Below, piece by piece: positions 1 through 64,000 of a DNA stretch of 64,000 nt (position 1 is the first letter of the stretch; the number at the start of each line of letters is the position of its first letter). Origin of the DNA: Polynucleobacter sp. AM-25C3. Its GTDB lineage: Bacteria; Pseudomonadota; Gammaproteobacteria; Burkholderiales; Burkholderiaceae. The notes below the pieces were generated by a model. It saw only the letters and a program-made list of their open reading frames with translations. It was not told where the DNA came from and searched no databases. The stretch lies in the NCBI RefSeq assembly GCF_018882335.1, contig NZ_JACVOS010000008.1, positions 1 to 64,000 on the forward strand, written 5' to 3'. Both the position numbers and the translations under genes were made by a program.

Positions 1-136
1 GATATGGAGTCTTCTCGGGTACAGGCCCTAGAAAACCCATTTGGTCCCAAAGTATTGGGGATGTGATTGGTAAAGGTGTAAACCATGTGGTCGGTACCGG
101 ACGTAAAGCATGTGTCCGGTACGTACCAGTAATGCT
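1..136. other. Left flank outside the island, no gene recognised
   Basis: No convincing reading frame is seen. The stretch contains a 9-bp perfect inverted repeat (94-102 with 114-122, loop of 11) built on GTACCGGAC. It has no T-run, so it is not an obvious terminator. It lies on the far side of the duplicated tRNA end and may be original chromosome downstream of tRNA-Lys, or the end of another element. Confidence 0.4.
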
Positions 137-181
137 TGGTGGGTCGGGCGAGATTCGAACTCGCGACCAACGGATTAAAAG
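137..181 (-). repeat. Attachment-site copy at the left island end (tRNA-Lys 3' fragment)
   Basis: This is identical to 34160-34204 over 45 bp. Read on the minus strand it is the 3' end of a tRNA-Lys gene including CCA, the T-arm, the variable loop and the 3' side of the anticodon arm. Identity stops at 136 on one side and 182 on the other. The 5' half of the tRNA is missing, so this is a duplicated att site and not a functional tRNA. Confidence 0.92.
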
Positions 182-542
182 ACTTAAGAATTGTGCTGAA
201 CAGTAATCAAAACATTAGCTTAAACCTGCTTAGAAAGTGATGTGATATCGGCGGTTGGTCTAGCGGGTTTGGTTGGCGTAAGGTGGAGATCAATTGGTTT
301 CGACAGCGTCTTGTTGGAGTGTCGCGTTTCCGGACGCTTATGTTGTCGGGTTAACCGACACTTGGAATGGGAGCTATCGGCCACTAAGAGACCTTCTGAA
401 GTTGTTGAGCCGCCTCTTCCACCAAGTCATTGGGTATTCAGGGGGTTGTGGCATTACAGCAGCTATGTGAGTGATTAATCCATTTGACTTGTATGGAAAA
501 GCTCTAAATGCAAAATACGAAGAAATATGCTGTAATTAGCTA
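182..542. other. Left-end intergenic region of the island with conserved end sites
   Basis: No gene is supported here. A 78-aa frame at 242-478 looks like chance coding and has no ribosome binding site. The stretch holds a conserved 15-bp-type element (around 321-335) and the palindrome TGTCGGGTTAACCGACA at 344-360, both mirrored near the right island end. The upstream region of the first efflux gene follows. Confidence 0.6.
344..360 (-). repeat. Island palindrome copy A (TGTCGG-N5-CCGACA)
   Basis: The sequence is TGTCGGGTTAACCGACA. It is the reverse complement of the copies at 7506 and 33989. It lies 163 bp inside the left att copy, and a GTCGCGTTTCCGGACGCT element sits just outside it at 321-338. 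See the finding on mirrored end sites. Confidence 0.75.
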
Positions 543-878
543 ATGAGAAAAATCCTGATAATTCTGGCCCTGCTAGCTTTATCGATACAAACATCCTATG
601 CTACGGTTTCTGCTTACTGCCAAGAAGAGCAGGCAGCAGCTTCTCATGTTTCACATCACGAGCATGAGAAGCCAGTCAGCATTGCCTCTGCTAGCGATTC
701 TGCAAGCTACGATTCTGATTGTGGGGTCTGTCATTTGGCGCATTCTCCAGCATTGCATTCCACTTTTAGCATTTCAGTTACCTCTACCATCTTTCATTAT
801 GAAGATGCACGAGTAGAGTTTTTAGTCGATATTTCTCCTCACCGCCCCGAAAAACCCAATTGGCTCGCTCTCGCCTAA
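543..878 (+). CDS. CzcI-like small periplasmic protein of a metal efflux operon
   Basis: This 111-aa protein has a signal peptide (residues 1-20, ending SYA). The mature part carries a His cluster at 35-41 and a C60-x2-C63-H64 motif followed by H67, then a C-terminal RPEKPNW segment typical of the small CzcI proteins that head czc-type operons. CzcI proteins are thought to influence expression or metal sensing in the periplasm; the mechanism here is unknown. It is the first gene of the run to 7369. No Shine-Dalgarno is visible before ATG 543; a TGTAAT -10-like hexamer at 531-536 would place the transcript start at or next to the ATG. The family call rests on architecture and context. Confidence 0.65.
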   Translation: MRKILIILALLALSIQTSYATVSAYCQEEQAAASHVSHHEHEKPVSIASASDSASYDSDCGVCHLAHSPALHSTFSISVTSTIFHYEDARVEFLVDISPHRPEKPNWLALA

Positions 879-948
879 GTTAGCGAGAGCCTTAACCTAA
901 TTCTTCTCCTCTCGCTAACTCTGTTTTGAACAAACAAATGGAGTTTTT

Positions 949-2232
949 ATGTTGCGAGAGTATTCGGGCGTAGTTCGTCGCTGCGTCATTCAATTTACTG
1001 GATTGGTATTTATATTGGGATCGCCAATAGCGCTGGCTAATGCCGAGCTCAAAGGTGGATCGACCTTAAAGTCCTTCTATGAATCTTCATGGGAGCGCCA
1101 ACCTGACTACAAGTCCTATCAGTATCGAGTAGAGGCCGCGCTTGCTAAGCAAAAAATTGCTAGCAGCCTTTTGGTAAGCCCAGCTTCGGTTGAAGTGTCG
1201 CAAAAGACCGATAGAACTAACAGCAATCAAGGCGCTAGTGAAACCATACTGGGTTTAGATATCCCCCTGTGGTTATGGAATGAGCGGTCAAGCTCAATTA
1301 ATTTAGCGGATGCTGAATATAAAAAGCTTTTGTCTCAATACTATCTATCCCAATTGAGAATTGCAGCTGAAGTAAGGGATGCCTATTGGAATTACCAGAA
1401 ATCAAAAATTGAGTCTGATTTAGCGCTACGCAGAAATGAGAATGCAAAGAGCTTAGCTCTTGATGTTGAAAAGAGATTTAAGGCTGGAGACTTATCTCGC
1501 GCTGATCTTCATCAGGCCAATGGTGCCCTCGCATCATCAGAAGCTTTTTTGGTCGAAGCGCAGGCCAACGTAATTAATGCTGAGCAAAGGGTGCGTACTT
1601 TATTAGGAAGTGAGTATCTCAAGAAAATTCAATTCGGTGACATTGCTAAAAATATTGAACCGCTACCTAAGGTTCCTGAAAACCTGTCAGGACTAGATTC
1701 TAGTTTGCCAATCGTTGCAGCCCTTGTAGATCAGTTAGAGGTTGCTAAAAAAGCAGTTGACCTAGCAAAGTCTCAAACTCGGGCTTCCCCACAATTGCAA
1801 ATATGGACTACTAAGGGCCGTGAAGTCTATGGCGTTCCGTATCAGCAATCAGTTGCTGTTGGGTTAAGAATTCCTTTTGGCTCTGATGCTCGCAATACCA
1901 ATAGATTGGCCAGTGCTACTGCTGAGATGGTCGATTCAGAGGTTCGATTGTCCTATGAGCGAGAGTCTGCATTAAGTAATGTGGAGTCAAATGTGGCTTT
2001 AGTGAAGTCGGCAAAAATGAAGCTTGGCGCTGCAGATAAGAGGTCTAACTTAGCCAATGAAACACGTCAATTTTTTGACAAATCATTTCGCTTTGGTGAA
2101 ACCGATTTGCCCACAAGACTACGTATTGAGCTAGAAGCAGTGGATGCAAATAGGCAGGCTGCAATTGCAAAAATCAATTACGCAGTTTCAGTTTCAAATT
2201 TACGACAGGCCCTTGGCCTGTTACCAGAGTAA
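949..2232 (+). CDS. Outer-membrane efflux channel, TolC/CzcC family
   Basis: This 427-aa protein has an N-terminal signal sequence (hydrophobic at about 15-30, ending ALANA) and two long alpha-helical, coiled-coil-rich halves typical of the outer membrane factor family (OEP repeats). It should trimerise and provide the outer-membrane exit for the RND pump encoded at 3863. It is followed by the operon's 189-aa protein, CzcB-like adaptor and CzcA-like pump in the same direction, so CzcC is the natural assignment. Residues about 40-65 form the usual N-terminal helical start of the family. Start ATG 949 follows GGAG (940-943). Confidence 0.85.
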   Translation: MLREYSGVVRRCVIQFTGLVFILGSPIALANAELKGGSTLKSFYESSWERQPDYKSYQYRVEAALAKQKIASSLLVSPASVEVSQKTDRTNSNQGASETILGLDIPLWLWNERSSSINLADAEYKKLLSQYYLSQLRIAAEVRDAYWNYQKSKIESDLALRRNENAKSLALDVEKRFKAGDLSRADLHQANGALASSEAFLVEAQANVINAEQRVRTLLGSEYLKKIQFGDIAKNIEPLPKVPENLSGLDSSLPIVAALVDQLEVAKKAVDLAKSQTRASPQLQIWTTKGREVYGVPYQQSVAVGLRIPFGSDARNTNRLASATAEMVDSEVRLSYERESALSNVESNVALVKSAKMKLGAADKRSNLANETRQFFDKSFRFGETDLPTRLRIELEAVDANRQAAIAKINYAVSVSNLRQALGLLPE

Positions 2233-2245
2233 GGTCACTTTAACT

Positions 2246-2815
2246 ATGAATTTATTGAACAAATATAGTCAGTGGGCGTCAAAACTATTAATTGCGCTAT
2301 TTCTGACGATCGCATCGGCAACTTATGCAGGTCCTGGTCATGGGGAGGAAAAACCCACCACTGCACAAACTCAATCACTACCTCGCTTTTATGCTGAATC
2401 TGATCTCTATGAGGCGGTAGGAGTGATTAACGGCAAGGAAATCACGCTCTACCTAGATCGCTACTCCTCCAATGAATTGGTCAAAGGAGCCAAGGTTGAA
2501 ATTGAGCTTGAGGGCTCTAAAATTAGTTCAGAGCCTCATGGCGATGGAGAGTATCTCTTTCGCCTAAAAAATAAAATTAAAGATCAGCCTACTGCGATCA
2601 CCATCACGATTAATGATGATGTTACCGACATACTAGCAGCCACTATAGATCTAAGTTCCTTTGAGCGCTCCTCATTGATCACTTGGAAATCAGCAATAAA
2701 GATCTTGCTTTATTTCAGCCTCTTGATGGCAATTGCCTATTTGTCTTATCGCAAGAAAGAGGTGTTGATGACGAATACAAAAAAACTAATCAAACAAATT
2801 AAGGAGCGGGTATGA
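2246..2815 (+). CDS. Membrane-anchored periplasmic accessory protein of the RND efflux operon
   Basis: The protein is 189 aa from ATG 2246; a longer frame from 2144 overlaps the upstream gene and lacks a signal peptide at its start, so the internal ATG is preferred. A signal peptide (1-28) ends ATYA, and the mature chain begins GPGHGE. The middle is a beta-rich domain (about 45-140) and a transmembrane helix follows near 155-172 with a basic tail. Its stop overlaps the next start by 4 bp, implying translational coupling with the adaptor. Its location and paired N-terminus with the adaptor suggest it works at the pump, perhaps handing over metal. I do not recognise a named family with certainty. 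Confidence 0.7.
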   Translation: MNLLNKYSQWASKLLIALFLTIASATYAGPGHGEEKPTTAQTQSLPRFYAESDLYEAVGVINGKEITLYLDRYSSNELVKGAKVEIELEGSKISSEPHGDGEYLFRLKNKIKDQPTAITITINDDVTDILAATIDLSSFERSSLITWKSAIKILLYFSLLMAIAYLSYRKKEVLMTNTKKLIKQIKERV

Positions 2816-3852
2816 ATCGCAAACAGAGAGATTTTGTATTTCGCCCCATTGTCCTCATTAGTTTATCTGTGGCGCTATTTGCTTTTAAGGTTTATGCTGG
2901 GCCGGGTCATGGCGAGTCGGAAGTATCCCAAGTTCAAGGTGACGCCCCTAAAAGACAGTCGGACGGCAGTCTTTTTATTCCCAAGCCTGCGCAACGCCAG
3001 TTACACGTGATGACAGCTCCTGGCCAGTTCGGCGAATATGCCAAAACCTATGATTTAGCTGGAAAAGTCATTATGGATCCTAACTTTGGCGGTAAGGTGC
3101 AAGCGATTGTTGCTGGCCGTATTACGCCGGGACCAGCTGGTTTTCCATTGCCCGGACAGAAGGTTAGTAAAGGCGATGTCTTGGCGTATGTAACGCCAGA
3201 GGCTGGCCCAGGAAAATCAAGATCACTTGCGGAAAGTCGACTAAAGCGTTTGCGAGATCTGAGCGATACGGTCCCTCGTAAGACTATTGAAGAGGCAGAA
3301 GCCGCTGTTGCTAATGAAGAATTAAGAGCCCCAGTCAGCGGAATTATTTCTACTACGGGTGTCGTATCTGGCCAAGTAGTGCAAGCAAGAGATCTAATCT
3401 TTGAGGTCGTTAATCCATCCAAGCTATTAATAGAAGCGCTTGCCTACGATTCAAGTCTGAGTAAGAACATTGCTGATGGCAAGGTGGATGTCAATGGCAA
3501 AGTGATTGAGCTCAAGTATCTTGGTGGTGGACAGACCCTCAGAGAGCAAGCCTTACCTCTAACTTTTTCTGCTAAATCGGACGATCTCCAATTTTTACCC
3601 ATAGGTCAGCCCATTCGAGTATTTGTAAATACCGATAGCAAGATCACTGGAGTAAAGGCGCCTTCAAAATCATTAGTCAAAAGCAGCTCGAACCAAACAA
3701 TTGTCTGGATTAAAAAGTCCCCAGAAATATTTGAGCCAAGAACAGTTGTATATGAGCCTTTAGATGGTCAGAGCATTGTTATTACTAGTGGTATTAAAGA
3801 TGGTGAACGAGTCATTACTGATGGGGCATCCCTCATCAATCAAATTCGTTAA
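2812..3852 (+). CDS. RND efflux periplasmic adaptor (CzcB family)
   Basis: This 346-aa membrane fusion protein has a signal peptide ending VYA, after which the mature chain starts GPGHGE. It then has a lipoyl/barrel-sandwich domain split by a short alpha-hairpin (about 95-200) and beta-barrel and membrane-proximal domains. The hairpin is short compared with typical CzcB proteins (about 500 aa), so this is a compact member. It bridges the outer-membrane channel (949) and the inner-membrane pump (3863). It overlaps the previous stop (ATGA at 2812) and ends 10 bp before the pump gene. Confidence 0.85.
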   Translation: MNRKQRDFVFRPIVLISLSVALFAFKVYAGPGHGESEVSQVQGDAPKRQSDGSLFIPKPAQRQLHVMTAPGQFGEYAKTYDLAGKVIMDPNFGGKVQAIVAGRITPGPAGFPLPGQKVSKGDVLAYVTPEAGPGKSRSLAESRLKRLRDLSDTVPRKTIEEAEAAVANEELRAPVSGIISTTGVVSGQVVQARDLIFEVVNPSKLLIEALAYDSSLSKNIADGKVDVNGKVIELKYLGGGQTLREQALPLTFSAKSDDLQFLPIGQPIRVFVNTDSKITGVKAPSKSLVKSSSNQTIVWIKKSPEIFEPRTVVYEPLDGQSIVITSGIKDGERVITDGASLINQIR

Positions 3853-3862
3853 GGATTAAGAC

Positions 3863-6800
3863 ATGTTTACTTGGTTATTAGATTTCAGCTTAAAAAATCG
3901 CATGATAGTGATTTTGCTCGGTGCTATATCTATGTTCTATGGTGCCTACACCTTAAGCAAGATGCCTGTGGATGTCTTTCCCGATCTGAATAAGCCTACT
4001 GTCACCATCATGACCGAGGCTGGCGGAATGGCTTCAGAAGAAGTTGAACAACTCATTACATTCCCACTCGAAACGGCTATGAATGGTTTACCGGGAGTAG
4101 AGGCTATTCGCTCAGTATCTAGCGCCGGCCTCTCTTTCATATACGTTACTTTTGACTGGACTGTAGACATCTATCGCGCCAGACAAATGGTTTCAGAAAG
4201 ACTGTCATCTATGGAGGGAGCAATTCCGGATGGCATTGTTTCGCGCATGGGGCCCATTAGTTCGATCATGGGTGAGATTATGCAAATTGCCATTCCGATT
4301 GATGAATCTAAGATTTCATCCATGCAGGTTCGCGAGTATGCTGATTGGGTTTTGCGACCCAGATTGATGGCTATCCCCGGGGTAGCGCAAGTCATTCCTA
4401 TAGGTGGGCAAGTCAGGCAGTTTCAAGTGCAACCCAATACTCGCCGTATGGCGGAGCTAGGCCTTAGCATATTGCAGATTGAAGATGCATTGCGGGGCTA
4501 CTCTGCAAATACGTCTGGTGGATTTCTTGAGTCCAATAATCGTGAGTATCTTATTCGTCATATAGGGCGAACCTCTAGCCTTGAAGATTTAAAGAACATT
4601 GCCGTATCGAACCGCAATGGACAAACAATACTTTTAAGACAAGTTGCAGATATTACTTTTGCACCAGCAGTTAAGCGAGGCGATGCCGGTTATGAAGGTG
4701 GGCCAGCAGTCATTCTAGGTGTACAAAAACAACCTTCAGCAGATACGGTAGCGCTAACAAAAAAGATTGAATCGGCTATTGCAGAATTAAAGCAGGGCTT
4801 GCCAACTGGCATGGAAGCTCCAAAAGTAACATTTAGGCAGGCGAGCTTTATTGATGCATCCATTAGCACTTTAGAGGGTAAGCTGATTGGCGCATCAATC
4901 TTTGTTGCTGTAGTGCTGTATTTCTTTTTAGGAACAATTCGCCCGGTCCTCATCTCATTAACAGCAATTCCAGTTTCAATTCTCTTAACTGCCCTAGTTT
5001 TTAAGTACTTTGGTTTATCAATTAATACGATGACCTTAGGAGGCTTAGCCATTGGAATCGGCGGCCTGGTTGATGATGCAGTAGTTGATGTGGAAAACGT
5101 AATTCGTCGCCTTAGAGTAAATCTAGATAAAGCATCTTTAGACCAATTAAGTCCACTAGCGATTGTGAGAGCCGCATCGCTTGAGGTAAGAACCGGAATT
5201 ATCTATGCTACAGCCATCATCGTTTTGGTATTCATCCCATTATTTGCATTACCAGGTATAGAGGGGCGACTATTTGTGCCTTTGGGTATTGCATTTATAG
5301 TCTCTACTCTTGCATCGCTTTTAGTTTCAGTCACTATCACGCCAGTACTCTGCTTTTACTTGCTGCCCTCAATGCAGTCCCTGAGGGATCACGATACAAA
5401 GATTGTCACTTGGCTTAAAAGCCATTATGAGGTTCAGTTATCAAGGTTATTGGCGGCGCCTAAAAAGCCTCTGATGTATGCTTTTGCATCCGTCATAGTC
5501 GCTGCTGCCAGTGTTCCCTTTATGGCGAGCGCATTTTTACCGCCCTTTAACGAAGGGACTTTACTGATCGGATTGCGTTTAAATCCTGGTGTCTCTCTCT
5601 CTGAATCGGCGGGCGTAGCTAGCCAAGCAGAAAAGTTAGTCAGGCAGGTTCCAGAAGTGACTTATGTTGGACGCAGGAGTGGCCGCGCAGAATTGGACGA
5701 GCATGCGGAAGGTGTACATGTGAGCGAGTTAGATGTTGGTTTAAAGCCTGCGGGAGATTTAGATCGCTCCATGGCTGAGATACAGGCAGATATCAGGTCA
5801 AGATTAGTTAACTTACCCGCTGCAATTGCGATCGGTCAGCCAATCTCACATCGAATAGATCACATGCTTTCAGGAGTGCGATCGCAAATTGCTATTAAGA
5901 TCTTTGGCGATGATTTGGACGTGCTGCGTAGCCAAGCCGACCTTCTAAGATCGAAATTGGCAGGCATTGAAGGCTTAGTTGATCTAGAAATAGAAAAGCA
6001 GGTTTTAGCACCACAAATTAAGGTCCGAATTGATTACGATAAGGCGGCGCAATATGGAGTTTCAACATCTCAGATTATGGCCACCTTGCAGGGCATGGTT
6101 GAAGGGGAGAGGCTCTCGCAAATTATTGAGGGTAATCGACGGTTTGCCTTAGTGATCAAGTTACCAGACTCAGCAAGAAATTTAGAAGGGCTTGCTGATA
6201 TCTTGATTGATACGCCAAATGGAAAAATTCCACTCTCCAAAATTGCTAGCATTGAGGATGGGGATGGCCCAAATCAAATTAGCAGAGACGGCGGTAAGCG
6301 AAGAATTGTCTTATCGGCTAATGCCTCCAAGCGTGCCCTGTCAGATATCGTGGCTGATATTAGAACTGTGATCTCTAATCAGACTCTTCCAGAGGGTTAC
6401 TTTATTACTTTAGATGGTCAATTTAAAGCGCAAGAAGAGGCATCTAAAGTAATTGGTTTGCTATCGATTGGATCATTTCTTTTGATGTTTGCGGTTTTAA
6501 ATAACCGCTATAAGTCCATGCGCCTATCTTTAATGATTATGTCTAACATTCCCTTAGCTATGGTCGGAGCAGTGATTGGTTTGTGGATTTCAGGCCAGCC
6601 ACTCTCGATTGCTGCATTAATAGGATTTATCACGCTAGCAGGAATATCTGTGCGTAACGGAATCTTAAAAATTAGCCATTACTTAAATTTGATGCAGTCA
6701 GAAGGTGAATCGTTTAGTCTGGCAATGATTATTCGCGGATCAATTGAGCGCTTAAGTCCTGTACTAATGACAGCTTTGGTCACAGCTTTTGCCTTGGCAC

Positions 6801-6985
6801 CATTGTTATTTGAAGCAGAGCGTCCTGGTACAGAGATATTGCATCCAGTAGCAGTTGTTATTTTCTCCGGGCTCATCAGCTCTACCTTATTGGATACCTT
6901 TTTAACGCCAGCCATGTTTTGGCTTTACGGGAAAAAAGCATCTGAAATAGCCTTGAGCAATATGAAAACTAACGAAGTATTTTAA
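3863..6985 (+). CDS. Heavy-metal RND efflux pump, CzcA/HME family
   Basis: This 1040-aa protein has the duplicated RND layout: one transmembrane helix at 14-34, a large periplasmic loop, helices from about 335, a second periplasmic loop from about 555 and C-terminal helices from about 870. The proton-relay segment in TM4 reads GGLVDDAVVDVEN (D404, D405, D409, E411). This VDDA..DVEN form differs from the DFG..VDGA form of zinc/cobalt CzcA and the VDAA form of copper CusA, so it belongs to the less characterised HME3-like group and the substrate cannot be fixed. It is the inner-membrane motor of the 949-6985 tripartite system and is followed 15 bp later by a small periplasmic gene. Confidence 0.85.
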   Translation: MFTWLLDFSLKNRMIVILLGAISMFYGAYTLSKMPVDVFPDLNKPTVTIMTEAGGMASEEVEQLITFPLETAMNGLPGVEAIRSVSSAGLSFIYVTFDWTVDIYRARQMVSERLSSMEGAIPDGIVSRMGPISSIMGEIMQIAIPIDESKISSMQVREYADWVLRPRLMAIPGVAQVIPIGGQVRQFQVQPNTRRMAELGLSILQIEDALRGYSANTSGGFLESNNREYLIRHIGRTSSLEDLKNIAVSNRNGQTILLRQVADITFAPAVKRGDAGYEGGPAVILGVQKQPSADTVALTKKIESAIAELKQGLPTGMEAPKVTFRQASFIDASISTLEGKLIGASIFVAVVLYFFLGTIRPVLISLTAIPVSILLTALVFKYFGLSINTMTLGGLAIGIGGLVDDAVVDVENVIRRLRVNLDKASLDQLSPLAIVRAASLEVRTGIIYATAIIVLVFIPLFALPGIEGRLFVPLGIAFIVSTLASLLVSVTITPVLCFYLLPSMQSLRDHDTKIVTWLKSHYEVQLSRLLAAPKKPLMYAFASVIVAAASVPFMASAFLPPFNEGTLLIGLRLNPGVSLSESAGVASQAEKLVRQVPEVTYVGRRSGRAELDEHAEGVHVSELDVGLKPAGDLDRSMAEIQADIRSRLVNLPAAIAIGQPISHRIDHMLSGVRSQIAIKIFGDDLDVLRSQADLLRSKLAGIEGLVDLEIEKQVLAPQIKVRIDYDKAAQYGVSTSQIMATLQGMVEGERLSQIIEGNRRFALVIKLPDSARNLEGLADILIDTPNGKIPLSKIASIEDGDGPNQISRDGGKRRIVLSANASKRALSDIVADIRTVISNQTLPEGYFITLDGQFKAQEEASKVIGLLSIGSFLLMFAVLNNRYKSMRLSLMIMSNIPLAMVGAVIGLWISGQPLSIAALIGFITLAGISVRNGILKISHYLNLMQSEGESFSLAMIIRGSIERLSPVLMTALVTAFALAPLLFEAERPGTEILHPVAVVIFSGLISSTLLDTFLTPAMFWLYGKKASEIALSNMKTNEVF

Positions 6986-7000
6986 TTTAAAGGGGTTTAT

Positions 7001-7369
7001 ATGAAATCAATGATGGTGATTGCAACCTTGCTAATCAGTTTTATTGGTCCAGCCCATGCTGGAGCCGGCCATGATTTAAAGCCAATGCATGGCGGTGTCA
7101 TAGTAGAGGCTAAGGACATTGATGTTGAATTGGTTGCAAAGCCTGATAGCCTATCGCTGTATTTGACGGACCACGGTAAACCGATACCTATAGATGGTGG
7201 GACCGCAAAGCTGACAGTCTTAATTGGATCAGATAAAAAAGATTATGAGCTACTGCCTAATGGAGGCAAATTGGAAGTGAAAGGTAATTTCGCTATTCCC
7301 AAGGGAGCTAAGGCTATAGCAGTTATCAAGATAAAAGCGAAAGTGATTACAGCAGGATTTAATTTATAG
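7001..7369 (+). CDS. Small periplasmic protein ending the efflux operon
   Basis: This 122-aa protein has a signal peptide ending AHA; the mature protein starts GAGHDLKPMHGG, a His/Met-bearing N-terminus that could bind metal. The rest is a beta-rich domain of about 90 residues. The start at 7001 has AAAGGGG upstream. It is in the same transcription unit as the CzcCBA-like genes. Similar small genes accompany RND metal pumps in Burkholderiales, but no biochemical role can be named. The GPGHG/GAGHD start shared with the two upstream proteins is noted as a finding. Confidence 0.7.
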   Translation: MKSMMVIATLLISFIGPAHAGAGHDLKPMHGGVIVEAKDIDVELVAKPDSLSLYLTDHGKPIPIDGGTAKLTVLIGSDKKDYELLPNGGKLEVKGNFAIPKGAKAIAVIKIKAKVITAGFNL

Positions 7370-7731
7370 CCTAAATCAGCTCAATCTAGTCTGTACTCTG
7401 GGTCGCCCTAAATGATCTGGATTAACCTCGCTGAATAGTAAAGACAGCGCCCATCTATAGTTGGTTTTGGGTCGTTATCGGTCCATTGCTAACGGCATCC
7501 TACTATGTCGGTTAACCCGACAACCGTCGTGTTTCGAGACGCTCACGGCTAATCAGTGCTTAACATTCCCACTCACAACGACCCAATATTGTCTATTGTT
7601 CCCAACGGGCTTAAAAATGTCGAATTGGCTTTAGACAGGGTTCCTTGGGTGTTAACGATTGGTTATTGGTAAATCGGCAAAAGGCCGATGACTGCTTTCG
7701 GCTAATAAGAGGCGGTAGTGTCACCTCTTTT
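7370..7731. other. 362-bp intergenic region with island palindrome and terminator
   Basis: No coding region is supported. It contains palindrome copy B (7506-7522), the GTCGTGTTTCGAGAC element (7526-7540), a 6-bp stem hairpin at 7673-7689 (ATCGGC/GCCGAT) and a rho-independent terminator at 7707-7733. The order palindrome-then-15-mer is the same as at the right island end, so this may be a fossil element boundary. Confidence 0.6.
7506..7540 (+). repeat. Island palindrome copy B plus 15-bp partner element
   Basis: TGTCGGTTAACCCGACA at 7506-7522 is followed after 3 bp by GTCGTGTTTCGAGAC at 7526-7540. The arrangement is nearly identical to 33989-34023 near the right island end, with one mismatch in the 15-mer. 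Confidence 0.75.
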
Positions 7732-7733
7732 TT
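7707..7733 (+). terminator. Rho-independent terminator of the efflux operon
   Basis: A 6-bp stem AAGAGG (7707-7712) pairs with CCTCTT (7724-7729), and the T-run continues to 7733. It faces the plus-strand efflux operon and overlaps the end of the convergent cadR gene. Confidence 0.6.
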
Positions 7734-8130
7734 ACTTCACGGGTAGCGATAATTTATTTAAGATCCCGCAATGTGCTGAGTCCTGATTCGCATGACATTG
7801 TTTTCTGAGCAGCTTTAATTGTCGCTCAAGTTGGCGTAGCTCATTAATTCGATTGCTTACACCTTCAATATGGGCATCAAGCAATTCATTTACTGCATCA
7901 CAGTTTTCATCGGGCAAATCTTTTAAGCGAAGTAATTGACGAATTTCACTTAAGGTCATGTCCAGCGAGCGGCAGTGGCGAATAAATGTAAGGCGTTGCA
8001 GGTGCTGATCCCCGTAGATTCGGAAGTTACCCTCAGATCGAGCCGGTTTTGCTAACAAACCCTCTTGCTCATAAAACCGAATAGTTTCCACTTGAGTGCT
8101 TGTGGCTGTTGCTAGTTCACCAATTCTCAT
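7732..8130 (-). CDS. cadR: MerR-family Cd(II)/Pb(II)-responsive regulator CadR
   Basis: This 132-aa protein has a MerR winged-helix domain at 1-70 (MRIGELATATSTQVETIRFY at the start), a dimerisation helix at about 80-112 and the metal-binding cysteines C77, C112 and C121, the last in a CGIL context typical of the CadR/PbrR group. It binds Cd, Pb or Zn and switches on the divergent cadA by untwisting an over-long promoter spacer. The gene is divergent from cadA with a 98-bp gap containing the operator at 8170-8190. Confidence 0.88.
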   Translation of the reverse strand: MRIGELATATSTQVETIRFYEQEGLLAKPARSEGNFRIYGDQHLQRLTFIRHCRSLDMTLSEIRQLLRLKDLPDENCDAVNELLDAHIEGVSNRINELRQLERQLKLLRKQCHANQDSAHCGILNKLSLPVK

Positions 8131-8166
8131 TTGACCTCCAAGTTTTTACATTTTTATTCTAATCCC

Positions 8167-8197
8167 TTGACTCTATAGTTACTATAGGGTGTTAAAT
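8167..8197 (+). promoter_or_regulatory. cadA promoter with CadR operator
   Basis: A -35 TTGACT lies at 8167-8172 and a -10-like TTAAAT at 8192-8197, separated by 19 bp. The long spacer is the hallmark of MerR-controlled promoters. The spacer is a dyad, ACTCTATAGTTACTATAGGGT (8170-8190), with arms CTATAGT/ACTATAG, matching the expected CadR/PbrR operator layout. Confidence 0.75.
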
Positions 8198-8228
8198 GTT
8201 TTATGTCTTCATCATTTAGGTTTCCGCT

Positions 8229-10409
8229 ATGAGCGAATGCAATACCTCCTGTAGTTGTTCAACATCAACCCCTGTGACAAAGGCTTCTGAAATACCGAGC
8301 AAGAATAAGGCCATCTATCGCATTGAAAATATGGACTGCCCAACTGAAGAGGCGCTTATTCGCAAAAAGCTAGCGAGTGTAAGCGGCATTGAGTCGCTGG
8401 ACTTTAACTTAATGCAAAGGATGCTCACGGTTGGTCACAATCTCAACTCACTTGACGCTATCGAGTCCGCTTTGGGTTCAATTGGAATGCAGGCGGTGCT
8501 ACAAATTGGTGAGACTTCTACAAAGGACAGCTCACTTGAGCCTATGCCTAAAACCAATTGGTGGCCATTAGCTATTGCAGGTATCACTGCAACCTTGGCT
8601 GAAATCATGGAATTGCTGCAACTTGGTAATCAGTGGATTGTCATTGCTCTAGTAATCGCCTCAATTGCTTCAGGGGGCCTTACCACTTATAAAAAGGGCT
8701 GGATTGCATTAAAGAATGGCAATCTCAATATCAATGCCTTAATGTCAATTGCAGTCACAGGCGCGATGGCGATTGGAAGTTGGCCAGAAGCCGCCATGGT
8801 GATGTTCTTATTTACTCTAGCTGAAGTAATTGAAGCCAAGTCATTAGATCGTGCTCGTAATGCGATTCGTGGCTTATTAGACCTCACCCCTGAAACCGCA
8901 ACCGTTCAGCAAGCCGATGGCTCTTGGGTGCTAACGGATGTAAAGGCTATCGCTTTAGGTGCTTTAGTTCGAGTGCGTCCTGGAGAGCGAATAGCTTTAG
9001 ACGGCATATTAATAAGTGGTAACTCGGCAGTAAATCAAGCGCCAATCACGGGTGAGAGCCTACCCGTCGATAAGATAGTTGGCGATGAGGTATTTGCAGG
9101 AACGATCAATCAGACAGGATCGTTCGAATACAAAGTTACTGCAGAAGCGACTCATTCAACGCTAGCTCGAATTATTCATGCAGTTGAAGCAGCGCAAGGA
9201 AGTCGTGCGCCCACCCAGCGTTTTGTTGATCAATTCGCCAAGATCTATACGCCAGCTGTTTTTTTGCTTGCGGTGTTAGTCGCTGTTTTGCCTCCATTGT
9301 TAATGGCGCAGTCATGGCAAGAGTGGATCTATAAAGCATTAGTCATGTTAGTGATTGCCTGCCCTTGTGCTTTGGTGATCTCAACACCAGTAACGATTGT
9401 GAGTGGCTTAGCAGCCGCTGCAAGAAAAGGCATCTTAATTAAAGGAGGCGCTTTTTTAGAAGCAGGACGGAGCATGAAGGTCTTAGCAGTAGATAAGACA
9501 GGGACACTAACCTACGGGAAGCCTGCACAAACGGACTTTTTTGCATTAAGTAGCAATGACAAGCATATTCACGAAATTGCCATCAGTCTTGCGGCACGAT
9601 CTGATCATCCCGTATCTCTAGCAATTGCCCATGCTAATCAAGAGCAAAAGAATGATTTAAAGACTGTAGATAGCTTTGAGGCGATTCTGGGTCGCGGTGT
9701 CAAAGGCGTTATTGAGGGTAATTTGTATTACCTTGGCAATCATCGACTGATTGAAGAATTGGGTTTGTGCTCTGATGATATTGAGAATCGTTTATTACCA
9801 CTAGAGCAGCAGGGCAAAACGGCCGTATTGCTTACCAACCAAACAGAGGTTTTAGCTATTATTGCGGTGGCCGATACTGTTAGAGAAACAAGCAAGCAGG
9901 CTATTGATGAGCTTCACCAATTAGGCGTGACTACCATCATGCTCACTGGTGACAATGAGCACACCGCTAAGGCAATAGGTAAACAGGTGGGTGTCGATGA
10001 GATTATGGGTAATTTATTGCCTGAAGATAAGCTCAAAATAATTGACAGTCGCCTAAAAAAGGATCCCAATGTAAAGGTAGGCATGGTTGGAGATGGCATT
10101 AATGATGCCCCCGCTTTAGCAAGAGCAAGTATTGGATTTGCGATGGGGGCGGCTGGAACCGATACTGCGATAGAGACTGCTGATGTTGCGCTAATGGATG
10201 ATGATTTACGCAAGATTGCTACCTTTATTCGGCTATCCAAATCAACCGCTCTAATTCTGACTCAAAACATTGTTCTTGCTCTTGGCATTAAAGCTATTTT
10301 CCTTGTGCTTACCTTTACAGGGCAAGCCACGATGTGGATGGCGGTATTTGCGGATATGGGTGCGAGCTTGCTAGTAGTGGCAAATGGATTGCGGTTATTA
10401 AGAAGCTAG
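8229..10409 (+). CDS. cadA: Cd/Zn/Pb-translocating P1B-type ATPase CadA
   Basis: This 726-aa protein has a Cys-rich N-terminus (CNTSCSCS), then an HMA-like domain at about 28-95 whose site is MDCPTEE (one cysteine plus acidic residues, as in Zn/Cd ATPases). Membrane helices follow, with the CPC metal-transport motif at 378-380, the phosphorylation site D422 in DKTGT and the hinge GDGINDAPA. It exports divalent soft metals from the cytoplasm to the periplasm, upstream of any tripartite export. It is controlled by the divergent CadR. It stands directly before the Met-rich protein at 10451. Confidence 0.9.
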   Translation: MSECNTSCSCSTSTPVTKASEIPSKNKAIYRIENMDCPTEEALIRKKLASVSGIESLDFNLMQRMLTVGHNLNSLDAIESALGSIGMQAVLQIGETSTKDSSLEPMPKTNWWPLAIAGITATLAEIMELLQLGNQWIVIALVIASIASGGLTTYKKGWIALKNGNLNINALMSIAVTGAMAIGSWPEAAMVMFLFTLAEVIEAKSLDRARNAIRGLLDLTPETATVQQADGSWVLTDVKAIALGALVRVRPGERIALDGILISGNSAVNQAPITGESLPVDKIVGDEVFAGTINQTGSFEYKVTAEATHSTLARIIHAVEAAQGSRAPTQRFVDQFAKIYTPAVFLLAVLVAVLPPLLMAQSWQEWIYKALVMLVIACPCALVISTPVTIVSGLAAAARKGILIKGGAFLEAGRSMKVLAVDKTGTLTYGKPAQTDFFALSSNDKHIHEIAISLAARSDHPVSLAIAHANQEQKNDLKTVDSFEAILGRGVKGVIEGNLYYLGNHRLIEELGLCSDDIENRLLPLEQQGKTAVLLTNQTEVLAIIAVADTVRETSKQAIDELHQLGVTTIMLTGDNEHTAKAIGKQVGVDEIMGNLLPEDKLKIIDSRLKKDPNVKVGMVGDGINDAPALARASIGFAMGAAGTDTAIETADVALMDDDLRKIATFIRLSKSTALILTQNIVLALGIKAIFLVLTFTGQATMWMAVFADMGASLLVVANGLRLLRS

Positions 10410-10450
10410 GTGTTAGTTCATATCAAGCAGTTAACTCAAGGAGTACTAAA

Positions 10451-10951
10451 ATGAAAAAGCTAGGATGGGTTGCGATTTTAAGTTTAGGTGTTTTACTAAG
10501 TGCGCCCGTTTTGGCGCAAACAGCAGGGGCGGGCACTAAAGCCTCACAGACACAACAAAAAAATGTTGATGTAGCGGAGTTTGATAAGCAAGCCGCTCAA
10601 ATTCAAGAGAACTTTAAAAAGATGCAACAGCAGATGGATCAGATCCGTGCAACTCAAGATCCGCAAGAAAGGCAAAAGCTGATGCAGGCTCACTGGAGCA
10701 CAATGCAGGGCAACATGAATATGATGCAAGGCATGTGGGGTTCGGGAATGATGGGTTGTTGTGGTGGTAACGGCGGCATGATGGGTGGACACATGATGGG
10801 TTGGAATGGTATGGGCCCCTATTACTCTAAATTAACACCTGAGCAGTTAAAGCAACGCCAATACATGATGGATCAATACATGGGTATGCAGCAGAACATG
10901 ATGAACCAAATGATGCAGCAGAACTATATGTGGATGGATCGGTCAAGGTAG
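10451..10951 (+). CDS. Met-rich periplasmic protein downstream of cadA
   Basis: The protein is 166 aa from ATG 10451 (AAGGAG 8 bp upstream); a longer frame from 10334 overlaps cadA and is not used. A signal peptide (1-22) ends VLAQ. The mature chain has a helical, Gln/Lys-rich half (35-85), then a Met/Gly/His/Cys-rich stretch (MMGCCGGNGGMMGGHMMGW) and a Met/Gln tail. Such sequences bind copper or other soft metals in the periplasm. It lies 41 bp after cadA and is probably cotranscribed. It is not a known enzyme, and a sequestration or chaperone role is inferred. Confidence 0.7.
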   Translation: MKKLGWVAILSLGVLLSAPVLAQTAGAGTKASQTQQKNVDVAEFDKQAAQIQENFKKMQQQMDQIRATQDPQERQKLMQAHWSTMQGNMNMMQGMWGSGMMGCCGGNGGMMGGHMMGWNGMGPYYSKLTPEQLKQRQYMMDQYMGMQQNMMNQMMQQNYMWMDRSR

Positions 10952-11152
10952 TAACACACTAGGGGGATGAGTTACTGGACTTGTCCTCCAAGGTCTCCCT
11001 TGGGTCGATAAGATCCAAATTGATTGAATTCACTCAGATGACTCAAATCGGCCAGAAGTAGTCGCAGTAATTTTAGTGACTGAGCTTATTTGATTGCAAT
11101 TTCAGAATTAAAGAAGATAGAAATTTAAATTGTGTCTTAAACCTTATCAGTC

Positions 11153-12493
11153 TTAGTCTACGCCATAAAGAGGTGAGAAGCCGCCTCCCAAGGTTCTTAA
11201 ATTTGTTGTTTGCCCTTGGTATATGCGACTTACTGAAATGAGTGAATTACCTTCAAAGACATAATCTCTAATATCGACTTTAAGATCAACCTCATTACCA
11301 TCAATCGTGATGGTTCGTTTGCTTGGTGGAATTACTTTTTGTGCAATATAGCTTTTATCCTTAATTTGACCCCATACGCCTTTAGTTAATTTATCTCCGC
11401 GATATACAGCGCGACTCCCATAGCCTTGACTGGGCTTGAAAAAGTAGTCTTTGCGATTTGTCCAAAGAGATTCTTCGTTTTTAGAGGACACTTTTACAGT
11501 CTCCGGAATGTGGCTTAGGAGTATTTCTTGTATAGCCAAGTCAACCCCTAGGGAGTCAAGATGTTCCCGATTGCTTAAGATGCAAAGGTTATCTTTATTG
11601 GCAAATACTGCATGATTAAAGGGGTTTGGGGTGATGGCTACAAGATCTTGAAGATAAGCGTCTCTAAGCGCTTCGTATGATGAACCTTGAAAATAAAAGT
11701 CGGTCGTTCGGTTATAGATTAAGTCAATTTGGACTTCGCCGAAGTAAACCTTTTGATCTTTAATTACGAGACCATCTGGAGAGGTGATGATTGTCGTGAT
11801 TCCATGCTTTTGAAACAGGGCTTGGAAGAGTTGAAACTCAGGATATAAGAATTGTTCAGTTGGACTCTCATCAACGATTGCAATCGTCTTTAATTGCGCA
11901 GAAGGATCCCTATTGAAGGATCTCCACTCCCGGGTAAACATATCCAGAAAAGTCTCATAAATTTCATTGGGCATATTTCTTGCTCCCAAGCGTCTCTCTA
12001 CTGGCTCACAGCAATTTATCGATGCCCCAATTTCAAGGGCAGAAATCATAGCGCCGCCTGCATTGGTATTGATTTCAATTAATTGCGGGCCATTTACCCC
12101 TAGGTGAAAATCAAATCCATAAAAAACACCACTTGTACTTTGTTGATGTCTAGCAATGGATGGAGCTTGCTCAAGAACTAATTTTTGAAATAAAGGCATT
12201 TCGCAAACTTTATAGACCGCTTTTACTAATGCTTTCATCTGATCTAAGGCGGCTTGGTCAATAAATACTCCGCTACTTGAGAGCATCGAGCCTATCTTTG
12301 TAGCAGTTGAATCAGCAAGGTCCAGATCACTAATAAGGCGATGAACCTCAATATCTAGTTTCTGTTTGTCTACGCTGATGCAGTTGCACTGGGCATTGAG
12401 TTTGGCGGCTTTATCTGACATGGATTTCGAATCTACTATCTTTTTGGTGGGGGATGGTGGGGGTTCTTGTAGCACTTTACGATAAACACCCAT
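11153..12493 (-). CDS. Uncharacterised ATP-grasp-like enzyme
   Basis: This 446-aa protein has segments resembling ATP-grasp ligases of the glutathionylspermidine-synthase/circularly permuted kind: an EINTNAGGAM motif (acidic metal or substrate loop), KPSQGYGSRAV (glycine-rich nucleotide loop after FF), AQKVIPP, and a C-terminal RTLGGGFSPLYGV. These enzymes join a carboxylate to an amine with ATP. The substrate is unknown. It has no signal peptide, so it is cytoplasmic. It is a single gene on the minus strand between the cadmium and copper modules, with no partner in its direction. A role in making a metal-binding thiol or peptide is possible but only inferred. Confidence 0.6.
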   Translation of the reverse strand: MGVYRKVLQEPPPSPTKKIVDSKSMSDKAAKLNAQCNCISVDKQKLDIEVHRLISDLDLADSTATKIGSMLSSSGVFIDQAALDQMKALVKAVYKVCEMPLFQKLVLEQAPSIARHQQSTSGVFYGFDFHLGVNGPQLIEINTNAGGAMISALEIGASINCCEPVERRLGARNMPNEIYETFLDMFTREWRSFNRDPSAQLKTIAIVDESPTEQFLYPEFQLFQALFQKHGITTIITSPDGLVIKDQKVYFGEVQIDLIYNRTTDFYFQGSSYEALRDAYLQDLVAITPNPFNHAVFANKDNLCILSNREHLDSLGVDLAIQEILLSHIPETVKVSSKNEESLWTNRKDYFFKPSQGYGSRAVYRGDKLTKGVWGQIKDKSYIAQKVIPPSKRTITIDGNEVDLKVDIRDYVFEGNSLISVSRIYQGQTTNLRTLGGGFSPLYGVD

Positions 12494-12586
12494 TTACAAA
12501 CCAAATGGATTATTCACATCTTCTTGAATTTATAGCCTCAATAGCCCAGTAAGTTAATACCTAGACTCAAAATGTGAAGAGTAAGG

Positions 12587-12615
12587 CCGACAAAACGCTA
12601 AATTCAGTGTAATAT
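12587..12615 (+). promoter_or_regulatory. Possible promoter of the copper module
   Basis: CCGACA (12587-12592) and TAATAT (12610-12615) are separated by 17 bp. The ATG at 12622 would be at or next to the transcript start, and no Shine-Dalgarno is visible. This is a weak match and a prediction only. Confidence 0.3.
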
Positions 12616-12621
12616 TAAACA

Positions 12622-12990
12622 ATGCGGAAAGTATGCGTTTTCTTATGTTTAAGTTTTTTTATTAGCCTGATTCATGCGGCTAGCATGCCCGTATTCGTTT
12701 CCGATCAACACCATGCGCACCAGTCCCAAGCTGCGACTCATGCTGATAATGCTGACTCTCATATGCAGCATAAGCAATGTAACGATTGCACTTCATCGAT
12801 AGAAAAGTCGGCAAAGAAAGTGGCTACAAAGTGCCATACCGCTTCTCAGTGCTGCGTTGGTATTGCTGATTTAACAGTTTCATCCTCCGTAGTTGCTCCT
12901 TTGCAGTATGCGGACAATCTACTGCCTTACGCTCCTACTTTGGCACTCGGCCAATCGCTAGGTAGCATTTACAAACCCCCTCGGATTTAA
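12622..12990 (+). CDS. CopL/CzcI-like small metal-binding protein heading the copper module
   Basis: This 122-aa protein has a signal peptide (1-19), a His-rich stretch (DQHHAHQSQAATHADNADSH), CNDC and later CHTASQCC, and a C-terminal IYKPPRI. The layout matches the small CopL/CzcI-type proteins that open copper or RND operons in proteobacteria. It probably binds copper in the periplasm and may be needed for regulated expression of the genes that follow. No Shine-Dalgarno is seen before ATG 12622; a TGTAAT hexamer at 12608-12613 resembles the arrangement at 531 before the other CzcI-like gene. Confidence 0.6.
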   Translation: MRKVCVFLCLSFFISLIHAASMPVFVSDQHHAHQSQAATHADNADSHMQHKQCNDCTSSIEKSAKKVATKCHTASQCCVGIADLTVSSSVVAPLQYADNLLPYAPTLALGQSLGSIYKPPRI

Positions 12991-13056
12991 ATTTCCTCAG
13001 TAGTAAGTAGATTTTGGCGACAAGTCTTGTCGCTACGTTTGTCTATTGGAGAAATT

Positions 13057-13374
13057 ATGAGCATATTTAAATGCATGTGGGGCAATGGAATGTTTCTATT
13101 GGCGCTCACATTACTAGGTAGTCCAGTTGCATCGGCGCAAGATGCGGCGGTAAATGGTTCTTCGGCAAAGTTTATTGCCGAGTCGCTGCAGTACACGTCA
13201 GTATTTAAAAATTATCAGCCTTATTCGGAAGAGGAGATCATTCCTTGGAGGCAGGCTAACGCTACCGTCCAAAAGATCGGCGGATGGAAAGTGTATGCAA
13301 AAGAAGCTGCTCAGGCTGATGTGGCGCCAACAAGCGAAGAGCACTCGAAAAATCATCACGAGGGAGTTAAATGA
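13057..13374 (+). CDS. Small secreted protein of the copper module, unknown function
   Basis: The protein is 105 aa from ATG 13057 with TTGGAG upstream; an earlier TTG at 13027 would put ten residues before the signal peptide and is rejected. The signal peptide ends VASA. The mature part has a compact domain with the pattern SVFKNYQPYSEEE and WRQANATVQKIGGW, which I have seen in small proteins beside copper-resistance TolC genes, and ends in EEHSKNHHEG. Its stop overlaps the start of the TolC-like gene. No function can be named. Confidence 0.6.
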   Translation: MSIFKCMWGNGMFLLALTLLGSPVASAQDAAVNGSSAKFIAESLQYTSVFKNYQPYSEEEIIPWRQANATVQKIGGWKVYAKEAAQADVAPTSEEHSKNHHEGVK

Positions 13375-14807
13375 TGATGACCATGCCTTTCAATAAACGA
13401 TACAAAATAGTATCAATCTTATTTGCGAGTGCTCTTACTGGATGCGCTAGCGTCAATATTGACGAGGCCTTACAAAAAACGAATCTAGATTCGAGTAAAT
13501 TTACTAATGGCCAGGTTGTTTTAGCAAAATCGTCAGATGAGCGTGATGTTCTTCAGGGTAGAGCTCAGGAGCTGCTGGCTAAGAATTTAAATCAAAGCGA
13601 TGCTGTTCAGCTTGCCTTGATTAATAGTCCAGCCGTTCAAGCACTTATTGCCCAGAATTGGTCTGAAGCAGCGTCTGCTGCCCAAGCAGGCAGAATGTCT
13701 AATCCTTATTTTGCTTTTGAGCGAATGGTTACTAGTCCAGAGATCGAATTTAATCGCTGGTTTGTATTTGGATTATTAGATCTGATTACTTTGCCACAGC
13801 GCAAAGGAATAGCTGATAAGCGAATTGAACAAGCTCAATTGCGTTTAACGACCGAAATCATTGATCAGGTTACTTTGGTTCGCCAAGCCTGGGTTCGTGC
13901 AGTTGCAGCAGAGCAATCCCTTAAATATGCCGATCAAGTTTTTCGAAGTGCAGAAGCAAGTGCTGAGTTAGCAAGGCGCATGGAGGCGGTAGGTAATCTC
14001 AATAAGATTACTCGTGCAAGGCAGCAGGCTTTTTATGCAGATTCGGCCACGCAGTTTGCTAATGCAAAACAGACTTCAGTAAGCCGTAGGGAGGAGCTTG
14101 TTCGTGCTCTTGGGCTAAGTGAAGCTCAGGCAAAAGAACTGAAATTGCCCGATCGTTTACCTGATCTGCCTAAGCAACCACCAAACACCGAATTTATTGC
14201 GCAGCAAGCCGGTGTAGAGCGGCTAGATATACGCTTGGCTACAGCAACTTTAGAGGCAGCAGCGAAGGCCCAGGGGCTTAACAACATCACCAGTTTTACC
14301 GATATTGAGCTGGGCTTTAATCGCGGCACTAAATTTGATTCAGCATCTGGTGAGAGCACCCCAAAGCAGGGTTATGAAATCTCAATTCGACTACCAATTT
14401 TCGATTGGGGGAATATGAGTAGGGACGCCATGAATGCCCAAACTTTGGCTGCATTTAATCGGCTAGAGGGCGTTACTCGAAATGCTAGTTCCAATTTGAG
14501 GGAGACTTATTCGGCCTATCGAACTGCATACGATATATCCCAACACTATCGAAAAGAAGTAATACCTGTACGCAAAGCCATTGCTGAAGAAAGTCAGCTT
14601 CGCTATAACGGCATGATTATTGGTGTCTTTGAGTTGATTGCCGACTCAAGAGATCAGGTCTCTGCAGTAATTGCAGCGATTAATGCTCAGCAACAATTTT
14701 GGTTAACAGATGCTGCTTTGCAGTCCTCCTTAATTGGCAGACCAACAATACTCCAGGTGCCTAGCGTTACTGGGGCGGGGATGTTAGCAAACCCTGCCGG
14801 ACATTGA
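13371..14807 (+). CDS. TolC-family outer-membrane lipoprotein of the copper module
   Basis: This 478-aa protein has a lipobox LTGC giving lipidated C25, followed by two helical repeats of the outer membrane factor family (about 70-270 and 280-460). It would be an outer-membrane channel, yet no RND pump or adaptor is encoded beside it. It either borrows the pump from 2812-6985 or acts with the neighbouring secreted copper proteins. It overlaps the previous gene by 4 bp and lies 12 bp before the multicopper oxidase, so one operon is likely. Confidence 0.8.
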   Translation: MMMTMPFNKRYKIVSILFASALTGCASVNIDEALQKTNLDSSKFTNGQVVLAKSSDERDVLQGRAQELLAKNLNQSDAVQLALINSPAVQALIAQNWSEAASAAQAGRMSNPYFAFERMVTSPEIEFNRWFVFGLLDLITLPQRKGIADKRIEQAQLRLTTEIIDQVTLVRQAWVRAVAAEQSLKYADQVFRSAEASAELARRMEAVGNLNKITRARQQAFYADSATQFANAKQTSVSRREELVRALGLSEAQAKELKLPDRLPDLPKQPPNTEFIAQQAGVERLDIRLATATLEAAAKAQGLNNITSFTDIELGFNRGTKFDSASGESTPKQGYEISIRLPIFDWGNMSRDAMNAQTLAAFNRLEGVTRNASSNLRETYSAYRTAYDISQHYRKEVIPVRKAIAEESQLRYNGMIIGVFELIADSRDQVSAVIAAINAQQQFWLTDAALQSSLIGRPTILQVPSVTGAGMLANPAGH

Positions 14808-14819
14808 TAAGGAAAAATA

Positions 14820-16232
14820 ATGAGTTCAAGAAGAGATTTTTTTAAATACGCCGGTATTGCTGGTGGTGCTGTTGCGGTTGCAGCAGTTGGCCGCTATGCC
14901 TTATCTGGCGCCCCAGAAATAGTGACGCAGGTAAACGCTAATACGATGCCACCATTGACCCCTAGTACAGGTCGCCCATACAACCCAGTTGTTACCTTAA
15001 ATGGCTGGACATTGCCCTGGAGAATGAATGAAGGCGTTAAAGAGTTTCATTTAGTCGCTGAGCCAGTAGTGCGAGAAATGACTTCTGGATTTAAGGCGCA
15101 TTTATGGGGTTACAACGGTCAAAGCCCTGGGCCAACAATCGAAGTGGTGGAAGGCGACCGAGTCCGGATATTTGTTACCAATCGGTTACCAGAGCAGACT
15201 TCAGTACATTGGCATGGCCAAAGATTACCAAATGGTATGGATGGTGTAACAGGCTTAACTCAAAAAGGTATTCCACCCGGAAAAACCTTCATGTATGAGT
15301 TTGTTGCTCGCCGCCCGGGAACATTTATGTACCATCCCCATGCCGATGAAATGACACAGATGGCAATGGGAATGATGGGTATGTGGATTACGCATCCTAA
15401 AGATCAAAATCCACTTATTGATGATGTTAATAGGGACTTTTGTTTTTTATTGAGCTCATATGACATTGATCCTGGTAGTTACACACCAAAAGTAGCCACG
15501 ATGGTTGACTTCAATATATGGAGCTGGAATAGCCGCGTTTTTCCTGGCATAGATTCTTTGAATGTCGCCCTAAATGACAAGGTCCGAATCAGAGTAGGAA
15601 ACTTAACAATGACCAATCATCCAATTCATCTTCATGGGCATGAGTTTTCGGTCACAGGCACTGATGGAGGCCCTGTTCCAAAAACTGCTCGTTGGCCTGA
15701 GGTAACCACTGACGTGGCTGTTGGGCAGATGCGGCAAATTGAATTTCTTGCAGATGAAGAGGGTGACTGGGCGATCCATTGCCATAAGAGCCACCACACC
15801 ATGAATGCAATGGGGCATAACCTCCCCACCATGATTGGCGTTGATCATCGGGGGGTTGGCAAGAAGATCAACAGTCTGATACCTGACTATATGGTGATGG
15901 GTGAAAGGGGTATGGGTGATATGTCTGAAATGGAAATGCCTATTCCCGATAACACGGCTCGCATGATGACGGGTATGGGTCCTTTTGGGTCGGTAGAGAT
16001 GGGCGGTATGTTTAGCGTATTAAAAGTACGTAAGGATCAAAAGCCTGGCGATTATGCAGATCCGGGTTGGTATAAGCATCCGGCTGGTACGGTGGCAGAG
16101 GCTTACAAAGGCGCATTACCTGCAGCTCCAACGCAACTAAATACTGCAAAACCTATGCAATCAACAAGACCAAGCTCTACAAAAGAAATCGAAGTGCAAG
16201 TAAGGAAGCCCAATGGGCATTCTGGACATTAA
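14820..16232 (+). CDS. Tat-exported multicopper oxidase (copper tolerance)
   Basis: This 470-aa protein has a twin-arginine signal (SRRDFFK at 3-9, then a hydrophobic run to about 28), so it is folded in the cytoplasm and exported. Copper ligands are visible: HWHGQ (H130, H132), YHPHADE, NHPIHLHGHEF (from H267) and HCHKSHHTMNAMGH (from H320), covering the type 1 and trinuclear sites. It likely oxidises Cu(I) or phenolic substrates in the periplasm, as CueO/CopA oxidases do. Met-rich stretches near the C-terminus (MGERGMGDMSEMEM) fit copper recruitment. It is shorter than PcoA/CopA proteins (about 600 aa), so I leave the symbol blank. Confidence 0.88.
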   Translation: MSSRRDFFKYAGIAGGAVAVAAVGRYALSGAPEIVTQVNANTMPPLTPSTGRPYNPVVTLNGWTLPWRMNEGVKEFHLVAEPVVREMTSGFKAHLWGYNGQSPGPTIEVVEGDRVRIFVTNRLPEQTSVHWHGQRLPNGMDGVTGLTQKGIPPGKTFMYEFVARRPGTFMYHPHADEMTQMAMGMMGMWITHPKDQNPLIDDVNRDFCFLLSSYDIDPGSYTPKVATMVDFNIWSWNSRVFPGIDSLNVALNDKVRIRVGNLTMTNHPIHLHGHEFSVTGTDGGPVPKTARWPEVTTDVAVGQMRQIEFLADEEGDWAIHCHKSHHTMNAMGHNLPTMIGVDHRGVGKKINSLIPDYMVMGERGMGDMSEMEMPIPDNTARMMTGMGPFGSVEMGGMFSVLKVRKDQKPGDYADPGWYKHPAGTVAEAYKGALPAAPTQLNTAKPMQSTRPSSTKEIEVQVRKPNGHSGH

Positions 16233-16249
16233 TAATTAAGGAAAACAAA

Positions 16250-17065
16250 ATGAAAAATATTCAATTTACATTGGCAGCAATTGCGATGGCAGCATCTAGT
16301 TTGGTGTTTGCGCAAGGTGCAACACAACCTGGCGGTATGGGGATGATGAATCAAGGGGCCATGAACCAAGATCCAATGGCAGCGATGTGTCAAAAAATGC
16401 ATCCTGAAATGAGTCCTGATCAATGTAAGGCGATGCACGAGAATATGGCAAAAATGACTCCTGAACAAAGGGTGGCAATGTGCCAACAAATGCATCCTGA
16501 GATGAGTGCTAGTCAATGTAAGGCGATGCATGACAAGATGCAGGGATCAGGCGCAGGCATGGGGGCTATGGGTGGCATGGGCGCAATGTCTCATGACCAT
16601 GGCGCTAGTGGTGGTCATGATCATGCCAGCGAAAATTCTAGTGTTGGACAGCCGGGTATTGCAGCCAAAGTAAATCGAACAATTAGAGTTCGCATGACAG
16701 ACAACATGAGATTTAATCCTAGCAGTATTCAAGTCAAGCAAGGCGAAACTATCCACTTTGTAGTCAAGAATCTGGGTAAAACAAAACATGAAATGGTGCT
16801 TGGTACAGATCAAGAGCTACAAGAGCACTATAAGCAGATGATGAAGTTTCCAGAAATGGAGCATGCCGAGCCAAACATGGTTACCTTAGGCGCTGGTCAA
16901 ACAGGTGAAATTATTTGGCAATTTACGAAATCTGGAAAAGTGCAATTTGCATGCCTACAACCAGGCCATTACGATGCGGGAATGAAGGGATCAATTTCGG
17001 TAGCTGGACCTAAATCTGTTTCACCAGCACAGAAAGGGGACGGCCATGGCTCCCATCAACATTAA
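16250..17065 (+). CDS. Cupredoxin-domain protein with duplicated Met/Cys/His repeats
   Basis: This 271-aa protein has a signal peptide to VFAQ. Residues about 40-105 contain two near-identical repeats (AAMCQKMHPEMSPDQCKAMH and VAMCQQMHPEMSASQCKAMH), then a Gly/Met/His linker, then a plastocyanin-like cupredoxin domain (about 140-255) with a C-x4-H ligand pair in ACLQPGHYDAGM. It should bind copper at two kinds of site and probably shuttles it in the periplasm near the oxidase encoded upstream. The gene overlaps the next start by 20 bp. Confidence 0.82.
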   Translation: MKNIQFTLAAIAMAASSLVFAQGATQPGGMGMMNQGAMNQDPMAAMCQKMHPEMSPDQCKAMHENMAKMTPEQRVAMCQQMHPEMSASQCKAMHDKMQGSGAGMGAMGGMGAMSHDHGASGGHDHASENSSVGQPGIAAKVNRTIRVRMTDNMRFNPSSIQVKQGETIHFVVKNLGKTKHEMVLGTDQELQEHYKQMMKFPEMEHAEPNMVTLGAGQTGEIIWQFTKSGKVQFACLQPGHYDAGMKGSISVAGPKSVSPAQKGDGHGSHQH

Positions 17066-17513
17066 TTTAACAAGAAGGGCTATAACAATGGGATTGGTGC
17101 TAGTGCCGTTTGCATCCAGTGCTGTCAGTGAAAAACCATTGATCACAGTATGGAAGAGTCCAACTTGTGGCTGTTGCAAGGATTGGATTTCGTATGTGGA
17201 GAAAAATGGCTTTGCTACTAAAGTGATCAGCGATGGTAATGACCAGATTAGAAAGAAGATGGGCATGCCCATTCAGTTTGGGTCTTGCCATACCGCAGTC
17301 ATTGATGGTTATGCAATCGAAGGCCATGTCCCGGCGAGGGAAATTAAGCGTTTATTGGCCGAGAAGCCCAATGCTGTAGGGATTGCTGTACCAGCGATGC
17401 CCATAGGCTCTCCAGGAATGGATGGTCCTGAGTATGGATCTAGAAAAGATCCTTATGACGTTTTATTGATCTCTAAAAATGGTCAATCCCAAATTTATCA
17501 ATCTTATCGATAG
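17046..17513 (+). CDS. DUF411 family periplasmic metal-binding protein
   Basis: This 155-aa protein is exported by an N-terminal signal (basic start, hydrophobic 14-28). The DUF411 signature is clear: a thioredoxin-like start with SPTCGCCKDW (C-x-C-C), FGSCHTAVIDGYAIEGHVPA, then a proline/Met loop (AVPAMPIGSPGMDG) and a C-terminal strand. Members occur in copper/silver resistance operons and are thought to bind metal; no reaction is established. It overlaps the cupredoxin gene by 20 bp and precedes the CusF-like gene by 10 bp. Confidence 0.85.
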   Translation: MAPININLTRRAITMGLVLVPFASSAVSEKPLITVWKSPTCGCCKDWISYVEKNGFATKVISDGNDQIRKKMGMPIQFGSCHTAVIDGYAIEGHVPAREIKRLLAEKPNAVGIAVPAMPIGSPGMDGPEYGSRKDPYDVLLISKNGQSQIYQSYR

Positions 17514-17523
17514 GAATTAAATT

Positions 17524-17832
17524 ATGAACAATCTAAAAAAATATTTGAGTGTTATTTTTCTACTATCAGGAGTAATCTTGACTCATATAGTAAGCGCCCA
17601 ATCTACTGGTGCATATACGGCTGGTCAGGTACGCAAAGTTGATTTGGAGCAAGGCAAAGTCACCATTCGTCACGAGGAAATCAAGAATTTAGATATGCCC
17701 CCAATGACCATGATTTTTAACGTGAAAAACAAAGCCCTTTTAAATGGTCTTAAGTCTGGAGACCAAGTGGAATTTGTGGCATCAAGCGAAGGTGGAAAGC
17801 TATATGTCGTCGAATTAAAAAAGGGAGAATGA
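17524..17832 (+). CDS. CusF-like periplasmic copper-binding protein
   Basis: This 102-aa protein has a signal peptide ending VSAQ and a small beta-barrel of the CusF/copper-binding DUF type. The core pattern EEIKNLDMPPMTMIFNVKN carries the methionines that bind Cu(I) in CusF relatives. It probably sequesters and hands over copper in the periplasm. It overlaps the following CopZ-like gene by 4 bp. Confidence 0.8.
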   Translation: MNNLKKYLSVIFLLSGVILTHIVSAQSTGAYTAGQVRKVDLEQGKVTIRHEEIKNLDMPPMTMIFNVKNKALLNGLKSGDQVEFVASSEGGKLYVVELKKGE

Positions 17833-18095
17833 AAATGAGTCAAATTTATTTAAATGTCGCCGGTATGACTTGTGGATCTTGCGTTAACCACGTTACCAAG
17901 GCACTTGAATCTTTAGATGGCGTATCCAATATCCATGTCGACTTGCAAAAAGGAAAAGTGCATTTAGATAGGGTGAGCTGGAAGACCGATGATTTGATTC
18001 ATGCGCTAAATCAGGAGGGTTATCCATCTTCTTTGGACCTTGATGGCAGCGTTCAGGCGCCACAGAAAAAATCTGGTGGTTGCTGTTGTGGTTAA
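17829..18095 (+). CDS. copZ: CopZ-like cytoplasmic copper chaperone (HMA domain)
   Basis: This 88-aa protein is a single heavy-metal-associated domain with GMTCGSC (C15, C18) in the first loop and no signal peptide, so it is cytoplasmic. It adds a C-terminal GGCCCG tail, an extra metal-binding cluster not usual in CopZ. It likely delivers Cu(I) to the ATPase at 20186. Start ATG 17829 overlaps the previous stop; ATG 17835 is an alternative. Confidence 0.8.
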   Translation: MKMSQIYLNVAGMTCGSCVNHVTKALESLDGVSNIHVDLQKGKVHLDRVSWKTDDLIHALNQEGYPSSLDLDGSVQAPQKKSGGCCCG

Positions 18096-18181
18096 CACTC
18101 TCTTTAATTCCCAATTTTTAGACATCCAAAAAGGTAACTGTTCTTAAAGACTCAAACTTCAATTAAGTAAAGGAGTAACAA

Positions 18182-18784
18182 ATGCGTAAATATCTTATCG
18201 GTCTGTTGGCAATAGCAGCGGTATTGTTATCAGGTTGTGGGTATAACCAAATTCAGTCCCAAGATGAGCAGGTAACTTCTAGCTGGTCTGAGGTATTGAA
18301 TCAATATCAGCGTAGAGCGGATCTGATTCCTAATCTAGTAAGCACGGTCAAAGGCGAAGCTAAGTTTGAGCAAGATACCCTGACCAAAGTGGTAGAGGCT
18401 AGATCTAAAGCTACCTCAATTCAAGCTACTCCTGATTTGGTAAATAATCCAGAAGCTTTCCAGAAATTCCAGCAAGCGCAAGGGCAGCTCACTTCGGCTT
18501 TATCCAGGTTATTGGTCGTTACAGAAAGCTACCCGAGCTTACGAACAAATCAAGGGTTTAGAGATTTGCAAGCGCAACTAGAGGGTACTGAAAATCGCAT
18601 TACAGTTGCTCGTAATCGGTACATTAAATCTGTACAGGAGTACAACGTCACGATTCGTTCATTCCCATCGAATTTAACAGCAATGGTGTTTGGTTATAAG
18701 GCCAAGGCAAACTTTACTGTTGAGAATGAAAAGGAATTAGCGACCCCTCCTAGCGTTTCATTTGATACTCCTGCGGCGAAATAA
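18182..18784 (+). CDS. LemA family lipoprotein-like protein
   Basis: This 200-aa protein starts with a hydrophobic segment ending in LSGC (lipidation possible at C19), followed by the long helical LemA fold with the typical SWSEVLNQYQRRADLIPNLV stretch. LemA proteins are membrane-attached helical bundles found next to TPM-domain proteins, which is the case here (18799, 19659). The cellular role is poorly defined. It follows an 86-bp gap after the CopZ-like gene and has AAAGGAG before the start. Confidence 0.88.
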   Translation: MRKYLIGLLAIAAVLLSGCGYNQIQSQDEQVTSSWSEVLNQYQRRADLIPNLVSTVKGEAKFEQDTLTKVVEARSKATSIQATPDLVNNPEAFQKFQQAQGQLTSALSRLLVVTESYPSLRTNQGFRDLQAQLEGTENRITVARNRYIKSVQEYNVTIRSFPSNLTAMVFGYKAKANFTVENEKELATPPSVSFDTPAAK

Positions 18785-18798
18785 TTGGAGCAACTTTC

Positions 18799-19665
18799 GT
18801 GACCCGCATCTTCTGGCTGCCTAAATGCCTATTCGCCTTGCTAACGCTTTTGGCGCTGCTCTGCTGGCCTCAGTTTTCTGTGGCGCAGCAGACGGTGCCA
18901 GCTTTATCAGGGCGGGTCATTGATCAAACAGGTACTCTTACACCCAGTCAGATTGGCTCTCTAGATCAAACCTTAAGCAATTTTGAGGCTAAAAAGGGTA
19001 GTCAGATTGTGGTGTTAATGGTGCAATCTACAGCCCCTGAAGCTATTGAGCAATATGCTATTCGCGTAGCGGAGCAATGGAAGATTGGACGGAAAAAAGT
19101 AGATGATGGTGCGATTCTGATTATTGCTAAAGCGGATAGAGCCCTTCGGATTGAGGTGGGTTACGGCCTTGAAGGAGTATTAACTGATGCAACTAGCAAG
19201 CGAATCATCGACCAAATCATTGTGCCCCGATTCAAACAGCAGGATTTTTATGGCGGCATTACGGATGGCGTAAACGCTGTGATTAGCGTGGTTGATGGTG
19301 AGGCGTTACCAGCGCCAAACCCAACTAATACAGAAATGCGTGACCCCGGGGATATTCGTTCGTTTTTACCAATCATTTTTATTGTGGCTTTAGTGCTTGG
19401 TGGAATCTTACGATCGATGCTCGGCAGGTTGCCTGGATCCCTCGTTACCGGAGGATTTGTAGCTCTTATCGCCTGGTTTATGTTCGGTGCGTTTTCTATG
19501 GCCTTAATCGCCGGTGTTGTGGCATTGGTCGTTGCTCTATCCGGAATGGGGTTGGGTAGACATGGCTTTGGTGGCTATAGCAGTGGAGGAGTTCATGGTG
19601 GCGGGGGTGGATTTAGTGGTGGCGGTGGCGGCTTTGGTGGCGGTGGCTCCTCGGGGAGATGGTGA
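18799..19665 (+). CDS. TPM-domain membrane protein (YgcG family)
   Basis: This 288-aa protein starts at GTG 18799. A signal peptide (about 1-30) precedes a TPM domain (about 38-165) with RVIDQTGTLT and the IEVGYGLEG motif. Two hydrophobic membrane segments (about 190-250) and a glycine-rich tail ending SSGRW follow. Proteins of this build (YgcG) associate with LemA. The TPM fold can have phosphatase activity in other organisms, but the function here is unknown. It ends 7 bp into the next reading frame. Confidence 0.85.
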   Translation: MTRIFWLPKCLFALLTLLALLCWPQFSVAQQTVPALSGRVIDQTGTLTPSQIGSLDQTLSNFEAKKGSQIVVLMVQSTAPEAIEQYAIRVAEQWKIGRKKVDDGAILIIAKADRALRIEVGYGLEGVLTDATSKRIIDQIIVPRFKQQDFYGGITDGVNAVISVVDGEALPAPNPTNTEMRDPGDIRSFLPIIFIVALVLGGILRSMLGRLPGSLVTGGFVALIAWFMFGAFSMALIAGVVALVVALSGMGLGRHGFGGYSSGGVHGGGGGFSGGGGGFGGGGSSGRW

Positions 19666-20168
19666 GCATGAATATGAATCGATTAATAAAACATCTCTGG
19701 TCTCATAGTCGCAAGGTAGGGAAATGCTTTTCCAAGGAAGATCTTGCCGCAATAACAAATGCGATTCGAGATAGTGAGGCTCAACATTCGGGTCAAATCT
19801 GTTTTGCCGTGGAAGGTGCCCTGGATACGCTTGCCTTGTTAAAAGACTTAAGCCCTAGAGATCGTGCAATTGAAGTCTTTACCAATCTCAGAGTTTGGGA
19901 TACCGAGCACAATAATGGGGTGCTCATTTATATTTTATTAGCCGATCATGCTGTAGAGATAATTGCCGATAGAGGCATTCATTCAAATGCGGATGCCAGT
20001 GCGTGGGATGTTATTTGTCATGAGATCGAATCCAAATTTGCGCTCAATGAATATCAGGCTGGCATTTTGTCTGGAATTGAAATGGTGAGTCAACTATTGC
20101 AAAGTCAATTCCCGGGGAAATCATCTTCAGATAATGAAATCCCAGATACGCCAGTTTTAATGAATTAG
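19659..20168 (+). CDS. Second TPM-domain protein, cytoplasmic
   Basis: This 169-aa protein (alternative ATG at 19668) is a stand-alone TPM domain without signal peptide: [17 protein letters not shown], then [20 protein letters not shown] and [10 protein letters not shown], which are the usual conserved blocks. It pairs with the membrane TPM protein in LemA-TPM-TPM trios. It overlaps that gene slightly and sits 17 bp upstream of the copper ATPase, so the trio is part of the copper transcription unit. Confidence 0.82.
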
Positions 20169-20185
20169 GTAAACAAGGATTTGCA

Positions 20186-22534
20186 ATGAGTAAGCACAAT
20201 GAGAACAATCATCATGAGCATGGACACGATCACTCCCATCACGAACATTCTTCAGATGAAAATTCCTTGAAGGATCCTGTTTGTGGGATGACGGTCACTT
20301 CTCAGTCTAAGCATAGTTACTCGCTTAAGAATATTGCGTATTACTTTTGCAGCAATGGTTGTAAAGAAAAATTTATTGGAGCGCCCAGCAGGTATCTAGA
20401 TGGGGGGCTACAGGACTCAGAGTCTTCTGCTTCGGTGGCTGGCACAATTTATACCTGCCCCATGCATCCGCAAATTCGACAAGATCATCCTGGTAATTGC
20501 CCAATTTGTGGGATGAGTTTAGAGCCTCTGCTGCCTGAATTAGAGGAAGAAGAAAATCCAGAATTAGTTGATTTTCAAAGGCGATTTTGGTGGACACTGC
20601 CTTTGACGACAGTGGTGACTGTCCTTGCGATGTTTGGCCATAAACTTAATCTACTTGAGTCTCAAACCCAAACCTGGGTTGAATTATTCCTATCCTTACC
20701 AATTGTTTTATGGGCAGGATGGCCATTCTTTTATCGTGGCTGGCAATCCATAGCCAATCGCAGTCCAAATATGTGGACTTTGATTGGATTGGGAACAGGT
20801 GCTGCATTTTTGTATAGCGTTGTTGCTACGGTAGCTCCACAAGTATTTCCTGCTTCCTTTATGTCTATGGGCAGGATTGGTGTGTATTTTGAGGCAGCCG
20901 CCGTCATTATTTCATTGACTCTGCTTGGTCAGGTGTTGGAACTAAAGGCACGTTCACAAACTTCTGCGGCAATTAAATCCTTGCTGGGCTTAGCTCCTAA
21001 AACAGCTAGAAGAATTAAGGGCGATGGATCTGAGGAAGATATTCCTTTATCAAATGTTCATATTGAAGACTTATTGAGGGTGCGCCCAGGTGAAAAAGTG
21101 CCTGTTGATGGCGTCATTGTTGAAGGCTCTAGTGCGCTTGATGAATCCATGCTTACCGGGGAGCCATTGCCAGTTACTAAGCGTATCGGTGATCGTGTGA
21201 TTGGAGCAACGATGAATACCAATGGCGCATTGATTATTAAAGCCGAGCGTGTTGGTTCATCAACCATGCTGGCTCAAATTGTGCAAATGGTAGCTCAAGC
21301 CCAACGCTCCAGAGCACCAATGCAGCGAATGGCAGATATTGTTGCGGGATATTTTGTAGTAACGGTTGTAGCGATAGCTTTACTGACTTTTTTCATTTGG
21401 GGGATCTTTGGCCCCGAACCAAGTTGGGTCTTTGGTTTAATCAATGCGGTTTCGGTATTAATCATTGCTTGCCCTTGTGCCCTAGGTCTTGCCACGCCAA
21501 TGTCGATTATGGTTGCTACTGGTAAAGGGGCGACAAAGGGAATTTTGTTCCGCGACGCTGCGGCCATTGAAAATCTTCGTAAGGTGAACACCCTCATTAT
21601 TGATAAAACAGGCACCTTAACAGAGGGTAAGCCAATTTTTGATAGAGTTATTCCTGCGCCCAGCTTTGATGGTAATGAGGTCTTAAAGCTTGCAGCAAGT
21701 CTTGATCAGGGCAGTGAGCATCCTCTTGCCGATGCGATTGTTCGTGCTGCAAGAGATGGTAATTTGCCCCTGGAGAAACCTGAAAACTTTGAATCTAGTT
21801 CAGGAATTGGAGTTCAAGGTAGCGTTGGCTTGTTTCATTTGGCGTTGGGTAATACTGCATTGATGGATAAGCTGGGAGTTTCTGTTGATATTTTGAAAGC
21901 CCAAGCAGAGGAGCTCCGCTCTGAAGGCGCTAGCGTGATGCATTTAGCTATCAACGGAAAGCTTGCTGGACTTTTAGCTGTCTCTGATCCTATTAAGGCT
22001 ACTACGCCAGAGGCTTTGCAAACCTTAAGAGAGGCGGGATTGCGAATTGTGATGGCAACTGGAGATGGATTAACAACTGCTAAATCTGTTGGCAAGCGCC
22101 TTGGGATTGAAGAGGTCTATGGAGAGGTTAAGCCAGCAGATAAGCTCGAATTGGTAACTCGACTACAAAATGAAGGTCGGATTGTTGCAATGGCAGGTGA
22201 TGGCATCAATGATGCTCCAGCTTTAGCAAAAGCCAATGTTGGTATTGCTATGGGCACCGGTACTGACGTTGCTATGAATAGCGCCCAAATTACTTTAGTT
22301 AAAGGTGATCTCAGAGGTATTGCGATTGCTAAGTCGCTTTCAGACGATACGGTAGGCAATATGAAGCAAAACCTAGTGTTTGCGTTTCTTTATAACGCAC
22401 TGGGCATTCCTATTGCTGCTGGTCTCTTATATCCTTTCACTGGATGGTTACTCTCACCATTAATTGCTGCACTTGCCATGAGCTTGAGCTCAGCCTCGGT
22501 CATTACAAATGCGTTACGTTTAAGGAGAAATTAA
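20186..22534 (+). CDS. copA: Copper-exporting P1B-type ATPase with His-rich, YHS and heavy-metal-binding domains
   Basis: This 782-aa protein has a His-rich N-terminus ([13 protein letters not shown]), a YHS-type domain beginning DPVCGM (about 31-36), a CPMHP/CPICGM zinc-ribbon-like binding domain (about 90-112), then membrane helices with CPC at 429-431, D473 in DKTGT and [11 protein letters not shown]. The domain set is that of bacterial Cu(I) exporters lacking the classical HMA domain. It pumps cytoplasmic copper to the periplasm, where the oxidase and cupredoxin proteins act. It lies immediately downstream of the LemA-TPM trio. Confidence 0.88.
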
Positions 22535-22536
22535 TC

Positions 22537-22767
22537 ATGGAAAAGTCATTTCATCCATTCTCTGAGTTATTCCTTCAATTAGGACTACCTTCTGATGGTA
22601 ATAGTATTAAGGCATTCATTGATCGGCATGCTCCTTTAGATGAAGCGATTGAATTAGCGGATGCACCATTGTGGACACCATCTCAAGCAAGGCTTCTTCG
22701 TGATGAGTTGCTTTTAGATGCTGATTGGGCCGAGATTGTGGATCAGTTAAATAAAGCCTTACGTTAA
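22537..22767 (+). CDS. DUF2789 family protein
   Basis: The protein is 76 aa from ATG 22537, 2 bp after the ATPase stop, with GGAG upstream (TAAGGAGAAATTAATC); a longer frame from 22444 lies inside the ATPase and is rejected. The whole sequence matches the DUF2789 pattern: SFHPFSELFLQLGLPSD, APLWTPSQARLLRDELL, DADWAEIVDQLN. Members are small, cytoplasmic and of unknown function. It is the last gene of the copper unit. Confidence 0.85.
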   Translation: MEKSFHPFSELFLQLGLPSDGNSIKAFIDRHAPLDEAIELADAPLWTPSQARLLRDELLLDADWAEIVDQLNKALR

Positions 22768-22867
22768 GCAGGTCGCTCAGTTTTGGGTGAGAGTTAGCGT
22801 ACTCAGATTATTGAATTGATGGTCTGCTTTGGGTCGGAGTCTGCCTACCAGATATCCACACATGAAA

Positions 22868-22884
22868 TGTCGGTTTACTCGACA
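22868..22884 (+). repeat. Island palindrome copy C, upstream of the integrase
   Basis: TGTCGGTTTACTCGACA has one imperfect arm. The preceding ATCCACACATGAAA resembles ATCCACATATGAAA before copy E at 33989. It lies 67 bp upstream of the integrase start. Confidence 0.7.
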
Positions 22885-22924
22885 AATTTTCCGATCGACC
22901 TTCCTGAAATCTGAAGTTAAGCTA

Positions 22925-22949
22925 CAAGTGTCTCGAAACACGACACTTG
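22925..22949. promoter_or_regulatory. Inverted repeat abutting the integrase start codon
   Basis: CAAGTGTC (22925-22932) and GACACTTG (22942-22949) form an 8-bp stem around TCGAAACAC. Within it, 22930-22944 is the reverse complement of the 15-mer at 7526-7540. It ends one base before GTG 22951, where a Shine-Dalgarno would be expected, so it may act as an operator or as an RNA hairpin limiting translation. Confidence 0.6.
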
Positions 22950-22950
22950 A

Positions 22951-24165
22951 GTGCAAAATCTAAACCAGCTTTTCTCTAAATCTAGTGCATCCCAGTCTGC
23001 TGATGTAATTCACCTCCACCGAGGTTTAGTAAGTCTCTTTAAGCGATCAGGCAGCAATCAATGGCAATGCCGCTTTAGGTTGCCTAACGATCAATGGCAT
23101 TCCATGAGCACTGGCCAGGCGGATCTTGAGGAGGCCAAGCATACCTCTATAGCACTCTATGAGCAGACCATGGCTAAGATAAGCCAGGAATTAAGCCTCA
23201 AATCCAAGTCATTTAAGCAGTTGGCTGAAGAAGACCTCGTGGCAATGGATATTGCCAATAAAGAAGGTAATGGCAAAGCTATCTTTAAGGATTACAAGTT
23301 TGTTCTCAATAAATACCTCATCCCGTTTTTTGGAAAATTCCAATTAAAGGAAATCACTCCCGAACTGGTTAAGGATTTTGAATCTTGGCGCTTATCCCAA
23401 ATGGGAAGAGATCCCCAGGCAAGCACTAAGCGTACCCATGCAACGACCTATAACCGGATAGTTGCCTTAGCTAGAGAGCAAAACTTGATTGCCGATACTT
23501 TTCGGGTTCCTTTATTAGATCCCCATGGATCTCCCAGTCAAGCAAGACCCGCTTTTAGTAAAGAGGAGATCATTCAATTATTAGCCTACATGCCTAGCTG
23601 GGAGAAGGTGGGGAGATCATCGCGTACTAAGGAGATGAGACAGCTATGCCGCTCTTATGTGGAATTCTTACTCTATACGGGAGCAAGGCCTGGAACCGAG
23701 CTAAAGCCCATGCGCTGGAAGCATTTGCAATGGCATTGGATTGGCGATCAACGCTATCTCAAGGTTTGGCTTTCCGGTAAAACAGGACCTCGGTATTTAA
23801 TTGCCAAACATTTGGTGGTGGATTGCTTGGAAAGATTAATTGCTTGGCATCAATTGCCATATAAAGATCTAAATGCCGTCATAGAGGCTAGGTTAGATCA
23901 TCTGATATTTACTTTCCCAAGAGGGGTTCAGCCTTATAACTTCAATCCTCAGTTTGAGAATCTACTAAAGGAATGCAATTTGCTGAAAGATGTAGCGGGG
24001 CGCAATCGCAGTCTGTATAGTCTGCGCCATACCTATGCCACATTTGCACTAGCTGAAGGGGTTGATATACACACCCTCGCTAGGCAAATGGGTACTTCGA
24101 CATTAATGATTGAGCGTCACTACTCAAAACTCACCCCAATGATGGCAGCCGCTAAGTTGGCTTAG
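22951..24165 (+). CDS. Tyrosine recombinase (phage-type integrase) of the island
   Basis: This 404-aa protein starts at GTG 22951, the only in-frame start before conserved sequence (a stop lies directly upstream). The N-terminal third holds an arm-binding-like domain and a SAM-like core-binding domain (about 80-170). The catalytic domain has R246 in TGARPGTE, R359 in YSLRHTY and the nucleophile Y391 in RHYSKL. It should catalyse integration at the tRNA-Lys 3' end, but it lies 11 kb from the tRNA, not beside it. It is convergent with, and overlaps by 4 bp, the minus-strand gene at 24162. Confidence 0.88.
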   Translation: MQNLNQLFSKSSASQSADVIHLHRGLVSLFKRSGSNQWQCRFRLPNDQWHSMSTGQADLEEAKHTSIALYEQTMAKISQELSLKSKSFKQLAEEDLVAMDIANKEGNGKAIFKDYKFVLNKYLIPFFGKFQLKEITPELVKDFESWRLSQMGRDPQASTKRTHATTYNRIVALAREQNLIADTFRVPLLDPHGSPSQARPAFSKEEIIQLLAYMPSWEKVGRSSRTKEMRQLCRSYVEFLLYTGARPGTELKPMRWKHLQWHWIGDQRYLKVWLSGKTGPRYLIAKHLVVDCLERLIAWHQLPYKDLNAVIEARLDHLIFTFPRGVQPYNFNPQFENLLKECNLLKDVAGRNRSLYSLRHTYATFALAEGVDIHTLARQMGTSTLMIERHYSKLTPMMAAAKLA

Positions 24166-24710
24166 ATCTCAAATTTTCCAATATGCAATTCTTCACATAA
24201 AAAACTTTCAATGTCAGCCCTCAGTTCAACTTGCGTATGTCCATCAATAATGTCGGAAATGAGCTGAGGGAAACCATCATTTGATATGTGCCTGGAATCC
24301 GATAGTGCTTGATACCGATCTCTGGATTTGGTGTAGTAGTAAAGCGCCTCGTTAAATAAGGCTTCCATTTCATGAAGATCAAGTAAGGCGCTTAGAGCTG
24401 CACGAATGCATAAAGCTGAATTCTTATTCATGAGCCAATAGATCGAGCAGTCTTTATTAGCTAAGCTAGTAGCAATAAATTCAACATGCTTTAGATTGCC
24501 GATGACCATATAAGACCGATTTGGACCTGTGAAATTAAGATAACCATCCAGTATTTTGATGGCATCAAGCTCAGAATCAATTGTCCCAATTGGTTTTGAA
24601 TGCCCGCGTATATAGATCTTCTGTGAAGATGAGCTGATCTTCTGAAAGTATTCGGGATCAATGCCATGGTTAGGAGTGTCAAAAACAAAGACTGTTCTAG
24701 GGTAGCGCAT
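24162..24710 (-). CDS. Unknown 182-aa island protein
   Basis: ATG 24710 is preferred over a TTG at 24728. No recognised domain is seen. The N-terminus MRYPRTVFVFDTPNHGIDP alternates strands and turns. The middle, YLNFTGPNRSYMVIGNLKHVEF, looks like a Rossmann-type strand-helix region, and the C-terminal half is helical. It is the last gene of the minus-strand run starting at 27024, so it may belong with the AAA+ ATPase, although 73 bp separate it from the small gene upstream. Confidence 0.55.
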   Translation of the reverse strand: MRYPRTVFVFDTPNHGIDPEYFQKISSSSQKIYIRGHSKPIGTIDSELDAIKILDGYLNFTGPNRSYMVIGNLKHVEFIATSLANKDCSIYWLMNKNSALCIRAALSALLDLHEMEALFNEALYYYTKSRDRYQALSDSRHISNDGFPQLISDIIDGHTQVELRADIESFLCEELHIGKFEI

Positions 24711-24783
24711 GACAACCCCAAAATTCAAAAATTACCATCTTCATATTCTTTTTCTATGTGCTCGTATTGGGTGATTTCAATAT

Positions 24784-24966
24784 TTAAAAAGTAGTTAATC
24801 GATAGTAGGCTTCCAAAAGATCGGAAATCTGAATAATTCGAGACTTTTCGGTTATCTCAACCTCGTTTACACATTCATCTTCAATGGCATTCAATACAAC
24901 ATATGCGCCATCAATGCTGCTATATGTTTCTCGGTCATTTAGTACAACTGCGTCAAAATATTTCAT
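24784..24966 (-). CDS. Unknown 60-aa island protein
   Basis: The start is ATG 24966, preceded by TTGGAG at a good distance. A longer frame to 25092 overlaps the upstream gene in another frame. The product is acidic (MKYFDAVVLNDRETY at the start) with no known domain. It is in the minus-strand AAA+ gene run. Its small size makes it a candidate regulator or recombination directionality factor, but nothing in the sequence shows this. Confidence 0.5.
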   Translation of the reverse strand: MKYFDAVVLNDRETYSSIDGAYVVLNAIEDECVNEVEITEKSRIIQISDLLEAYYRLTTF

Positions 24967-25009
24967 GATTACTCCAAGGTAAATTAATTTAAGTAGATTT
25001 GTTAAGGAT

Positions 25010-25456
25010 TTAGCGCTTACGTATGCGGCTAATAATTTGTAAAAACTCCACCAATTCCTCATACGAGAAGTGGCCGCCTTGGATTTCTTCAAGCATGAGT
25101 TTTGCCATCATGAGTAGCTCAATAGAGTTGGTGGGTCTCTGCGCGGGCTCAAGCGTAAAAGTATTGGGAACAATTAAATTCCAAGAGACGCGATTAAGGT
25201 CTTGGTATTTAGATCCCGCAATCTGAAGGATGTTGGGCGCTAGCTTTAAAGTGGTGAAAACATAGAAAACCTCGCTATCATCAATTTGCTGTTGCCATTC
25301 CTCTTCAAATTGCACCTTATTCACAATCTTTCTGGTGGAGACAGCATGGTTTTTAGCAAGGACAAAGGTGCCGATACCTTCGTCCCCGCTTACCAATTCA
25401 GTAAGCGCCTGCACAGTGATTTCCATCAGCAGTTCAACAGATTTGCGCTTATTCAT
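25010..25456 (-). CDS. Unknown 148-aa island protein coupled to the AAA+ ATPase
   Basis: The product is about 148 aa from ATG 25456, which overlaps the AAA+ stop codon by 8 bp, so translation is coupled. It has a helical N-terminus (KRKSVELLMEITVQALTEL), a beta-rich middle and a helical C-terminus ending in RIRKR. No family is recognised. The tight coupling suggests a physical partner of the ATPase. Confidence 0.6.
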   Translation of the reverse strand: MNKRKSVELLMEITVQALTELVSGDEGIGTFVLAKNHAVSTRKIVNKVQFEEEWQQQIDDSEVFYVFTTLKLAPNILQIAGSKYQDLNRVSWNLIVPNTFTLEPAQRPTNSIELLMMAKLMLEEIQGGHFSYEELVEFLQIISRIRKR

Positions 25457-26153
25457 CTTCAAACTGCCGCTCACGAATAGACTGAGTTATTTCAATATCA
25501 GTGAGAATCGTCCTGGCTGATCCGTTTCCAGCATTGACAACACCTGCAATGGCTTGATCTGTTGGTGGCGTTTTGCCAGAGGCTGCGTAGATTGATTTGA
25601 TCTTGCTGACCCAGGCAGAGGTTGGAGCAGAATTCATATCCAATACGATGGATCGATTAATAACCCCCGGATCTACCTTATTAAGATGATTTGTTGTGAG
25701 AACAAAAACTACGTGGGTGTAGTTCATGATTGCCTTGAGCGATGCATGAGCAGCTGCCGTCAGGTTGTCCACTTCATCCAAAATTACATAATGCAAGCAG
25801 CTTGGGTTAAAGCTCATAGTCATCACGTGAGTTTGAATCTGTCCGATTAGCGAGGCGCCGTTTTGCCCTTGAGCGCAAGAGTAAAAATCAATATTGGGCT
25901 GTGTGGAGTCAATAATTGAGCCCACGGGAATTGATTGCAATACAGGGGTAGTTTTGACAGTCTCTAGCCAGCCAGGCAATAGCTTGGCCATCGTGGTTTT
26001 GCCAGAGCCATAGACTCCGTAAAGTAGCAGTGCTGATACTCCATTGCCGGGAAACTTTACGGTACCGTCTATTACGGCTTCTAGCTTAGCCCTTGTATGG
26101 GGCATTAATGCAAAGTCATCAGGTGATGACGGGGTCGATATATTGAGTGCCAT
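25449..26153 (-). CDS. AAA+ ATPase resembling a clamp-loader small subunit
   Basis: This 234-aa protein has Walker A GVYGSGKT (46-53), Walker B VILDEVD (123-129), a sensor-1 asparagine in LTTNHLNKV (N155) and an arginine in VINRS (R167) at the place of a clamp-loader arginine finger. The LDEVDNLTAAAHASLKAIM stretch is close in pattern to RFC or phage gp44 small subunits. It lacks the C-terminal collar domain of full clamp loaders. It may load or remodel a ring or a nucleoprotein complex during island replication, recombination or defence. No polymerase or clamp is encoded nearby. Confidence 0.75.
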   Translation of the reverse strand: MALNISTPSSPDDFALMPHTRAKLEAVIDGTVKFPGNGVSALLLYGVYGSGKTTMAKLLPGWLETVKTTPVLQSIPVGSIIDSTQPNIDFYSCAQGQNGASLIGQIQTHVMTMSFNPSCLHYVILDEVDNLTAAAHASLKAIMNYTHVVFVLTTNHLNKVDPGVINRSIVLDMNSAPTSAWVSKIKSIYAASGKTPPTDQAIAGVVNAGNGSARTILTDIEITQSIRERQFEDE

Positions 26154-26226
26154 AGTTCCTCCTAGTTAGTTATGGCTTCACTCATTTCTTATCCGTATTG
26201 GCTTACCGCTTTACACAAAAACGCAA

Positions 26227-27024
26227 TTACGCGCCTACAGCTTGTTTTATTGCACTATCGCGAGACTGATCATCGTTTGCTGCTTTAGCAGCCGGAGCTT
26301 TTTCGTGTTGCTCCTTAGCTACTGAGTGCGCCAAACTGGCCAGTACGGCGGTAATAGCTGTACCGTTTTGCACTAGTCTACGAATGGCAAAACTACCATC
26401 AGCTTCTCTGGTGGAAAGCAGGACTAAGGCCCCGTTGTATTCGGATGCTTGAAACTGACCTGCCAACGTATCGCTATGAAAGGAGGCTAAGATTCGCCCT
26501 TCCATGGCAACGCGGCCAACTGCTGCTTTATCCTTGGCCGTTTTATGGTTGGGTGATCGCTCGCGCCGAACTTCTTCAACCCCACCTTTATCTCTAAAAA
26601 ACTGTGGGATTTCCATACTAGGTGTCTTTGACTCTGCTGCCGCTCGTAGCGCAAGGGCGTAAGAGCTAACGCGACGACGGTCTTCTTTTCCAAAGACACA
26701 TTGCACCACCTTGGTCATGAGGTGGGTATTGTCTTTAAAGTCCCAACCTTGCTGCTTACAAAACTCTAAGAACCCTTTTTTTACAGCCATAGCTTCCGAC
26801 TTAATGCTGTTCATGCTTTGAAACAAGATGTAACAGCTTTGCAAGATGCCATAAAGGCGTTCATTGCTTCGAGTTAGATCTTGCGTTTGCCAAGCTTTTC
26901 GTTCAGCAATCAAGTTGTTTACTACGGCTCCTACAGATAATTGCGAATCTTGTGTGATTTTTTCAACCAGATTCGTAACTACCTGTCCATCTACTTTCTC
27001 AGTTACTTCTGCTATTTGGTCCAT
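26227..27024 (-). CDS. Unknown 265-aa island protein, first gene of the AAA+ operon
   Basis: ATG 27024 has a strong AAGGAGG 6 bp upstream. The sequence is mostly helical, with a central segment FGKEDRRRVSSYALALRAAAE that looks like a DNA-binding or oligomerisation helix pair, and a basic linker (RRERSPNHKTAKDK). No known domain is recognised. It heads the minus-strand run with the AAA+ ATPase (73 bp downstream). Palindrome copy D lies 57 bp before its start and may be its operator or its target. Confidence 0.6.
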   Translation of the reverse strand: MDQIAEVTEKVDGQVVTNLVEKITQDSQLSVGAVVNNLIAERKAWQTQDLTRSNERLYGILQSCYILFQSMNSIKSEAMAVKKGFLEFCKQQGWDFKDNTHLMTKVVQCVFGKEDRRRVSSYALALRAAAESKTPSMEIPQFFRDKGGVEEVRRERSPNHKTAKDKAAVGRVAMEGRILASFHSDTLAGQFQASEYNGALVLLSTREADGSFAIRRLVQNGTAITAVLASLAHSVAKEQHEKAPAAKAANDDQSRDSAIKQAVGA

Positions 27025-27080
27025 AAGACCTCCTTAATAAAAATCTACAAATCACCTTTACCAGAATGGCAAAGGGCAAA

Positions 27081-27097
27081 TGTCGGGAAACCCGACA
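27081..27097. repeat. Island palindrome copy D, upstream of the AAA+ operon
   Basis: TGTCGGGAAACCCGACA is a perfect 7-bp inverted repeat around AAA. It lies between the divergent 265-aa gene (minus, start 27024) and the helix-turn-helix gene (plus, start 27322), a natural place for an operator. Confidence 0.75.
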
Positions 27098-27321
27098 GTG
27101 GATAAGAAATGAGTGAATTGTTAAAGAGCGGTAATGCCAATGAAGAGAAATGTATGTCGAAAATGAGCGTTTTTTTGCCGATCAAAAAAACTAAAAGTTA
27201 TTGACACAAAATAGGGATTTTTCTTAGCCATGTTTAATATGGGTAGAATGATTTATTGTTATAAAAATAGTTGACAAAAAATGAGGTGTTTTTTGGAAAA
27301 TCTAGTACAACCCAAAAGCAA

Positions 27322-27855
27322 ATGAAACGAAAACTCAAACTTCTTGAGCATCGCCGCTTAGAAGGCGCTCGCCTTTTAATGAAGGGAGTAGCTAAAGTAG
27401 AAGTTGCCCGGCAATTGGGAGTGAGCCGTCAAAGTGTGCAGAACTGGGCGATTCGATTAACAGTCAAAAGAAAAACAGATATGGGCGGCACGATAACCGC
27501 TAGCTTTCAGCAAGAAGAAAAAGGGTTCTTAAGTAATAAGAAAATCTATAAAACGAGCTATAACGAGTTACGCTGTCAGCAGTTAGGTAGACCTAAGAAG
27601 CTGACAAATAATGAAGTGCAAAAATTAAAACGGGCTTTAAAGGCCGGCGCTAAAGCGGCGGGGCATTTAACGGATAAATGGACGCTCTCAAAGATTCAGG
27701 CATTAATTGAGCAAGAGTATTTGGCAGGTGAAACTGTTAGCCGTACCTATGTATTGCAACTATTGCGCGATCTGGGTTTTAGCTGTGAAAAGCCAGGATT
27801 AGATGATGAACTCCCATTGCGTAAATGGGAGCGCTTGGGTTGGATAGAGCGGTAA
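27322..27855 (+). CDS. IS630-type helix-turn-helix protein without transposase catalytic domain
   Basis: The protein is 177 aa from ATG 27322; an upstream TTG at 27271 lies in a TTGACA-like box and is less likely. The N-terminal half is a helix-turn-helix (GVAKVEVARQLGVSRQSVQN), followed by a winged-helix-like region (GRPKKLTNNEVQKLKRAL, then WTLSKIQALIEQEY and RTYVLQLLRDLGF) as in IS630-family transposases. The DDE domain is absent and the gene ends cleanly, so this may be a domesticated DNA-binding regulator and not just a fragment. It is divergent from the AAA+ operon. Confidence 0.7.
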   Translation: MKRKLKLLEHRRLEGARLLMKGVAKVEVARQLGVSRQSVQNWAIRLTVKRKTDMGGTITASFQQEEKGFLSNKKIYKTSYNELRCQQLGRPKKLTNNEVQKLKRALKAGAKAAGHLTDKWTLSKIQALIEQEYLAGETVSRTYVLQLLRDLGFSCEKPGLDDELPLRKWERLGWIER

Positions 27856-27861
27856 CTTAAT

Positions 27862-28428
27862 TTATATAAGCTCTACGGCCTGTCTCTTTTGTTCATCGTT
27901 GACATCGATGTACCTTTGGGTCACAGCAATCGATCTGTGACCAGCAAGACTGGCTAAGATTCGAACGCCGATGCCTTTATTAGCCAAAGTTGTGATGAAA
28001 AATTTTCTGCCCGAATGGCTGCTTCCACCGCTAATGCCCACATTCTTATAAAGCTGGTGAAACCAAACGCATAAGCCATTAGGGCTAAAGCGTAATCGGT
28101 GATCCGTATGAAAGAAGGGAATATCAGCGCCTTTGGCATGTCTTGTGGTGAGGTAGTTAGCTAATTCCACCTGTAAACGCTGTGAAACAAAGACGGTTCT
28201 AGGGTATTTGCCTTTGGTTTGTGCTGCTGATAAACGGATTTCATTCTTAATGGTGCCATCGGGGTTGACCACATCACCCATGGTAAGTGAGGCTATTTCG
28301 GCGACCCTTAGGCCACCTAAGAAGCTGGTAAGAATGATTGCTCTATCGCGTAGAGCATACTTTTTGGTGCTGACATACTCCAGAACAATGTCTAGTTCTG
28401 CCTGGGATAGTGTTTTTGCTTGTGCCAT
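27862..28428 (-). CDS. Minimal tyrosine recombinase (catalytic domain only)
   Basis: This 188-aa protein contains all catalytic residues of a tyrosine recombinase: R41 in GGLRVAEI, K72, H138 and R141 in HSGRKFF, H164 in LAGHRS, and nucleophile Y173 in QRYIDV. It lacks the N-terminal SAM-like core-binding domain of XerC/D. Single-domain recombinases exist (FimB/FimE types), so it may be active, perhaps on inverted sites. Start ATG 28428. A 13-bp perfect inverted repeat lies 123 bp upstream. It converges on the helix-turn-helix gene with a 6-bp gap. Confidence 0.82.
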   Translation of the reverse strand: MAQAKTLSQAELDIVLEYVSTKKYALRDRAIILTSFLGGLRVAEIASLTMGDVVNPDGTIKNEIRLSAAQTKGKYPRTVFVSQRLQVELANYLTTRHAKGADIPFFHTDHRLRFSPNGLCVWFHQLYKNVGISGGSSHSGRKFFITTLANKGIGVRILASLAGHRSIAVTQRYIDVNDEQKRQAVELI

Positions 28429-28550
28429 ATAAATCTCCTGTCATAAATAAAAAGTGCGTTTTAAGTATGTTTTCTTATTTGAAAAAGGTCGACCTCAATT
28501 TGTCTTCCATTCAAATCTCGAGATCTTCCAAGAATCAATGACTTACAAGT

Positions 28551-28584
28551 TCAGGTTAAGAATTGTGCAATATTCTTAACCTGA
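28551..28584. repeat. 13-bp perfect inverted repeat upstream of the minimal recombinase
   Basis: TCAGGTTAAGAAT (28551-28563) and ATTCTTAACCTGA (28572-28584) are separated by TGTGCAAT. The T-run after it is weak, so an operator or recombination site is as likely as a terminator. Part of it (28556-28568) is identical to 184-196, 3 bp from the left att repeat. Confidence 0.7.
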
Positions 28585-28669
28585 TTCTTTCTATAAGTAT
28601 TTAGCTAAATCTTCTAAATATCGTGGGATTTAGACGACAAAACCCCGCGAAGTTAGCTAACACCTCAAA

Positions 28670-29203
28670 TCACTGGATAGCGTACTTTTGTAAGTTCTCA
28701 AGTGCTTGCTTATGTCCCCCAGAAAATATGCCGTTTGTAGACGGTTTTTGAGGTGAATTTAGCTCGGATTGTGTGGTAGCAATCAGTGCAGGAGTAGGCT
28801 TCCCAGGAACTCTAGCGATACAGCTACGTATAGGTAGCTCCCAGCACTCATTGATACCATGAGCAGAGTCGTCAATTTGGATGGTAATTCTGCTGTAGTT
28901 CAAATCTAAAGCGGCATAGCCTTCAATGGCGCTCTTTAAGCCATTCTCGTAGCGATAGATCCAGCTCATTAATACTCCGGCTTCATTGACTGGTGGGTTG
29001 GCTAAGCGATTAGCCATTTCCACGTGCACTGGGCTCTTGGGGAAATGAAACCAAGCTTCAACTTCTTCAAAATCCACTAAATACTTGGCATAGGGGCTTG
29101 GGATCTCTAATGTGCCGTTGTAGATAGCTTTGCGATATTGACCTTTGCCGAAGGTTGTTCCATACATTTTGTTTTCCCATAAACGGGCTGTGATTTCTTT
29201 CAT
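28670..29203 (-). CDS. Unknown 177-aa island protein
   Basis: ATG 29203 has AAGGAG 10 bp upstream and is preferred; the longer frame to 29332 would start inside a repeat-rich regulatory region. The N-terminal part (MKEITARLWENKMYGTTFGKG) resembles a small DNA-binding fold, then a Trp/Glu-rich middle (EEVEAWFHFPKSPVH). No family is recognised. It is divergent from the DUF6641 gene, with a 338-bp repeat-rich region between. Confidence 0.55.
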   Translation of the reverse strand: MKEITARLWENKMYGTTFGKGQYRKAIYNGTLEIPSPYAKYLVDFEEVEAWFHFPKSPVHVEMANRLANPPVNEAGVLMSWIYRYENGLKSAIEGYAALDLNYSRITIQIDDSAHGINECWELPIRSCIARVPGKPTPALIATTQSELNSPQKPSTNGIFSGGHKQALENLQKYAIQ

Positions 29204-29541
29204 TTTTAATCTCCTTGAATGTTGAAAGGAGTCGCGGTGTTGCTTTGAGATGCAGGGAGTAGCAGAGACAAAAGATAGTTGCTGTTGCTTGAGTTGCTGT
29301 TCAGAGCTACTCATTTGTCCCAAATACAGCAACTAACTGCATCTCTTACTGCAACTTATTTCTTAATCGCATCTCAATGCAACTCATTACGCGACTCGTA
29401 AATATTTAGCCCTTGTTAATAAAAACCGTATTTTTTCTATCCAAAATTAGCCAAAACGATCCAATGGTCAAAAAGAGGTCGACCAAAGCGCTATATCGAA
29501 AACACACTTAATGAGCCCATTAACTACATAGGAGAATTCAA
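29204..29541. promoter_or_regulatory. Repeat-rich divergent regulatory region, possible origin or control site
   Basis: No gene fits here. Between 29247 and 29384 short motifs recur: GTTGCTGTT (29278 and 29293), GCAACT (29329, 29351, 29379), GCATCTC (29339, 29369) and its inverse GAGATGC (29247). The spacing of the GCAACT units is 22 and 28 bp, iteron-like. An AT-rich stretch follows (29398-29450). GGTCGACC lies at 29477-29484 and also at 28487-28494. This could be an operator array or a replication/maintenance origin. Confidence 0.5.
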
Positions 29542-29982
29542 ATGAGCCAATTAAGTCACTTAAAGCTAGTAGCCGTTAAAAAACCCCGCAATATGCCCGC
29601 AATTGTTATACGTAGGAATAAGCTCGGATCCAAACTCTGGGAGCAGATCCAACTCGCTAAAAGTCAGCTAGAAGGAACACCATTTGTAGTCATGAAGTAC
29701 AAAACTGTGAAAGATCGTGAAACAGGATTACGTAAACAAGTGGAAGTTCCAAAACGTATAAAACCATGGTGGTTTCAAAGTGAGGAAGGAAAGGTCTGTG
29801 TCTCTGTGAAATATGGCAGTTGTACTTTGGAGTTAGCCAAAGGCAAGCCTAGCGTTGAAGTAGCCAGTGGAGAGGGATTGGTTAAAGCACTTGAATCCAT
29901 TAAAGCAGCAGTAGAGGCGGGGGAGCTCGATCAGCAGATTGAATCTGCAAGCTCCACTTTAAGAAGTGGGTTTAAACGTTAA
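29542..29982 (+). CDS. DUF6641 family protein
   Basis: This 146-aa protein has GGAG 8 bp upstream of ATG 29542. Its pattern, RRNKLGSKLWEQIQLAKSQL, VPKRIKPWWF, KVCVSVKYGS and a helical C-terminus ending SGFKR, is that of the DUF6641 family, which I associate with proteobacterial islands. It is a small basic, cytoplasmic protein, probably nucleic-acid binding, but the function is unknown. It opens the plus-strand group of small island genes. The family assignment is from memory of the pattern. Confidence 0.75.
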   Translation: MSQLSHLKLVAVKKPRNMPAIVIRRNKLGSKLWEQIQLAKSQLEGTPFVVMKYKTVKDRETGLRKQVEVPKRIKPWWFQSEEGKVCVSVKYGSCTLELAKGKPSVEVASGEGLVKALESIKAAVEAGELDQQIESASSTLRSGFKR

Positions 29983-29987
29983 TTAAG

Positions 29988-30060
29988 TGGGGTGCCCAGC
30001 GTACCCCAGTATCTCATCAGGATTTACCCTGCAGGGGCTTACCAACATGGCAAGCCTGCA
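29988..30060 (+). terminator. Two hairpins downstream of the DUF6641 gene
   Basis: TGGGGT/ACCCCA form a 6-bp stem (29988-30008). GCA-GGCTT type arms (30031-30060) form a second hairpin. Neither has a strong T-run, so termination is only possible. Confidence 0.35.
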
Positions 30061-30102
30061 TTAAAGTTTTGAATAACTATTAAAAACCATAAGGGGTTTT
30101 CC

Positions 30103-30549
30103 ATGGGCTTTTGGGGATGGGTTGGACTTATCTTTTTCACCATCGTTGGTTGGAATCTCATTCAATGGGGTATTCGAGTTAATGATGAAGCAAAAGCTGA
30201 AGAGGAAGCGAAAGCAGGCCGCAAAAGGGTAGAAGATGCAAAAAATGAGATGACACGAATCCGAAGCGAGGTTATTCGGGATTTAAATAAAACGTGGAAT
30301 GAGCGTTGTCTCGAATATATTGAAGCGCTTAAAAGTGGAGATAAATTTTTAGCCACTGCTAAAGGGCGAGATTTTTACTCCTGCAATAGGCGGTATAGCG
30401 GAAGCAGAATTCAGAGCCAAGTTATTGCAGATGAAATTCGCATAAAAAATGAGGTTGCCAAAGGTAGGATTGATCAGGTTAACCCTCTTAGGCTTGAGGA
30501 ACTGGACAACGAAGGACTCAGAGATCGGCTCGAGTTTTTGACTAAATAA
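30103..30549 (+). CDS. Unknown membrane-anchored coiled-coil protein
   Basis: This 148-aa protein has one N-terminal membrane helix (FWGWVGLIFFTIVGWNLIQWG, residues 3-23), then a charged coiled coil (about 28-55, EAKAEEEAKAGRKRVEDAK) and a soluble tail. It has no known domain. It precedes two very small genes and the zinc-ribbon protein at 30927 that also has a coiled coil and a membrane segment, so these may form a membrane complex. Confidence 0.55.
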   Translation: MGFWGWVGLIFFTIVGWNLIQWGIRVNDEAKAEEEAKAGRKRVEDAKNEMTRIRSEVIRDLNKTWNERCLEYIEALKSGDKFLATAKGRDFYSCNRRYSGSRIQSQVIADEIRIKNEVAKGRIDQVNPLRLEELDNEGLRDRLEFLTK

Positions 30550-30553
30550 CTTT

Positions 30554-30700
30554 ATGAAACGATACAAGGCAACTGTTAATGCGGCTGGAATGTGGGTGGA
30601 GACAATTCTTTATGCTCAGAATCAAGCTCAGGCATATAAGTTATTTCAAGCAATCTTTGGCTCTAATAATGTGCCTCATCAACCACTGCAGATCGGATAG
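30554..30700 (+). CDS. Very small protein, unknown
   Basis: This 48-aa open frame from ATG 30554 encodes MKRYKATVNAAGMW followed by VETILYAQNQAQAYKLF, an alternating strand-helix layout that reads like a real small protein (conserved-looking YAQNQAQAYKLFQAIFG). It starts 4 bp after the previous stop and ends 2 bp before the next start, so it is likely translated as part of an operon. Function is unknown. Confidence 0.5.
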   Translation: MKRYKATVNAAGMWVETILYAQNQAQAYKLFQAIFGSNNVPHQPLQIG

Positions 30701-30702
30701 TC

Positions 30703-30870
30703 ATGAGATTCAATGAAATAGCTCCGCTAAAACCATTAAGCCCAGAGCAAGCTAGGCTTAAATCAATGAAGGATCGCGTTAAGCGAGACCAAGAGGCTAT
30801 AAAGGCTGAGCGGGCAAGGCAAAAAATTAAGTCTGGTCAAGATGCGTTAGTGAAATCACATCAAGTCTAG
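30703..30870 (+). CDS. Very small charged protein, unknown
   Basis: This 55-aa frame from ATG 30703, 2 bp after the previous stop, is rich in Lys, Arg and Gln. A predicted long helix covers residues 14-50 (SPEQARLKSMKDRVKRDQ). Such small basic helices can bind DNA or a partner protein; no more can be said. Confidence 0.5.
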   Translation: MRFNEIAPLKPLSPEQARLKSMKDRVKRDQEAIKAERARQKIKSGQDALVKSHQV

Positions 30871-30920
30871 GTTTACTCCGTATTCAAAATACTAATATCA
30901 ATCAAATTTACTAATAGAGG

Positions 30921-32171
30921 TTGAGTGTGGCTAATTGCTCTAACTGTGGTAAGTATATGGACGGCTGGGGGAGTATTTGTGGTGTCTGTAAAGATAACGC
31001 AAAGATCCAGGAAGGCCAGGCTGATATGCAACGTCAGCTTCGGGAGAGTGCAAGAGAGGCCGCATGGGCTGCAGAGCGACACCTTGATGAAGTTCGAGAG
31101 GCAAAGTGGCAGGCTAGTGCAAATCATGAAGAGGCAATGCGAGCTGAATCTGATCGCCTTGAGGAGCTCCAAAAGCAAACTCAGATCTTATTAGAAGGTC
31201 AGATTACTAATGAAGAGGCATATCAGCGCGGCTTTGATTTGGAAGATGAATATCTAAATTTATTCTTAACTGAAGATGGAAGGGTTTATTGGGATATCTA
31301 TGAGCCTTATTTGGTAGCTAGGCTTAATGCAGCTTATGAAAAAGGTGCTCAAGACAGGTTAGAAAAAGAATTTGAATCCAAATATCCTGGATTGGAATAC
31401 ATGAAGCAAGAGGCGTATGGGCATGGATATGCTGGCAGTAGAAATTGCAGCATTGTTTACTTGCATCATCTTCCGCACATCTACCCAGCGAAATTAGACA
31501 TTCTCTCTGAAACTGGGCTGAAGCAAACTACAAACCAAGAGACAGGCAAGCTCGAGTGGCAGTGGATGCCAGCCTATATGAGTGAGGAGTTAAATGATGC
31601 TTATGATGCTGGTGCTCAAAAATTCTTAGGTGAGCAAAATACTGCTGAATTAGTAGCTGAGAGGCTTGAAAAAAATAAAGCAGAATTAATGAAAGCTGAA
31701 GAGTCGGCTAAGGAGCAGGCAGAAGCTGATTTGAAAAAGCAGCAAAGCGATAAAGGGGATCGTAGGAAGAAGATATACGCGGTATTCGCCACGGTAGTTA
31801 TTGCAGTGATAGCCCTATTCGGATACTGGAAATATGATGAATCTAAGACCTCTTACTTGGTATTGCGTGATGCAATACAAAAGGAGGGTTGGAAACCTTT
31901 GGTGAGGCCGCCAGTAGTAAAGAATTGGAAAAACCCATTTCCTGAGGTGCTGTCATGTTACGAGGGCTATTGCGAGTCTGAGTTTGTAAATAAAAATAAG
32001 CCAAATAAGGTTCGTACAATTGTGTATGAGTATTGCGGTCATCCATATGGTAGTGAATGTACGTTTCTAAATCCAAAAGACTTTATGCGTACATACCGTG
32101 ATGAGATTATTAGTAGAAAAAAAGCGGATGAAGGTTACGAGATTACTCGCAAGCATTTTGAGCAATATTAG
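30921..32171 (+). CDS. Zinc-ribbon, coiled-coil, single-pass membrane protein with an internal repeat
   Basis: The protein is 416 aa from TTG 30921 (GTG 30927 is an alternative). The N-terminus has a zinc ribbon (CSNCG then CGVC), followed by a coiled coil to about 95. Two similar units follow (about 98-146 and 164-232), each ending with an AY-x2-GAQ-type motif (NAAYEKGAQDRL and NDAYDAGAQKFL). A second coiled coil (240-280), a membrane helix (about 288-306) and a Cys-bearing C-terminal domain come next. It probably has its first part in the cytoplasm and its C-terminus outside. I do not recognise the family. Confidence 0.6.
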   Translation: MSVANCSNCGKYMDGWGSICGVCKDNAKIQEGQADMQRQLRESAREAAWAAERHLDEVREAKWQASANHEEAMRAESDRLEELQKQTQILLEGQITNEEAYQRGFDLEDEYLNLFLTEDGRVYWDIYEPYLVARLNAAYEKGAQDRLEKEFESKYPGLEYMKQEAYGHGYAGSRNCSIVYLHHLPHIYPAKLDILSETGLKQTTNQETGKLEWQWMPAYMSEELNDAYDAGAQKFLGEQNTAELVAERLEKNKAELMKAEESAKEQAEADLKKQQSDKGDRRKKIYAVFATVVIAVIALFGYWKYDESKTSYLVLRDAIQKEGWKPLVRPPVVKNWKNPFPEVLSCYEGYCESEFVNKNKPNKVRTIVYEYCGHPYGSECTFLNPKDFMRTYRDEIISRKKADEGYEITRKHFEQY

Positions 32172-32205
32172 TTCGAATCTCTAGGCCGGATACCAAACTT
32201 TTGAG

Positions 32206-32222
32206 CGTTACTTTAAGTAACG
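32206..32222. repeat. Inverted repeat between convergent genes
   Basis: CGTTACTT and AAGTAACG face each other around one T, giving a 7-bp stem with a TTA loop. It lies between the convergent genes ending at 32171 and 32230 and could terminate either, but lacks a T-run. Confidence 0.3.
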
Positions 32223-32229
32223 GTTCCCA

Positions 32230-32913
32230 TTAAATAAGTCCTTTAGCCTTAGCCTCTCGATATCTCAAGGTTAACTGAAGTAGCTTAGCCGCACGATTTA
32301 CCTTAAGCTTTTCCATGAGGTTCGCTCGATGCGCTTCTACGGTTTTAATTGAAATACCTAAGTCCATGCCAACTTCCTTATTAATCCTGCCAGCAACAAT
32401 GCGATCAAGCACATCAACTTCTCTTTGGGTTAGAAGTCTAAATCTCTCTTTGATCTCTTTGAGCTCCGTAGATTGTTCTTTACTGAGATAAGCCTTTGAT
32501 AGCATTTCATTGATTAAGCCACAAAGCTTTTCTTCATCTACTGGTTTTTGAATAAAGTCAAAAGCCCCCTTTTTGAGCGCGTTTACCGCAGTGGTGATCT
32601 CCCCATGGCCAGTAATAAACGCAATGGGAATATTAAGACCCATATTCAGAAGCATTTCTTGAAGTTCGATTCCAGACATGCCACCAAGGTGAATATCTAC
32701 TAAAGCACAGCCCAAAGATTGTTGATCACTAGCGGCTAGTGATTGCAAGAATCTTTCGGCACTTTCATGAGGGCTGACCCTAAAGCCATAGGCATTAAGT
32801 AGTAGAGCCAGGGAATCTCGAATCGCTTCGTCATCATCAATGACATACACCACACCGCCTTTTCCCGGAGGGGAAGGGTTGGGTTGATTGAGCATTGTTC
32901 GCTGCCGATTCAT
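32230..32913 (-). CDS. FixJ-family response regulator (orphan)
   Basis: This 227-aa protein has a receiver domain (about 20-140) with acidic pocket D26-D28, phosphoacceptor D73 in ALVDIHL, T101 and K123, then a LuxR-type helix-turn-helix (about 160-220; QREVDVLDRIVAGRINKEV). It would activate transcription when phosphorylated. No histidine kinase is encoded in the island. It overlaps by 4 bp the 118-aa unknown gene upstream and forms a three-gene minus-strand operon with 33269. Confidence 0.85.
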   Translation of the reverse strand: MNRQRTMLNQPNPSPPGKGGVVYVIDDDEAIRDSLALLLNAYGFRVSPHESAERFLQSLAASDQQSLGCALVDIHLGGMSGIELQEMLLNMGLNIPIAFITGHGEITTAVNALKKGAFDFIQKPVDEEKLCGLINEMLSKAYLSKEQSTELKEIKERFRLLTQREVDVLDRIVAGRINKEVGMDLGISIKTVEAHRANLMEKLKVNRAAKLLQLTLRYREAKAKGLI

Positions 32914-33266
32914 TTTTTAGTCGCTTTTATCTTTTGCGCTACAAGTGCTAGCGCTTCTTCCACATTTCTGGCCATCGTGCCACTTCCAGATTTGCCGATA
33001 ACAAAGTAATTGTCTTTATGGATATAGATATGAATATACAACTCTGTCTTTTGGATTCCAATGACCACTTGCAATACCGGCTCATGGCTAGCTCGGTCAT
33101 AGCTTTCGGTAAAGCTACTGTAATCTAAATGATCAGCTTGATTTTTCGCTAACTCTCGAATTTGTGCGCTAATACCCTCAATTAACAGTTCATACTCATG
33201 ATAAAAGTTTGGATTTGAGTAGCGAAGCTCGTCAATAGCGATCGCGTGTAATGTGCTATTACCCAT
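32910..33266 (-). CDS. Unknown 118-aa protein in the response-regulator operon
   Basis: The protein is mixed alpha/beta with a C-terminal half of strands (VVIGIQKTELYIHIYIHKDNY) and a helical end (EEALALVAQKIKA). No domain is recognised. It starts 2 bp after the stop of the 65-aa gene and overlaps the response-regulator start by 4 bp, so all three are co-translated. It may provide input to the orphan regulator, which is inference from context only. Confidence 0.6.
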   Translation of the reverse strand: MGNSTLHAIAIDELRYSNPNFYHEYELLIEGISAQIRELAKNQADHLDYSSFTESYDRASHEPVLQVVIGIQKTELYIHIYIHKDNYFVIGKSGSGTMARNVEEALALVAQKIKATKK

Positions 33267-33268
33267 GG

Positions 33269-33466
33269 TTATTTGATGATTTCAAGATGGACATAAGCAT
33301 CTAAGTTTGCAAGTGAGCCACGTTTATCCATAACGGCAAATCGTAAAGCTTCTTTTTTAAAGTCTTCAAGACCAGGGTGAGAACCATCTCCGCCTAATGA
33401 GACGATATAAGTCCAGAGAACTTGGTCCCTTTGCTCTTTTCGGTAGATATCTACAATCCGCTTCAT
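33269..33466 (-). CDS. Unknown 65-aa protein heading the response-regulator operon
   Basis: Start ATG 33466 has AAGGGG upstream. It is a small soluble protein (MKRIVDIYRKEQRDQ, then LWTYIVSLGGDGSHPGLEDF) with no recognised family. It is the first of three tightly packed genes. Confidence 0.55.
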   Translation of the reverse strand: MKRIVDIYRKEQRDQVLWTYIVSLGGDGSHPGLEDFKKEALRFAVMDKRGSLANLDAYVHLEIIK

Positions 33467-33623
33467 CTATGCCCCTTAAAAATAACTATACGCTCGGAGC
33501 ATGAGAATTGGTTCTTATTTTTATAATGCACCGCCGCAAAATTAAAGGAGCGCTCAAAGGGAGCTTTGGTTTGGCTTGACGATGGTCAATGAATGTAGCT
33601 CTAGGATTGCTTACTATCCATAG

Positions 33624-33962
33624 ATGCCAAATGCCTATATTCGCTTTTTAAATCTGATTGATGCGCTTGATCGCATCAATCCAGGGCGCTCTCTGGATAA
33701 CATCGAAATTCAGTTACTTGAATACATCATGCAGCAAGACTCGCGAAAGATCCCCTTATTGGTAGGCGATCTTATTTCTCTTCAGCAATATGGCTCCCAG
33801 GCTACTTTACATGGGAGATTGAAGAATTTGGTGACACTTGGTTACGTAAAGTTGCTTGCAGACAAAACAGATGCTCGTAAAAAATCCGTTATCCCTACTA
33901 AGCTGGCAATAAAGTATGTGCAATTTATGTCAGATTGTTTAGACAAGGCTTTGGGCCGTTAG
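33624..33962 (+). CDS. Small winged-helix protein, possible MarR-like regulator
   Basis: This 112-aa protein has a helical start (YIRFLNLIDALDRI) and a winged-helix core (LLEYIMQQDS, LISLQQYGSQATLHGRLKNL as recognition helix, GYVKLLADKTDARKKS as wing). This fits a MarR-type or similar regulator of small size. It is divergent from the response-regulator operon and is the last gene before the right island end. Confidence 0.65.
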   Translation: MPNAYIRFLNLIDALDRINPGRSLDNIEIQLLEYIMQQDSRKIPLLVGDLISLQQYGSQATLHGRLKNLVTLGYVKLLADKTDARKKSVIPTKLAIKYVQFMSDCLDKALGR

Positions 33963-33988
33963 TTGCCTTTAGCTATCCACATATGAAA

Positions 33989-34023
33989 TGTCGGTTAACC
34001 CGACAACCGTCGTGTATCGAGAC
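33989..34023 (+). repeat. Island palindrome copy E plus 15-bp partner element
   Basis: TGTCGGTTAACCCGACA (33989-34005) is followed by GTCGTGTATCGAGAC (34009-34023). It lies 155 bp inside the right att copy, mirroring copy A near the left end, and shares its layout with copy B at 7506. Confidence 0.78.
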
Positions 34024-34120
34024 GCTCAGTCTCAAGTCAGCGCCTGCCATCCTGACTCATCACGGCTCAATAGATTTTCCATTGAGCCCATACAGTGGCC
34101 AACGCGTTCCAAACAGCCAA

Positions 34121-34149
34121 AAGAAAAGGGACCACATTGCTGTGATCCC
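34121..34149 (-). terminator. Rho-independent terminator for the tRNA-Lys transcript
   Basis: On the minus strand GGGATCACA pairs with TGTGGTCCC (one mismatch, TTGC-type loop) and is followed by TTTTCTTTT. It is just downstream of the tRNA-Lys 3' end and lies inside the island, so the island supplies the terminator. Confidence 0.6.
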
Positions 34150-34159
34150 TGTGTATAAC

Positions 34160-34235
34160 TGGTGGGTCGGGCGAGATTCGAACTCGCGACCAACGGATTA
34201 AAAGTCCGCTGCTCTACCGACTGAGCTACCGACCC
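34160..34235 (-). tRNA. tRNA-Lys (anticodon TTT), integration target
   Basis: This is a 76-nt cloverleaf with acceptor GGGTCGG/CCGACCC, D-arm GCTC/GAGC, anticodon stem CGGA/TCCG with loop CTTTTAA, T-arm GTTCGAA loop, and encoded CCA. Its 3' 45 nt are duplicated at 137-181 as the island att site, so integration restored an intact gene. A TATAAT -10-like hexamer lies on the minus strand at 34253-34248. Confidence 0.95.
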
Positions 34236-34321
34236 AGTAAGACAAAGATTATAGCAAGAAGTTCATAGATGCCCCTGGGTCTTAAGGTGCCTACCTCCTA
34301 GCCCTTGTAATTCGGAGTTTG

Positions 34322-35665
34322 TTAGGCGGTTGTTCGCCTCGCAACGGGTGGATTTTTAGAGAAATAGTCCTTAATTCCTCTCAAAATAGCCTCAGCAATT
34401 CGGTCTTGATAAGCGTCGTCATTGAGGCGCGCTTCCTCTTGTGGGTTGCTGATAAACGCGGTCTCAACCAGGATGGATGGAATATCTGGAGCCTTGAGAA
34501 CAGCAAAGCTAGCTTGCTCAACCTTTCCTTTGTGCAGGGGGGCAAATCCACTGATTTGCTTGAGGATTGAGGTGCCCACTTGAAGAGAATCTTTAATCTG
34601 GGCAGTTGTCGACATGTCTAGTAATAGATTGGCAACCTGCTTATCTTGCGTCTTGATATTAATGCCACCAATCAAGTCGGAAGCATTTTCCTTATTCGCC
34701 ATCCAGCGTGCCATTGTGCTACTGGCACCCATTTGAGATAAGGCAAACACCGAAGCCCCTTTTGCTCTAGGTTCAATAAAAGCATCCGCATGAATCGAGA
34801 CAAATAAATCCGCTTCAACGCGTCGTGCTTTCTGTACTCTGGTGTGAAGCGGTACAAAGTAATCGCCATCTCTAGTGAGGAAAGGGCGCATATAGGGATC
34901 GCTGTCAATTTTGTCTCGCAAGCGCTTGGCAATAGAAAGAACCACGTGCTTCTCTTTTGAGCCCATGGCGCCAATAGCACCAGGATCTTCTCCACCATGA
35001 CCGGCATCAATTGCAATGGTAATGAGGCGTTTGTGTTTAGCTGGCGCAGAAGCTTCTTTTACATCTGGAATAGCTTGGGCCACCGGAGCCTTGGGGGCAT
35101 CCTTCTCTTTTTTGGTTGCGAACTGCGCAATCAGGTCGATTTCTTCATTAGCTTTTTCTAGGGCGCTTTCTTTTCGGGCGCTACTCTTGACTAATTCCAT
35201 CAAAGGATCTGGAGGCGTGGCAGGGTATAGATCGAGCACCATGCGGTATTGATATTCCGCAATAGGATCTAGTGTGAAGAGCTGAGGTTTCACTGGCTCT
35301 TTAAGGTCAAATACGAGTCGCACCATGCCAGGCTGAAATTGCCCCACCCGAATTTGTGAAACATAGGGATCGTTCGGTTTTACTTTGGCGACTAAATCTT
35401 TCAGGGTGGAATTAAATTCCATGCCTTGCACATCGACTACTAAACGATCGGGGTTGGTAAGTAACTGCTGCGAAATAGGTAATGCTTTATCAGATTCGAG
35501 GGTGATACGCGTGTAGTCTTCAGCGGGCCATATGCGAACACCTAAGATCTTAGCGCCCCAGGCAATCTCAGTCTCGCTGAAGAAGAGGATAAAGCCCAGC
35601 ATCTTTGCTGAAGTCTTGAGATGCTTTCTTCTAAAGGGGTTGGCGGTGGTTTTGCTCATTGCCAT
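34322..35665 (-). CDS. amiC: N-acetylmuramoyl-L-alanine amidase AmiC type
   Basis: This 447-aa protein has an N-terminal export signal (about 1-37; basic RRKHLK before the hydrophobic core), then an AMIN domain (about 40-135) for septal targeting and a C-terminal amidase_3 domain (about 217-440). The zinc site motif AIDAGHGGEDPGAIG, SIHADAF and the catalytic glutamate in LVETAFISN are present. It cleaves the amide bond between MurNAc and the stem peptide to separate daughter cells. It overlaps the tsaE stop by 1 bp, an arrangement common in betaproteobacteria. Confidence 0.9.
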   Translation of the reverse strand: MAMSKTTANPFRRKHLKTSAKMLGFILFFSETEIAWGAKILGVRIWPAEDYTRITLESDKALPISQQLLTNPDRLVVDVQGMEFNSTLKDLVAKVKPNDPYVSQIRVGQFQPGMVRLVFDLKEPVKPQLFTLDPIAEYQYRMVLDLYPATPPDPLMELVKSSARKESALEKANEEIDLIAQFATKKEKDAPKAPVAQAIPDVKEASAPAKHKRLITIAIDAGHGGEDPGAIGAMGSKEKHVVLSIAKRLRDKIDSDPYMRPFLTRDGDYFVPLHTRVQKARRVEADLFVSIHADAFIEPRAKGASVFALSQMGASSTMARWMANKENASDLIGGINIKTQDKQVANLLLDMSTTAQIKDSLQVGTSILKQISGFAPLHKGKVEQASFAVLKAPDIPSILVETAFISNPQEEARLNDDAYQDRIAEAILRGIKDYFSKNPPVARRTTA

Positions 35666-36192
35666 TAGGTGCGCAGTTTCTCTACAACTGCCGCACCCTG
35701 GTTTGAGTTTGCTTTGAGATCGATATTTCTTGCATTCTCATCATCGCCAGCAATGAGGTGAACTTCAATATCAAAAGCGGGGAGGGTGCCCTCTGCTTTT
35801 TCTGGCCATTCCACCAAACAGAATCCCGGCTCATCAAAGTGCTCTGCAAATCCAGCCTCTTGCCACTCCAGTGGATCTCTCATGCGGTAGAGGTCGAAGT
35901 GGTTCGCTGTGATGTTTGTAGCTGTGGATGGATTGCTACTGTTGATTTGAATGGGATAGGGCTCGCACAAGGTATAGGTTGGGCTCTTGACTCGACCTTC
36001 ATATCCCAGGGCTTGTATTAGATGGCGAGCAAAAGTGGTCTTACCGGCTCCCAAATCGCCTTTTAGGGAAATATTGAGGTGAGTACTTTGATCTGCTTGA
36101 AAAAGAGGCCTAAGGATACTAGCAAGCTTTTGCGCTAAAGCAGTCGTATCCGCTTCTTGCCTACAATATTGATTAAATGAATTCTGAGCCAT
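35665..36192 (-). CDS. tsaE: tRNA threonylcarbamoyladenosine biosynthesis ATPase TsaE
   Basis: This 175-aa P-loop protein has GDLGAGKTTFARHLIQALG (Walker A) and the family blocks SPTYTLCEPY, HFDLYRM and VEWPEKAE. TsaE works with TsaB and TsaD to form the t6A modification at position 37 of ANN-decoding tRNAs. It is the upstream partner of amiC and is divergent from queG with a 43-bp gap. Confidence 0.92.
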   Translation of the reverse strand: MAQNSFNQYCRQEADTTALAQKLASILRPLFQADQSTHLNISLKGDLGAGKTTFARHLIQALGYEGRVKSPTYTLCEPYPIQINSSNPSTATNITANHFDLYRMRDPLEWQEAGFAEHFDEPGFCLVEWPEKAEGTLPAFDIEVHLIAGDDENARNIDLKANSNQGAAVVEKLRT

Positions 36193-36235
36193 TTGCCTAG
36201 TTTATTCAATTATTAAGCTACATTCTGTATTCCTA

Positions 36236-37330
36236 ATGACTTCTTCCCAAATACCGAACCCTGTTGATCAGACCAATCTTCGTGAATGGCTAGATGAACA
36301 GTCTCGTCAGCTGGGTTTTGATGGTTTGCGTATTACTGATACCCATCTTGGATCGGCCACAGAGAGGCTTCATGAGTGGTTAGAGCAGGGGCGGCACGGG
36401 CAAATGGAATACATGGCTCGCCATGCTCAATTGCGCTCTGATCCAGGCTTGCTAGTGCCAGGCACGGTCAGGGTAATTTGCCTCACTATGAATTACCTTT
36501 CCCCCGCAATCGATTTTGATCAAGAGTGGCAGCGTTTATCTGAACCCACCCAAGCAGTGGTATCGATGTACGCCCGTGGTCGCGACTATCACAAGGTGAT
36601 GCGCAATCGTTTGCAAGAGTTTGCGCAGATGATTGAAAAACACATCGGTGCATTTGGCTATCGCGTGTTTACCGATTCTGCGCCATTGATGGAAGTGGAA
36701 TTGGCCCGTAAGGCTGGATTAGGTTGGCGAGGTAAACATACTTTGTTGCTCAATCGTGAATCGGGATCCACTTTCTTTTTGGGTGAGATCCTAGTGGATG
36801 TGCCATTGCCTGTAGATGAGGAAGACGAGTCGCATTGCGGGACTTGCCAAGCTTGCATTGAGATTTGTCCTACGCAAGCGATTACTGCTCCATACCAATT
36901 AGACGCGCGTCGCTGTATCTCCTATTTGACGATTGAAAATCCGGATGCTATTCCAGTAGAGTTTCGTAGGGCGATGGGCAATCGTGTTTATGGATGTGAC
37001 GACTGCCAACTTATTTGCCCTTGGAATAAATTTGCGCAACGCACGGCCTTACCTGATTTCGCTGAGCGCCATGGCCTTGGTCGGGCGAGCCTCTTACAAC
37101 TCTGGTCATGGACTGAGGATGAGTTTGATAAACGTCATGAGGGCAGTGCGATCCGTCGCATTGGTTACTCCAGATGGCGTAGAAATTTGGCAGTAGCGAT
37201 GGGGAATGCCTTAGCAGATAACGGAGTGCCTGAGTCCGATAAAGCATTACTTCGAGACGCCTTGCTTGGCGCCCTGCCAGCAGCAGATACCTTGGTCGCT
37301 GAGCATATTCAATGGGCGCTTGATTCTTGA
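36236..37330 (+). CDS. queG: Epoxyqueuosine reductase QueG
   Basis: This 364-aa protein carries a cobalamin-binding-type N-terminal domain and two [4Fe-4S] motifs, CGTCQACIEICPTQAI and CDDCQLICPWN, with the DUF1730 block (YARGRDYHKVMRNRL). It reduces epoxyqueuosine to queuosine in tRNA, the last step of the pathway. The length is normal. It is divergent from tsaE, a conserved pairing in this bacterial group. Confidence 0.93.
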   Translation: MTSSQIPNPVDQTNLREWLDEQSRQLGFDGLRITDTHLGSATERLHEWLEQGRHGQMEYMARHAQLRSDPGLLVPGTVRVICLTMNYLSPAIDFDQEWQRLSEPTQAVVSMYARGRDYHKVMRNRLQEFAQMIEKHIGAFGYRVFTDSAPLMEVELARKAGLGWRGKHTLLLNRESGSTFFLGEILVDVPLPVDEEDESHCGTCQACIEICPTQAITAPYQLDARRCISYLTIENPDAIPVEFRRAMGNRVYGCDDCQLICPWNKFAQRTALPDFAERHGLGRASLLQLWSWTEDEFDKRHEGSAIRRIGYSRWRRNLAVAMGNALADNGVPESDKALLRDALLGALPAADTLVAEHIQWALDS

Positions 37331-37372
37331 GGCTGCTTAGCAAAGTTTTGCTCTAACTCATACAATACCCAG

Positions 37373-38158
37373 ATGTCATCAGCCGATCAACCTTATATAG
37401 ACCCTAGCGAAATCGCGTTAGAAGGCTCTGCGGCGCAGCGCTTTAAAAGTCGTAGCGATGCTTTCTGGTCCGGCATTCGGGATGCGGCAGGCGCGCCTGC
37501 ACTGGTGCTTTTTGCTGGCATGGTCGGCTTTGGTGCGATGGGAAAAACCAATGGGATGGATGCTTGGTTTACAAGTGCCACCAGCTTTTTCATGTTCGCC
37601 TTACCTGGGCAAGTTATTTTGTTGGAGATGGCCATCACTGGCTCATCCATTATTGCGATTGCCTTAGCGGTGACCCTGACCGCGACTCGCTTCATTACGA
37701 TGACGGTGACCCTCTTTCCCCAGTTCCATGAAAAAGATCGCAATCATAAGCTCTATGCTTCTGTTCATCTTCTAGCAATGACGGCTTGGGCTATCTCGAT
37801 GCGCGAGTTTCAGACAATTGAGACAAAGCACCGCTTGAATTACTTCATTGGCCTTGGATTGCTGTGCTGGTTGATTTCCGTTCCAGGAACTATTTTGGGT
37901 TACCTTTTGGCGGGTATGGTGCCGCCAGCCGTTACGCTTGGCCTTGTCTTTATTAATCCCTTATTCTTTTTGCTGACATTTACTGAGGTGAAGCCCTGGG
38001 TTAATCGTATAGCGATTGGCCTGGGTTTTATATTGGGCCCACTATTTTTTGAGTTGGATCGCGATACGAGCTTACTGACTACAGGCCTAGTAGCAGGTAC
38101 GATTGCCTACTTCATTGATCGCAAGGTATTGCGTAAAAGAGCAGGGGTGATCAGTTGA
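37373..38158 (+). CDS. azlC: AzlC family branched-chain amino acid exporter, large subunit
   Basis: This 261-aa integral membrane protein has about seven hydrophobic segments and the AzlC pattern near the start (FWSGIRDAAGAPALVLFAGM) plus FALPGQVILLEMA. With AzlD it forms an amino acid exporter. The stop overlaps the azlD start (ATGA at 38155-38158 region), showing coupling. Confidence 0.85.
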   Translation: MSSADQPYIDPSEIALEGSAAQRFKSRSDAFWSGIRDAAGAPALVLFAGMVGFGAMGKTNGMDAWFTSATSFFMFALPGQVILLEMAITGSSIIAIALAVTLTATRFITMTVTLFPQFHEKDRNHKLYASVHLLAMTAWAISMREFQTIETKHRLNYFIGLGLLCWLISVPGTILGYLLAGMVPPAVTLGLVFINPLFFLLTFTEVKPWVNRIAIGLGFILGPLFFELDRDTSLLTTGLVAGTIAYFIDRKVLRKRAGVIS

Positions 38159-38499
38159 TGAATGCCAGCCTCCAAGGATGGGGTTTGTGGATTGCTTTAG
38201 CAGGCGCCACAATCGGGACCTACTTTTGTCGTGCTATTGGCGTTTTACTTGCCAAAAGGATTAATCAAGATAGCGAAATCTTTCGTTGGCTTGCAGCAGT
38301 TACTTATGCAATGGTTGCGGCTTTGGTTGTCAGAATGATTTTGATGCCTGTTGGTCTTTTGGCAACTGTGCCAGCGTGGATTCGGATTCTGATTTGCATC
38401 TTGAGTATTGGCGTGATGGTATCTAAACCAACACGCCGTCTCGTTCCAGCCTTATTGACTGGAACCTTACTGATGCTGGCTTACGGCGTCATTCGGTAA
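38158..38499 (+). CDS. azlD: AzlD family transporter subunit
   Basis: The protein is 113 aa from ATG 38158; a TTG one codon earlier adds a single Met and is not preferred. Four hydrophobic helices and the RAIGVLLAKRI and FRWLAAVTYAMVAALVVRM segments fit AzlD. It pairs with AzlC just upstream and is convergent with the FAD/Fe-S oxidase, 12 bp away. Confidence 0.83.
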   Translation: MNASLQGWGLWIALAGATIGTYFCRAIGVLLAKRINQDSEIFRWLAAVTYAMVAALVVRMILMPVGLLATVPAWIRILICILSIGVMVSKPTRRLVPALLTGTLLMLAYGVIR

Positions 38500-38511
38500 G
38501 CAGTTTCGCTT

Positions 38512-41500
38512 TTACAGGTGGGCTGCCAAGATCTTGGCGATATGCACAGCGTCTCTTTGCGCTCCATCAGCAATCTGATGACGGCAACTGGTCCCATCTG
38601 CAACCACCCAACTATCTGGTGATTTACGAATAGCAGGCAAGAGGCTGACCTCCGCCATCTGCTTAGATACTTCAATGTGTTCGACTTCATAACCAAAGCT
38701 CCCCGCCATGCCACAACAAGAAGATTCAATTAACTTGGGCTCTGCGTTAGGGATCAACTTTAAAAGCTCCAATGCTGGTGTAACAGCGGCAAAAGATTTT
38801 TGATGGCAGTGACCATGAAACAGCACTGGCTGTGACGCTGGCATTAACTGAAGCTTGAGTTTTCCGGCTCTAGCCTCGCTAGCCAAGAACTCTTCTAAGA
38901 GTTGCGCTTGTTTGCTGACCGTAATTGCGCGCTCACCAAAACCCATTACTAAGGCTTCATCCTTTAAGGTAAATAAGCAGGAGGGCTCAAGACCAATGAT
39001 GGGAATATCTTTTTCTGCAAAGGGGGCTAGATGATTAACCAATTCACCTAAAGTTTCTTTAGCCTTGTTGACCATACCAGCAGCCAGATAGGTCCGACCA
39101 CAGCAAAATTCTTTAGAGCAGGTAGTGGGTGAGCTTGGTATTGAATTTGCTTGTGCAGCTTGTTTTTTGAGACGCTTCTGTGGAATATGTACGCGATAAC
39201 CAGCGGCTTTGAGAACCGCTAAAGCTGCTTGTAAGTTTTCATCTTCAAAATAAGCATTGAAGGTATCTGCTAGCAGTACTACCCCCTTATTGCCATTCGC
39301 ATCAGCCTTGCTGAGTTCTACCGGCGTAAATTGATGTGATGCAATTGCACTCTGATTACTCCAGAAGGTTTTTGCTTTCCAAGTTGGCAGACTTCTTTGC
39401 GCAGAAATGCCCATGAGCCATTCTTGTAATTTAGCGATGGGCGCAATGTGGTTGCGAAGATTGAGTAGTGCAGGCAGCCCAGGAATACTGCTGATGATGG
39501 GTGCGTACTTCGGCAGGTAGGCGACAGCGAGATCGCGCATCGTATGTCCAACTCGCTTCTTATAAGCCGATAGAAACTCAATCTTCATCTTGGCCATATC
39601 AACGCCAGTAGGACATTCACGGCGACAGGCTTTACAGCTAACGCAGAGATCCATCACCTCTTTGATGGCATCACTTCCTAGTGGAGATGACGGGGGTAAA
39701 GATGATGGGGCACCTTCATCTTTGAGATCGAGCTGATTGGAGAGGGCGAGACGTAAGGTATTGGCGCGACCCCGGGTGAGATGCTTTTCATCGCGAGTCA
39801 CGCGATAGCTTGGGCACATGACTTCAGCATCAAACTTACGGCAATGACCATTGTTATTGCACATCTCTACTGCTTTGGCCAGGCCCATTGCAGGATCGCC
39901 ACCAGTCCCTGGCGCGCTAGTTTCTTCTGTGACTGGATTGTTTTGCACATTCCAGGCTGACCAGTCTAATGCTGGCTGGAGGGGGATGACTTTGTAGTTG
40001 GGTGGGAAGCGGAAATTGCTCGCATCATCCATCTTCGGTGGATCAATAATCTTGCCGGGATTGAATAATCCCTTAGGATCAAATGCGTGTTTGATTTCTG
40101 CAAGGGCTTCGGTAATCTTAGGTCCAAATTGCCAGGAGATCCATTCACCGCGACAGAGGCCGTCGCCATGTTCACCACTGTAGGCACCTTTGTACTTACG
40201 AACCAGGGCTGATGCTTCTTCCGCAACTGCGCGCATCTTCTGTGCGCCATCACGACGCATGTCCAAAATAGGGCGCACGTGCAGGGTACCCACTGAAGCA
40301 TGTGCATACCAAGTGCCACGTGAATCGTATTTAGAAAATACATCTGTGAGTGCCTGGGTGTATTCAGCGAGACTCTCGAGTGGCACGGCGCAGTCTTCAA
40401 TAAAGCTTACTGGCTTACCATCACCTTTGAGGCTCATCATGATGTTTAAGCCAGCCTTGCGCACTTCCCATAAATTCTTTTGTGAGCCAGCATCTGGCAT
40501 CGCAACTACTGAGCCTGGAAGACCCAAGTCACCCATGAGGCTTTGCAAAGACTTTAATTTCTCGAGCAAGGGCGCATGCGCTTCTCCTGAGAACTCCACC
40601 AATAAGATTGCTTCAGGAGTCTGAGCGCTCGCATCGATCAGCGCAGTCTCAATGGTTTTCTTAAAGCTGGGGTTGTGTCGTGCTAAATCAATCATGGTGC
40701 GATCGACTAATTCAACAGCGGTAGGTCCAAGCTTAACAATGTGCTGCGCGCTATCCATCGCCTTGAAGAAGCTAGCGAAATTCACCACTCCGAGAACTTT
40801 ATGTTGTGGCAATGGCGCCAACTTCAGCTCGAGTGATTTGAAATAAGCCAAAGTACCTTCGCTGCCAACCAAAAGGTGTGCCAAATTGACGCTGCCATCA
40901 TTTGTGTAAGGACGTTCGCTTTGCGGAAGAAATACATCCAAGTTATAGCCAGCAACTCTACGTAGCACTTTCGGAAAGTGCGCTTCGATCTCAGGTTGAA
41001 GTTTGTTGGCAAGACCTTTTACAAAATCCCCAAGTTGTTTTGCGGCACCAGAGCTGTTGGCGTAATTGCCAAAGCTAGCTACTTGCCCGTTGGCTAACCA
41101 GGCATCAATACCCAATACGTTGTGCACCATATTGCCGTAAGCAATTGAGCGACTACCGCAAGAGTTGTTACCAGCCATGCCGCCAATCGTTGCTTGCCCA
41201 GCAGTTGAAACATCTACGGGATACCAAAGACCATGTGGCTTGAGGGCTGTATTGAGATGATCGAGGACGATGCCTGGCTCAACTACCGCAGTCGCATTCT
41301 CTGGATCGGCATGCAAGAGCTTGCGAAAGTATTTAGTGTTGTCGATGACCAGCGCCGTGCCAGTAGTTTGGCCGCACTGACTTGTCCCGCCTCCGCGAGG
41401 TAAGACGGGTACGCCCAAGTCAGCGGCAATCTGAATGGCTGTCGCAATGTCTTCTGCAGTTTTCGGAACAAACACGGCGACCGGCATCGCTTGATAGATG

Positions 41501-41637
41501 GATGCATCGGTTGCATAGCGTCCACGACTAGCCATGTCGGTCATGACTTCACCAGAGGTTTCTTGTCTCAGGCGCTTAGCTAGCTCTGCCTTGTTAGCGA
41601 TGAATTCTGGGAGCGGCAAATCCAGCGGCTTGTTCAT
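38512..41637 (-). CDS. FAD-linked oxidase with C-terminal Fe-S and CCG domains (YdiJ type)
   Basis: This 1041-aa protein is a fusion. The N-terminal part is an FAD-binding domain (PRGGGTSQCGQTTGTALV, GNNSCGSRSIAYG) with a C-terminal oxidase domain (CRGEWISW, FDPKGLFNPGKI). Then comes an Fe-S domain (CVSCKACRRECPTGVDM) and a C-terminal cysteine-rich domain (CCGMAGSFG). The layout and length match E. coli YdiJ, a D-2-hydroxyglutarate/2-hydroxyacid dehydrogenase, so a soluble or membrane-linked 2-hydroxyacid oxidase is likely. It overlaps the GntR regulator gene by 4 bp. Confidence 0.85.
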   Translation of the reverse strand: MNKPLDLPLPEFIANKAELAKRLRQETSGEVMTDMASRGRYATDASIYQAMPVAVFVPKTAEDIATAIQIAADLGVPVLPRGGGTSQCGQTTGTALVIDNTKYFRKLLHADPENATAVVEPGIVLDHLNTALKPHGLWYPVDVSTAGQATIGGMAGNNSCGSRSIAYGNMVHNVLGIDAWLANGQVASFGNYANSSGAAKQLGDFVKGLANKLQPEIEAHFPKVLRRVAGYNLDVFLPQSERPYTNDGSVNLAHLLVGSEGTLAYFKSLELKLAPLPQHKVLGVVNFASFFKAMDSAQHIVKLGPTAVELVDRTMIDLARHNPSFKKTIETALIDASAQTPEAILLVEFSGEAHAPLLEKLKSLQSLMGDLGLPGSVVAMPDAGSQKNLWEVRKAGLNIMMSLKGDGKPVSFIEDCAVPLESLAEYTQALTDVFSKYDSRGTWYAHASVGTLHVRPILDMRRDGAQKMRAVAEEASALVRKYKGAYSGEHGDGLCRGEWISWQFGPKITEALAEIKHAFDPKGLFNPGKIIDPPKMDDASNFRFPPNYKVIPLQPALDWSAWNVQNNPVTEETSAPGTGGDPAMGLAKAVEMCNNNGHCRKFDAEVMCPSYRVTRDEKHLTRGRANTLRLALSNQLDLKDEGAPSSLPPSSPLGSDAIKEVMDLCVSCKACRRECPTGVDMAKMKIEFLSAYKKRVGHTMRDLAVAYLPKYAPIISSIPGLPALLNLRNHIAPIAKLQEWLMGISAQRSLPTWKAKTFWSNQSAIASHQFTPVELSKADANGNKGVVLLADTFNAYFEDENLQAALAVLKAAGYRVHIPQKRLKKQAAQANSIPSSPTTCSKEFCCGRTYLAAGMVNKAKETLGELVNHLAPFAEKDIPIIGLEPSCLFTLKDEALVMGFGERAITVSKQAQLLEEFLASEARAGKLKLQLMPASQPVLFHGHCHQKSFAAVTPALELLKLIPNAEPKLIESSCCGMAGSFGYEVEHIEVSKQMAEVSLLPAIRKSPDSWVVADGTSCRHQIADGAQRDAVHIAKILAAHL

Positions 41638-42317
41638 GCTGCAACTTTCTCTCTAGATTCTGAGTCAACTAGTTGAATGACGACATCACGCTTATTCATG
41701 ACGTGCTGCATCATGACCTTGCGCATGCGCACACTATCGCGGGCTTTTAAGGCATCCAACATCTCTTGATGCTCGCCGACAGCCTTTTCCCATTTGACTC
41801 CATCTTGATTAGAGCGAAAGCGCAGCGCTTCGATGCGCGCATTGACTTGGGTAAACAGTTGACTTAAGACGGGGTTGTTTGCTGCCTGGTTGATTGCGTT
41901 ATGAATCTTTAGATTGAGTTTGTAGTAGCTAGATAAATCTCTGCGTGCATACGAGGCCATCATTTCATATTGGAGCGCCTCTAGTTCGATAAGCGCTTGG
42001 TTACTAATATTGTTTGCAGCCAATTCACCTGAGTAGCCTTCCAGATTGGCAATCACATCAAAGGTGTGAATGATGTCGTCGCGCGAGAGTTGTAGGGCGA
42101 TTGCACCACGATTAGCAATGAGCTCAACTAGGCCATCAGCCGCCAAGCGACGAATCGCCTCACGAATCGGGGTGCGAGAGACATTGAGCTGTTCGGCCAA
42201 CGCCCGTTCGTTGAGCTTGCTGCCTGGAGTAATGACGCCTTCTACCAGTAAAGATCTGAGCTTCTGGAAGGTTGCTTCATGCAGGTTTTGGGTACTAGGT
42301 TGGGCAGTAAGCGCCAT
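41634..42317 (-). CDS. GntR-family regulator, FadR/FCD subgroup
   Basis: The protein is 227 aa from ATG 42317; a start at 42344 would put an operator-like palindrome inside the gene. The N-terminal winged helix has LNERALAEQLNVSRTPIREA and the C-terminal FCD ligand domain ends with an HVMNKRD region. It most likely represses its own gene, the FAD oxidase downstream and the divergent aminotransferase, using the TTTTGYATACA sites at 42333 and 42415. Confidence 0.85.
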   Translation of the reverse strand: MALTAQPSTQNLHEATFQKLRSLLVEGVITPGSKLNERALAEQLNVSRTPIREAIRRLAADGLVELIANRGAIALQLSRDDIIHTFDVIANLEGYSGELAANNISNQALIELEALQYEMMASYARRDLSSYYKLNLKIHNAINQAANNPVLSQLFTQVNARIEALRFRSNQDGVKWEKAVGEHQEMLDALKARDSVRMRKVMMQHVMNKRDVVIQLVDSESREKVAA

Positions 42318-42332
42318 ATTTGAATACCTAAA

Positions 42333-42428
42333 TTTTGTATACATATTTACTATAACTGATGAATAGTGATAAATAGAGCATTAAATCGCTTATTTTTTAC
42401 TTATTTTATAAATATTTTGCATACAAAA
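42333..42428. promoter_or_regulatory. Paired operator-like sites for the GntR regulator
   Basis: TTTTGTATACA at 42333-42343 and TTTTGCATACAAAA at 42415-42428 share TTTTGYATACA. They sit in the AT-rich divergent region between the GntR gene and the aminotransferase. GntR/FadR proteins typically bind short AT-rich palindromes of this kind. Confidence 0.6.
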
Positions 42429-42497
42429 TTGTAAATTCTAAAAAAGTGACTTACACTGGCCCGCAAGATTAACTACAAAAATCAAGTGAGACAAAGC

Positions 42498-43682
42498 ATG
42501 CTAAAACTGGATAACCACCGCTCAGGACGTCATTTCTTACATATTCCGGGTCCAAGCCCAGTGCCATCACGCATCCTGCGGGCTATCAGTTATCAAACGA
42601 TTGACCATCGTGGCCCTGAATTCGGCGCATTTGGCCTCAAGGTATTGGAGGGCATCAAAAAGATTTTCAAAACTGAGCAGCCCGTCATTATTTACTCAGC
42701 ATCTGGCACGGGTTCTTGGGAAGGTGCTTTAGTGAATGTCCTTAATCCTGGCGATAAAGTGCTCTTTTATGAAACCGGCCATTTTGCAAACCTGTGGCGT
42801 GCCCTAGCCAAGAAGATTGGTATTGAAGTTGAGGTGGTTGGTAAGCCTGGTGCCGATACTTGGCGTTGGGGCATTGATGCTGCCGTGATTGAAGAGCGTT
42901 TGCGCAAAGATACTCAGCATGAAATCAAGGCAGTCTGCGTGGTGCATAACGAAACCTCTACCGGCATGACATCCAATATCGCTGCGGTTCGCAAGGCGAT
43001 TGATGATGCGAAGCATCCAGCCTTATTGCTCGTAGATAGCGTGTCTGGCTTGGGTTCTGCGGACTATGAGCATGACAAATGGGGTGCCGACGTCACTGTT
43101 TCTGGCTCGCAAAAAGGTTTGATGTTGCCTCCTGGTATTGGCTTTAATGCCTTGTCACCGAAGGCAATTGAGGCTAGTAAACATAGCAAAATTCCAAAAT
43201 CGTACTTAGCTTGGGATGAAATTCTCGAATCCAATAAAACGGGTTATTGGCCAACAACCCCTAGTACCAATCTGATGTACGGCCTGCATGAAGCCATCGA
43301 CATGATGCAGACCGAAGGCTTGGAGACGATTTTTGCTCGGCATCAGCGTTTGGCGGAAGCCTGCCGTCGCGCCGCAGCAGCCTGGGGTCTTGAGAACCAG
43401 TGTTTAGACCCAAGCGCCTATTCGCCAGTATTAACAGCGATCGTGGTGCCAGAGGGAATGGATGCCGATGTATTACGTAAACATGCCTTAGAAAAGTTCA
43501 ATCTTTCGCTTGGAACTGGCTTAGGCAAGCTCAAAGGCAAGATTTTCCGTATTGGCCATCTTGGTGATTGCAATGAATTAAGCCTCATGGCCGCCTTAAG
43601 TGGGGTAGAGATGAGTTTGGGCGCTATGGGCTATAAACCCAAGGCTAGCGGCGTGGTTGCGGCTCAAGAGTGCTTAAAGTAA
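42498..43682 (+). CDS. Class V aminotransferase, serine/alanine-glyoxylate type
   Basis: The protein is 394 aa from ATG 42498 (a GTG at 42486 is less likely). It has the PLP-dependent class V fold with N-terminal PGPSPVPSRILRA, VDSVSGLGS and the lysine region VSGSQKGLMLPPG, and WPTTPSTNLMYGL near the active site. It probably transaminates glyoxylate with serine or alanine. Its divergent partners, a 2-hydroxyacid oxidase and GntR regulator, suggest a shared glyoxylate or hydroxyacid pathway. Confidence 0.85.
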   Translation: MLKLDNHRSGRHFLHIPGPSPVPSRILRAISYQTIDHRGPEFGAFGLKVLEGIKKIFKTEQPVIIYSASGTGSWEGALVNVLNPGDKVLFYETGHFANLWRALAKKIGIEVEVVGKPGADTWRWGIDAAVIEERLRKDTQHEIKAVCVVHNETSTGMTSNIAAVRKAIDDAKHPALLLVDSVSGLGSADYEHDKWGADVTVSGSQKGLMLPPGIGFNALSPKAIEASKHSKIPKSYLAWDEILESNKTGYWPTTPSTNLMYGLHEAIDMMQTEGLETIFARHQRLAEACRRAAAAWGLENQCLDPSAYSPVLTAIVVPEGMDADVLRKHALEKFNLSLGTGLGKLKGKIFRIGHLGDCNELSLMAALSGVEMSLGAMGYKPKASGVVAAQECLK

Positions 43683-43752
43683 GGCTGGGTCGGCAGACTC
43701 AACCTATAATTCACCATATATATCAATAGCATTAGAGATAGAGAGATTAATC

Positions 43753-44160
43753 ATGTTGGCAACTAAACCGTATTTAACCCAGGCTGATGTTCAAAAGATT
43801 TTGGATGCAGCAGACAAGCATGCAGCAGCAAATAACTGGGCAGTGACGATCGCCGTTTGTGATGATGGCGGACATCTATTAGGTTTAACTCGTCGCGATG
43901 GTTGCGCTCCTGTCTCTGCTTACATCGCTCAAGAAAAAGCGCGCACCGCTGCAATGGGTAAACGCGAGAGCCGTGTTTATGAAGAGATTATTAATAACGG
44001 ACGCATTTCCTTTTTATCTGCCCCACATATTTCGGGCATGTTGGAGGGTGGCGTCAATATCGAGGTAAATGGGTTTACCATCGGCGCAGTCGGCGTTTCC
44101 GGCGTTAAATCGACCGAGGATGCTGAAACTGCTAAAGCCGGCATTGCGGCCATCCTGTAA
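43753..44160 (+). CDS. GlcG/HbpS family protein
   Basis: This 135-aa protein has the GlcG pattern: YLTQADVQKILDAADKHA, VTIAVCDDGGHLL, and a C-terminal IGAVGVSGV block. GlcG family genes accompany glycolate oxidase genes and can bind heme; the exact role is unsettled. It is 70 bp downstream of the aminotransferase and fits the same metabolic cluster. Confidence 0.82.
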   Translation: MLATKPYLTQADVQKILDAADKHAAANNWAVTIAVCDDGGHLLGLTRRDGCAPVSAYIAQEKARTAAMGKRESRVYEEIINNGRISFLSAPHISGMLEGGVNIEVNGFTIGAVGVSGVKSTEDAETAKAGIAAIL

Positions 44161-44166
44161 GTTATC

Positions 44167-45594
44167 TTGACAAATACTGTTCCTGAAATAAATTCTTCTA
44201 CCGGCGCTACTGAGAGTAGCGCCCCCCCAGCAACAATTACCTTTGCCGACTTTGGTTTAGATCCAAAGATTCAAAAAGCGGTATCTGAGCAGGGCTATAC
44301 CATCCCGACTCCGATTCAAGCTCAAGCGATTCCCCATGTTTTAGCTGGAAGCGATCTGATGGGCGCGGCCCAAACTGGTACCGGCAAGACAGCTGCTTTT
44401 GTGTTGCCAATTATTCAAAAGATTCTGCGTCATGCTAGTAGCAGTGCTTCCCCTGCTCGTCACCCGATCCGCGCTTTGGTGTTAACGCCGACGCGTGAGT
44501 TGGCCGTTCAGGTTTCTGAGAATGCGGCAAGCTATTCGAAGCACACCGATTTACGCGCTGCCGTGGTCTATGGTGGCGTGGATATGAAAGAGCAAGTCGC
44601 CACCTTGCGTAATGGTGTGGAGATTTTGATTGCTACCCCAGGGCGCCTGCTGGATCACATTGGCTCAAAAGTAGCCAATCTTTCGCAAGTAGAGATTCTG
44701 GTGTTGGACGAAGCGGATCGCATGCTCGACATGGGCTTCTTGCCTGACTTGCAGCGCATCATTGACTTGATTCCAGCGCAACGACAAACCCTTTTGTTCT
44801 CTGCGACTTTCTCTCCAGAGATTAAAAAATTAGCACAAAGTTATTTACGTACTCCAGTGACGGTTGAGGTGGCGCGTCAAAACGCTGCAGCAGATACTGT
44901 TAAACAAGTAGTGCACATGGTTGCTAGTGCAGACAAGCAGCGTGCGATTGTGAAAGTGCTTGAGGCGCGCACCCGTCAAGGTTTATCTCGTCAATGCATC
45001 ATCTTTACCAATAGCCGTTTAGGTTGTGCAAAGCTATCTAGAGCTTTGGAGCGTGATGGAATTAAAGCGGGCGCGATTCATGGCGATAAGAGCCAGGGCG
45101 AGCGCACTTTAACTTTGGACGCATTTAAGTCTGGCGCAATTGAAGCACTCGTTGCAACGGATGTAGCTGCACGTGGCTTGGATATTCCATCAATGCCTTG
45201 TGTGATTAACCATGAATTGCCATACAACGCAGAAGACTTTATTCACCGCATTGGTCGTACGGGTCGTGCGGGTAGTAAAGGTGATGCGATTGCCTTGGTA
45301 GATGCCAGCGAAAAACGTTTACTCGACGATATCGAAAAGCTGATGAAGCGTAAGCTGGATGTTCAGCCTTTGCCCGAAGGTAGCCCTAGCCATAGCACCC
45401 CGTCCAGCAGAAACTCGTCAAGATCGGATGCGCCGGCAAAAATGTCGGACCCATTTTTCTATAAGCCGTATGAGCCTAGTGCTGCATCTCAGTCATCTTC
45501 CTCAGCCGCTACTAATTCTGAAGAGAAAAAAGTGGGTATTACTCCTGCACGACCAGCTGTTGGTGCTTTGCTTGGCGGCTTTAAGAAGAAGTAA
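44167..45594 (+). CDS. rhlE: DEAD-box RNA helicase RhlE
   Basis: This 475-aa protein starts at TTG 44167 (no better start precedes the Q-motif region FADFGLDPKI). Motifs are AQTGTGKT, PTRELA, DEADRMLD, SAT, and HRIGRTGR, then a Ser/Lys-rich tail of about 70 residues. It unwinds structured RNA, probably in ribosome assembly or RNA decay. It follows the GlcG-like gene by 6 bp and overlaps gluQ tail-to-tail by 14 bp. Confidence 0.9.
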   Translation: MTNTVPEINSSTGATESSAPPATITFADFGLDPKIQKAVSEQGYTIPTPIQAQAIPHVLAGSDLMGAAQTGTGKTAAFVLPIIQKILRHASSSASPARHPIRALVLTPTRELAVQVSENAASYSKHTDLRAAVVYGGVDMKEQVATLRNGVEILIATPGRLLDHIGSKVANLSQVEILVLDEADRMLDMGFLPDLQRIIDLIPAQRQTLLFSATFSPEIKKLAQSYLRTPVTVEVARQNAAADTVKQVVHMVASADKQRAIVKVLEARTRQGLSRQCIIFTNSRLGCAKLSRALERDGIKAGAIHGDKSQGERTLTLDAFKSGAIEALVATDVAARGLDIPSMPCVINHELPYNAEDFIHRIGRTGRAGSKGDAIALVDASEKRLLDDIEKLMKRKLDVQPLPEGSPSHSTPSSRNSSRSDAPAKMSDPFFYKPYEPSAASQSSSSAATNSEEKKVGITPARPAVGALLGGFKKK

Positions 45595-46534
45595 TTTTTC
45601 TGCTCCAAGCCTGAGTGGCGGCTAACAGCCACTCAGCTATGGAAATATCATTTCCATCCGGTAGATTTCTTAATCCTAAGTGTGTTGCCGCTTTGCATAA
45701 TTCATTCAAGGCCTGCTGTTCATTTTCAGTATGAATAGCGGTCGCTAATGTTTGTTTGCTGAGTTTTTCGCCATGCTCATCCAGCACCAGGGGTAGGTGC
45801 AAATAACTCGGAGTCGGATAGCCCAAAATCTTTTGTAAGTAAATTTGCCGTGCCGTATTGCTGAGTAAATCTTGACCGCGCACGATATGAGTAATGCCTT
45901 GCTCGGCATCATCCACTACTACAGCGAGTTGATAGGTAAATAAGCCATCCCGACGACGCAGAACAAAATCCCCTACTGCTCGGTTTAAGTCTTGCTGCTC
46001 TTTTCCCAGAGCAAGATCTTCAAATTCAATTGATAGATTCGGGGGGAGGGCTAACCGCCAAGCAATATCAACCCTTGAGGTGTGGAGCATCCCATTAACC
46101 TTCATTTCATCTGGTCGGCAGGTGCCTGGATAGATTATTTCTTGGTTGCGGGGGGTGATCATGCCTTGGGCCTCTAGGGCGCTTGCAATGGTTTGGCGGG
46201 AGCAGGTACAGGGATAGATGGTTTGGAGCTGATTTAAGCGCTCTAGAGCGTTTTGGTAGCGTTCTTGATGCTTGGATTGCCAGCTGGGCTCTTCGTCCCA
46301 GGAGAGGCCGCAGGCAAGCAATTGGCGCATGATTTCTTGATCGGCCCCAGGAATGCAGCGTGGGGTATCTAGATCTTCGATTCTGAGAAGCCATTTCCCT
46401 TGATTTTGTCGGGCATCCAACCAGCTCCCAAGGGCCGCAACTAGCGATCCCGCATGAAGCGGACCGGTAGGTGAGGGGGCAAATCGCCCGCGATAGCCGT
46501 CGGCTGGGGATGAGGGGTTTTTGAGGTTCGTCAC
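45581..46534 (-). CDS. gluQ: Glutamyl-Q tRNA(Asp) synthetase GluQ
   Basis: This 317-aa protein starts at GTG 46534. FAPSPTGPLHAGSL is the class I HIGH-type motif, and KLSKQ is the KMSKS-like loop. It is shorter than GltX and lacks the anticodon-binding domain. It attaches glutamate to queuosine in tRNA-Asp. It is divergent from dnaE with a 15-bp gap, so their promoters overlap. Confidence 0.9.
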   Translation of the reverse strand: MTNLKNPSSPADGYRGRFAPSPTGPLHAGSLVAALGSWLDARQNQGKWLLRIEDLDTPRCIPGADQEIMRQLLACGLSWDEEPSWQSKHQERYQNALERLNQLQTIYPCTCSRQTIASALEAQGMITPRNQEIIYPGTCRPDEMKVNGMLHTSRVDIAWRLALPPNLSIEFEDLALGKEQQDLNRAVGDFVLRRRDGLFTYQLAVVVDDAEQGITHIVRGQDLLSNTARQIYLQKILGYPTPSYLHLPLVLDEHGEKLSKQTLATAIHTENEQQALNELCKAATHLGLRNLPDGNDISIAEWLLAATQAWSRKITSS

Positions 46535-46549
46535 AGCTAAAATGATCTC

Positions 46550-49500
46550 ATGGTTTCACCCCGTTTTGTTCATCTGCGCGTCCATTCCGAGTTTTCGATT
46601 ACGGATGGCGTCGTTCGCATTGACGATGCGGTAGCTGCAGCTGAAAAAGATGCCATGGGGGCTTTGGCGCTCACGGATTTGAGTAATTTATTTGGCTTGG
46701 TGCGCTTTTATACCGCCGCCCGCTCCGGTGGAATTAAGCCGATTGCCGGGGCTGATGTTTGGATTAGTAACCCACAAGATCCAGATCAGCCCTATCGCTT
46801 GTTGCTCCTAGTCCAAAACCATTCTGGCTATCTCAATCTGTGCCAGTTATTGAGTAAGGCTTCTTTGGAGAATCAGTCGCGTGGTCGCGCTGAAATAGAT
46901 CCCAAGTGGTTTAGTGAGCCAGCCTCTAAGGCCGAAGATAAAGCAGCAAACAAAACCCTAGCATTTGGTTTAATCGCACTTTCTGGCGGTCGGTGGGGTG
47001 ATGTTGGTGCCGCACTGTTGGCTGGCCAAGAAGATCAGGCTAAAGGAGCCGCAAAGCAGTGGGCAAAGCTATTCCCAAATGCGTTCTTTATCGAGGTTCA
47101 GCGTGGTGGTCACCCCCAGGATGAAAAGCAACTTCAATTAGCTTGTCACCTAGCTAGTGAGTTAGATTTACCCATCGTCGCTACACATCCTGTGCAATTT
47201 ATGCAGCGAAGCGATTTCACAGCGCATGAAGCGCGGGTGTGTATTGCGGAAGGTGAGCTCTTAGGCAATCCTCGCCGCACCAAAAAATTTAATGAAGAGC
47301 AGTATTTCCTATCTCAAGAGGAGATGGAAAAGCGCTTTGCAGATCTTCCGGTTGCACTAGCCAATTCCGTTGAGATTGCCAAACGTTGCAATCTTTCCCT
47401 GGTCTTGGGTCAGCCTCGCTTGCCGGATTTCCCGACGCCACCGGGCATTACGTTAGATGAATATTTACTGGCTCAATCTGAGGTTGGCTTAGATCGCCAT
47501 ATGGAGCGCAATTTCCCAGATGCAGAAGAGCGTGCCAAAGAGCGGGTACGTTACCAGGAGCGCCTCGTCTTTGAGGTCAAGACGATTGCTCAGATGGGTT
47601 TCCCGGGTTACTTTTTAATCGTCGCAGACTTTATTAACTGGGCGAAAAACAATGGTGTGCCAGTGGGTCCTGGTCGTGGATCTGGTGCGGGATCCTTGGT
47701 TGCTTATTCTCTTGGCATTACGGATCTGGATCCACTGCGCTACAACTTACTTTTTGAGCGCTTTCTCAATCCTGAGCGGGTATCGATGCCCGACTTCGAT
47801 ATTGACTTCTGTCAACATGGGCGCGATCGCGTTATTCAGTATGTAAAAGATAAGTACGGCAAGGATGCGGTGAGTCAGATTGCTACTTTTGGCACGATGG
47901 CCGCAAGAGCAGCGATTCGTGACGTAGGTCGCGTGCTTGAACAGGGATACAACTTCGTTGACGGGATTGCTAAGTTAATTCCCAATAAGCCAGGTCAATA
48001 TATGACCATAGAAATGGCCAAGAAGGAAGAGAAGCAGCTAGCCGAACGTGAGAAGAATGAAGATGAGGTGCGGCAGCTCCTCTCATTAGCTCAGCAATTA
48101 GAAGGTATGACCCGTAACGTGGGTATGCATGCTGGTGGTGTATTGATTGCTCCTGGCCGTTTAACAGATTTTTGTCCGCTCTATACGCAAGAAGCAAAAG
48201 ATTCTAAAGATCAAGACAGTAGCTCCGTCATCAGTCAGTTCGATAAAGATGATGTGGAGGCAATTGGCCTAGTGAAGTTCGACTTCTTGGGCTTAACGAC
48301 GCTGACTATTTTGGCAGCTGCTGAGAAGTGGATTAAGACGCTGCATGCTGACCGCAAAGATTGGAATATTGGCGAGATTCCACTCGATGATGAAAAAGCA
48401 TTTGAGGTTTTAAAGAATGCCAATACAGTTGCCGTTTTCCAGCTAGAAAGTCGCGGCATGCAAGGCATGCTTCGCGAGGCTAAGCCGGATCGATTTGAAG
48501 ACATCATTGCGCTTGTAGCGCTTTATCGCCCAGGCCCAATGGATTTGATTCCAGACTTTATTGAGCGTAAGCATGGACGTCAAAAAGTAGAGTATCCAGA
48601 TCCGCGTATTGAGCCTGTTCTGCAAGAAACCTACGGCATCATGGTGTATCAAGAGCAGGTCATGCAGATGGCCCAGATGATTGGTGGCTACTCATTAGGT
48701 GGCGCTGATATGTTACGCCGTGCGATGGGTAAGAAAAAGCCGGAAGAGATGGCGCAGCATCGCAAGATTTTTAGTGATGGTGCAAAAGCAGGTGGTATTA
48801 CCGAGGGCAAGGCCAACGAGATTTATGACTTAATGGAGCGTTTTGCGGGCTATGGATTTAATAAATCCCATGCTGCTGCCTATGCTCTTCTGGCATATCA
48901 AACTGCTTGGTTAAAGGCTTACTACCCTGCTGAATTTATGGCGGCCAACTTATCACTCGCGATGGATGACACCGATAAGGTGAAGATTCTGTATGACGAT
49001 TGCTTAGTTAATCAGATCCGCGTGTTCTCGCCGGATATTAATACTGGTGTCTATGTATTTACACCTTTGCGTGCACCGGATGCTGCGCCTGATTCACCAA
49101 TCAGTCATATTCGTTATGGTTTAGGTGCTGTCAGGGGTACGGGCGAAGCAGCGATCGAAGTGATTGTGAAGGCACGTGAGGCAGGTGGCCCATTTAAGGA
49201 TCTATTTGATTTCTGCGCACGTGTTGATCGCAGGCAGGTGAATCGTCGTGCTATTGAGGCCTTAATGCGGGCGGGTGCATTTGATAGTTTGTATAAGGAC
49301 GCTATACCAGCTGGCGGAAACCTATACGATATTCGCTCTACCTTGCTGGCCTCTCTTGCTCGCGCAATCGAAGCGGCTGAGCAAGCTGAAGCCTCGATAA
49401 ATCAAGTGAGTTTGTTTGAGGTGGCAGGAGAAGAGGATCGTCACCTACCTGAATTGGTTCGCGAGCCAGTCTGGTCTGAAAAGAAACGTCTTCAGGATGA

Positions 49501-50176
49501 GAAAAATGCTTTAGGCCTGTGTTTGACGGGGCATATGTTCGACGCCTATCGTGATGAGACCGCGCATTTTATTCGTCAGCCGCTGGCTAAAGTGACTGAG
49601 GGTAAGGATCAACTCATCGCCGGCATTATTACCTCCGCTCGGATGCTCACGGGTCAGCGTGGCCGCATGATGATTGCGACGATTGATGATGGATCGGCTG
49701 CAATAGAGGTGACCCTCTACAGTGAAGTCTATGAACCGAATCGTTCATGGCTCAAGGAGGATGAGTTATTGGTTGCCAAGGTCAATGTCACTCCCGATAA
49801 GTTTTCTGGTGGGGTGCGTATCGTGTCTGAGGCAGTGATGGATATCACTGGTGCCCGCATGCGTTTTGCACGCAATGTACATCTCTCTATCGATTCGGCA
49901 ATTGACCTGAAATCCTTGCGTAGCCAAATTGGTCCATACCTCATGAGTAACCGGGTGCGAGATCCAAGATTGGGGCCTGCAGCGGCAACGATGCCGGGTG
50001 GCAATGAGAGTATGAAAGGCTTAATGTTGACCGCTGCTGTAACTACTAGTGGCGGCGCCTGTTTGATGCAGTTCCCAGAAGAGCTCCGTATTTATCCTGA
50101 TGACGCCTGCTTGCATAGTTTGAATCAAATTTTGGCAGCCAAGCAATCTAATACTGTTCAGGTTCAGTACCACTAA
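46550..50176 (+). CDS. dnaE: DNA polymerase III alpha subunit
   Basis: This 1208-aa protein has an N-terminal PHP domain (LRVHSEFSITDGVV), the polymerase core (VGPGRGSGAGSLVAY, MPDFDIDFCQ with catalytic aspartates, GMHAGGVLIAP), the helical fingers and an OB-fold near 1010-1100. It is the replicative polymerase. The length is slightly above the E. coli protein (1160). Start ATG 46550. Confidence 0.95.
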   Translation: MVSPRFVHLRVHSEFSITDGVVRIDDAVAAAEKDAMGALALTDLSNLFGLVRFYTAARSGGIKPIAGADVWISNPQDPDQPYRLLLLVQNHSGYLNLCQLLSKASLENQSRGRAEIDPKWFSEPASKAEDKAANKTLAFGLIALSGGRWGDVGAALLAGQEDQAKGAAKQWAKLFPNAFFIEVQRGGHPQDEKQLQLACHLASELDLPIVATHPVQFMQRSDFTAHEARVCIAEGELLGNPRRTKKFNEEQYFLSQEEMEKRFADLPVALANSVEIAKRCNLSLVLGQPRLPDFPTPPGITLDEYLLAQSEVGLDRHMERNFPDAEERAKERVRYQERLVFEVKTIAQMGFPGYFLIVADFINWAKNNGVPVGPGRGSGAGSLVAYSLGITDLDPLRYNLLFERFLNPERVSMPDFDIDFCQHGRDRVIQYVKDKYGKDAVSQIATFGTMAARAAIRDVGRVLEQGYNFVDGIAKLIPNKPGQYMTIEMAKKEEKQLAEREKNEDEVRQLLSLAQQLEGMTRNVGMHAGGVLIAPGRLTDFCPLYTQEAKDSKDQDSSSVISQFDKDDVEAIGLVKFDFLGLTTLTILAAAEKWIKTLHADRKDWNIGEIPLDDEKAFEVLKNANTVAVFQLESRGMQGMLREAKPDRFEDIIALVALYRPGPMDLIPDFIERKHGRQKVEYPDPRIEPVLQETYGIMVYQEQVMQMAQMIGGYSLGGADMLRRAMGKKKPEEMAQHRKIFSDGAKAGGITEGKANEIYDLMERFAGYGFNKSHAAAYALLAYQTAWLKAYYPAEFMAANLSLAMDDTDKVKILYDDCLVNQIRVFSPDINTGVYVFTPLRAPDAAPDSPISHIRYGLGAVRGTGEAAIEVIVKAREAGGPFKDLFDFCARVDRRQVNRRAIEALMRAGAFDSLYKDAIPAGGNLYDIRSTLLASLARAIEAAEQAEASINQVSLFEVAGEEDRHLPELVREPVWSEKKRLQDEKNALGLCLTGHMFDAYRDETAHFIRQPLAKVTEGKDQLIAGIITSARMLTGQRGRMMIATIDDGSAAIEVTLYSEVYEPNRSWLKEDELLVAKVNVTPDKFSGGVRIVSEAVMDITGARMRFARNVHLSIDSAIDLKSLRSQIGPYLMSNRVRDPRLGPAAATMPGGNESMKGLMLTAAVTTSGGACLMQFPEELRIYPDDACLHSLNQILAAKQSNTVQVQYH

Positions 50177-50205
50177 ATCGGCACTAGCAAAACTATCTCA
50201 GTTTT

Positions 50206-51390
50206 TTATTTATTTGTGGCGCTTTGAAGTGCTGCAATCACTTGGCTTGGGTCCAGCTGATCAAGGCATTCACTATTGCTGCTCGCGCGATCTTCGCAGC
50301 CCGCTTTGCGGCAGGGAACGCATTCACCAGGGCCTTGTAAGATCGTCACATTACCCACAGTTTGAGTGCGAGCCCTTAATTGATATGGTTGTTCCCCAGT
50401 AAATCCATTAGGCCAAGGCCCAAAGTTCGTTGGTGGTGTGGGACCAAACAAGGCGATCGTTGGCGTATTGCACGCGGCTGCTAGATGAGTGATGGAGGTA
50501 TCAACCCCAACATAGGCTATCGCCCCACGAATGAGTGTGCCCGCTTGTGGAATGGAGAGTAAACCTGCGGTATCAATCACATGGCTCCGAGTCTCCTCAT
50601 CGAGCAAAGAAAGAATATCTTTGTTGAGTTGCAAATCTTGTTTGGCTGGGGATGCACTCAGCACCACTTGCCAACCTTGCCTCACAATCCAGGTCAGCAA
50701 GGTTTGCCAAAAGGCGAGAGGCCAACGCTTATAGGCTGTTAGTGGGCCGGGGTGAACCACGATATAAGGAGAATGTAGTTGTCCTGCGATGCTGGGGGTG
50801 ATTGGGTCGCCAGCAGGTGGCGTTACCAAAATTGGTTCACCAAATAAAGCCAGTTTCGATTTGCAAAAAACTTCTAGCAGGCGTAGCTTTTCAGTAATGA
50901 CGTGTTGCGCAAAATAATCTACATTAACCGTATGTAAACAAATTGCTTTTTTCCAGGCGTTTTGTTTATCACTTTTACTTTTCTTGACTTTATCTTGCTC
51001 GGTCAGTCCTTGGGGGTGGCCTCCTAGGACGCCTACCCGTCGATGTGCGGCTACAAGCCCATAAAAATATGCGCGATCACTGGGTTGTGTGACCACCGCT
51101 AAATCGTAACGCTGAAAGAGGTGAAAAAATAAGGAGAGATATTCTTTAAGCTTTGGGCGATCTGAAGTTTCAATCGTCAGGGCAATATCTGGATTGGCTT
51201 TGAGCATATCAAGTTTTCCACGGTACCCTAGAAAATGAAATTCTGCATTTGGCCAGAGTTCGCGCGCCTTTGAAATCAGAGGCGTCGTGACTAACACATC
51301 GCCAATTTGGCGAGTGGCAATAAATAACACTTTTTTAGGCTTTAGTGTTGAAAATGCAGTCATGGATCTAATGTAACCCAATCCACTCAT
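50206..51390 (-). CDS. Glycosyltransferase family 9 (heptosyltransferase-like)
   Basis: This 394-aa protein has the GT9 fold: an N-terminal FIATRQIGDVLVTTPLI and a C-terminal nucleotide-sugar site (HPGPLTAYKRWP, GVDTSITHLAAACNTPTIALFGPT). A Cys-rich CVPCRKAGC segment is near the C-terminus. It adds heptose or a related sugar to the LPS core. It overlaps the upstream GT2 gene by 4 bp in a three-gene minus-strand operon; ATG 51363 is an alternative start. Confidence 0.85.
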   Translation of the reverse strand: MSGLGYIRSMTAFSTLKPKKVLFIATRQIGDVLVTTPLISKARELWPNAEFHFLGYRGKLDMLKANPDIALTIETSDRPKLKEYLSLFFHLFQRYDLAVVTQPSDRAYFYGLVAAHRRVGVLGGHPQGLTEQDKVKKSKSDKQNAWKKAICLHTVNVDYFAQHVITEKLRLLEVFCKSKLALFGEPILVTPPAGDPITPSIAGQLHSPYIVVHPGPLTAYKRWPLAFWQTLLTWIVRQGWQVVLSASPAKQDLQLNKDILSLLDEETRSHVIDTAGLLSIPQAGTLIRGAIAYVGVDTSITHLAAACNTPTIALFGPTPPTNFGPWPNGFTGEQPYQLRARTQTVGNVTILQGPGECVPCRKAGCEDRASSNSECLDQLDPSQVIAALQSATNK

Positions 51391-52166
51391 TTGGCCTTAG
51401 CCAGAATTTTTTCACGCACTCTACGCGCATTTTCTGCGGCATTGGATTGGTCGTTAATCCGATGATAGAGATGCAGAACTTCGGTAGACCAAGACCCTGA
51501 TTTGCGAATTAAGCCCATATTCTGCAATCTGAAAACAAAATCAGCGTCTTCATGGCCCCAGCCTGTCATGGTTTCATCAAAGCCACCAATGGCCAGCGCA
51601 TCGACTTTCCAGCAGGCCATGTTGCAGCCCTTAATGCGGCGCCAGACAAACTTTTTATAGTTGCGCCAAGAACCATCACCTAGCTTGATCTTTAGGGGTA
51701 AGTATTTATTAATGCCGCCAGATAAGCGGAAATTGAGCAAGCTACTCATAAAGCGTTTGTAGTCCCAATGCTTCCAGGAGAGCAGTTGCTTGGTCAGCAT
51801 ATCGTTCAGCAAAACTCTGCTGCCGGTGATGATATGACCTACTTGAGATAATTTTCTGTGTTCTGCCACAAAGTCAGGTTGAACAATGCAGTCACCATCT
51901 AGAAATATTAAATAATCACCGCATGCCGCTTCGATTGCTTGATTGAGGATGCGTGTCTTGCGAAAGCCCTGATCTTCTTGCCATAGGTGGGTAATTTTTA
52001 TGGGAGACTCAACTTGAATAGTCTCTATGAGATTTTTGGTTTCTGCGGTCGATCCATCATCGGCAATGATGATTTCAAAGTCCGTATCTGTCTGAGTGCG
52101 GAGAGACTCAAGGCATAGTTTTAGGGCTTGTGGCCAGTTATAGGTGGCCAGAAGAATTGAAATCAT
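51387..52166 (-). CDS. Glycosyltransferase family 2
   Basis: This 259-aa protein has a GT2 N-terminus ([20 protein letters not shown]), DDGSTAE, the LDGDCIVQPDF metal-binding region (D-x-D) and a C-terminal galactosyltransferase-like block (GGFDETMTGWGHEDADF). It transfers a sugar onto LPS or another surface glycan. It overlaps both neighbours by 4 bp, so the three genes are one operon. Confidence 0.87.
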   Translation of the reverse strand: MISILLATYNWPQALKLCLESLRTQTDTDFEIIIADDGSTAETKNLIETIQVESPIKITHLWQEDQGFRKTRILNQAIEAACGDYLIFLDGDCIVQPDFVAEHRKLSQVGHIITGSRVLLNDMLTKQLLSWKHWDYKRFMSSLLNFRLSGGINKYLPLKIKLGDGSWRNYKKFVWRRIKGCNMACWKVDALAIGGFDETMTGWGHEDADFVFRLQNMGLIRKSGSWSTEVLHLYHRINDQSNAAENARRVREKILAKAK

Positions 52167-52945
52167 TTGCTGTGATGATCTTTGTGATTATTTGCTTCTT
52201 GATGAAGTTGCCATAACTTCATATACCGATAGTAAGTTCCTTGTCCATTGGAGATCGCCAATGCAAAACCTTGGGGCCCATCTAAAAAACCAAGGCGTAT
52301 GAGGTAGGTGCGCACAAAAGCCCAAATGCCATGCAGCACTGCTTTCAATGGGTTGCTGGTTTTGCCTTTGGCAAAAGCCTGCTCTGCTGATGCTGTTGAA
52401 TAGCGATCTAACTTTTGCAGGACCTGGGAGTAATTCATAAAGCTGAAGTGCAGCATCGGATTTTCAAGTCTTGCCACTTGACCTTCTGGAATCAGGCGTT
52501 CATGGACTAAATCATCCGAGAAGCGAGCGGTTCCCCGCTTAAATAATCGATCGACGTAATCTGGGCTCCATCCTGAGTGGCGAATAAAGCGGCCGCAATA
52601 CCAAGAAAGGCGTGGAATCGCAAAACAGTCCACATGGGCAGAATGATGAATGGCCGTCAGAATTTCACTTCTCAGGGCGGGAGTAAGGCGTTCATCAGCA
52701 TCTAGGGATAGTATCCAGTCGCCCGTTGCCAAGCCTAAGGCGCGGTTCTTTTGGGGGCCAAATCCGGGCCAATCCGCTGGCTGGCTAATGACTGCCCCAT
52801 GGTTCTGGGCGATTTCTAGGGTGCGATCATTGCTATTGGTGTCCACTACCACGATTTGCTGGGCAATCCCCTCTAGAGAGGTTAAACAGTCGGCCAAATT
52901 GGCCTCTTCATTGCGGGTAATGAGTATGACGGATAAGGTGGGCAT
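52163..52945 (-). CDS. Glycosyltransferase family 2, WaaE/KdtX-like
   Basis: This 260-aa protein begins [18 protein letters not shown], then [40 protein letters not shown] and VHERLIP. This is the pattern of WaaE-like LPS core glycosyltransferases. It is the first gene of the GT operon and is divergent from msbA with only 10 bp between starts. Confidence 0.87.
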
Positions 52946-52955
52946 AATTCATTAT

Positions 52956-54719
52956 ATGAATGCTCAAGACCGTACTGCCCTAAATCGCTTAATTCAGTAT
53001 CTCAAGCCCCATATTCGCTTGATTATTGGCTCTTTACTAGCTATGGCCTTTGTTGCTGGTGCTGAAACCTCTATCCCAGCCTTAATGAAGCCTTTGCTGG
53101 ATCGCGGTTTTACAGGGGAGCTCAATAGCAAACTCTGGCAGGTGCCGGTCTTCTTAGTTGGTTTGGCTCTGGTTCGGAGCTTAGCGCAGTTTCTGTCTAA
53201 CTATTTGCTGACGCGGGTAATTAATGCAGTGTTGTTGAAATTACGTCAGCAGATGTTTCAAACACTCTTACATGCAAGCACTACTTTCTTTCAAAAGAAT
53301 TCGGCGTCCAACTTAATTAATGCCGTTGTTTTTGAGGTTAATAATGTTCTCTCCATTATGGGTGGCATGTTAATTAGTTTGGTTCGGGATTCGCTGACGG
53401 TGGTCGGTTTGATCGGATATCTTATTTATTTGAATTGGCAGTTGACTTTAGTTGTATTGGTTATTTTCCCCATCATTGCTTTCATTATGAGCAAAATTAA
53501 TAAGCGTTTACGTAGCTTAAATCGTGAACAACAAGGTTTAACTAGCGAGCTTGCCTACATCGTTGAAGAAGCTGCTGCCGGTTATAAAATTGTGAAGGTG
53601 CATGGTGCTGAAGGGTATGAGATGCGCCGCTTTATGGAGAAAGCTGATCGCCTGCGCCAATTCGCCTTGAAGTCTGCGGTAGCTGGTGGCCTGAATCAGC
53701 CGATTACCCAATTGATTGCATCGATGGCGCTTTCAGTGGTGCTGGTGATTGCCTTGATGCAATCCGCATCCGAAGGAACTACAGTTGGCGGTTTTGCCGC
53801 TTTCGTTACTGCAATGATGTTGGTGATATCACCGATTAAACATTTAGCCGATATCAATCAGCCCCTGCAGCGCGGCCTTACTGCTGCAGAAATGATTTTC
53901 TCTCTCATGGATCAACCATTTGAGGAGGAGGAATCTCGCAAAGAAAATATGAAGCCCCTTGGCAAGACTAAGGGCGGAATACGATTTGAAGATGTTGGCT
54001 TCTCTTACCAACAAGAAGCAGGGCGCAAAGATGCGCTCACCGGAGTGAATTTGAATATCCAACCCGGGGAGGTAGTTGCTTTTGTTGGACCATCTGGCGG
54101 CGGTAAATCCACGCTGGTGAATTTATTGCCGCGTTTCTTTAAGCCGACAAGCGGGCAAATTTTCTTGGACGATATTCCTCTCGAGGATATTGTTCTGGCG
54201 GATGTACGTAAGCAAATTGCTTTTGTAAGTCAGGATGTTATTTTATTTAATGACAGTATTGCAGCAAACGTAGCATACGGAGCCGTGGGCCCTGAAGGTG
54301 TTGATCGTGGGCGCGTCATCGAGGCTCTTGATGCAGCAAACTTATCAGCCCTCATGAAAGAAATGCCTGAAGGTATTGATACGCAAATTGGGGATAACGG
54401 CAATCGCCTTTCTGGTGGTCAGCGGCAACGTTTAGCTATTGCCAGGGCAATTTATAAGGATGCGCCTATTTTGATTTTAGATGAGGCAACTTCAGCCCTA
54501 GATTCTGAATCAGAGCGTCAGGTGCAGGACGCATTAGAGCGATTAATGGCAGGCAGAACCACTTTGGTCATTGCCCATCGCTTATCAACCATTGAGCATG
54601 CTGATCGCATTGTGGTACTTGAGCATGGCCATGTGATTGAGAATGGCTCGCATGAGGAGTTGATCTCTAAAGATGGCTTATATGCCAACCTACACCGCAT
54701 TCAGTTTTCGAATGCTTAA
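52956..54719 (+). CDS. msbA: Lipid A export ATP-binding/permease MsbA
   Basis: The protein is 587 aa from ATG 52956; a longer frame starts inside the opposite gene and is rejected. Six transmembrane helices precede an ABC domain with [10 protein letters not shown] (Walker A), [15 protein letters not shown] (signature) and [12 protein letters not shown] (Walker B). It flips lipid A-core across the inner membrane, matching the glycosyltransferase operon beside it. Confidence 0.93.
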
Positions 54720-54726
54720 TCAATGA

Positions 54727-56190
54727 TTAACTGAGAACGATATCGTATTGTTCTTGGCGGAAGCTGCCTTCCGCTTGGAGTTTGATCGGCTTGCTAATAA
54801 AGTCGCCTAGCTGTGCTAAAAATTGATTTTCTTCTTCTAGGAAGAGATCAATCACATCGGGAGCGGCGACGATTCTAAATTCTCGTGGGTTAAATTGGCG
54901 ATGTTCACGCACAATCTCACGCAAAATCTCGTAGCAAATCGTTTGTGCGGTTTTTATTTCACCCTTGCCTTGGCAGGTAGCACAAGGCTCGCAGGTGATA
55001 TGGGCTAGTGACTCACGGGTCCGCTTGCGCGTCATCTCTACTAAACCTAATGAAGAAAAATCACTCAATGATGTACGAGCATGATCGCGTTGTAAATTTC
55101 GCTTGAGCTCATGTAAAACAGACTCTTGATGATCCTTGCCCAACATGTCGATAAAGTCAATGATGATGATGCCGCCAAGATTGCGTAAGCGCAGTTGACG
55201 GGCAATGGCCTGAGCGGCCTCAAGATTGGTTTTAAATACTGTGTCATCCAGATTGCGTGCACCCACATAACTTCCAGTATTTACATCAATGGTAGTCATG
55301 GATTCTGTTTGGTCGATCATCAGGTAGCCACCAGATTTAAGGTCAACTCTTCTACCCAGCGCCTTATTAATTTCGGCGTCCACATCAAACAAATCAAAGA
55401 GGGCACGCTCACCACGATGCAGTGTGAGCTTATCCAAGAGATTGGGCATATACAGCGTGGCGAATCCTTTGAGCTTTTCAAAGTTCTCAGCTGAGTCCAC
55501 CCGAATTTGAGTGGTTTCTTCGCCAGCAACATCTCGCAATACCCGCTCAGCCAAACTAAGATCCTGGTATAGCAAACTAGGCGCAGCCTTGTGATTTACG
55601 GCTTCCCTGATCTTTTCCCAAGTGGTGCGCAGGTAATGCATGTCATGCTCGAGTTCAGTATCGCTAGCATCTTGTGCGCTGGTGCGGACAATGATTCCAC
55701 CTTTTTCATCTGCAGGCATTAGCCCTGCAAGGCGCGCCTTAATGGCTTCGCGTTCTTCAGGTTGATCAATTCTTTGGGATACGCCAATATATTTTTCGCT
55801 AGCTACATCAGTACCAGCTGGTGGCAGGTAAACCAAGTTGCGACCTGCAATGCTCAGTTGGGTAGTTAGGCGAGCACCCTTGGTGCCGAGTGGATCCTTG
55901 AGGACTTGCACTAAAACATTTTGACCCTCAAAGAGCAGTTTTTCTATTTGCGCCTGAGGATTGTTTTGTGTAATGTCAGCAACATGCATAAATGCAGTGC
56001 GCTCTAAGCCGATCTCAATAAAAGCAGACTGCATGCCAGGTAGTACACGCACTACCTTTGCTAAGTAAATATTTCCAACAATGCCTCGTTGACGAGTGCG
56101 TTCAATTTGAAGCTCTTGAACGGCACCTTGCTGAATTAATGCCACCCGTGTTTCTTGGGGGGTGATGTTGATCAGAATTTCTTCATTCAT
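54727..56190 (-). CDS. rng: Ribonuclease G
   Basis: This 487-aa protein has an S1 domain (about 35-120, GNIYLAKVVRVLPGMQSAFI), the catalytic RNase E/G domain with MTTIDVNTG and IIIIDFIDM carrying the metal-binding aspartates, and the Zn-link CEPCATCQGKG. It processes 16S rRNA and mRNAs. It overlaps maf by 4 bp, a widely conserved pairing. Confidence 0.93.
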   Translation of the reverse strand: MNEEILINITPQETRVALIQQGAVQELQIERTRQRGIVGNIYLAKVVRVLPGMQSAFIEIGLERTAFMHVADITQNNPQAQIEKLLFEGQNVLVQVLKDPLGTKGARLTTQLSIAGRNLVYLPPAGTDVASEKYIGVSQRIDQPEEREAIKARLAGLMPADEKGGIIVRTSAQDASDTELEHDMHYLRTTWEKIREAVNHKAAPSLLYQDLSLAERVLRDVAGEETTQIRVDSAENFEKLKGFATLYMPNLLDKLTLHRGERALFDLFDVDAEINKALGRRVDLKSGGYLMIDQTESMTTIDVNTGSYVGARNLDDTVFKTNLEAAQAIARQLRLRNLGGIIIIDFIDMLGKDHQESVLHELKRNLQRDHARTSLSDFSSLGLVEMTRKRTRESLAHITCEPCATCQGKGEIKTAQTICYEILREIVREHRQFNPREFRIVAAPDVIDLFLEEENQFLAQLGDFISKPIKLQAEGSFRQEQYDIVLS

Positions 56191-56810
56191 ATGCGGGTAA
56201 CTTTAGCGAAATCCAATAACTGGTTAACTTCGTAAATAGGTAATCCCATGATACCGCTATAGCTGCCTCTGATTGAAGGAATAAAAGCGCCTCCAAGCCC
56301 CTGAATGCCGTAGGCACCAGCTTTGCCAAAAGGCTCGCCACTGTTAATGTAGTTGGTAATGTGCTCAGGAGTAAGGTGCGCAAATTCCACCTCAGACACT
56401 TGCACCAAGCAGAGGGGGTTGGTTTTAGGATCGATCGTGAGTACAACCGCAGTGAGCACTTCATGCACTTTGCCGCTCAGCATTTCTAGAATGTGCGCGG
56501 CATTAGCAGCATCAGTAGGCTTTCCTAGGATCTCACCATCAGAGCTGCCCGGTAGACTCACGGTAGTATCTGCGCACAAAATAGGCGCCCATGGTTTGCC
56601 GCTTTTTTGCCACCGCGCTAAGGCAATAGCGCTTTTGGCAAAGGTGACTCGCTCAACATATTGACGCGCTTTTTCATTAGGGAGAGGCGTTTCAATGATT
56701 TCAGTATCTTCGCCTGCTTCAGCAATCAGCATTTCAAACTGAACGCCGATTTGCTTGAGCAAGTCTTGGCGCCTAGGGCTTTGTGATGCAAGGTAAATAT
56801 AAGAAAACAT
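56187..56810 (-). CDS. maf: Maf family nucleotide pyrophosphatase
   Basis: The protein is 207 aa from ATG 56810 (MFSYIYLASQSPRR); a TTG one codon upstream is not needed. Signature blocks are ASQSPRRQDLL, KARQYVERVTFAKS and CADTTVSL, and GEPFGKAGAYGIQG. It hydrolyses non-canonical or modified nucleoside triphosphates. It sits between rlmH and rng as in related genomes. Confidence 0.9.
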   Translation of the reverse strand: MFSYIYLASQSPRRQDLLKQIGVQFEMLIAEAGEDTEIIETPLPNEKARQYVERVTFAKSAIALARWQKSGKPWAPILCADTTVSLPGSSDGEILGKPTDAANAAHILEMLSGKVHEVLTAVVLTIDPKTNPLCLVQVSEVEFAHLTPEHITNYINSGEPFGKAGAYGIQGLGGAFIPSIRGSYSGIMGLPIYEVNQLLDFAKVTRI

Positions 56811-56817
56811 CAATGAC

Positions 56818-57261
56818 TTACTCGCGGTGATAAGGATGGCCTTGCAAAATAGTCCAGGCTCGATAGAGTTGCTCCACTAGCACTACTCTTGCCATGGCAT
56901 GTGGCAGCGTCAGGCTCGAGAGGCGCCACATTGCTTGCGCGTTTTCTTTGAGGCTGGGATCGAGTCCATCGGCACCGCCAATTAAAAAGGTGATGTCAAA
57001 ACCCTCTTGTCGCCAGTTGCTTAGCTGAGTGGCTAGATTTTGAGTAGTTTGGTCTTTGCCGCGCTCATCTAGGGCAATCACACGAGAACCCTTGGGGATG
57101 GCCGCCACTATTTTGATTGCCTCTTTAGCTGGCGTCAGATCTGGTTTAATTTCTTTGATTTCGATACTGCAATCGGCAGGCATGCGCTTAATGTAATCAT
57201 GGGTTGCAGTTGCAACCCATTCTGGCATTTTGTGACCAACAGAAACAATCGTTAAACGCAT
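56818..57261 (-). CDS. rlmH: 23S rRNA (pseudouridine1915-N3)-methyltransferase RlmH
   Basis: The protein is 147 aa from ATG 57261, aligned with the family start MRLTIVSVGHKMPEW. A GTG at 57294 would extend it into rsfS and is rejected. It has the SPOUT fold with FLIGGADGLD and SSLTLPHAMARVVLVEQLYRA. It methylates helix 69 of 23S rRNA. Confidence 0.92.
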   Translation of the reverse strand: MRLTIVSVGHKMPEWVATATHDYIKRMPADCSIEIKEIKPDLTPAKEAIKIVAAIPKGSRVIALDERGKDQTTQNLATQLSNWRQEGFDITFLIGGADGLDPSLKENAQAMWRLSSLTLPHAMARVVLVEQLYRAWTILQGHPYHRE

Positions 57262-57271
57262 TGCTGGGGAG

Positions 57272-57661
57272 TTACTCTTCGTCGTCGGGCTCACTGGCCT
57301 TCACAAGCCCTTTGTCAGCCGCTAATTTGACGCGCACTGGCTTAGCGCCCCACATACCTTCCAGTTGGTAGTACGCACGCAATGCAGGTTGCAAAATATG
57401 AACCACGATATCGCCGCAATCGACGAGCACCCATTCACCCGTCTCCAAGCCTTCGACCGAGATGACTTCCCCACCTTTAGCGTTGACGGCCTCTTTAACT
57501 GACATAGCTAAAGATCTGGTTTGGCGATTGGAGGTGCCGGTAGCAATAATGACTCGGTCAAACAGCTCGCTGAGCTTGGTAGTGTCGTAAACGCGAATAT
57601 CTTGAGCTTTGACATCTTCAAGTGCATTAATCACGACGCGTTGTAATTTTGTTAAGTCCAT
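57272..57661 (-). CDS. rsfS: Ribosomal silencing factor RsfS
   Basis: This 129-aa protein has the RsfS/Iojap pattern: VVINALEDVKAQDIRVYD, VIIATGTSNRQTRSLA, GEWVLVDCGDIVVHI and YYQLEGMWG. It binds ribosomal protein uL14 and blocks subunit joining in starvation. It lies between nadD and rlmH, the common order. Confidence 0.93.
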   Translation of the reverse strand: MDLTKLQRVVINALEDVKAQDIRVYDTTKLSELFDRVIIATGTSNRQTRSLAMSVKEAVNAKGGEVISVEGLETGEWVLVDCGDIVVHILQPALRAYYQLEGMWGAKPVRVKLAADKGLVKASEPDDEE

Positions 57662-57716
57662 AGTTTCTTTAATATTTTTCTTGGGTATTTTGTATATAGG
57701 GGTGATCTTAGCCTGA

Positions 57717-58460
57717 TTACTTGTACAGACCTAGATTTGTAATGATTTCTAAAGCGTGAGAGGGAATGTGCTCAGATGCAATAGTGCCCCGAGCTGAGCT
57801 TTTGAGTTGATTTCGAAGGCGGGTTGATGAAAGGTCTACCGAAAGACTGTTATCTAGATAAATGAGGCCAAATGGGCTTTTTTCAAGGGTATTGGCGTCA
57901 ATAGATTGATGCTTTGCCAGTAAGGCCTCAATTTCGGGGTTCATCTGCGCTGAAAGTTCATGGTGAGGTCTGCTGGCTACCGCAAAATTCACATAATTGA
58001 GTAATTGATCCCACGAGTTCCAGGAGGGCAGGTTGAGGAGGGAATCAGCCCCCATTAGCCAAGTTAAGCTGGCATGGGGTCCAAAGCGCTCTCTGAGAGC
58101 CTTGGCGGTATCGATGGTATAGCTTGGGCCTGCTCGATCAAGCTCAATCCGATCAATGCCAATTTGAGTGGGTATTTTTAAATACAGAAATACTCTAGCA
58201 AGATCAATGCCCGCTGCTTCAGTCAGCTGAAAGCGAATCTCCGCCGGGGTGATATCAGATTCTTTTTGCCAGGGCTCACCACTGGGGATGAGTAGAAGTA
58301 CGTCCAGCTGCAGCGCCTTTGCAAAGTGAGTTGCTAGCTTGAGATGGCCAAGATGAGGGGGATCAAATGTTCCACCCAGAATGCCAATTTTTTTTGGTTC
58401 GTCCAAGGGCAGTGATGTCAAGTTAGGCCAGCCAGTCACGGGGCTTGAGGTAGTGGTCAT
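57717..58460 (-). CDS. nadD: Nicotinate-nucleotide adenylyltransferase NadD
   Basis: The protein is 247 aa from ATG 58460, with an N-terminal extension of about 24 residues before the nucleotide site [15 protein letters not shown]. It then has [18 protein letters not shown] and the C-terminal VDLSSTRLR (SSTxxR motif). It adenylates nicotinate mononucleotide in NAD synthesis. The start overlaps hemF by 38 bp; GTG 58439 within the overlap is an alternative. Confidence 0.92.
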
Positions 58461-59358
58461 ACAGCTTGGCTTCTGGTGTCCCTGGCTTTGGTTGCCAGTT
58501 GTACCACCATTGCACTACAGGCGGCATGGACATCAGAATGGACTCGGTACGTCCACCAGAGTGCAGGCCAAAAATAGTGCCACGGTCGAATATCAAGTTG
58601 TATTCCACATAGCGACCACGACGATATTCTTGAAACGCTTTTTCCTCGGCAGTAAAACTATCTTTATAGCGTTTCTCCACAATCGGTAGGTAAGCATCAA
58701 TGAAAGCATCGCCTACAGCACGCGTCATTGCAAAGCTTTGCTCATAGCCGAGACTATTGAAGTCATCAAAAAAAATACCACCAATACCACGAGGCTCTTC
58801 CCGATGCTTGAGATAGAAGTATTCATCGCACCATTTTTTAAAGCGGGGATAGAGGTCTTCACCAAATGGATCCAATGCATCTTTGGCTGTCTGATGAAAG
58901 TATCTGCAATCTTCATCCACACCGTAGTAAGGGGTGAGATCAAAGCCACCGCCAAACCACCAGACTGGTTCTTTATCAGGAGCTTGCGCAATAAAGCAGC
59001 GCACATTCATATGGGTGGTTGGTACCTTGGGATTGTTTGGATGAAATACCAAAGAAACACCCATGGCCTCAAAACTACGTCCAGCGACTTCAGGGCGGTG
59101 ATGGGAGGCAGAAGGGGGCATTTGATCGCCACGAACGTGTGAGAATCCCACGCCACCTTTTTCTAAAATATTGCCGCCATCCAAAATGCAGGTGCGCCCA
59201 TAACCTTTGAGCTTGCTATCTTCCGGCTTCTCCCAGGCGTCCACCATAAATGCCTTACCATCCAGGGCGCTCATCGCTGTAGTGATGCGATCTTGCAAGC
59301 CTAAGAAATACTCTTTTAAATCTGCAATATTAATTTGGGTGCGTTCGGTTGATGACAA
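58423..59358 (-). CDS. hemF: Oxygen-dependent coproporphyrinogen III oxidase HemF
   Basis: This 311-aa protein starts at TTG 59358, the only start that includes the family N-terminus. Blocks include [43 protein letters not shown] and [12 protein letters not shown]. It converts coproporphyrinogen III to protoporphyrinogen IX using oxygen. It precedes nadD with overlap, and purD is upstream by 45 bp. Confidence 0.93.
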
Positions 59359-59403
59359 GGATGAAAGGTTTTTCTTTGTATTGGGTTATATCAAGAGGCT
59401 GAA

Positions 59404-60681
59404 TTATTTAACTGCGCGATAGCCAATATCTTTGCGGTATTGCATCCCATCAAACTGAATCTGGGCAATCGCTTCATATGCTTTTTGTTGAGCGCCGCGA
59501 ACCGTATCCGATAGACCCACTACGCACATCACGCGACCACCAGAGGTGAGTAGCTTTCCGTCTTGCAGCTTGGTGCCCGCATGGAAGGTAAGTTGATCTT
59601 CAGTATCGGCTGGAATACCAGTGATGACGTCGCCATTGCGAGGGGTATCGGGATAGTTATGCGCCGCCAGCACCACACCTAAAGCAGTGCGACGATCCCA
59701 ATCCAATTCCACTTCGTTGAGCGTGCCATCAACCGCATGATCCAGCGCATTGACGAGATCACTACGCAAGCGCGCCATGATGGGTTGAGTTTCTGGATCG
59801 CCCATACGGCAGTTAAATTCCAAGGTCTTAATCTTGCCGTCTGGCGCAATCATGAGGCCTGCATAGAGGAAGCCAGTGTAAGGGATGCCATCATTCTTCA
59901 TGCCGTTAACAGTAGGCATGATGACCTCACGTAAGGCGCGCGCATGAATTTCTGGAGTAACCACAGGCGCAGGGGAGTAAGCACCCATACCGCCTGTATT
60001 GGGACCTTGGTCAGCATCGAGTAAACGTTTGTGATCCTGGCTAGTAGCCAAGGCCAAAACATGTTTACCGTCAACGAGAACAATAAAGCTGGCCTCTTCG
60101 CCAGTCAGAAACTCTTCAATCACCACGCGGGCACCTGCGTTACCTAGCTTGTTGTCGGCCAGCATCATGTCGACCGCCGCATGAGCTTCTGCTAAATCCA
60201 TTGCCACAACAACGCCTTTACCAGCAGCAAGACCATCGGCCTTGATGACGATTGGCGCGCCTTTAGCATCAATGTAGGCATGCGCCTCTAGTGCATTTGA
60301 AAATGTTTGGTACTCAGCTGTTGGAATGCCATGGCGCTTCATGAACGCTTTAGAAAAATCTTTTGAAGACTCTAACTGGGCAGCCAGTTGGGTTGGCCCA
60401 AAAATACGCAAGCCATTGTTGCGAAATACATCGACGATGCCCGCTGCTAAAGGCGCTTCAGGACCAACTACTGTGAGATGAATCTTTTCACGCTTTGCAA
60501 AGTCTGCCAATTCTTGAAGACCGGAGATGGGAAGATTTTGAATGCCTGCCGCCGTCAACTTTGCTGTAGCTGTTCCGCCGTTACCAGGGGCAACATATAC
60601 GGTTTGAACTTGGGGGGAATGGGCTAGCTTCCAAGCAAGGGCATGTTCGCGACCACCGGATCCAACTAAAAGAATTTTCAT
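59404..60681 (-). CDS. purD: Phosphoribosylamine-glycine ligase PurD
   Basis: This 425-aa ATP-grasp enzyme has an N-terminal VGSGGREHALAWKL and PEAPLAAG, KADGLAAGKGVVVA in the ATP-binding part, and LEFNCRMGDPETQ as the metal site. It makes glycinamide ribonucleotide in purine synthesis. It lies downstream of yebC. Confidence 0.95.
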   Translation of the reverse strand: MKILLVGSGGREHALAWKLAHSPQVQTVYVAPGNGGTATAKLTAAGIQNLPISGLQELADFAKREKIHLTVVGPEAPLAAGIVDVFRNNGLRIFGPTQLAAQLESSKDFSKAFMKRHGIPTAEYQTFSNALEAHAYIDAKGAPIVIKADGLAAGKGVVVAMDLAEAHAAVDMMLADNKLGNAGARVVIEEFLTGEEASFIVLVDGKHVLALATSQDHKRLLDADQGPNTGGMGAYSPAPVVTPEIHARALREVIMPTVNGMKNDGIPYTGFLYAGLMIAPDGKIKTLEFNCRMGDPETQPIMARLRSDLVNALDHAVDGTLNEVELDWDRRTALGVVLAAHNYPDTPRNGDVITGIPADTEDQLTFHAGTKLQDGKLLTSGGRVMCVVGLSDTVRGAQQKAYEAIAQIQFDGMQYRKDIGYRAVK

Positions 60682-60729
60682 AAAGAGCTAAGAGATATGT
60701 TGATGAATAGAGTTTATAAAACTGCTTGA

Positions 60730-61449
60730 TTACAAAGATGCATTCGTGAAGACTTCTTGAACATCATCTAAGTTCTCAAGTGCGTCTAATAGTTTCTGCA
60801 TGCTTTCAGCTTGATCACCCTCGAGTTCAGTTTCAGTCTCAGGGCGCATCGTCACCGTTGCTAGCTCTGCTTTCAGACCGGCCTGAGTGAGTGCATCTTG
60901 TACTTTGGAAAAATCAGGCACTGGAGTCAGTACCTCAAGTGAGCCATCATCATGGGTGATGACATCTTCTGCGCCCGCGTCCAGTGCGATCTCCATGAGT
61001 TGATCTTCGTTGGTACCTGGGGCAAATAACATTTGACCGCAGTGCTTGAACATGAAAGCAACAGAACCTTCGGCGCCCATATTTCCACCATTTTTTGCAA
61101 ATGCATGGCGAACCTCGGCAACGGTACGGGTGCGGTTATCCGTTAAGCAATCCACAATGATGGCTGCCCCATTCAGGCCGTAACCTTCGTAACGAATTTC
61201 TTCATAGTTAACTCCTTCTAAGGAGCCGGTACCGCGTTGGATTGCCCGCTGCACATTATCGTTAGGCATATTGGCATCTTTAGCCTTATCGATTCCCAGG
61301 CGTAAGCGAGGATTGGTGGCGATATCGCCACCACCCAATTTGGCTGCAACAGTGATTTCTTTAATGAGTTTGGTCCAAATCTTGCCGCGCTTTTCGTCTT
61401 GACGTCCTTTGCGGTGCTGAATATTGGCCCATTTCGAATGGCCGGCCAT
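60730..61449 (-). CDS. yebC: YebC/PmpR family protein
   Basis: This 239-aa protein begins [17 protein letters not shown] and contains [16 protein letters not shown] and [17 protein letters not shown], all invariant in the family. YebC proteins have been described as transcription regulators and as translation factors at proline-rich stretches. The length is typical. Confidence 0.93.
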
Positions 61450-61590
61450 ACGGGAAAGTCCTTTTGAGTAATGTGGCTTGAAGACCTCATTTTAAGGGCT
61501 TCTCAGCCCAAGAATGGGGGTCCTATCATTTTTTTGTTACACTCTCACCTCTTAGTTTGCTTCAATGCAGTTTTTCCACTGCAAACACCT

Positions 61591-61675
61591 GCCCCGGTGA
61601 TGGAATTGGTAGACGTGCCGGACTCAAAATCCGGTGCCGCAAGGCGTGGCGGTTCAAGTCCGCCCCGGGGCACCA
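61591..61675 (+). tRNA. tRNA-Leu (anticodon CAA)
   Basis: This is an 85-nt gene with acceptor GCCCCGG/CCGGGGC, a long variable arm (TGCCGCAAGGCGT), anticodon stem CCGGA/TCCGG with loop CTCAAAA (anticodon CAA) and encoded CCA. Its size and long variable arm fit leucine. It lies between yebC and cysB. Confidence 0.95.
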
Positions 61676-61717
61676 TCTCAAAAAGGCCGTTATCTACGCC
61701 AAGAGATGCTCAAAACT

Positions 61718-62659
61718 TTAAATCTCGTAAGTTTCAGACTCGTTATTCATTGCTTGCTCAACAATTTTCTTGGTGAGTGTCGGCGAGAACAGTTCAATAA
61801 AGGTATACACGAAAGAGCGCAGGTAAGCACCTTGCTTTACGCCCAGATGCGTCACGTTGTTGCCAAATAAATGCCCTACAGGGATCACTCGAAGATTGCG
61901 ATCTCTATCGGCGTCATAGGCTAATCCAGCAACAATTCCTACGCCCATGCCCGTTTCCACATAAGTCTTAATCACATCAGCATCAATCGCTTCCAAAATA
62001 ATATCGGGGCTCAGATTGCGCTGCGCAAAGGCGGCATCAATCTTGCTGCGACCCGCGAACGCTTTGTCGTAGGTGATGAGGGGGTACTTCGCAATTTCTT
62101 CTAAGGTGATCGTTGACTGATTGAGTAGCGGATGGCTGAGTGGCACCATGATGACGTGTTGCCATTGGTATCCTGGTAAAGCCAATACGCCTGGTGTGTT
62201 GGCAATGCCTTCAGTTGCAATCGCAATATCCGCGCGATCATGAATCAGTAGTTCCGCAATTTGCCCCGGACTGCCTTGTTGAATGCTGACGCGCACCTTA
62301 GGAAAGCGCTTGGTAAATTCTGTCAGGACTTTGGGTAATGCATAGCGCGCTTGAGTATGGGTCGTGGCAATCACAAAGTTACCTTGATCCTGGCTGGCAA
62401 AGTCTTTGCCTACACGTTTCAAAGTTTCTACCTCATCCAGAATGCGCTCAATAGAAACCAAAATCCGTTTGCCCGGCTCAGTGAGTGAGCGAATGCGTTT
62501 ACCGTGGCGTCGAAATATTTCTACACCTAGTTCATCTTCTAGCTCAATAATGGCCTTGGAGACCCCAGGTTGGGAGGTGAACAGTGCTTTAGCGGCCGAA
62601 GTCAGGTTGAAGTTTTGTCTTACCGCTTCACGAACAAAGCGAAATTGGTGCAGATTCAT
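61718..62659 (-). CDS. cysB: LysR-type regulator, CysB family
   Basis: This 313-aa protein has an N-terminal helix-turn-helix (MNLHQFRFVREAVRQNFNLT, then SQPGVSKAIIELED) and a periplasmic-binding-like effector domain with VIATTHTQARYALP, the CysB ligand loop. It controls sulfate assimilation and cysteine synthesis genes in response to O- or N-acetylserine. It could be the Cbl paralogue; I cannot separate them. Confidence 0.87.
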   Translation of the reverse strand: MNLHQFRFVREAVRQNFNLTSAAKALFTSQPGVSKAIIELEDELGVEIFRRHGKRIRSLTEPGKRILVSIERILDEVETLKRVGKDFASQDQGNFVIATTHTQARYALPKVLTEFTKRFPKVRVSIQQGSPGQIAELLIHDRADIAIATEGIANTPGVLALPGYQWQHVIMVPLSHPLLNQSTITLEEIAKYPLITYDKAFAGRSKIDAAFAQRNLSPDIILEAIDADVIKTYVETGMGVGIVAGLAYDADRDRNLRVIPVGHLFGNNVTHLGVKQGAYLRSFVYTFIELFSPTLTKKIVEQAMNNESETYEI

Positions 62660-62721
62660 ATGGAGTCCATTCTTTATATCAACTGCGATATAGGAATTAA
62701 ATTCTATATGATTTTAAGGTA

Positions 62722-63876
62722 TTAAGCTCTAGATACCCAGCGCAAGCCTGCAATTGCCAAAATGAAATACAGTAAGGGTGGCGTCAGGGCTGTAAGAAGC
62801 GCAGGCCATGCGCCAAGAAGTCCGACATTGGAGAAGAGTGAGTTGAACAGTTGAAAGCTCATCCCCAGCATGATTCCGCCGAATACCTTGATGCCGACGC
62901 TACCAGCTCGGACTTTGAGGTAGGCAAATGGAAGGGCTAATGCCAGCATCACAAAAATCGTGAACGGATAAATCACTTTTTTCCAGAATGCAATCGAATG
63001 GCGCTGTACATCTTGTTTGTTGTCTCTGAGATGGGAGATAAAGCGCCCTAAACTAAAGATCGACATTTTTTCAGGGCTTACTAAAAGAACACTCAAAATC
63101 TGTGGCGTAACCTCAGAATCCAGGCTAATGATAGGGTGGGTAAAAGTTTGTGCTGAATAGACTGGGTTTAGCGGATCCGCCTGCTTAGCTTCTTTAAAGC
63201 GAGTTTCGGTGACATCATCCAGAATCCACGTGCCCGTTTGATCAAAGCGACCAGATACTGCACTACGAATGGAGAGTAATCGATAAGCATCATCAAACTC
63301 ATACATCCGAATATTTTTGATTTCGTTATCTTGTTCAATTTTGCCAACGTTAACGTAGCGCACTCCCGGCCTGATTGGCCCACTGCCATCCTCATCACGC
63401 AAGCGATCTTTTACCCAAACCCCAGTTTTAAATTGTGAGCTGTAGGACGAGCCCAAAGCCTTCATGCGAATTTGCTCTGACAGATTTTCGGTATACGGCC
63501 CCAGCCACTCACTCATCACTAGGGTTAGAACAACTAGAGGTAGAGAAATTTTGGCTAGCGTCTTCAAGCCTCTGCGCGTATCCAACCCGGCAATCCGCAA
63601 AATAGTGAACTCCGATTGACTTGCCAACATGGCAAAGACGTAAATACTTCCAATGAGGGCTGCAATCGGAATAATCTCGGAAATACGACTTGGCGCCTTC
63701 AATAAAACATGTAGCAAGGCCAGTGGTAGGGTGTATTGACCCTTAACTGAGCCAAGCTCGCTGAGGATGTCAAAAAACAAAAATAGCGCAACTAGTGCAC
63801 ATAGGATGAAACCGAAGGCGGCATAAATCTGCCTAGCTAAGTAGCGTTCAAAGATGTAGGGAAATAGATAATTCAT
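62722..63876 (-). CDS. lptG: LPS export permease LptG
   Basis: This 384-aa protein has the YjgP/YjgQ fold: three N-terminal helices, a periplasmic jellyroll (about 130-270) and three C-terminal helices. It contains FERYLARQIYAAFGFIL and FGGIMLGMSFQLFNSLFS. With LptF and LptB it extracts LPS from the inner membrane. It overlaps the lptF stop by 2 bp and is downstream of it. Confidence 0.92.
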   Translation of the reverse strand: MNYLFPYIFERYLARQIYAAFGFILCALVALFLFFDILSELGSVKGQYTLPLALLHVLLKAPSRISEIIPIAALIGSIYVFAMLASQSEFTILRIAGLDTRRGLKTLAKISLPLVVLTLVMSEWLGPYTENLSEQIRMKALGSSYSSQFKTGVWVKDRLRDEDGSGPIRPGVRYVNVGKIEQDNEIKNIRMYEFDDAYRLLSIRSAVSGRFDQTGTWILDDVTETRFKEAKQADPLNPVYSAQTFTHPIISLDSEVTPQILSVLLVSPEKMSIFSLGRFISHLRDNKQDVQRHSIAFWKKVIYPFTIFVMLALALPFAYLKVRAGSVGIKVFGGIMLGMSFQLFNSLFSNVGLLGAWPALLTALTPPLLYFILAIAGLRWVSRA

Positions 63877-64000
63877 CTATTAGCCAAAAATGAAGGTAGT
63901 TGACGGCGCCACCATTTTAACGAGGGGTTGATGCGATTGCGAATAAGGAAGTAGGCCATACCTAAAGCCAAGACATGTATTGGCCAAGCCGCCATAAAAA
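63873..64000 (-). CDS. lptF: LPS export permease LptF, 3' end only
   Basis: This is the last 42 codons of a minus-strand gene cut by the window edge. Its translation includes WPIHVLALGMAYFLIRNRI, a final transmembrane helix followed by a basic tail as in LptF. Its stop TGA (63873-63875) overlaps the lptG ATG. The identification rests on this helix and the lptF-lptG gene order. Confidence 0.75.
   Translation of the reverse strand, partial: FMAAWPIHVLALGMAYFLIRNRINPSLKWWRRQLPSFLANR

Follow-up and report, generated by a model that had tools for sequence, protein, structure and literature searches.

The window, the whole stretch of 64,000 nucleotides of Polynucleobacter DNA analyzed here, contains a 34-kb island that sits in a tRNA-Lys gene and is flanked by a 45-bp direct repeat. 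The target gene, tRNA-Lys(TTT), lies on the minus strand at 34160–34235 (ARAGORN, Rfam) and holds the attR-like core (34160–34204); an exact copy of these last 45 bp of the tRNA gene forms the attL-like sequence at 137–181. The G016 island, too, combines a tyrosine integrase with directly repeated copies of a tRNA 3' end. As the cargo of the window island includes metal-resistance genes, the system moves useful cargo. The island further encodes (i) the integrase itself, a tyrosine recombinase of 404 aa (INT404; 22951–24165, plus strand; phrog_1, E=5e-31); (ii) YR188, a small tyrosine recombinase consisting of the catalytic domain only (27862–28428, minus strand; identified by profile matches), in which R41, K72, H138, R141, H164 and Y173 are invariant among 14 sequences; (iii) a family-less protein, P220/P177 (28670–29203, minus strand); and (iv) a DUF6641 protein (29542–29982, plus strand; PF20346, E=5e-16), whose AlphaFold model (pLDDT 85) has no PDB match at E≤0.001. 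At 27271–27855 on the plus strand, the usual place of a W-family gene in most relatives, the window has an HTH protein that resembles the N-terminal part of a transposase and has no relative in the 39 loci considered below.

Five further genes form the stretch under study. These are A265 (26227–27024; 265 aa), a family-less protein that is predicted to be mostly helical and is our candidate palindrome binder; an AAA+ ATPase of the clamp-loader (RFC/gamma) type (25449–26153; 234 aa); and three genes that match no family, namely B (25010–25456; 148 aa from its ATG, 154 aa from an upstream start), C (24784–24966; 60 aa, inside a 102-aa ORF and not conserved) and the accessory gene D (24162–24710; 182 aa, or 188 aa from an upstream start). 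All five ORFs are on the minus strand, the ATPase gene and B overlap by 8 bp, and the remaining gaps are 73, 43 and 73 bp, which bears out the original prediction of same-direction genes with an overlap between the ATPase and its neighbor. The same prediction held that no clamp or polymerase is near, and when 20 window proteins were compared with Pfam none was matched besides the ATPase itself.

The five genes had been proposed to act as one operon, but as a set they do not recur. Among 39 loci of the same genus, picked from matches to the ATPase, B was found in one, C (with the 102-aa ORF as query) in none and D in five; of the 47 well-flanked A265 genes, five have D nearby. In L087, the block 24166–25008, which holds C and D, is replaced, and the ATPase and A265 are 97–98% identical to those of the window. 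In L063, L064, L065 and L069, the replaced block runs from 24711 to approximately 27860 (B, C, the ATPase and A265), and D and the integrase are 92–96% identical. These block replacements identify B, C and D as exchangeable, B having been exchanged in one block with the ATPase and A265. Recurrence alongside an integrase and DUF6641, as had been anticipated for the whole set, therefore holds for A265 and the ATPase, but not for the 148-, 60- and 182-aa genes.

The conserved unit is A265 plus the AAA+ ATPase, accompanied by YR188, DUF6641 and the integrase. Of 81 distinct A265 genes, 74 are directly followed by the ATPase gene, at a distance of −67 to 108 bp, although most of these loci were found through the ATPase search; when the search was seeded with A265, the ATPase was present at 6 of 10 matches. 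Near the well-flanked A265 genes, YR188 occurs in all cases (47/47), the ATPase and DUF6641 in 43/47 each, the integrase in 40/47 and P220 in 19/47. The recurrence of A265 and the ATPase with the same recombinases exceeds chance. Among the seven of 81 A265 genes without the ATPase, L111 and L115 are cut off by contig ends and L127 is fragmentary; L082–L085 are A265 islands that have no ATPase, so the island family can do without this protein. Of the 39 same-genus loci, only L062, whose ATPase gene is broken and which has no A265, lacks the pair. Across 42 distinct islands, five orders or orientations of the five core genes were seen, and 26 islands share the commonest. In the literature searched, we found no description of this core (A265-ATPase-YR188-DUF6641) and no mention of DUF6641, in keeping with the suggestion that the system is an undescribed, island-borne one; A265 and the ATPase belong to the core of an apparently undescribed family of mobile islands in freshwater bacteria.

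The motifs first noticed in the ATPase were confirmed: Walker A (GVYGSGKTT), Walker B (LDEVD), sensor 1 (TTN), the arginine finger (R167) and sensor 2 (R214) are in place, and D126, E127, N155, R167 and R214 do not vary across 45 aligned sequences, that of the window included. Judged from profile matches, the likeness to clamp loaders is genuine yet partial. The ATPase matches the phrog_168 clamp loader at E=5e-15 and DnaX (TIGR02397) at E=3e-12, the latter scoring 46 bits where the cut-off is 250, and a profile of the ATPase family matches the RFC small subunit at E=3.5e-19. The matches to phrog_168, TIGR02397 and phrog_5846 stop at residues 218, 226 and 229, respectively, and, because 234 aa (219–253 aa in 38 same-genus relatives) leaves no room for it, the protein has no C-terminal collar domain (domain III). 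On viral contigs, relatives of the ATPase share 24–35% identity with it (best 80 of 258), and the eight best of 81 matches are 304–341 aa long; in the best 80 of 258 viral loci, together with four loci from a palindrome scan, A265, YR188, DUF6641, the integrase, W and P220 were not found. Single-protein scans of viral contigs with the ATPase, YR188 and A265, which detect close relatives only, returned none, and tblastn of the ATPase gave two plasmid records and one phage record (27–32% identity).

Variable accessory genes adjoining an integrase are typical of defense islands, and such genes lie beside the integrase here; moreover, 38 of 45 ATPase sequences match the TRIP13 model of PADLOC (E≤0.001). 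Both points would suit an anti-phage defense system carried as cargo. However, the window ATPase matches clamp loaders better than it does TRIP13 (8.6e-5), PADLOC returned only weak AAA-domain matches for this protein and was blank for A265, B, C and D, and A265 stands beside a recombinase, YR188, at all 47 loci. We consider a defense function very improbable.

Fold, PDB-sequence and Pfam searches did not recognize a DNA-binding fold in A265, which counts against its proposed role. Its fold had no PDB match at E≤0.001, and in a second comparison the best hit, TetR-like with Z 6.0, was within the noise of the tool. Comparison with PDB sequences gave a single match (E=0.18), and the Pfam matches of 43 A265 sequences were scattered, each occurring in at most three of the 43; HORMA, the partner expected beside the ATPase in HORMA–TRIP13 defense, was not among them.

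The candidate targets of A265 are 17-bp palindromes, which occur at five places in the window, at both island ends and between modules, where 0.04 matches are expected: TGTCGGGTTAACCGACA at 344–360, inside the left end; TGTCGGTTAACCCGACA at 7506–7522, between the efflux cargo block and a second cargo block and within a 41-bp repeat shared with the right end; TGTCGGTTTACTCGACA at 22868–22884, upstream of the integrase; TGTCGGGAAACCCGACA at 27081–27097, 57 bp upstream of the A265 start codon, a position similar to that in L087 and L034; and TGTCGGTTAACCCGACA again at 33989–34005, inside the right end. All five are intergenic, although intergenic DNA accounts for only 8.8% of the island's 17-mers by our gene list. 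A second palindrome, GTGTCTCGAAACACGACAC, lies just 5' of the integrase start (22928–22946), with similar sites at −14/−15 of the integrase in L065 and L088. TGTCGTTTWAAACGACA was found in 51 of 73 genomes of the genus and in none of 48 others; the bare 17-bp palindrome occurs in four viral contigs, and a 29-base cassette-end pattern is absent from viral contigs. In L085, which has A265 and no ATPase, an 18-bp palindrome occurs twice, but such two-copy pairs can be due to chance. A general genomic signal was rejected, the 2.1-Mb genome having only six such places (≤1 mismatch), four of them inside this island, as were intrinsic terminators, since the stem is weak and there is no T run. Terminator-like hairpins, seen by eye, come after some palindromes.

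In window-type islands, palindromes lie ahead of the integrase (−51 to −76), YR188 (−82, −92; the window, unlike several relatives, has none there) and A265 (−65, −70), as they would if A265 did no more than regulate transcription in the island, with the palindromes as its ordinary operators. In the other large group of islands, however, their positions are downstream of stop codons and within the beginning of the A265 coding sequence (frequently +46 to +61), and twelve cassette-array loci bear palindromes without any match to A265, the ATPase or YR188. Moreover, of the 46 same-genus genomes in which A265 has no match, 25 contain the palindrome, which fits mobile cassettes rather than targets of a resident regulator. 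A purely regulatory role is thus improbable.

Cassettes that lack A265 and the ATPase carry the same palindromes as the islands. In the arrays, some lie at fixed distances from the tRNA attachment core: among 66 tRNA-Phe end copies, palB is exactly 106 bp off in 10 and palA 152 bp off in 8, and 12 of 22 closely placed palA–palB pairs are spaced 46 bp apart. However, 42 of the 66 lack any palindrome on the arm side out to 260 bp, and the standard spacer lies beside palA in only 14 of 54 array palA sites. Twenty-five distinct cassette ends, chosen for a palA–palB pair, are pairwise 32% identical on average over the 28 bp preceding palA and 69% over the 28 bp following it; the latter segment played no part in the selection. 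This one-sided conservation suggests a junction at the palindrome.

An alternative is that the pair copies or maintains the island, with A265 as initiator or partition protein of an excised circle and the ATPase as its loader or segregation ATPase. The ATPase is of the clamp-loader type, and there are several palindromes per element, as there are several repeated sites in centromere and iteron systems. L140 and L141 have an extra related protein, in L140 with a HAH motif, found by eye, that might mean a replication enzyme; searches with the extra protein matched no such family. Against this reading, A265, B, C and D (C in fewer searches) match no Rep, ParA or ParB family, tblastn of A265 found nothing at E≤0.01 in 72,556 plasmid records (nor in phages at the same threshold), and the constant spacing relative to the attachment core argues for recombination. 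Replication or maintenance is a less likely but serious alternative.

If recombination is at issue, the enzyme acting at the palindromes might be YR188, which is FimB/Xer-like and would cut there to add, remove or invert modules, leaving A265 and the ATPase to regulate it or to perform a separate task. YR188 is the sole protein found near every one of the 47 A265 genes and keeps its catalytic residues; the asymmetry in flank identity around palA suggests a junction there; in related islands palindromes are found after the stop codons of DUF6641, YR188, the ATPase and the integrase; and the core genes come in the five arrangements noted above. However, L102, L105, L109, L110 and L113 have window-type palindromes with YR188 proteins merely 44–48% identical to that of the window, and module swaps in the window lineage break at gene ends that have no palindrome. 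Although the comparison with these five islands weakens the case that palindromes follow YR188, we retain it as a possible, if somewhat doubtful, alternative.

Palindrome type in fact tracks the A265 tree best, and cleanly only when two islands, L063 and L067, are dropped. In a test that is underlain by few independent changes, and in which four palindrome types require at least three label changes, 41 islands without these two gave 3 changes for A265, 3 for the ATPase, 5 for YR188 and 7 for the integrase. With both kept, 34 islands gave 4, 4, 5 and 6, respectively, and 5 for DUF6641, and a 48-island set gave 6 each for A265, the ATPase and YR188. YR188 thus needed more changes than A265 in the 34-island test and in three of four later runs, and as many in the fourth. 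The two islands were dropped in three of four runs, L063 because the one site counted there belongs to the integrase promoter and came along with an integrase that shares 96% identity with that of the window, and L067 because its sites lie solely 517–563 bp upstream of the integrase, apparently at a neighboring cassette end. In G016, A265 and the ATPase are only 27% and 31% identical to those of the window, yet the palindromes at the left end and in the integrase promoter are window-type.

The explanation that we prefer, tentatively and at somewhat less than even confidence, is that A265 and the ATPase, which are adjacent in most islands found and are swapped as a block, form an accessory unit of two proteins within the mobility machinery that combines palindrome binding with ATP-driven control of the recombinases. 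An A265 dimer would bind the palindromes, including attP-arm sites, its own promoter and the integrase promoter; the collar-less ATPase would oligomerize with A265; and ATP hydrolysis would build or clear A265–DNA assemblies that set the timing of integrase action at the tRNA site and of YR188 action. Of the roles originally put forward (replication, stability, integration control or defense), one of the integration-control kind is probably correct, and defense is little supported by the PADLOC results. A further possibility, which we regard with some doubt, is gene capture that is integron-like but unrelated to integrons: YR188 would join or exchange genes at the palindromes, A265 and the ATPase would serve as an ATP-driven, site-specific synapsis factor, and a second integrase would file the units in arrays at tRNA genes, the finished units ranging down to one-gene cassettes without machinery.

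Here, an island family has a defined core, a DNA site and machinery-less cassettes, and therefore a palindrome reader, a recombinase using the palindrome and the role of a clamp-loader-type ATPase all become testable. This palindrome-bearing family may represent a new way to move and swap genes, and could underlie some of the turnover of genes in Polynucleobacter, which is widespread in freshwater.

Several known systems share parts of this design. Clamp loaders (RFC small subunit, DnaX gamma/tau, T4 gp44) have the same Walker A/B, sensor 1, arginine finger and sensor 2 motifs, but the collar domain that is a defining feature of theirs is missing from the window ATPase, whose partner is A265. 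For ParABS, the ATPase matches AAA+ families, and no ParA or ParB family was found with Pfam, including among 43 A265 sequences. MuB, TnsC and IstB are helper ATPases that work for transposases, and the way in which a DNA-binding AAA+ helper assists the recombination enzyme in Mu, Tn7 and IS21 may offer a comparison of working principle only: the window recombinases are of the tyrosine type rather than DDE transposases, the ATPase is of the clamp-loader type, and IstB is not among its Pfam hits. Gamma-mobile-trio elements are mobile islands with a tyrosine recombinase and uncharacterized partner proteins, and the window island likewise combines a tyrosine recombinase with partners of no known family; against GmtY (NF040693), YR188 scored 21.1 bits (cut-off 340) and INT404 had no match listed. 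Integrons and integrase-less cassette arrays share short gene groups, a recurring end module and the occurrence of some groups in genomes that lack the machinery, but the ends here are a 17-bp palindrome pair plus a tRNA 3' end, and YR188 (25.2 bits) and INT404 (15.9 bits) score far under the cut-off of 265 for the integron integrase (TIGR02249). Tycheposons and other tRNA-targeting islands have a tyrosine recombinase at the tRNA border (PMC10872708). As far as the main text of that source describes these and 'additive' flexible islands, they share with the window family a tyrosine recombinase, the 3' end of a tRNA gene as insertion site, direct repeats of that tRNA end and variable cargo; that text contains no word starting 'palindrom' or 'cassette', and the window family differs from them by its A265-ATPase-YR188-DUF6641 core and its palindromes.

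All five genes of the predicted operon, encoding A265 (265 aa), the 234-aa AAA+ ATPase (AAA) and the 148-, 60- and 182-aa proteins (B, C and D), lie in one direction on the minus strand, and the predicted coupling of the ATPase to its neighbor was confirmed, as the ATPase and 148-aa genes share 8 bp. The operon as such did not prove to be the unit: among 39 loci picked from same-genus AAA matches, B was found in one, C in none and D in five. A265 adjoins AAA in 38 of these loci. Considering all loci, AAA lies directly downstream on the same strand of 74 of 81 distinct A265 genes, a count biased by most loci having been found via AAA; an A265-seeded search of 399 genomes gave 10 hits in eight genomes, with AAA present at six and absent at four. 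AAA occurs without A265 within 2.5 kb in five of 79 distinct cases; one of the five is L143, from a Rhodospirillaceae-labelled bin, where YR188 and an integrase are present. Both proteins were also found in records titled as other Burkholderiales and Gammaproteobacteria.

The neighborhood survey called for by the original prediction yielded a recurrence with integrase and DUF6641, of the A265-AAA pair rather than of the five-gene set. For the 47 distinct A265 genes flanked on each side by 6.5 kb or more, the genes found no further than 9 kb away were those of the small tyrosine recombinase YR188 (47/47), AAA (43/47), DUF6641 (43/47), the integrase INT (40/47; a 404-aa tyrosine recombinase in the window), the unnamed family W (37/47), P220 (19/47) and D (5/47). 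W proteins (about 250–330 aa; L044:2336-3082, L081:7849-8595 and L126:6833-7813, besides others) carry a YYWWWAxL motif and lie between YR188 and A265. The window lacks this family; in its place, flanked by A265 and YR188, is an HTH protein (27271–27855) that resembles a transposase N-terminal part and has no relative in the 39 same-genus loci. Related extra proteins lie close to A265-AAA at L140:11685-12200 and L141:5821-6357, the former with an HAH motif recalling rolling-circle replication enzymes, although it matches no such family.

The ATPase had been described as clamp-loader-like. Its type is supported by profile matches from three libraries, and five motif residues are invariant in an alignment of 45 sequences, but the collar domain is missing: the protein (219–253 aa in 38 same-genus relatives) ends where this domain would start, while the eight best of 81 viral-contig matches have 304–341 aa. 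Judged by sequence, AAA is therefore not a full clamp loader.

When the window is compared with near relatives, blocks are found to be exchanged with edges at gene ends. At four loci (L063, L064, L065, L069), homology extends from the integrase exactly up to the D start codon (24710) and resumes at 27855–27872, the YR188 end; inside the swapped block, A265 and AAA are only 27–31% identical to those of the window. At L087, where a tRNA-Lys gene is close to the island, the sole unmatched block runs from the integrase stop to the B stop. These edges indicate that A265 and AAA move as a pair, B, C and D being extras.

An exact 45-bp repeat of the tRNA-Lys 3' end (137–181 and 34160–34204) bounds a 34-kb island in the window, whose cargo includes an RND efflux pump, two P-type ATPases, a multicopper oxidase and a MerR regulator, the metal-resistance genes (543–22767) forming two blocks with a palindrome at 7506 between them. 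Its right part encodes a FixJ-like response regulator (32230–32913; NF006900, E=1e-57, below cut-off) with relatives in six of 39 loci. The same genome holds two more DUF6641 loci, G000:C53 (L214) and G000:C49 (L215); the fetched part of the latter has YR188, W and integrase, and no A265 or AAA match.

The pattern TGTCGG-N5-CCGACA occurs as a 17-bp palindrome five times in the window, at 344, 7506, 22868 (one difference), 27081 and 33989, against 0.04 matches expected and at most one in any shuffle. All are intergenic, although by our gene list intergenic 17-mers make up only 8.8% of the island, and they lie inside both island ends and at the borders between four blocks (efflux; second cargo; integrase-AAA-A265; YR188-DUF6641). 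Window relatives have a palindrome upstream of YR188 that is missing from the window. Other versions (TGTCGTTTWAAACGACA with TGTCCTTTWAAAGGACA; GTCGTGT-N3-ACACGAC; AATCGTTTNAAACGATT) occur in related islands, where the copy number reaches 11 per 19 kb in some. In these islands, palindrome centers lie about 7–57 bp past the ends of DUF6641, YR188, AAA and INT (searched to 60 bp), and often 46–61 bp inside A265; in several islands none of these palindromes was found near core genes. The commonest version, matched exactly, occurs in 51 of 73 same-genus and none of 48 other genomes, and a reversed control matched in neither set; the palindrome is present in 26 of 27 same-genus genomes with an A265 match and in 25 of 46 without one.

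Counting changes of palindrome type on each protein tree points to A265 and AAA. With all five proteins (34 islands), A265 and AAA required 4 changes each, YR188 and DUF6641 5, and INT 6. Without L063 and L067, the counts were A265 3, AAA 3, YR188 5 and INT 7 (41 islands); A265 4, AAA 5, YR188 6 and DUF6641 7 (36 islands); and A265 4, AAA 5 and YR188 6 (46 islands). With both loci included (48 islands), A265, AAA and YR188 each required 6. A265 is thus a likely candidate reader of the palindrome. This assignment is weakened by the island of genome G016, which occupies the same tRNA-Lys with an integrase 96% identical to the window's and has a very different A265/AAA pair, yet its left end and integrase promoter still bear palindromes of the window's type. 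No palindrome of exactly this type was found near its right end, and the A265/AAA swap looks recent.

Twelve loci picked for holding the commonest version (L148–L159) are arrays of short gene groups in same-genus genomes, with a tRNA-Phe gene in seven. None matched A265, AAA, YR188 or W; DUF6641 is present in one locus, and two have integrase matches. Many right ends follow the order palA, 46 bp, palB, 106 bp, tRNA-Phe 3' end, palA and palB being the paired palindromes of cassette ends. Among 66 tRNA-Phe end copies (up to four mismatches), palB is exactly 106 bp away in 10 and palA 152 bp away in eight, while 42 lack any palindrome in the 260 bp on that side; on the opposite side, palA is 235–239 bp away in six. 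For 25 distinct cassette ends from all fetched loci, selected for palA with palB 44–47 bp away, the 28 bp before palA have a mean pairwise identity of 32%, against 69% for the 28 bp after it, a stretch that, unlike palA itself, was not selected on. The standard spacer adjoins only 14 of the 54 palA sites in the array loci.

The tyrosine-recombinase catalytic set is kept in all 14 aligned YR188 sequences. Since a tRNA-site integrase, a second recombinase, palindromic sites and the ATPase pair occur together, an economical reading is that A265-AAA would control assembly at the palindromic sites; by analogy with other systems, AAA would remodel A265-DNA. The one-sided conservation at palA, and the finding that 42 distinct islands show five gene orders (26 share the commonest), also allow a bolder reading in which YR188 would join gene modules at palindromes.

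DUF6641 was detected in 17 of 398 genomes sampled from the phylum. In four of 12 regions fetched outside the genus (L205, L206, L209, L210; same class), its neighbor is a 681–725-aa protein with two AAA domains; at two of the four, a XerC-like recombinase is adjacent as well. The double-AAA protein, whose best NCBIfam match in the two proteins examined was to IteA, with scores under the cut-off, is by sequence of a different type from AAA, so DUF6641, a recombinase and an ATPase may have become associated on more than one occasion.

A recurring island core, linked to palindromic sites and cassettes, includes the ATPase pair, and the interest of the pair, given the role we infer for it, lies in this core rather than in an operon. 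This core differs from that of integrons, whose integrase cut-off both recombinases miss, and from that of gamma-mobile-trio elements, whose recombinase cut-off YR188 likewise misses.
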